Shown: positions 1 to 21,531 of the stretch, piece after piece
Position numbering within the stretch: position 1 is the first letter of the stretch
How the letters are laid out: the number at the start of each line of letters is the position of its first letter
IMG/VR virus record: IMGVR_UViG_3300042374_000342
Span: 1-21,531 of that record
Direction: 5' to 3' (one strand)
DNA from: a virus
DNA length: 21,531 nt
Notes under the pieces: generated by a model
Database searches by the model: none
Seen by the model: only the letters and a program-made list of their open reading frames with translations
What the model was told of the DNA's origin: nothing
Translations under genes and position numbers: made by a program

Positions 1-884
1 GATGAGTTTAATCCATAATTAGTGTATCTATATGATGCGTTTCCGGTTGTATTTGCATCTGTATATGATGTTCCTCTATATGTTAATGATGTTACGGTAT
101 TATATCCACTACCATATCCCCAACTCATATTAACTACCGTTGGTCTAGCTCCTGCTTTAGATGTATGCCAAGTTTTAATAGCATCAAATGCGTAAGTAAT
201 ACTAATACCAGTACCACTATCACCACTACCTTCTAATCCTGCTAATTTTTGAGAATATACTCTTGCTTCTTTTGCCCAACCATATGTTTTACCACAAGCT
301 ATACCAGCACAATGTGTACCATGCCCATCATAATCTCTATAATGATTTGCGTTTTGTGTGAAAGCTCCACCACTATAAGTACCCCAATTCAATTGTTGAA
401 CTCTTGTATTACCACTACCATCTTGAAATTCAGGATGGTCTATTTGTAATCCACTATCCTGAATAACCACGTCAATCCCAGTTCCATCTAAAGTATATTC
501 GTAATTTAATGCGGTTGTTGTACCTGTGCCATAAACGTTTGTTGAGTTAGATGAACGAATCAATCCCCAGTTAAGGTATGCACCACTATCGGATGTTGTT
601 TTTGTAAAATCCCCAGTTTGTGTTGCTCTGGGTAACATTACAATATCGGTTCTATATTCCGGTGGTATCTCTACACAAAATACCCTATCATCATTTCTAA
701 GAGTTTCCGCTTCTTCATCTGTCAGCAAATACCAACATTGACGTAAAGATGCAGGTCTTTCGTTTGTAAATTCTACGGCTCTATTTGGAATATAAAGTTT
801 ACCACCATCGGTATCACTTTCGATATCATTCCAAAACCCATCGTAATCCACACCTTCTTTAAGTGCAACGTTATATTCTCTCAT
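1..884 (-). CDS. Subtilisin-like serine protease (peptidase S8), N-terminal part
   Basis: This is the first 294 codons of a subtilase, and the C-terminus lies outside the window. The catalytic Asp sits in VVIQDSG (Asp143) and the catalytic His in DGHGTHCAG (His188). Both match the S8 family, where they act with a Ser in a GTSMA-type motif that would be encoded beyond position 1. Residues 1 to about 115 precede the protease core and look like an N-terminal prodomain or virion-attachment segment. There is no signal peptide. The ATG at 884 opens a well-conserved-looking N-terminus (MREYNVALKEGVDYDGFW). It follows the endolysin gene but is separated from it by a strong terminator. In a tail/lysis cluster it may mature virion proteins or digest host surface proteins, which is inference. 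The protease family is clear, its role is not. Confidence 0.9.
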   Translation of the reverse strand, partial: MREYNVALKEGVDYDGFWNDIESDTDGGKLYIPNRAVEFTNERPASLRQCWYLLTDEEAETLRNDDRVFCVEIPPEYRTDIVMLPRATQTGDFTKTTSDSGAYLNWGLIRSSNSTNVYGTGTTTALNYEYTLDGTGIDVVIQDSGLQIDHPEFQDGSGNTRVQQLNWGTYSGGAFTQNANHYRDYDGHGTHCAGIACGKTYGWAKEARVYSQKLAGLEGSGDSGTGISITYAFDAIKTWHTSKAGARPTVVNMSWGYGSGYNTVTSLTYRGTSYTDANTTGNASYRYTNYGLNS

Positions 885-887
885 AGC

Positions 888-895
888 AATAAATA
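888..895 (-). promoter_or_regulatory. Candidate phage late promoter element TATTTATT
   Basis: On the minus strand this reads TATTTATT, directly after the U-tract of the endolysin terminator. The flanking 22 nt (889-910) repeat with one mismatch at 19720-19741. It lies only 3 nt before the ATG at 884, so a start site 6-7 nt downstream would fall inside or after the start codon. Either transcription starts closer, the gene is read leaderless, or this copy is not active. Confidence 0.45.
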
Positions 896-900
896 TTGGA

Positions 901-936
901 CAATAAAAAAGGGAGAATTTTTAGTTTCTCCCTTTT
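901..936 (-). terminator. Intrinsic terminator after the endolysin gene
   Basis: On the minus strand an 11-bp perfect stem (arms 926-936 and 907-917) closes an 8-nt loop and runs into a T-rich tail. It begins 4 nt beyond the endolysin stop codon and separates endolysin from subtilase transcription. Confidence 0.9.
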
Positions 937-940
937 GTTA

Positions 941-1777
941 TTATGCTAATAAATGATAATATTCTTTAAAGTGTTTAATTCTGTCCGGTAATCCGATTGT
1001 TCCCCCATTTACTCTTTTAGTAATAGATGTTACCACAGTATCACCTGCTCCACCATCTGCCAATTTGTTCAACCCGTTTTTAGACCAGAACCAAGCTGCT
1101 GATAATAGTGCGTAATTACTACTAACTACATCTGGGTTATTTGCTATATCTTCACCAATTGCTTTACCAAATTGAGTGTAGTTATCTCTACCTGTTAATT
1201 GGATATATCCTCTACCTCTGAATTTGTAGCCATCTCCACTTGCTTCCGAACCATTTGCCATACGATTTGCATACACTTTGTTTGCAATCTTTTGTGGTTG
1301 TCTAGCATAAGGAGTTGCTGCTGCTTCAGTTGGGAAATACTTCTTAAATATACCAGCCAATCCTTTAGCTGAATAGTTTAGGTTTTCTTGTGTTACTCTA
1401 AATCCACCACTCTCATGTCCACATTGTGCTAAGAAGTGTGCCAATCTTAATGGAGTGTTGATTTGGAACTTAGCTGCCGTATCAGGAATCATAGCGATTA
1501 CTGCATCAGGAATATGTCCTCTCAGTTTATCCAATTTCAACCCACCTACTGGTGCTATTGTTTGTACGGGCGGTGCAGGTAAAGGTGTACTTTCTCCCAT
1601 AATCTTTGCCCAAGTTGCCGGTCCTACTATACCATCAGCGGTTAAACCATTCTTTGCCTGCCATTCTTTTACAGCTGCTTCAGTTTTAGGTCCAAAATTA
1701 GTTACTGCTGGTTCGATACCCAGCTTTTGTTGCATTAACTTTACGTTTTCGTTATTATCTCCCTTTTTTAATAACAT
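941..1777 (-). CDS. Endolysin: peptidoglycan-binding domain plus GH19 (chitinase-like) lysozyme domain
   Basis: This enzyme likely hydrolyses peptidoglycan glycan strands at lysis. Residues 8-61 form a PG_binding_1 domain (three-helix repeat with GPKTEAAVKEWQ and DGIVGPATW). A Pro-rich linker (about 62-80) leads to a GH19-like catalytic domain from about residue 85. This carries HFLAQCGHESGGF with the expected catalytic Glu122, then FRGRGYIQLTGRDNY (186-200) and the terminal VNGGTIGLPDR segment. All are typical of phage GH19 endolysins, as is the length of 278 residues. No signal peptide or membrane anchor is visible, so release would need a holin, and none is recognisable in the window. Gene spacing (8 nt after the preceding gene) implies co-transcription with the 143-residue unknown protein. 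A tail-associated lysin is a less likely alternative. Confidence 0.93.
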   Translation of the reverse strand: MLLKKGDNNENVKLMQQKLGIEPAVTNFGPKTEAAVKEWQAKNGLTADGIVGPATWAKIMGESTPLPAPPVQTIAPVGGLKLDKLRGHIPDAVIAMIPDTAAKFQINTPLRLAHFLAQCGHESGGFRVTQENLNYSAKGLAGIFKKYFPTEAAATPYARQPQKIANKVYANRMANGSEASGDGYKFRGRGYIQLTGRDNYTQFGKAIGEDIANNPDVVSSNYALLSAAWFWSKNGLNKLADGGAGDTVVTSITKRVNGGTIGLPDRIKHFKEYYHLLA

Positions 1778-1785
1778 GATAAAAA

Positions 1786-2217
1786 TTATTTAGATTGTCC
1801 TTCCATAACTTCTTTATTTCCTTGTCCGAAATCAATTACTTCAAAAACTCTTGTCTGAATTTTCTTAGTACCTTCGGCATTTGTTAATATTATTGAATTC
1901 TTAAACTTTTGCCAATTGATGACAAAAGATGTATCCAACACCCCACCATTTTCCTCTTTAACTAATTCGTTAAGAGCATTAATAGTATAAAGTGAATTGG
2001 ATTCTTTCTTTCTATGTATTAATATTGTATTTTCCAACGGAGTATCCGGTTGGAAAGCTGTATCTATGTTATATGTTACAAACAATTCCTCTAAATTGGC
2101 CTTGTTTTGTAATATGTATATATAATTGTAGACTATATGATAAGTCTCTCTAATTTGTTGTAGAGTGTTTTGTAACTCCTCTTTTGTTGTAAATGTACAA
2201 AGTAACTGTGTCTTCAT
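1786..2217 (-). CDS. Conserved-looking hypothetical protein, 143 aa
   Basis: I do not recognise a named domain. The protein is soluble, mixed alpha/beta and starts MKTQLLCTFTTKEELQNTLQQI. The pattern suggests a beta strand followed by a helix, and a central segment NSLYTINALNELV looks like a second alpha/beta unit. No signal peptide or membrane segment is seen. The ATG at 2217 is well supported by a Shine-Dalgarno sequence (AGAGGAAGG immediately upstream), unusually strong for this window. It leads a two-gene unit with the endolysin, so a role in lysis or late virion assembly is possible but unproven. Its start region is part of an inverted repeat that may control translation (see 2216-2271). 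Confidence 0.8.
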   Translation of the reverse strand: MKTQLLCTFTTKEELQNTLQQIRETYHIVYNYIYILQNKANLEELFVTYNIDTAFQPDTPLENTILIHRKKESNSLYTINALNELVKEENGGVLDTSFVINWQKFKNSIILTNAEGTKKIQTRVFEVIDFGQGNKEVMEGQSK

Positions 2218-2271
2218 CCTTCCTCTTATTTCTTTTATTGTCTATAAATATCAAAAACGAAAAGGAAGGAT
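2216..2271 (-). promoter_or_regulatory. Inverted repeat that can sequester the RBS of the 143-aa gene
   Basis: Arm 2263-2271 (ATCCTTCCT on the minus strand) is perfectly complementary over 9 bp to arm 2216-2224 (AGGAAGGAT), which holds the Shine-Dalgarno sequence and the first bases of the ATG. The 38-nt loop contains the late promoter element at 2243-2250. A transcript reading through from the upstream giant gene could fold and hide the start. One starting at about 2236 would lack the upstream arm. Confidence 0.55.
2243..2250 (-). promoter_or_regulatory. Candidate phage late promoter element TATTTATA
   Basis: An exact TATTTATA on the minus strand, 25 nt before the ATG at 2217. A start 6-7 nt downstream would give a leader of about 19 nt that carries the Shine-Dalgarno sequence but not the sequestering arm. 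No -35-like element is visible. Confidence 0.65.
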
Positions 2272-2280
2272 AAAAACGGA

Positions 2281-5200
2281 TTATTTTTTAGAATCAAAAC
2301 ATTTCTGCATTCCAGCTGACCAAGTTACAGTATTTGCGGTTGGTGCTGTTGGTCCTTGTTTTGGTCTATATACTTTTTGAGCAATTTCTTCTTTTTTACC
2401 ATCTTTATTTATTGCATATACATATACAACTTTACCAGTAACTCTTACGTTATCTTTATCATATGTGTATCTTTCTACAAAACTAAGTTCAAAACTATCT
2501 TCTAATTCTTTAGTATTACCAACACCCAAACACCCTTTAATTATTTTTGGTGTTACTGCAATACCTTCCATTGCTAATTGTGTGTTTCTTCTTAATATTT
2601 GAGTAAAATCTTTTTCATTTTGAGGTGTATCTATTTTATCCAAATGTAATAATCCCTTTGCATCATCGAATGCTAATAAATCACCCAGTTTTTTAGTTTT
2701 TCCAGTTGAGGATTTGCCTGTTAATTTATTAAGATTTTTGAAAGTATCGGTTTGAATACCTAATGATTTTTTTCTTAATTCACTCAATGCCAAATCAGTA
2801 TCCAATCCAGATGGTAATTTCTTTCCATCTTTTTTATATTTTGCTTTTTCAGAGTTTGCTGTTCTTTCAATTACTTTTCTGTCATCACCACTTAACATTC
2901 CCGCTTTACCAACACTACTCATTACTTTAAAATAATTACCATTTGATAATTTTGGTTTTTTAGCCAATAATTTATTAAATCTAACCAAATAATCTTCATC
3001 AGATTCCTTTGGGTTTCTAGGTAATATTCCTTCTCTAATAGCATTTGTTTTCTTTCCACTTTTAGCCTTGCCACTCAAAACATCATCTACACTTTTTTTG
3101 AAATTACCAAAATGTTTTTTTGTTTCTGCTGATTTAGCCGCCTCATCTCCAAGTTTATCTAAATCTTTTGGTTTTAATGTTAAGAAGTAAGTAGATTGTT
3201 GAATAGATATATCTTTCAAACCGGCCTCTATATCTTTAATAGCTTGCTTATCTTTTAATATTAACAATTTAGCTTTATTAGCTGTTTTTTCATCAATTTG
3301 CCCAGTTGATACCAAATTACCTAATCTTTCTTCTGATTTAGTATAATCATCTACTAATGTAGAATTTCCCTGAATATCTTTTAATGTTTTTTTATCAGAC
3401 CAACCATCGTATATTGCATTTCCTTTTTCATCCAAAGTTATTGTAGCCGTATCTGCTGCGTTTTCACCACCACCACTACTCTTAACCCACTCCAACATCA
3501 CATCTTTTGGCATTTCATATACAGAATCCGTTTCAGCATCGTATATGAATATTTTTTTAGCTTTAGATATTGTTTCTTCACATCTAGCCAAATCTTCCTT
3601 TGTACCACCAAATACTTGCTTAGTTCTTGTTTTACCAAAATTACCTTCCTCTGTTGCTCTATCAGCTCCCATTGTTGCTCTAGCTGCTTTTGATTTTGCA
3701 CTTCTAGCAACAACAACACAATTTCTATATATTTCTTTATTTTCAATATCGGATGGTATTGCTATTTTATTTTCACTACCAATTGCTACATCTTTTTGTT
3801 GTAATCCTAATTTTGTATTTTTGGTTCTTTCGTATAAAATTCTTGCTAATGTTTCTTCATCTAAATCATTATATTTTTCTAATATTTTGACTCCCTCATT
3901 TGACATATTTTCATTAAAGTTAGAACCAGCATTTCCAGGTGCTACCCAAGATGCTCCCTCAACATATCCATTATCAAGAGCTTGTTGTGATGTGGTTGAA
4001 CTTTGTAATAATTTACCATCACCTTTACCATATAAAGCTTTTGATACTTCCTTTTGCTTAGCTATTGATTGTGTACTATCAATTGGTTCTTTTTTTCCTT
4101 TTTTAGCAGGCGTTCCAGTTGCTGGTTTCATATCAGGCGTTGGTCTAAAATCACCAGCACCTAATTTTTTTGCTGTTGGAGTTTGTGATTTTGTGTTTGC
4201 ATCTTTTATTTTTTTGTGCGTACCTTTTTTAATTGCCGCATCTCTTGCTTCCTCTGAACCAAATACTGATGTCTTACCAGTATCTTTTTTTATTGCCGTA
4301 AATGTTTCTCCGTTGGCTTCTAATTTAATTTCAGAAATTATTTCTTTTATTAATGATTCTATTTTCATTTCTTTTTTTGATTTACCATCTTTTTCAATTT
4401 GGTCATGAAGTTCTACATAATCTCTTAAGAATCCTTCATCATCAGGAATCTTATCCATATTTTCTCTTAATTTATCTATGTTGTTATATAGTTCCATTGA
4501 GTTTGCCAATACATCCGCTGGTATTTCTTTATCACTACTTATATACTCTCCGATTGTTTTTACAAGATTAGTACTAAATTCTTCTAATTTTTTCTTATGA
4601 TTCATTTCAACTGCTCCAGCGTATAATGCAGCTTTACCAGTACCCAACACAACACCTTCAACTATTGTATGTGGAACTAATTCAATTGCAGTTGATGTCA
4701 TTAATTGGCCTGCCGTTGTATATGCATGTCCCATAGCCGCACTTAATCCATATGCACCAGCCGCAGTTATCATAATTGCTTTTCCAGTTCCAACCATTGC
4801 TTTAATTTGCTTTTTTTCTTTTTTATATGATTTATAAAACAATTCCTTTTGTTTATCTGTCATATCTTCCTTTGGAATAGGTCTATCTTCATTCATCAAA
4901 TTACCAGTCAACCAATGTCTTTTTTGCATTGGCTTACCAGTCTCAGGATCATTTATTATGTGCCCATGACTATCAGTTTCGTATTGTGGAATTTTTTCAT
5001 ATCTTTTTTTACCATTCTCATCCACAGCTATATGGTCATCGTGGTTAAATCTTTCTCCAGTTTCTGGGTCCTCTATCGTTCCCAAACCACCATAAGCTCC
5101 AGCTTCAAAAATAGCAACTCCGGCATCTTTGAACATAACCGCATGGTGTACGATACCATCCTTAACGGCTTTTGGTATTCCTTTTATTTTATCTACTAAA

Positions 5201-8200
5201 GCTTTTCCAAAACTTCTTCTTGGTACTGAACCAGGTTTATGACCACCTCTACCAAAAAACTGCTTTCCAGCTTCTTTCATCACTTTAAACTTTTGTTGAA
5301 TTCTTTCTTTTTGTTTTTGAAACCAATTTTTCTTTTCTTCTGGGTCTTCTGGTTGTGGTTCTGGTAAAGATGTTACATTTTGTATATCTGATTCTTGATT
5401 GGCATCTGCTTTTTTAGCTGCAACTCCTTGCTGTTCGGCGAAATCATTACACATTGGTATGGCTTCTTTAATATCCATATCAATAGCCTGAACTTTCATT
5501 GGAATTTGATTATCAGGATTTTTTGCATTATATGCCGTTATAGCTGCCCATCTATGATGACCATCGATTACATATCCATCTCTACTTACATAAATTGGTG
5601 CAGTTATGCTTGGATGATTTGGGTCATTTTCCAATGCGTTCATCATACCAATAACTTTATCACCAACTAATTCGGATTGAGTTGCTTTTAATTTATCAGA
5701 AGGAACTTCGGTTTGAACAACTTTAATTCCTTTATCTTCTAACATTTTTTTAAATAATGGTTCGGTATCAACTTCTCCATTTTTATCAACTTCCATATCA
5801 GCCGCAGGTGTACCAGGTTGTGGTTTACCTTTGAATTGTGGCATTTCTGCTCTTGGTATTCCTAAGTTATCATCACAATATAAGTTGGTACCTGGCACAG
5901 TCACATCACATAAGTTAATGTTTGGTGCTTTTTCACCCCTTTCTTTTGCATCGGATATTTCTTTAGCAACCTTATCAATATCAGTATTAAATTGTTCTAA
6001 ATCTTTAGGTTCTATACCAGTTGGAATATCAGGTTCAGAACCAAACGTATCAGTATTTGCTTTTGGCATTTCCTTTTGAACATCATCTGCATTTATTGGA
6101 TTAAAATCTCCAGCCTTTGGTTCAGCTTTTGGTTGCTCCGCAGGTTTTTCAGTTGATGTTGAAGTTGGTTGTGTAGGTTCTTCTTTTGAAGATGCTGCAG
6201 CTGCTTTAGCTCTTTGAGTTGCTTTCTTAACTGCTCTTGGAGGAAGTTCTTGCACCGTTATCTTTTCACCATTTTGTAAAGTACCTGTAATTGATTTTTC
6301 GAATAGTGCAAATACATCTTCGTTTAAAGAATCATCAAATGCCATTTCAATCACCGATTCGGTTCTTACATATTTTGCAGGTCCATTTGGTTTATCAGAA
6401 TAATACCCACCACCAACAGAATATAATGAATTACCACTATCTGTCTTAGCTTCTTTGCCAGGCTTCTCTTTCTTTATATCATCTTTAGTTGCCTTTGGAG
6501 TTTCTTCCGGCTTAGTTGGTTCTGTTGTTGGTTTATCCTCAGGCTTAGTATCGGATGATTTTCTCGTCATTTTATCCACCAAATCAACATGACTCTCACC
6601 TGCAATAGTAATAGGTATTTTACCTTGCGCCGTTAATTCTTTATTTTTTTCAATTAAATGTTCATCTCTTGCATCATTAAATGCAACTTGAATATCATTT
6701 ATTTTTGTTGGTTTATCACCATTATCGTCTGGAAATGATAATCTATATAATGTCCCTCTATCACCCGTTCCTTTCCAACCATTTTCTTCACTTGGCTTTT
6801 CACCTGTTGGATTATCGAAATTTTCTATTGGAGGCAATCCTGCTTCTTTAGCTGCATCTTGTATAAATTGTTTACCTTCATCATCTAAATAGTCTTTACT
6901 TTTCATAGTATGCTCAGGATCATTTGGGTCTAAACCTTCACCCTCTCCCTGTCCAACCATACTTGCCCAATTACCTGCTAATATTTGATTATCTTTAAGG
7001 CCTGTTTTTTCTTTTTGTTTTTGGTATAATTTAGAATCGCTTTTATGTACATCCATATCATCACCATCCCATGTATCAACACCTGCACCCAATTCTTTAA
7101 ACTTTGGTGCAGCATAATCCATTTCATCATTAAAATCTATTTCACCGGTTTCATCGTTGGTTGCACCACCTTCACCTACAAATACAATATCTTTCCATCT
7201 TTCTTTTGGTATTTTGGATTTAACATCATCTAATATATCATCAACCATTGCTGTGTTTCCGTGCTTTGTTCCATATACGAATCCACCACCTTCCATTTCC
7301 ATTGTTTGGATTTCTTCACCAGATTTATTTCCCTTAAATTTTTGTGCTTTAGATTCAGGATCATCATTAGCAGGTTCTCTTTTTGCTGGTTCTGATGGTT
7401 GTTCCGTTGGAGTTTTCTTTTTAGCATCAAATTTTTGTTGGCTTTCCAAATCAGCTAGTTCTTGTTTTTTAGAAGCAAGTATTTCTTTATTCTTTGCCCA
7501 CTCAGCTTTCTTTTCAGGTGTTGCAAATTGTTCAGGATTATTTTGTTTCATCCTTTCCAATGCCTTCAATCTATTCTGAGCTTTTTGTATTTCAATTTTA
7601 GTATCTTCTATTTTTTCAACAGGAGGTACTTCTGTATCATTTGGAGAATTTGCATCAGGTACATCTTGGTCTGGAGTTGGTGTTGTATCAGGTCTAGCCG
7701 GTTCATCCATTGGTGGTTCTGCATTAGGTCCTGCTTCAGGTCCTGTTGGTTCTTCTGGTTTAGTATCATCAGCTTTTGGTGTCGTATCCGCTACTTTTGC
7801 TTTTGGATTATATGTTGGGTCATTATCTTGTCTAATACTATCCCACATTGCTGCGTTTTCCATATCACCTTTTCTTTTATTTTTTTCGGTCATATGTTTT
7901 GCCCAATCAGCTTTTGCAGCTTTAGCTTCAGATGAATCCTCACCCTTTTCTTTCATTACATCTGTGAATTTATTCCTAGTATCCAATTCTTTCGATTGAA
8001 CCTCATCATCACTCATTCCTTCAAAATCTTTATCGGGAGTATTATCAAAATCTTTATTTATATAATTGGTTAGCTTATCATCTTGTGCTTGTACGGAATC
8101 TTTTTCACTAGCAGATGCCTCTTTATCTTTTTGTGCCAATTTAGCACTAGCTTCTTTTTCTCTATCTAAGCGAGCTCCCATAGCAGGGTCTGCTTTTGGG

Positions 8201-8691
8201 TCAAACATTGCTGCTGCTTTCTTCTTCTTTTCATCTTCAGCATCAGCTCCACCACCCTTTTCATCTTCACCCTCTTTACCCTTCTCATCTTCAGGTGCTT
8301 TAGCTTTACCATCTTTCTCCGAACCTAGTTCCTGATTCATTGCATCTCTCTCAGGACTTCCTTCCGGTGGTAATGCCGCCTCAGCTGCCTTTCTACCTGG
8401 CGAATCTTCTGGTTGTCTTAATAAATTTCCAACAATACCTTCTTTGTCCTCACCTTTAGCATTTTTATATCTAACTTTTTTATTAAGTGCAGGATTACTA
8501 AACCCACCTTCTTCAGCTTCGTTGATACTTTTTAATAGTTCGGACTTAATATGCCCTAAACCCATTTCGTTTAATACAATTTCCAATTCCTTTACGTGTA
8601 TTGGATTTTTTGGGTTTGGCATCCCATCGTTTACTCGATATGCCCAATCGGATACTATTTCGTTTATTAATTCAGATAAATTCATATTCAT
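2281..8691 (-). CDS. Giant multidomain phage protein, 2136 aa (candidate injected or virion 'polyvalent' protein)
   Basis: Function is unknown. Visible parts in order: an alpha-helical N-terminal region (1-120, LSELINEIVSDWAYRVNDG); a long Lys/Glu/Pro/Thr-rich low-complexity region (about 120-465); a possible TraB/TIKI-like hydrolase domain (about 465-705) with GTKHGNT (His477), FVGEGG (Glu507) and GESHVD (Glu699, His701); another P/T-rich linker; a ParB/sulfiredoxin-like region with VIDGHHRWAA (Asp1043-Trp1048); a hydrophobic Gly/Ala-rich segment (about 1298-1360) that could contact a membrane; a module starting at Met1442 with SEEARDAAIKKGTHKK; and a mixed alpha/beta C-terminal third. No signal peptide. 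The ATG overlaps the stop of the upstream nuclease gene (TAATG), implying translational coupling; a second in-frame ATG lies 6 nt later. Size, linkers and modular enzymes fit proteins packaged in virions and injected, which is inference. Confidence 0.8.
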   Translation of the reverse strand: MNMNLSELINEIVSDWAYRVNDGMPNPKNPIHVKELEIVLNEMGLGHIKSELLKSINEAEEGGFSNPALNKKVRYKNAKGEDKEGIVGNLLRQPEDSPGRKAAEAALPPEGSPERDAMNQELGSEKDGKAKAPEDEKGKEGEDEKGGGADAEDEKKKKAAAMFDPKADPAMGARLDREKEASAKLAQKDKEASASEKDSVQAQDDKLTNYINKDFDNTPDKDFEGMSDDEVQSKELDTRNKFTDVMKEKGEDSSEAKAAKADWAKHMTEKNKRKGDMENAAMWDSIRQDNDPTYNPKAKVADTTPKADDTKPEEPTGPEAGPNAEPPMDEPARPDTTPTPDQDVPDANSPNDTEVPPVEKIEDTKIEIQKAQNRLKALERMKQNNPEQFATPEKKAEWAKNKEILASKKQELADLESQQKFDAKKKTPTEQPSEPAKREPANDDPESKAQKFKGNKSGEEIQTMEMEGGGFVYGTKHGNTAMVDDILDDVKSKIPKERWKDIVFVGEGGATNDETGEIDFNDEMDYAAPKFKELGAGVDTWDGDDMDVHKSDSKLYQKQKEKTGLKDNQILAGNWASMVGQGEGEGLDPNDPEHTMKSKDYLDDEGKQFIQDAAKEAGLPPIENFDNPTGEKPSEENGWKGTGDRGTLYRLSFPDDNGDKPTKINDIQVAFNDARDEHLIEKNKELTAQGKIPITIAGESHVDLVDKMTRKSSDTKPEDKPTTEPTKPEETPKATKDDIKKEKPGKEAKTDSGNSLYSVGGGYYSDKPNGPAKYVRTESVIEMAFDDSLNEDVFALFEKSITGTLQNGEKITVQELPPRAVKKATQRAKAAAASSKEEPTQPTSTSTEKPAEQPKAEPKAGDFNPINADDVQKEMPKANTDTFGSEPDIPTGIEPKDLEQFNTDIDKVAKEISDAKERGEKAPNINLCDVTVPGTNLYCDDNLGIPRAEMPQFKGKPQPGTPAADMEVDKNGEVDTEPLFKKMLEDKGIKVVQTEVPSDKLKATQSELVGDKVIGMMNALENDPNHPSITAPIYVSRDGYVIDGHHRWAAITAYNAKNPDNQIPMKVQAIDMDIKEAIPMCNDFAEQQGVAAKKADANQESDIQNVTSLPEPQPEDPEEKKNWFQKQKERIQQKFKVMKEAGKQFFGRGGHKPGSVPRRSFGKALVDKIKGIPKAVKDGIVHHAVMFKDAGVAIFEAGAYGGLGTIEDPETGERFNHDDHIAVDENGKKRYEKIPQYETDSHGHIINDPETGKPMQKRHWLTGNLMNEDRPIPKEDMTDKQKELFYKSYKKEKKQIKAMVGTGKAIMITAAGAYGLSAAMGHAYTTAGQLMTSTAIELVPHTIVEGVVLGTGKAALYAGAVEMNHKKKLEEFSTNLVKTIGEYISSDKEIPADVLANSMELYNNIDKLRENMDKIPDDEGFLRDYVELHDQIEKDGKSKKEMKIESLIKEIISEIKLEANGETFTAIKKDTGKTSVFGSEEARDAAIKKGTHKKIKDANTKSQTPTAKKLGAGDFRPTPDMKPATGTPAKKGKKEPIDSTQSIAKQKEVSKALYGKGDGKLLQSSTTSQQALDNGYVEGASWVAPGNAGSNFNENMSNEGVKILEKYNDLDEETLARILYERTKNTKLGLQQKDVAIGSENKIAIPSDIENKEIYRNCVVVARSAKSKAARATMGADRATEEGNFGKTRTKQVFGGTKEDLARCEETISKAKKIFIYDAETDSVYEMPKDVMLEWVKSSGGGENAADTATITLDEKGNAIYDGWSDKKTLKDIQGNSTLVDDYTKSEERLGNLVSTGQIDEKTANKAKLLILKDKQAIKDIEAGLKDISIQQSTYFLTLKPKDLDKLGDEAAKSAETKKHFGNFKKSVDDVLSGKAKSGKKTNAIREGILPRNPKESDEDYLVRFNKLLAKKPKLSNGNYFKVMSSVGKAGMLSGDDRKVIERTANSEKAKYKKDGKKLPSGLDTDLALSELRKKSLGIQTDTFKNLNKLTGKSSTGKTKKLGDLLAFDDAKGLLHLDKIDTPQNEKDFTQILRRNTQLAMEGIAVTPKIIKGCLGVGNTKELEDSFELSFVERYTYDKDNVRVTGKVVYVYAINKDGKKEEIAQKVYRPKQGPTAPTANTVTWSAGMQKCFDSKK

Positions 8692-9293
8692 TAAAATTTG
8701 TGGTCTTCTTTTTCACATATCATTTCTAACTCATCCCAATGAAATTTAGGTTTTTGATTTAGAAATACAAAACATTTCCATTTTTTACTTTTTTCAAAAT
8801 AAATGTGTTTTTGTAAGTGCGATGGAATTGCTGCTCCAGTTGGTACTCTTTTTACAGGCGTATCAAAGAATGTTTTTATTAGTACAGTTATATTTTCAGT
8901 ATCATCCCATTTACGAATTTGTTCTTCTAACAATCTCCATTCACCTCTATTAAGGTATTGGTCTTGCATTATACAATTTAAGTAAGAAAATGTTTGTTTT
9001 AGATTCTCCATATTATCAGAAAATGTTGCAGCTGGTGCACCATGTCCTTTATCGTATATGTTTTTAGCGTAATCATCCGCATCTGATGTTTTAATATTTG
9101 GTTCTTTATAAAAATCCATAGCCCCTCTATTTACATTTGTAGGACGGTTTGTTGAACGATACTTAATTACTAAGGGTTGTTCTAATGATTGTGAGTATAA
9201 AACCTCAAACACATCGTTTTTAATTCTTACATTCTGTCCAAAAGAAACCAAAGAAAGGATTATAAAACTAAAAAGGATACCAATTTTCTTCAT
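8691..9293 (-). CDS. Secreted DNA/RNA non-specific endonuclease (Serratia nuclease/NUC family)
   Basis: This is a sugar-non-specific nuclease that would cut DNA and RNA using a bound Mg ion. An N-terminal signal peptide is clear: KK, a hydrophobic core (4-16), then SFG-Gln20, the style seen in Bacteroidota exported proteins. The active-site motif reads YDKGHGAPAATF with the general-base His84, and LNRGEWRLLE supplies Asn115 and Glu123. Their spacing closely matches His89, Asn119 and Glu127 of Serratia nuclease. The usual DRGH is DKGH here. At 200 residues it is compact for the family. A late-type promoter element lies 25 nt before the ATG, and the stop overlaps the start of the giant gene. 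Export out of the cytoplasm suggests scavenging, clearing of DNA at lysis or attack on extracellular DNA rather than host chromosome breakdown, which is inference. Confidence 0.88.
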   Translation of the reverse strand: MKKIGILFSFIILSLVSFGQNVRIKNDVFEVLYSQSLEQPLVIKYRSTNRPTNVNRGAMDFYKEPNIKTSDADDYAKNIYDKGHGAPAATFSDNMENLKQTFSYLNCIMQDQYLNRGEWRLLEEQIRKWDDTENITVLIKTFFDTPVKRVPTGAAIPSHLQKHIYFEKSKKWKCFVFLNQKPKFHWDELEMICEKEDHKF

Positions 9294-9317
9294 ATTATAG
9301 CATATTTTTGTATATAC

Positions 9318-9325
9318 TATAAATA
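9318..9325 (-). promoter_or_regulatory. Candidate phage late promoter element TATTTATA
   Basis: An exact TATTTATA on the minus strand, 24 nt before the ATG of the nuclease gene and 7 nt beyond the stop of the polymerase gene. It would drive the nuclease-giant protein pair separately from the polymerase. Confidence 0.65.
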
Positions 9326-9332
9326 TGGGTTC

Positions 9333-10619
9333 TTATAGTTTTCCGTAATCCAAACCCCAACTAGCCTTAACAGGAAACCCACTCCCTTCAATGATTTCCT
9401 TCAATCCCCTAATTAATTGCTTATCCACATCAGTAGGAACATCAAAAAGGAACGAGTCATATGTGTATAAACAAAAGTTAATACCACTTCCCTTTATATA
9501 ATCCAATATTTTTCTCATAACCTCAATGTTCATTTCAGTCTCAACGGCTTGTAATAAGTAGTTGAATACCTTTTGTGCATTTGGTTGTTCTATCCACTCT
9601 AACGGAATCTCTCTATGTGGTGTTTGTAGGAATCCTTTCTTTTGTACATCAATCCATAAGTTATCAATGTAATCAGCTACGGCATTAAAATATGGAATTG
9701 TACGGAAATCATCATCGATACCACCATAAAGTAATTGGAACGTAATACCTTTTGATTCATCCACACTACATCCATATTGTTCGGCTAACCACTCATGCAC
9801 ACTGGTTGTTGGGAGTTCGAAGTTCACCAACTTACCAATCAAACGGGGGTGATATGCGTTATAATCCATTTGTAGGAATATCCCATCCGATACGAAACAT
9901 TCTCTACTACCATCCGTTTTGTTTAGGGCGGCATAGTTCACACCACCATGTCTATTTGATGGTCTACCTGTCACCGTAAATGGATTGTATTCGGTGTACA
10001 CTAAGTTATCGGATGAAAGCTGTTTGGAAGCTTGAGGCCATCTATCAATAAATTTTTTCCCATCGACACGGATTCCAAATTGTTCGATATCTGAAAGGGT
10101 AGGTATAAACACTTCATTGTACCATTTAAGTGTAGGAGTATAATGTTCTTTATGGAAGTACTTACCGAATTGTGGTTGTATTGCTTCTACAATCTTCATT
10201 AGAGGAAGGGATTGTATCAAGTCATCTCTATACCCTTTGTGAGTTAGAGTTGAAAGGAGGGGATTTAAAGGGGCTTCATAATCAATTACCTTTGCTTCCT
10301 TTCTAAAATATGCCGAATCTACATCATATAAATTTACCGAAACATTAAGAGTATGTAATATCTTCTTTTTTTGAAATATCCACTTTTGTCCGTTGGTATT
10401 GAGTACCGTCTCTATTTGCTCAATAGATAGCGATAGAGCGTCTGTATGTTTATGTGGTAGAATGTACAATCCATCAGAACATCGTACAACTACGAGCGAA
10501 AGAGAAGTGTTTAACGGATGCTTACTATTATCTACCCACAATGGATACCAAATAGATGCTTCCGTTTCCAGCTTTTCTTTTAGTTGATTAACTTCTTCAA
10601 TAGACTCAATAATCTTCAT
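9333..10619 (-). CDS. Short divergent family-A DNA polymerase
   Basis: The C-terminal half carries the three palm/fingers motifs of family-A polymerases. Motif A is DYNAYHPRLIG (Asp252), motif B is KGITFQLLYGG (Lys290, Phe294, Tyr298, Gly299), and motif C is YDSFLF with Asp388 in place of the usual HDE. The segment TGRPSNRHGGVNYAAL before motif A resembles the TGRLSS...NLQNIP region. Both metal-binding Asp residues are present. The first 200 residues show no clear 3'-5' exonuclease motifs. With 428 residues and only 136 residues between motifs A and C, it is much shorter than E. coli Pol I. I place the start at the ATG at 10619 (MKIIESIEEVN), because the longer frame opens inside the tmRNA terminator, upstream of the promoter. 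It has its own host-type promoter. It may replicate, repair or be a specialised polymerase. Confidence 0.83.
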   Translation of the reverse strand: MKIIESIEEVNQLKEKLETEASIWYPLWVDNSKHPLNTSLSLVVVRCSDGLYILPHKHTDALSLSIEQIETVLNTNGQKWIFQKKKILHTLNVSVNLYDVDSAYFRKEAKVIDYEAPLNPLLSTLTHKGYRDDLIQSLPLMKIVEAIQPQFGKYFHKEHYTPTLKWYNEVFIPTLSDIEQFGIRVDGKKFIDRWPQASKQLSSDNLVYTEYNPFTVTGRPSNRHGGVNYAALNKTDGSRECFVSDGIFLQMDYNAYHPRLIGKLVNFELPTTSVHEWLAEQYGCSVDESKGITFQLLYGGIDDDFRTIPYFNAVADYIDNLWIDVQKKGFLQTPHREIPLEWIEQPNAQKVFNYLLQAVETEMNIEVMRKILDYIKGSGINFCLYTYDSFLFDVPTDVDKQLIRGLKEIIEGSGFPVKASWGLDYGKL

Positions 10620-10624
10620 AAGTA

Positions 10625-10656
10625 CAAAGATACAAAAAAAATCCCAAACTACCAAA
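10625..10656 (-). promoter_or_regulatory. Bacteroidota-type promoter of the DNA polymerase gene
   Basis: On the minus strand TTTG (10653-10656), a 20-nt spacer and TATCTTTG (10625-10632) match the Bacteroidota housekeeping consensus TTTG/TAnnTTTG. Only 5 nt separate it from the ATG at 10619, so the mRNA would be nearly leaderless. The -33 element lies in the loop of the tmRNA terminator. Confidence 0.7.
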
Positions 10657-10671
10657 TATAGTTCGGGATTT
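10634..10671 (-). terminator. Intrinsic terminator of the tmRNA
   Basis: On the minus strand a 13-bp stem (10659-10671 with 10639-10651, one G-U pair) closes a 7-nt loop and ends in a run of eight T. It starts 4 nt after the tmRNA discriminator base. Confidence 0.92.
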
Positions 10672-10674
10672 TAG

Positions 10675-11060
10675 TGGAGATGACGGGACTCGAACCCGTG
10701 TCTTACAAAGTAACCATAATACCAGCATGTCACACGTTTAGGATAAAGTTTAATCTTATTCACTTTCCAAAATAATTGGGGCCGTATGGTTAATACAGCG
10801 ATTCCACCATCCTATCAGTATTAAACAGCCGATAGGTAGAGCTGCGGTTGTTCACTTCTATTTAAATCCCACGAGTGATGCGGGAGGTGATTAGGCTGCT
10901 ACAGCGTAATCGTAAGCTCCTACAAATGCCATAGCATCTTCGAAGTTCCAAGTAGATAATTCTACGTCGGTTATTGTTTTGTACAGATTTAAAGACATCT
11001 AGCACTTCTGTCTACGTGTGATACTATGTTTCTCATTGCAATCAATTCCGTAACATCCCC
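10675..11060 (-). ncRNA. ssrA: Transfer-messenger RNA (tmRNA), one-piece
   Basis: tmRNA is charged with alanine and rescues stalled ribosomes by trans-translation, adding a degradation tag. The 5' end GGGGATG (11060-11054) pairs over 7 bp with CATCTCC (10676-10682), including the G3-U70 wobble that alanyl-tRNA synthetase reads. The T arm ACGGG-TTCGAGT-CCCGT is perfect, and the discriminator is A (10675). The 3' CCA is not encoded. A P2 helix joins 11014-11021 and 10730-10737 (8 bp, perfect). The tag frame lies in the expected place, followed by GC-rich pseudoknot-like segments. Length is about 386 nt, normal for the class. It lies between tail genes and the polymerase and has both a late-type and a host-type promoter element just upstream. 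It is not split and shows no sign of being an integration-site remnant. Confidence 0.95.
10891..10920 (-). other. tmRNA tag reading frame, predicted tag (A)GAYDYAVAA
   Basis: Ten codons from GGA (10918-10920) to TAA (10891-10893) read GAYDYAVAA, which aligns residue for residue with Bacteroidota-type tags such as GENNYALAA. The frame stays open further upstream, so the resume codon GGA is assigned by this alignment only. The end is VAA instead of the usual LAA. Confidence 0.8.
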
Positions 11061-11066
11061 ATAGTT

Positions 11067-11074
11067 TATAAATA
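11067..11074 (-). promoter_or_regulatory. Candidate phage late promoter element TATTTATA before the tmRNA
   Basis: An exact TATTTATA on the minus strand, with 6 nt between it and the GGGG 5' end of the mature tmRNA. This is the best anchor for where transcription may begin relative to the motif. It directly abuts the host-type TATATTTG. Confidence 0.65.
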
Positions 11075-11106
11075 CAAATATACGAATAATAATTTAGATT
11101 ACCAAA
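11075..11106 (-). promoter_or_regulatory. Bacteroidota-type promoter before the tmRNA
   Basis: On the minus strand TTTG (11103-11106), a 20-nt spacer and TATATTTG (11075-11082) match the host housekeeping consensus, with the same spacer length as the polymerase promoter. The start would fall about 8-11 nt before the mature tmRNA end, leaving a short leader for RNase P. Confidence 0.6.
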
Positions 11107-11462
11107 TCTTTCTTTTTTCTAAATTGAACTAAGTTTGGTAGATATGATTGTATTAATGGTATTTTATCAACACCTGTCTTTATTGATTTAAAATTACATT
11201 CTCTTATTTCTTCATCAGTTCCTTTGATTTTCCAATCCAATGATACTGTACTATAAAATGCGTTTTCTACAAATTTACTATATCCAATATAATCTACTTC
11301 AGTTATTCTGGATTGTGTATCATTTGCTTTTTGTATAAAATATCTTACAATATATCCTCTTTGATAATCCAAATCCGTTGGAGTTGGGATATATGGTGAT
11401 ATTCGCTTTTCTCTAAACTCACTTCCTATATTTGCTACTTTGTTATATCTACTTAAATCCAT
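11094..11462 (-). CDS. Hypothetical protein of the tail operon, 122 aa
   Basis: I do not recognise a family with certainty. The protein is basic and soluble, rich in beta-strand-like segments (YIVRYFIQKAND, FYSTVSLDWKIKG), with an N-terminal SRYNKVANIGSEFREKRISPYIP. It has no signal peptide or membrane segment. It is the last protein-coding gene of the tape-measure/baseplate operon, 8 nt after the hub-like gene, so a small baseplate or tail-completion role is plausible. The opening words (SRYN, YIP) faintly resemble those of the LysM/gp53-like protein two genes upstream (SRYYN, LYPNIP), but no LysM motif follows. Its terminal codons carry the -33 element of the tmRNA promoter. Confidence 0.75.
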   Translation of the reverse strand: MDLSRYNKVANIGSEFREKRISPYIPTPTDLDYQRGYIVRYFIQKANDTQSRITEVDYIGYSKFVENAFYSTVSLDWKIKGTDEEIRECNFKSIKTGVDKIPLIQSYLPNLVQFRKKKDLVI

Positions 11463-11470
11463 TTTTATTA

Positions 11471-13783
11471 TTATTTAGGTTGTAATCTAAATCCACCTTC
11501 TATTTCAGTTTTCCAAATCATATCGGTAATTGTTTGTTTTACAGATGTTACTTGAAAGAATCCAGTTTCTTCATATGCAGTTGGAATACCACCAACTCTA
11601 AATTTATCTCCTCTTTTAATACCACTTATACCATGAATACTAAAACCAAATTTAATTGGCATTAGTGCAGATACTCCTTGAGCTTCACCAACTTTATCCT
11701 TACCATTTTTTAATGATTCAAATACCAATTGGTCATTATATGCCGTAATATAAGTCATTTTTTCCAATTCTTGATTAAAATCTTCGTTTGGTAGTATATG
11801 AACTTTAGGTGCATATCCGATTCTACTTAAAAATAACTGCATAGCCTTTTCTTTAGCTTTTTTAGCAGCTTCTTCTGAGGCCTCAGCTGCAGCTTCCTGT
11901 TCTGCTGCGGTTGGCGCAGCTGTGGTTGTATTTGGAGTACCTTGTTTTTTCTCAATACTTTTTAGAACCAAATCTGGCTCATCGGTGAAAAGACCTGCTT
12001 TCTTTTTACTATTTACTGATGGCGAAGAACCATTAACTTTTTGTCCTAATCTATTTCCAATAATTTGATTCATTTTTGCACCACTAATATCCAAATCCAA
12101 TGATGCATCCATAAAAACAGAATCAGAACCAGCTACATCAAATCTATATGGAAGTCCGCTTGTTTGTGGAGACATATTCATATCAACTACACTTAATTCA
12201 GTACCACCTTTTGAATCATTTGTTTCCAAAATTTGGAAATCCCACATACCACATGCTGCCCCAGACATACCATTAAGAAGTTGATAAAGTGCATCTTTTA
12301 TAGAAAAGTTTTTTGTTTCTAAAATACCTTTTGCAAACTCCAAATTAACATAAAGGTCATCTAAGAATCCATATGAGTATGCTGGTTTGTTCAATCCTAA
12401 AAATGTACCATCATCTCCATATTGAATTTGACCAGGTGTTCTACCCGCAACCATACCTTTAACAATATTTTGGTCATATGGGAATCTCACTTTTGCTCCA
12501 CCATATTCTACAGAACAATTTAAAACTGAACTAAAATCCGTTTGTGCCGAATTTTCAGATGCCTGTAATAATGAAAATTTAGGTGTATTTGGATTTGGTA
12601 TAAATAATTTATTTTTATCCGTACTAAATATTTTTGGAAATGCCGCACATACTGTATTTTTTGTATTAACACTAACACTAACTATATTAGGTCCTACTTT
12701 ATATGCTTCAAATCCAATTTTACTTAAAATTCCAGATAATACACCAAATTTTATAAAACCAGAATCTCCAATTAAATCAGTACCTTCCGGTAAATCTACT
12801 TTTCCAGATGTTGTACTTCCATCGGATGCGGTATCGGTTGTTTCCGCCCCACCACCAAATTTAAATCCAAGAAAACTAGTACCTTTCATTTTACTATTCA
12901 TCTCAGCTTTTACATTTTCATCTACGTTTACGAAATTTAAAGGAGATGCGTAAAATGCATCCGTTATTAAATCCTGTACTTTTTTACTTTGTTTATTACT
13001 GGGTAATCTATTGAAACCCATCATAAATCTTTTTTTACCTAAATTTGGTTCTGCTGATATTTTAGATACATCATATGCTTTAGCTGATTCGGCTGTTTGT
13101 CCTTCTTTATCTTCGGTGTTATCGGCTGCATTAAGAAATGCTGGTAGTTCGGTGAATCCCGTACATTTTACACTTATCGTCCATTCTTGTCCACTCATTG
13201 AAACACTACCACCCGTTATAAATCCTAAATAATTATCATATTGCCCATTGGATGCTTTTCTTTTTTTATTAACGGTTTGAAATGATTGATTGGCCCCAAC
13301 AGAATCTCCACTTAATGTTGGAGTAAATTGAGATACACCACTTGGTGTATTCCATCCCCATTCTAAAAATATTGTATATCCCGGTTCTAAAAAATACTTA
13401 CACATTTTATCCAATTGTGCTCTTGTATAGCATGTTATAGAAAATGTTGCTTTTCTAGAAATATTACCAGCCCCCTCATCTACTTCAATTGAAGTTATAT
13501 TTGGTTTAGGTCTATAACCGTGAAAATCATCAGCAGTAACAAGCCCCTTACCATCCCAAGTATATCCTAATGTACCACTCATCGTATTATTTCCATATAT
13601 AGAACCAGCGCCACCAAACAATGAAAAATTGGGATTTGATATTAACTGACATCCACTTCCTACACCAGAAGCAACCCTAACCCAAGCATTTAGATTAGAC
13701 ACTTTCATGATGTTCCCTTTTCTGGAACTTAATTCGTCTTGAACGTGTTGTGCAATATTTGAAAAATTTGGAAATGATGACAT
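11471..13783 (-). CDS. Baseplate hub-like tail protein, 770 aa
   Basis: This is likely a baseplate structural protein at the tail tip. The C-terminal region (about 700-770) has the pattern of tail hub proteins of the T4 gp27/P2 gpD type: FGFSIHGISGIKRGDKFRVGG, then a Tyr/Phe segment FFQVTSVKQTITDMIWKTEIEGGFRL. The N-terminal half has beta-rich stretches such as ITSIEVDEGAGNISRKATFSITCYT and FLEPGYTIFLEWGWNTPSG, also seen in marine myovirus baseplate proteins as far as I recall. An Ala/Glu/Lys-rich helix (about 615-645) forms a flexible insertion. No enzyme motif is visible. It follows the LysM/gp53-like gene by 15 nt in the operon. Structural assignment is fairly secure, exact position in the baseplate is not. 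Confidence 0.7.
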   Translation of the reverse strand: MSSFPNFSNIAQHVQDELSSRKGNIMKVSNLNAWVRVASGVGSGCQLISNPNFSLFGGAGSIYGNNTMSGTLGYTWDGKGLVTADDFHGYRPKPNITSIEVDEGAGNISRKATFSITCYTRAQLDKMCKYFLEPGYTIFLEWGWNTPSGVSQFTPTLSGDSVGANQSFQTVNKKRKASNGQYDNYLGFITGGSVSMSGQEWTISVKCTGFTELPAFLNAADNTEDKEGQTAESAKAYDVSKISAEPNLGKKRFMMGFNRLPSNKQSKKVQDLITDAFYASPLNFVNVDENVKAEMNSKMKGTSFLGFKFGGGAETTDTASDGSTTSGKVDLPEGTDLIGDSGFIKFGVLSGILSKIGFEAYKVGPNIVSVSVNTKNTVCAAFPKIFSTDKNKLFIPNPNTPKFSLLQASENSAQTDFSSVLNCSVEYGGAKVRFPYDQNIVKGMVAGRTPGQIQYGDDGTFLGLNKPAYSYGFLDDLYVNLEFAKGILETKNFSIKDALYQLLNGMSGAACGMWDFQILETNDSKGGTELSVVDMNMSPQTSGLPYRFDVAGSDSVFMDASLDLDISGAKMNQIIGNRLGQKVNGSSPSVNSKKKAGLFTDEPDLVLKSIEKKQGTPNTTTAAPTAAEQEAAAEASEEAAKKAKEKAMQLFLSRIGYAPKVHILPNEDFNQELEKMTYITAYNDQLVFESLKNGKDKVGEAQGVSALMPIKFGFSIHGISGIKRGDKFRVGGIPTAYEETGFFQVTSVKQTITDMIWKTEIEGGFRLQPK

Positions 13784-13798
13784 AAACTTTATTTAATT

Positions 13799-14092
13799 TT
13801 AATTATTTGTAAAATCCGATACTATTTCTATATAGTTCAATGGAATTCTTAATACAGTTGCTTCTGGAAATCCTAATGGCGCATCATGTATATTATTTGC
13901 TGATGCTATAATCCACCAAAGTGTTGGGTCTTGATAATATTGAAATGCTAATGTATCCAACCTATCACCCAATTCAGTCATTACATAGACATCATCATCT
14001 CTTAATGGAATATTAGGATATAGTTTTGGTCTATATACTATCCTACCATCGTGAGTTTTTTTAGTTTCTAAATTATAATATCTACTTTGCAT
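13799..14092 (-). CDS. LysM-containing baseplate protein (T4 gp53-like / tail protein X-like)
   Basis: This small baseplate protein consists mostly of one LysM-like domain. Residues about 33-80 carry VYVMTELGDRLDTLAFQYYQDPTLWWIIASANNI followed by a VLRIPLNYIEIV strand. This is the typical GDRLDxLAxxYYxDPxLWWxIAxANN pattern of phage baseplate wedge gp53 and of tail protein X. In virions such domains bind peptidoglycan or neighbouring baseplate subunits. The 97-residue length is short compared with T4 gp53. The ATG at 14092 follows the stop of the upstream gene after 3 nt, indicating tight coupling. Confidence 0.85.
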   Translation of the reverse strand: MQSRYYNLETKKTHDGRIVYRPKLYPNIPLRDDDVYVMTELGDRLDTLAFQYYQDPTLWWIIASANNIHDAPLGFPEATVLRIPLNYIEIVSDFTNN

Positions 14093-14095
14093 TTT

Positions 14096-16834
14096 CTATA
14101 ATGATTTAAGTTCAGCATTTTCTAAAAATTTTACAGCTGCTTCGCTTGTGGTACAATCTTTACCCGTTGCATATACAACTTCTTTTCCATTTAAATAAGC
14201 AGTTGCAATAAATTGACCAGGTTTTTTTGCATTTGGTTTTGTGTATATTAATAACGAACTTTGGGGAGGAGATTTAGTTACATATGTTTTAACAAATTTT
14301 CCTTTTACTGGGTCATCTGCTGGTATTGGTTGTTTTGGTTTAGCTCCTTCTTCTATTTTTGTTCCACCTTTAGCTTCTTCTATTTTTTTAGCATCAGTAC
14401 CAATTGGCGTAGATGTTGCAGTTGATTGTCCAGGATTATTTATTTTTGCTGCAGTATTTACTGTGGTTTCTTTTGCCGCTGATGTATTAACTGTAGCTTC
14501 TGTTTGCGATACACTATTTTTGGTATTTGCATCAGATGCTATTTCAGCTGATTTTCCTGTGGTCTCGATACTAACTTTTGGAACTCTTGGTAACTTATCA
14601 AATCCATATAAATAACCATTCTGAGTACTACTTTTTGATTCTACTAAATTCAATGTTACGCTTACATCAATTACTTTAGGTAATTTATAATTGTTTAATG
14701 TTGTAGATTCTGCGTTTATCGTAAATGTTTCATTATCAGCCATTCCCATACCAGCAGTAGGTCCAACTTCCCAAGTACCATTATCATCAACAGTATATGA
14801 TAATTGTGAAATAAAACATTCTTTATTTTTATATAAATTACCAATAGTAATTCTAAGAAATGGTGCTATCACAGCTATACCTTTGTTATATGCCTGTGGA
14901 TATGCTAAAGAAGTTAAAAAGTTTAATCTTTGCCAAGCTGCTATATGCTGTAAAGGTGTAGTTGAATATACTTTAAAATTAAAAGATACACTTCTTTCTA
15001 TACCAGTATAAGTCCAATATGGAAATGGTGAACCAATAAATTTAGCGGAATCCCAAGTTGGTGTTGTAGTTTCAGTAATACCAGATAGAGTTGCTCTAAA
15101 ATTTACAGATTCTCCCTTTGCAATTGATGTAAATTTTAAAGTTACAAAATCATAATCATCTAATGTAGAATCCCCTACTTTCAACGAACTACCTTTATAT
15201 TGAGTGTTTTCATTTACAAAATCAGATTTATCATTACTATCAATACCATATTTTGTTTTTAAAGTTACTTTAGGAGTTTGTCCATCTTTTAATGATGAAT
15301 AAGTAGTTATACCAACTGCTTCTCTAGTTGCAGATGTTGCGCTTGTATTTAATGTTGAAGATGCCGCATTCAAAGCTGCCAATTTAGATGATAAATCATT
15401 TCTTAATGCAACATCATCTTGAGTTTCATCAACCGTATCAGAATATTTTGTTTTACCATCATTTTTTGATTCAACTCCAGCTGCTATTGCTTTATCATCC
15501 TTTCCTGCTAGTCTTTGTTGTCCTTCTTTTCTACCCTGTTCTAATTTTGCAGTTGCTTCCTTTTTTGTAGAATCTATTTTTTCTGATATAGATGCAAATG
15601 GATTTTTAACTGGTAGTTTTTTACCAGCAACGGATAAATCAGCTGGCGCTTCAGGTACACCCGGTTTAGTTACAACCGCTCCTTTAGATTTTTCTGCTTC
15701 GTTTGATACATTTATTGAATCAAGTTTTGATGATAAATCATTTCTTAATTTAATATCAGTTGATTTAGCATCTATTGTAGATGAATAAGTAATCTTAGCA
15801 TCTTTAGCTCCTGCAGCCGCATCTTTTTTAGTATCACCTATTTGTGTTTTACCATCTGATATTGCTTGCTGTCCTTGCTTTTGTGCAGCTGCTAATTTAA
15901 TTCTTCCATCGGCCGTTGCTGTTTTTAACTTATCACTAACACTTGAAAATAATCCACCAGTAATATCTAATCCTTTTGATTTTGGTACTAATTCATCTAT
16001 TTTTTTATTAACAGAAGAACCACCACCCAATGCTTTTGTTTCTTGTGCAACTAAAACCGATGAAAGGTCATTTCTTTTAAAGAAATCCTCATCAATTGGA
16101 TTTACTGTATCTGAATATTTTCCTGAACTATCGTATTGTACTTCTTGCTCACTTTTACCTGCTAAGTTTTGTGCACCCTGCTTAGGTGCTCCAAATAATT
16201 TTTTCTTTATTTCACCTTTAAGTAAATTTATACCGGCTCCTAATAACTGATTACCAATTTGCTTAGGAGTTCCTCTTGCACTATTCTTTAAAACTTGTCC
16301 AATTAAATTACCTTTTGAATCGTTTTTGATTTTAGCAAGAGTAATCATTGTATCAGGTTCTTTACCTGCTTTGAAATCTGGGTTTAATGAAATCTTAGTT
16401 GGTATAGTTGATTCAGGAAAAGCAATACCCAATTTACCTGCAACTTTTAATCCAAAGTTTTCTGCTTTTTTAAGGAAGTTGCCAACAATACCAGCATCTT
16501 GTGGGTTATTGGAATTTACACTATCCTTCATTATTTCAACTAATCTAGTTGATTTTTTTTGAAATTTAAATATATCAGTACCATATATTAAGGGTGCTGA
16601 TAATTTATTTATTATTCGTAATCCACTTGTTTCTTCTTCTAATCTACTCTCACCTTTTGTTGTTGATATTTTTCTTCTTAGTGCCGTTGCTACTCTAAAC
16701 GATGGTTGTAATAATACCGTAGTGTTAGCACTTATAGGCAAATCCTTACTATTACGGATATCATATTTCTGCTCAGCGGTTTTACCATCTGCTAACACTT
16801 TGGTCTTAAATAATTCTTCTATTGTCTTACCCAT
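14096..16834 (-). CDS. Tail/baseplate protein with tube-initiator-like domain and three internal repeats, 912 aa
   Basis: The region 560-712 (YDFVTLKFTSI, FRATLSGITETTTPTWDSAKFIG, YTGIERSVSFNFKVYS, RLNFLTSLAYP, FLRITIGNLY, ISQLSYTVDDNGTWEVG) has the pattern of the tail-tube-like domain found in proteins at the tube-baseplate junction, comparable in role to T4 gp48/gp54. This is my inference from the pattern. Residues about 215-490 contain three Lys/Asp/Ser-rich repeats of about 110 residues with the shared core (K/T)YS(D/S)T...RNDLSS. The last 65 residues form a separate small beta-rich unit (SSLLIYTKPN, FIATAYLNGKEVVYATG). It starts 2 nt after the tape-measure stop. No catalytic motif is seen. 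It is much longer than its T4 counterparts because of the repeat region. Confidence 0.72.
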   Translation of the reverse strand: MGKTIEELFKTKVLADGKTAEQKYDIRNSKDLPISANTTVLLQPSFRVATALRRKISTTKGESRLEEETSGLRIINKLSAPLIYGTDIFKFQKKSTRLVEIMKDSVNSNNPQDAGIVGNFLKKAENFGLKVAGKLGIAFPESTIPTKISLNPDFKAGKEPDTMITLAKIKNDSKGNLIGQVLKNSARGTPKQIGNQLLGAGINLLKGEIKKKLFGAPKQGAQNLAGKSEQEVQYDSSGKYSDTVNPIDEDFFKRNDLSSVLVAQETKALGGGSSVNKKIDELVPKSKGLDITGGLFSSVSDKLKTATADGRIKLAAAQKQGQQAISDGKTQIGDTKKDAAAGAKDAKITYSSTIDAKSTDIKLRNDLSSKLDSINVSNEAEKSKGAVVTKPGVPEAPADLSVAGKKLPVKNPFASISEKIDSTKKEATAKLEQGRKEGQQRLAGKDDKAIAAGVESKNDGKTKYSDTVDETQDDVALRNDLSSKLAALNAASSTLNTSATSATREAVGITTYSSLKDGQTPKVTLKTKYGIDSNDKSDFVNENTQYKGSSLKVGDSTLDDYDFVTLKFTSIAKGESVNFRATLSGITETTTPTWDSAKFIGSPFPYWTYTGIERSVSFNFKVYSTTPLQHIAAWQRLNFLTSLAYPQAYNKGIAVIAPFLRITIGNLYKNKECFISQLSYTVDDNGTWEVGPTAGMGMADNETFTINAESTTLNNYKLPKVIDVSVTLNLVESKSSTQNGYLYGFDKLPRVPKVSIETTGKSAEIASDANTKNSVSQTEATVNTSAAKETTVNTAAKINNPGQSTATSTPIGTDAKKIEEAKGGTKIEEGAKPKQPIPADDPVKGKFVKTYVTKSPPQSSLLIYTKPNAKKPGQFIATAYLNGKEVVYATGKDCTTSEAAVKFLENAELKSL
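15372..16120 (-). repeat. Three protein-level repeats with RNDLSS core inside the 912-aa tail gene
   Basis: Copies lie at residues about 239-262, 347-371 and 459-488. Each has an upstream GQQ/GAQ segment and ends in YS(D/S)T-x-RNDLSS. Copies two and three share an identical 21-nt stretch (15387-15407 and 15729-15749), pointing to fairly recent duplication or strong constraint. Confidence 0.8.
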
Positions 16835-16836
16835 CG

Positions 16837-19467
16837 TTATCTTTTACCATATGAATTTGAACTACCTTTATCAACTATTGATGATATTTTTGATGTAACT
16901 TTTTGTCCATCCATATGAACGGATATTTTACCAGAACTTAAATCTGCTCTTAAACCTTTTATTTCATCTATTAATTCACCAGTTCTATCTCCCTTATCAC
17001 CACCTTCACCACCACCAAATAACATAGCTGCTCCACCGGCAACTAAACCTAATGCCATTAAAGCAGGTAATGCTAACATACCACTAACAGCAACAGCTGC
17101 TAATGCAAATGCCAATACACTTAATGCTCCTGCTAATCCTAAAATTGGCATATAATCTATTTGAGATACTGCTGATATTTGTTCCATTATAGCCGGTAGT
17201 GATGATGATATTGCTGAGAATCCACTACCAACCATTGTTAATCCCGTACCTAATACTATTAACGCAATTCCCAATCCTGTCAACGCCAATAAACCAGCTC
17301 CAAATACTAATGCACCAACTCCAGTAAACATTAATGCACCTAATGCAAATACAGCTCCTCCAAATATTACCAATCCAGCTGCTGCTGCTAATACAGAACC
17401 AATATCCAATCCAGCTATTAAACTCATAGCAAATGCGAATGGAATCAATGCCACTCCTAATAATGCTACTGCGATAGCTCCTTTAATCATTTCACCCTGT
17501 GCCTTTCCTAATACATAAGCTATTGTTGCCAATCCAACCAATCCAACCAATCCTTTACCAACATCTTCCCATTTAACAGTTGCAAACTCTTGGAATGCTT
17601 TAGCAGATACCCAAAGTGCTGCTGCTAATATTAATAATGCGGCCGCTCCTTTTATTAAATCACTTGCTTTTATTTTTCCAAATTTATTAGCTTGGTCAGC
17701 TCCCCCACCACCTGCTGCTGGTGTTGTTGCTGCGGCTGGTGTTGCTCCTGCTGCAGCATTTCGTTGTGCAAGTAATTCTTTTCCTTTTGAAAAACTACCA
17801 CCAGCAAATTGAGATGCAGATTCCGCAGGTCCACCCTTACCAAGCATACCCATCACTTTACTAGCACCAGCTTTAACTATATTTTTTACAAATTCTGCAG
17901 ATGATTTAACTATACCACCCATATTAACTCCCAAAGAACTTAATCCAGTTCCCATTTGACCAACTGCAATTAAACTACTACCAAATCCAGTTACTATCTT
18001 ACCTAATGGACCCGTTGCAATACCCGTCATAGTTTCCCATATAGAATCCCACTTAGATAATTGTACAGTACCATCATCGTTTAACTTATCAGAATTAGCT
18101 GCCATCTTTTGGAATTCATCAACCGATAATCCCAATAATTCTGCTGCTTTCCTTTTTTGGAAGATATCCATTTTATTGAATTCTTCTATACCACCTAATT
18201 GTTGTAATGTTTCTTTTACAGCCCCACCAATATTTCCTTCATATGCCAATCCCCTTGCTCTATCTAAGTTAAGTTGTTTACCTAACATAGCTCCCAATTC
18301 CATTTCACTATTAATAGATGTTTCAAAATCTAAAAGAGAATCAGTTACTTTAGTTAATGAATCCATACCAACACCTAACTTAGCTGCTGCTACTGCTGCC
18401 TTAGCTATATTTAATCCACCATCTTTACCATATTCTGCAAACGCTTTTGATGAACCAGCAACATCTTTCATTAAAGAATCAATAGGAACACCAGCTGCTT
18501 TACCCATTGCTTTTGTAGTTGCCGCCATATCCATAGCAGTTGCGGCAGAACCTTCGTTCATTCTTGCAAAGTTACCAACCACATTTGCAGCCTCAGCACC
18601 ACTAATACCCATATTAGTTGCCATTAAGTTGGCATTTAATTGAGTACTAAATGATACATCTTTTAATCCACCAAATTCTTTAGATAATCCTTTTGCTGTT
18701 TCTTCTGCATCTTTAAATGCAAATCCCAAAGCAAATGTTGATATTTGTGCTGAATCTACATACCCTCCAAAACTTCTAACACTCTTACCCCACTTATCCA
18801 ATCCCATACCAACACCCATAACAGCCGCTCCCATAGCACCCATCAAATTGGATGTTAATAGACTCGCCGTTTCTAATATGCCACCAATTGTATCTTTTAT
18901 ACCATCATATACAGCTAATTGTTTTTCTAAAAATTGTTTTTGAGTTTTTGTCATTTTGCCATAACTAGCAGCCATTGTATTTTGTGCTGCTAAATTATCT
19001 AAAATAATCTGGTCTTCTGAGGATATTATTCCTATACTTTCTTCTATATCCCTATATTGATTTAGTAATGCAGTATGCTGCTGAACATCTTCAATTGTTA
19101 GTTTTGCAATATCTCTATTAATAGATGCTAATTTATCAATCTTAGTTACTTGGTCTTGTGTTAGTGAATTACTTTCTTGAGTTTTTGCAATTCTATCTGC
19201 TTCAAATTTACTTAAATTTTTATATAGACCAGTCAAGCTATTATTGATTTCTTCGGCATTTTTTGCACCATCTAATCTTTCCTGATTTAATTTTTTTAGT
19301 TCTTTGGCTGCATTTTTAGTTTTTTCTTCTTGAATAACTAAATACCTGTTTAATAAATTTTGATTTAGGGCAGAGTTTGCTCTTGCTGCCGCAATAGCTT
19401 TTTCACGATCTTCAATTTCTTTAAGTATCGTAGCCCTTCTCCTTAAATCTTTTTCTTGGTCTGCCAT
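16837..19467 (-). CDS. Tail tape measure protein, 876 aa
   Basis: The tape measure sets tail length and is ejected with the DNA. The layout is typical. Residues 1-200 are charged and coiled-coil-like (KDLRRRATILKEIEDREKAIAAAR). A TMP core at about 200-450 has Gly/Ala-rich helices (MGAMGAAVMGVGMGLDKWG, MATNMGISGAEAANVVGNFARMNEGSAATAMDMAATTKAMGKAAG). A series of strongly hydrophobic segments runs from about 606 to 820. The last 60 residues are polar and Ser/Gly-rich. It lies downstream of tube and chaperone-like genes, the canonical position. No lytic transglycosylase or peptidase motif is evident. By the usual rule of about 1.5 Angstrom per residue the tail would be roughly 130 nm, which is an estimate. 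The ATG at 19467 begins MADQEKDLRRR and follows the small upstream gene by 18 nt. Confidence 0.9.
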   Translation of the reverse strand: MADQEKDLRRRATILKEIEDREKAIAAARANSALNQNLLNRYLVIQEEKTKNAAKELKKLNQERLDGAKNAEEINNSLTGLYKNLSKFEADRIAKTQESNSLTQDQVTKIDKLASINRDIAKLTIEDVQQHTALLNQYRDIEESIGIISSEDQIILDNLAAQNTMAASYGKMTKTQKQFLEKQLAVYDGIKDTIGGILETASLLTSNLMGAMGAAVMGVGMGLDKWGKSVRSFGGYVDSAQISTFALGFAFKDAEETAKGLSKEFGGLKDVSFSTQLNANLMATNMGISGAEAANVVGNFARMNEGSAATAMDMAATTKAMGKAAGVPIDSLMKDVAGSSKAFAEYGKDGGLNIAKAAVAAAKLGVGMDSLTKVTDSLLDFETSINSEMELGAMLGKQLNLDRARGLAYEGNIGGAVKETLQQLGGIEEFNKMDIFQKRKAAELLGLSVDEFQKMAANSDKLNDDGTVQLSKWDSIWETMTGIATGPLGKIVTGFGSSLIAVGQMGTGLSSLGVNMGGIVKSSAEFVKNIVKAGASKVMGMLGKGGPAESASQFAGGSFSKGKELLAQRNAAAGATPAAATTPAAGGGGADQANKFGKIKASDLIKGAAALLILAAALWVSAKAFQEFATVKWEDVGKGLVGLVGLATIAYVLGKAQGEMIKGAIAVALLGVALIPFAFAMSLIAGLDIGSVLAAAAGLVIFGGAVFALGALMFTGVGALVFGAGLLALTGLGIALIVLGTGLTMVGSGFSAISSSLPAIMEQISAVSQIDYMPILGLAGALSVLAFALAAVAVSGMLALPALMALGLVAGGAAMLFGGGEGGDKGDRTGELIDEIKGLRADLSSGKISVHMDGQKVTSKISSIVDKGSSNSYGKR

Positions 19468-19485
19468 TTATTCAAAAATTGCGTA

Positions 19486-19698
19486 TTATGAATACTTTTT
19501 AATGAGTTGTGAAAGTCTTTGTCTTTCATTCTCAATTCTTTCCATACTATCAATTACATCAGGCGGAAATTTGTTTTGTTTCGCTTGTTCTAATGCTCTA
19601 TTAACGGCGTTTGTTTTTAATCCATCAAAAAATGCATCAGTAAATTTTTTAGCTGCACCAAATAGTCCTTCTTCTACGGGTTGTTTTTCTTTAGACAT
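19486..19698 (-). CDS. Small hypothetical protein, first gene of the tape-measure operon, 70 aa
   Basis: I do not recognise this protein. It is short, charged and predicted to be mostly helical: an N-terminal polar stretch MSKEKQPVEEG, a helix LFGAAKKFTDAFFDGLKTNAVNRALEQAKQ, and a second helix PDVIDSMERIENERQRLSQLIKKY. No membrane segment is present. A good Shine-Dalgarno-like AAAAGGA lies about 8 nt before the ATG, and a late promoter element lies further upstream, so it opens the operon. Position between the gp26/gp51-like genes and the tape measure suggests a tape-measure chaperone or a small baseplate hub component, which is inference from context only. Confidence 0.75.
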   Translation of the reverse strand: MSKEKQPVEEGLFGAAKKFTDAFFDGLKTNAVNRALEQAKQNKFPPDVIDSMERIENERQRLSQLIKKYS

Positions 19699-19718
19699 AG
19701 TTTTATCCTTTTATATTG

Positions 19719-19726
19719 TATAAATA
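19719..19726 (-). promoter_or_regulatory. Candidate phage late promoter element TATTTATA of the tape-measure operon
   Basis: An exact TATTTATA on the minus strand, 20 nt before the ATG at 19698. A start 6-7 nt downstream leaves a short leader with AAAAGGA. It follows directly after the gp51-like terminator, and the combined terminator-tail/promoter (19720-19741) recurs at 889-910. Confidence 0.7.
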
Positions 19727-19734
19727 TTGGATAA

Positions 19735-19766
19735 TAAAAAAGTGAGGATTAACGCATCCTCACTTT
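19735..19766 (-). terminator. Intrinsic terminator built into the end of the gp51-like gene
   Basis: On the minus strand an 11-bp perfect stem (19756-19766 with 19739-19749) closes a 6-nt loop and runs into T-rich sequence. The 5' arm encodes the last sense codons and the stop codon lies at the loop and second arm. Confidence 0.93.
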
Positions 19767-19997
19767 CGATTTACTTTGAGCTTTTTTCATCTCCTCAGCT
19801 TCTTTTTTCTTCATTTCAACTAATTTATTGAAATAAAACCTTCTTAAATATACAGGCATATGGTAAACTTCAGACCAAGTAAATCCATTACTGAACTGAA
19901 CCATCTCCCAAATTTGAGAATGTAATTGTATCCTATAATCAAGCGGTAGGGTAAAAAAAGTTAATCCCGAAGGGTATATCCAGCGCCTCCGATTCAC
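19749..19997 (-). CDS. gp51-like baseplate hub assembly protein, probably expressed by frameshift from the upstream gene
   Basis: The conserved-looking part starts near residue 16 (TLPLDYRIQLHSQIWEMVQFSNGFTWSEVYHMPVYLRRFYFNKLVEMKKKE). It resembles the short gp51-type proteins that accompany gp26-like proteins in T4-related phages (family identity from memory of the SNGFTW...VYxMPxxLRRFYxxKL pattern). The frame opens after a TAA at about 20001-20003, and its only upstream start is GTG at 19997. The first 15 residues are an out-of-frame reading of the end of the gp26-like gene, so they are unlikely to be genuine. The frame is +1 (equal to -2) relative to gp26 and overlaps a run of seven T at 19953-19959. 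A fusion of about 332 residues is therefore the more likely product; independent GTG initiation remains possible. Confidence 0.7.
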   Translation of the reverse strand: MNRRRWIYPSGLTFFTLPLDYRIQLHSQIWEMVQFSNGFTWSEVYHMPVYLRRFYFNKLVEMKKKEAEEMKKAQSKSKVRMR

Positions 19998-20748
19998 CAG
20001 TTATTTGTGATGTAAATTGGAATGTTAAATCCAAATCAGGACTTATTTCCTTAACGTACTTTCTAAAAGCCTTTGTATCTTTTGCTAAGAACCCATTATA
20101 CACCCATCTATTTATAAATCCTCTATCAGTATTACCATCAACGGATTTAATCATATACTTCAATCTAGTTGTAACATCATATGAAGTAGATGCGTTTTTA
20201 TTTAATTTTTCTAAAGCCTGTGTTTCTTTTGTTATTTCTTGCTCATCACCATGCGTAAGTAATTTAAATTCAATTTCTTTACCATCAGAAGGTAATATAA
20301 ATTTGTATGTATTTTCTGAATTTAAAACATCAGTATTTATATCTTTTGTTTGAACTTTACCCAAATCAATAGTTACTGCTTGCTTTTCTAAAGTAAAAGG
20401 GTCAGTCATTTCTATTTCATAATCAGCACCATATCCTAAAATACGAGTTGCCAAAAGGATAGCGTTCTTATCACCAATATAAATATCATTTGGATTTACA
20501 CCTGGCTCAACTACAACCGATTCAAATAATTTATCTAAAACTATACCTTTTTTGATAAGATTTTGTGATGCAAGAATATCTTCTTCTCTTGCTGTCATAT
20601 ATTTGATTTCAATCGTACCCTTTCTTAATGGGTGTCCTTCTGGGTAAACCAATCCTTGTGATGGTAATTCAATGGTTTCTGTTGGGAAATCATTTTGTTT
20701 TGGTGCGGTTTGCATTTGCACCTTAGTTGTATTTGTCATTTCTGCCAT
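19939..20748 (-). CDS. gp26-like baseplate protein (T4_baseplate family)
   Basis: Residues 28-60 (LPSQGLVYPEGHPLRKGTIEIKYMTAREEDIL) and the following NLIKKGIVLDKLFESVV and GDKNAILLATRILGYGADYE are typical of the T4_baseplate family that includes gp26 of T4-like phages. Proteins of this family are thought to act in baseplate hub assembly, and by gene position they are comparable to tail assembly chaperones. The length of 269 residues is normal. The protein is soluble and has no signal peptide. The ATG at 20748 begins MAEMTNTTKVQ. It has its own late promoter element and an upstream terminator that isolates it from the tail tube gene. The 3' end overlaps the gp51-like frame by 59 nt, with a candidate recoding site 12 nt before its TGA stop. 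Confidence 0.88.
   Translation of the reverse strand: MAEMTNTTKVQMQTAPKQNDFPTETIELPSQGLVYPEGHPLRKGTIEIKYMTAREEDILASQNLIKKGIVLDKLFESVVVEPGVNPNDIYIGDKNAILLATRILGYGADYEIEMTDPFTLEKQAVTIDLGKVQTKDINTDVLNSENTYKFILPSDGKEIEFKLLTHGDEQEITKETQALEKLNKNASTSYDVTTRLKYMIKSVDGNTDRGFINRWVYNGFLAKDTKAFRKYVKEISPDLDLTFQFTSQITGESEALDIPFGINFFYPTA
19953..19959 (-). other. Candidate programmed frameshift site (T7 run) joining gp26-like and gp51-like frames
   Basis: In the zero frame the ribosome reads AAC TTT TTT TAC. A +1 or -2 slip on the T run enters the gp51-like frame (ACC CTA CCG CTT GAT). The shift must occur between the TAA at about 20001-20003 and the zero-frame TGA at 19939-19941, and this is the only slippery run there. 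Confidence 0.5.
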
Positions 20749-20771
20749 AACGTTGTTTATTTGTTTGTATA

Positions 20772-20779
20772 TATAAATA
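20772..20779 (-). promoter_or_regulatory. Candidate phage late promoter element TATTTATA before the gp26-like gene
   Basis: An exact TATTTATA on the minus strand, 23 nt before the ATG at 20748, downstream of the tail tube terminator. Confidence 0.65.
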
Positions 20780-20806
20780 CATAGAAATTAAAAAATTAGA
20801 AAGCAT

Positions 20807-20835
20807 AAAAAAGGGGATACTTTTGATATCCCCTT
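20807..20835 (-). terminator. Intrinsic terminator after the tail tube gene
   Basis: On the minus strand a 9-bp stem (20827-20835 with 20811-20819) closes a 7-nt loop and is followed by a T run. It lies 18 nt after the tail tube stop codon. Confidence 0.92.
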
Positions 20836-20853
20836 ATTTTTATTATTTTTAGA

Positions 20854-21342
20854 TTAGAATTCTAAGATTGCGTAATCATAAGATAGTGTTAATTCGATTG
20901 TTGCTGGTTCGTTAGAATCGAATGATAAATCTCCAAAGTTTGCTTGAGAGATAAATGCACCTTTCAACTTCCATTGTTCAATCTTATCACCAACTGGTCC
21001 TAATAAATAGAAATCAACATCTTTCTTATAGAAATCAGCGTATCCATCTCTACCAGTGATTGATTCATGTCCTAAACGAATCCACTCCATTACCGCTTGT
21101 GCTCCAGAAGGAACGATTGGGTCATAAAGTGTGATAGTGATATCTTGCCACTCACCTTTACCTTTCAACTTTCTCTTTACGTTGATATGGTCTAAAGTTA
21201 CGGTTTCAAATTGAATTGTAGGTCTATTTGCTGCCTTTACAAGATATGAAGGGATATTGTCTATCTCCATCACATATCTATTTTTCATCTTCGGTTCGAA
21301 GTTCGTATAGAACATCTTATCAAACTCTAATATTTCTGCCAT
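20854..21342 (-). CDS. gp19: Tail tube protein (T4 gp19-like)
   Basis: This is the subunit that stacks to form the inner tube of the contractile tail. The 162-residue length is almost the same as T4 gp19. The sequence shows the family features: an N-terminal FEPKMKNRYVMEIDNIPSYLVKAANRP, a central KGKGEWQDITITLYDPI, and a C-terminal GAFISQANFGDLSFDSNEPATIELTLSYDYAIL. The ATG at 21342 is preceded by AAAAGGA about 8 nt upstream and a late promoter element at 21366-21373. It follows the tail sheath gene, the standard order gp18-gp19. A strong terminator after the gene and its own promoter would allow the very high expression this subunit needs. No oddities were seen. Confidence 0.95.
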   Translation of the reverse strand: MAEILEFDKMFYTNFEPKMKNRYVMEIDNIPSYLVKAANRPTIQFETVTLDHINVKRKLKGKGEWQDITITLYDPIVPSGAQAVMEWIRLGHESITGRDGYADFYKKDVDFYLLGPVGDKIEQWKLKGAFISQANFGDLSFDSNEPATIELTLSYDYAILEF

Positions 21343-21365
21343 TTTTTATTCCTTTTATTTGTATT

Positions 21366-21373
21366 AATAAATA
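21366..21373 (-). promoter_or_regulatory. Candidate phage late promoter element TATTTATT before the tail tube gene
   Basis: TATTTATT on the minus strand, 23 nt before the ATG at 21342, with an AAAAGGA ribosome binding site between. It lies just after the tail sheath stop. Confidence 0.6.
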
Positions 21374-21394
21374 TCTACTTTATTGATTTTCGTA

Positions 21395-21531
21395 TTATGC
21401 GTTAAAACTTGCTCCAGTTGGTAAGATGTTGAAATCTATTACGATAAATTCCGCTGTCTTAGCCGGTTGTAAGAAAATTTGTCCTGCTAATATGTTTCTA
21501 TCAATTACATCAGGTGTGTTGTTACTTTCAT
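21395..21531 (-). CDS. gp18: Tail sheath protein, C-terminal 44 residues
   Basis: Only the end of the gene is in the window. The frame reads SNNTPDVIDRNILAGQIFLQPAKTAEFIVIDFNILPTGASF and stops at TAA 21395-21397. The pattern PxVIDRN...GxIFLQPAKTAEFIVIDFxIxxTGAxF is the classic C-terminus of contractile tail sheath proteins, including T4 gp18, where this domain meets the tube and the neighbouring sheath subunit. Immediate adjacency to the tail tube gene supports the call. No terminator is visible between the two genes, so read-through into the tube gene is likely in addition to the tube gene's own promoter. Confidence 0.9.
   Translation of the reverse strand, partial: ESNNTPDVIDRNILAGQIFLQPAKTAEFIVIDFNILPTGASFNA

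Follow-up and report, generated by a model that had tools for sequence, protein, structure and literature searches.

In a stretch of viral DNA of 21,531 nt (hereafter the window), the start region of a conserved 143-aa gene just ahead of the endolysin gene lies in one arm of a predicted hairpin whose other arm stands upstream of a putative late promoter. We propose, with a probability of about three in four, that this arrangement works as a promoter-nested translational delay switch of the T4 e/soc/49/I-TevI type in phages of probable Bacteroidota hosts. In those T4 genes the starts are hidden on long transcripts and exposed on late ones, and the effect for gene e is about 100-fold (PMC3014915). 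A T4 gene-e-like switch was the reading offered in a preliminary description of the window, and it is supported by the folding of both transcript forms, by pairing kept among relatives, by the absence of the structure where the nested layout is absent, and by an upstream promoter with no terminator between it and the gene.

In the proposed scheme, upstream transcripts, most likely from the DNA polymerase promoter 8 kb away, would carry both arms and fold into a 24-bp hairpin that hides the start region, and the 143-aa gene would be poorly translated, as probably would the endolysin through coupling. Late activation of TATTTATA would then yield new RNA from about 2238–2234, a start position placed by T4 spacing, which would have no 5′ arm and be freely translated. 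We infer the start site, the early activity of the upstream promoter, the strength of repression and the coupling to the endolysin. Since part of the read-through would itself be late, both dosage and timing may be under the control of the switch.

The predicted start-hiding helix and the probable late promoter element

The features concerned, all on the minus strand, are as follows.

941–1777, minus: endolysin gene (phrog_181, E 5.5e-76), starting 8 nt after the stop of the 143-aa gene and with no promoter of its own
1786–2217, minus: 143-aa gene, a conserved phage protein with homologues in IMG/VR (model pLDDT 89)
2210–2233, minus: 3′ arm of the predicted hairpin (fold and accessibility), holding a purine tract, the AUG (2217–2215) and codons 2–3 of the 143-aa gene
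2243–2250, minus: putative late promoter element TATTTATA, invariant in the leader alignment; the same word stands before Immutovirus late genes
2253–2277, minus: pyrimidine-rich 5′ arm (MFE and centroid fold, pairing conserved in leaders), present only in read-through RNA
2281–8691, minus: 2136-aa gene (open reading frame), traversed by the putative read-through RNA; no intrinsic terminator lies between the DNA polymerase and 143-aa genes
9333–10619, minus: DNA polymerase gene, family A-like (phrog_17, E 1.4e-13; synteny in 55 loci), first gene of the presumed early transcript
10625–10656, minus: putative vegetative, Bacteroidota-type promoter TTTG-N20-TATCTTTG of the DNA polymerase gene, conserved in 55/59 relatives

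Read along the minus strand, the end of the 2136-aa gene (stop codon 2283–2281) is followed by the 5′ arm, TATTTATA and the 3′ arm, which holds the AUG for the 143-aa protein. The word ATCCTTCCT occurs exactly twice in the whole window, at 2216–2224 on the plus strand and at 2263–2271 on the minus strand, and the perfect 9-bp inverted repeat first described here (ATCCTTCCT/AGGAAGGAT) is thus present. Shuffling gives 0.38 expected occurrences per shuffle, with two or more in 4/100 shuffles, and against shuffled arms the pairing of the 9-mer by itself stands out only slightly (p about 0.02). Taken alone, the 9-mer is weak evidence, and the full structure goes well beyond it: the repeat serves as core to a longer helix of 24 bp (18 + 6 bp with one bulged base), in which 2277–2253 pair with 2233–2210 (UAUCCUUCC with GGAAGGAUG) and the AUG with codons 2–3 is enclosed.

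The 96-nt long form folds at -27.7 kcal/mol with the start buried, as compared with -11.8 ± 2.75 for shuffles (z -5.8, 0/200), and both the MFE and the centroid structure place 2253–2277 in the 5′ arm. The short RNA with its 5′ end at 2237 folds at -1.5 kcal/mol, no better than shuffles, and its start is open, which is the outcome the switch reading anticipates for the two forms. In the long RNA the start region has a mean accessibility of 0.02, versus 0.70 in the short RNA; the pairing of this region is unchanged with upstream context of up to 600 nt, and the region is exposed for all transcription start sites tried. With the RNA up to 2268 removed, the stem still reaches -13.7 kcal/mol, and in this model a ribosome ending at the stop of the 2136-aa gene may briefly melt the stem base. 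The hairpin was also considered as a terminator and rejected, there being no U-run after the stem on either strand.

The preliminary description had the upstream arm pairing with the Shine–Dalgarno (SD) sequence and start of the 143-aa gene. Pairing with the start is borne out, and the ‘Shine–Dalgarno’ label is doubtful for ribosomes that mostly do without SD use. The source phages are lake phages that probably infect Bacteroidota, since the promoter type is that of this phylum and relatives infect Flavobacterium. Bacteroidota ribosomes largely ignore SD sequences (PMC6847099; PMC9976891), and in these bacteria start-region structure tunes initiation (PMC6847099). Hence the target of the hairpin is probably the whole of the start region.

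The element between the arms, at 2250–2243 in the apical part of the hairpin, stands as a late promoter candidate where it had been placed, and what changes is its reading: in the sense direction it is TATTTATA, which corresponds to T4's TATAAATA in reverse complement and is the form found upstream of late genes in this phage group. The window contains 11 matches to TATTTATA versus 4.5 expected. Sense-strand TATTTAT lies 11–33 nt upstream of six window genes, and the reverse form ATAAATA lies upstream of no window gene; a plus-strand late promoter with TATAAATA reading rightwards was rejected on this count. In Flavobacterium phage immuto, a cultured relative (Immutovirus), the same word precedes the terminase, gp20-like, tail sheath, tail tube, baseplate hub and tape measure genes. 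Because of this placement and the sense-strand bias in the window, TATTTATA very probably serves as the late promoter in the group, with a word unlike T4's.

The gated gene is present in all relatives examined. Its product gives a confident alpha/beta model and has no PHROG or Pfam match and no informative family or fold match; structural matches cover a common alpha/beta arrangement of residues 1–69 only, at low Z. In an Immutovirus locus (L147:1346-1801), the homologue lies between the DNA polymerase and ssDNA-binding protein genes. This locus recalls T4 genes 33-59-32 and prompted the idea that the 143-aa protein might be a gp33, which no family or structure match supports and which is not claimed here. 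Known phage records contain no nucleotide match to the window, and the nearest proteins in known phages are 36–47% identical. The gap between the 143-aa stop and the endolysin is 7–8 nt in 89 related loci, and a late motif occurs there in three. As the endolysin starts so close behind and lacks a promoter, hairpin gating of the 143-aa gene may also gate the endolysin through coupling.

Probable sources of the long transcript

Read-through from the 2136-aa gene was the origin first suggested for the long RNA. Passage through that gene is plausible, there being no intrinsic terminator, and the putative host-type promoter of the DNA polymerase gene at 10656–10625 is the more telling source. The housekeeping sigma factor of Bacteroidota has the consensus TTTG/TAnnTTTG (PMC6847099), and TTTG-N20-TATCTTTG directly before the polymerase start agrees with it. 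In five related contigs this promoter class counts 19 versus 1 for the reversed control, always on one strand per contig. The polymerase and 143-aa genes lie on the same strand, 3.7–8.2 kb apart, in 55 loci, usually in the order polymerase, 200-aa gene, large gene, 143-aa gene, endolysin, and no intrinsic terminator was detected between polymerase and 143-aa gene in any of these loci. The terminator detector used here does report four elsewhere on this strand of the window, three just before other late-motif genes (19698, 20748 and 884) and one before the DNA polymerase gene. With a conserved same-strand promoter and no terminator between, vegetative-type transcripts could reach the 143-aa gene, and it is plausible that they do so like early RNA at T4 e.

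The 200-aa gene between polymerase and 143-aa gene has its own late motif, and part of the read-through would therefore be late too. This late RNA, meeting no terminator, is what gives weight to the strongest alternative, in which the same hairpin insulates the 143-aa gene and the endolysin from late read-through, leaving translation to RNA from the gene's own late promoter and controlling dose, not time. We regard it as unlikely, since the conserved vegetative-type polymerase promoter predicts read-through that is not late, which favours timing.

A tmRNA gene (window 10674–11060, minus strand) lies between baseplate-type genes and the DNA polymerase gene and is found in 16/17 related loci scanned. 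It has a promoter of its own, TTTG-N20-TATATTTG (11106), and a strong terminator (10672–10638) stands behind it. The tag called by ARAGORN, EQPQLYLSAV, is probably wrong; the frame DVELSTWNFEDAMAFVGAYDYAVAA, ending in a stop, resembles tags called in relatives.

Conservation of the pairing and natural controls

Scanning IMG/VR with the 143-aa protein gave 296 relatives, from which 80 loci were kept, and further loci came from endolysin and polymerase scans. Homologues at least 75% identical to the 143-aa protein supplied 61 distinct leaders. The promoter motif lies between the arms in 61/61, the stability advantage of the long form over the short form is at least 9.4 kcal/mol in 61/61, and in 60/61 at least 9 of the 17 start-region nucleotides (-14 to +3) pair with RNA 5′ of the motif.

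Arm sequences vary and the pairing register shifts among these leaders. In L043 the arms are UUUCAUCCG with CGGAUGAAA; L066 has UUCAUCGGUU with AACCGAUGAA, so that a C-G pair of L043 is replaced by G-C, and L338 pairs the quite different sequences UUUGUAAUU and AAUUACAAA. Some changes go uncompensated: in leaders where ACCC stands opposite GAAU, two inner pairs are lost and the rest are kept. Because clades pair in different registers, column-by-column covariation on a single alignment is unsuitable, and the analysis relied on swapping and shuffling in its place. Among nine representatives, 82/362,880 permutations of arms were as good as the own partners (p = 2e-4); among 19 start-region clusters 0/100,000 were as good; and for six broad groups p = 0.011. 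Own arms are thus predicted to pair better than swapped arms of other clades. Leader conservation partly reflects shared descent, and the stricter swap-test figures are the safer ones because the leaders are related. Covariation of the arms in related phages had been named as a check of the switch, and pairing is indeed kept where arms changed.

The pairing could also be a by-product, if the purine-rich leader is by chance complementary to a conserved pyrimidine tract upstream of the late promoter, itself a promoter or protein-binding element. A tract TAyCC..TT is partly conserved across clades, and composition does yield some pairing, since opening the start region of the 143-aa family costs 5.3 kcal/mol when the upstream sequence is shuffled. 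However, the actual cost is 15.9 kcal/mol, by far the largest among late-motif families, pairing exceeds that of composition-matched shuffles (family median z -4.0), arms as different as those of L338 and L066 still pair, and most other late-promoter genes in these loci have no such pairing, all of which makes coincidence quite improbable. Least probable of all is a stem serving RNA processing or stability (e.g. RNase III cleavage of read-through RNA) with start masking secondary: a nearly perfect 24-bp stem in read-through RNA would suit it, but the pairing covers the start region in 60/61 leaders whatever the register, which a cleavage site would not need.

Other genes and homologues serve as natural controls. 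The 261/309-aa family (n = 37) has the late motif and no excess opening cost (2.6 versus 2.8 kcal/mol with shuffled upstream sequence), and smaller excesses are seen in the 200-aa family (7.6 versus 3.4 kcal/mol, 27 relatives) and in a small membrane-protein family (9.4 versus 5.5 kcal/mol). For the 143-aa gene itself, opening costs 16.3 kcal/mol in the window clade versus 2.4 in Immutovirus-like homologues, where the motif lies directly at an extended start, and 4.1 in a second group, which lacks the motif and whose GGAG leader is an overlapping one. No such structure was found in either of these two groups, the homologues compared that lack the nested layout. The structure tracks the nested layout, not the protein. 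In loci L230–L307, homologues of the 143-aa gene stand in operons, with GTG starts that overlap the upstream GGAG.

Relation to known switches and further candidate sites

The window shares with T4 e, soc and 49 a predicted helix that hides the start in the long RNA, a late promoter placed to leave the late RNA without the 5′ strand, linkage to lysis, and conservation in related phages. Unlike those genes, it has no gene or leader homology to them, and its promoter word is TATTTATA where theirs is TATAAATA, the sense word of gp55-dependent T4 late promoters. Moreover, the gated gene encodes a 143-aa protein ahead of an endolysin, not a T4-type lysozyme as in gene e, and SD pairing is not the rule in the probable Bacteroidota host. 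The same plan is known for the hairpin-gated homing endonucleases I-TevI, I-TevII, I-TevIII, SegB and phage Aeh1 MobE (PMC2988022). As in those, a late gene appears to lie inside an earlier transcription unit, with a start-hiding hairpin and a late promoter that would trim the 5′ end; unlike those, no endonuclease or intron is involved and the hairpin would gate a conserved gene of the phage itself. Anatomy and evolutionary behaviour match the T4 switches, and from the sequences there is a good probability that the element works as they do, as a further case of the mechanism and not as a homologue.

A search of open papers found no description of a comparable switch for phages of Bacteroidota. 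Should the proposed delay switch be real, the logic of T4 lysozyme delay would be no T-even peculiarity, recurring in freshwater Bacteroidota phages with another gene and another promoter word; it would allow start-region occlusion to be tested cleanly in hosts whose ribosomes do not read SD sequences, and would open a way to study lysis timing in large phages that are uncultured. The analysis also gives a working promoter grammar for the phage group, vegetative-type TTTG/TATCTTTG and late TATTTATA. More tentatively, and somewhat less likely than not, phages of Bacteroidota, where ribosomes do without SD pairing, might have independently evolved a promoter-nested hairpin that delays a lysis-linked operon by blocking the start region, and might apply this principle to several genes, namely at the 200-aa gene, with the promoter in the 5′ arm, and at a membrane-protein gene near the endolysin.

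In the leader of the 200-aa gene (window 9250–9330, minus strand), a second start-hiding hairpin is predicted, with the late motif CATATTTATA itself as its 5′ arm, paired with the AATATG start region (TATAGTATAT with ATATGCTATA). GGTTAT/ATAACC flank a late motif just before the AUG of a membrane-protein gene near the endolysin in two relatives (L136:9050-9128 and L116:7060-7132), which may be another nested switch acting on a gene linked to lysis. In the leader of a 70-aa gene (window 19686–19763, minus strand), a late motif sits between TTATCC and GGATAA on the 3′ side of a terminator (19763–19742), with a weak excess in opening cost of 5.8 versus 4.6 kcal/mol.
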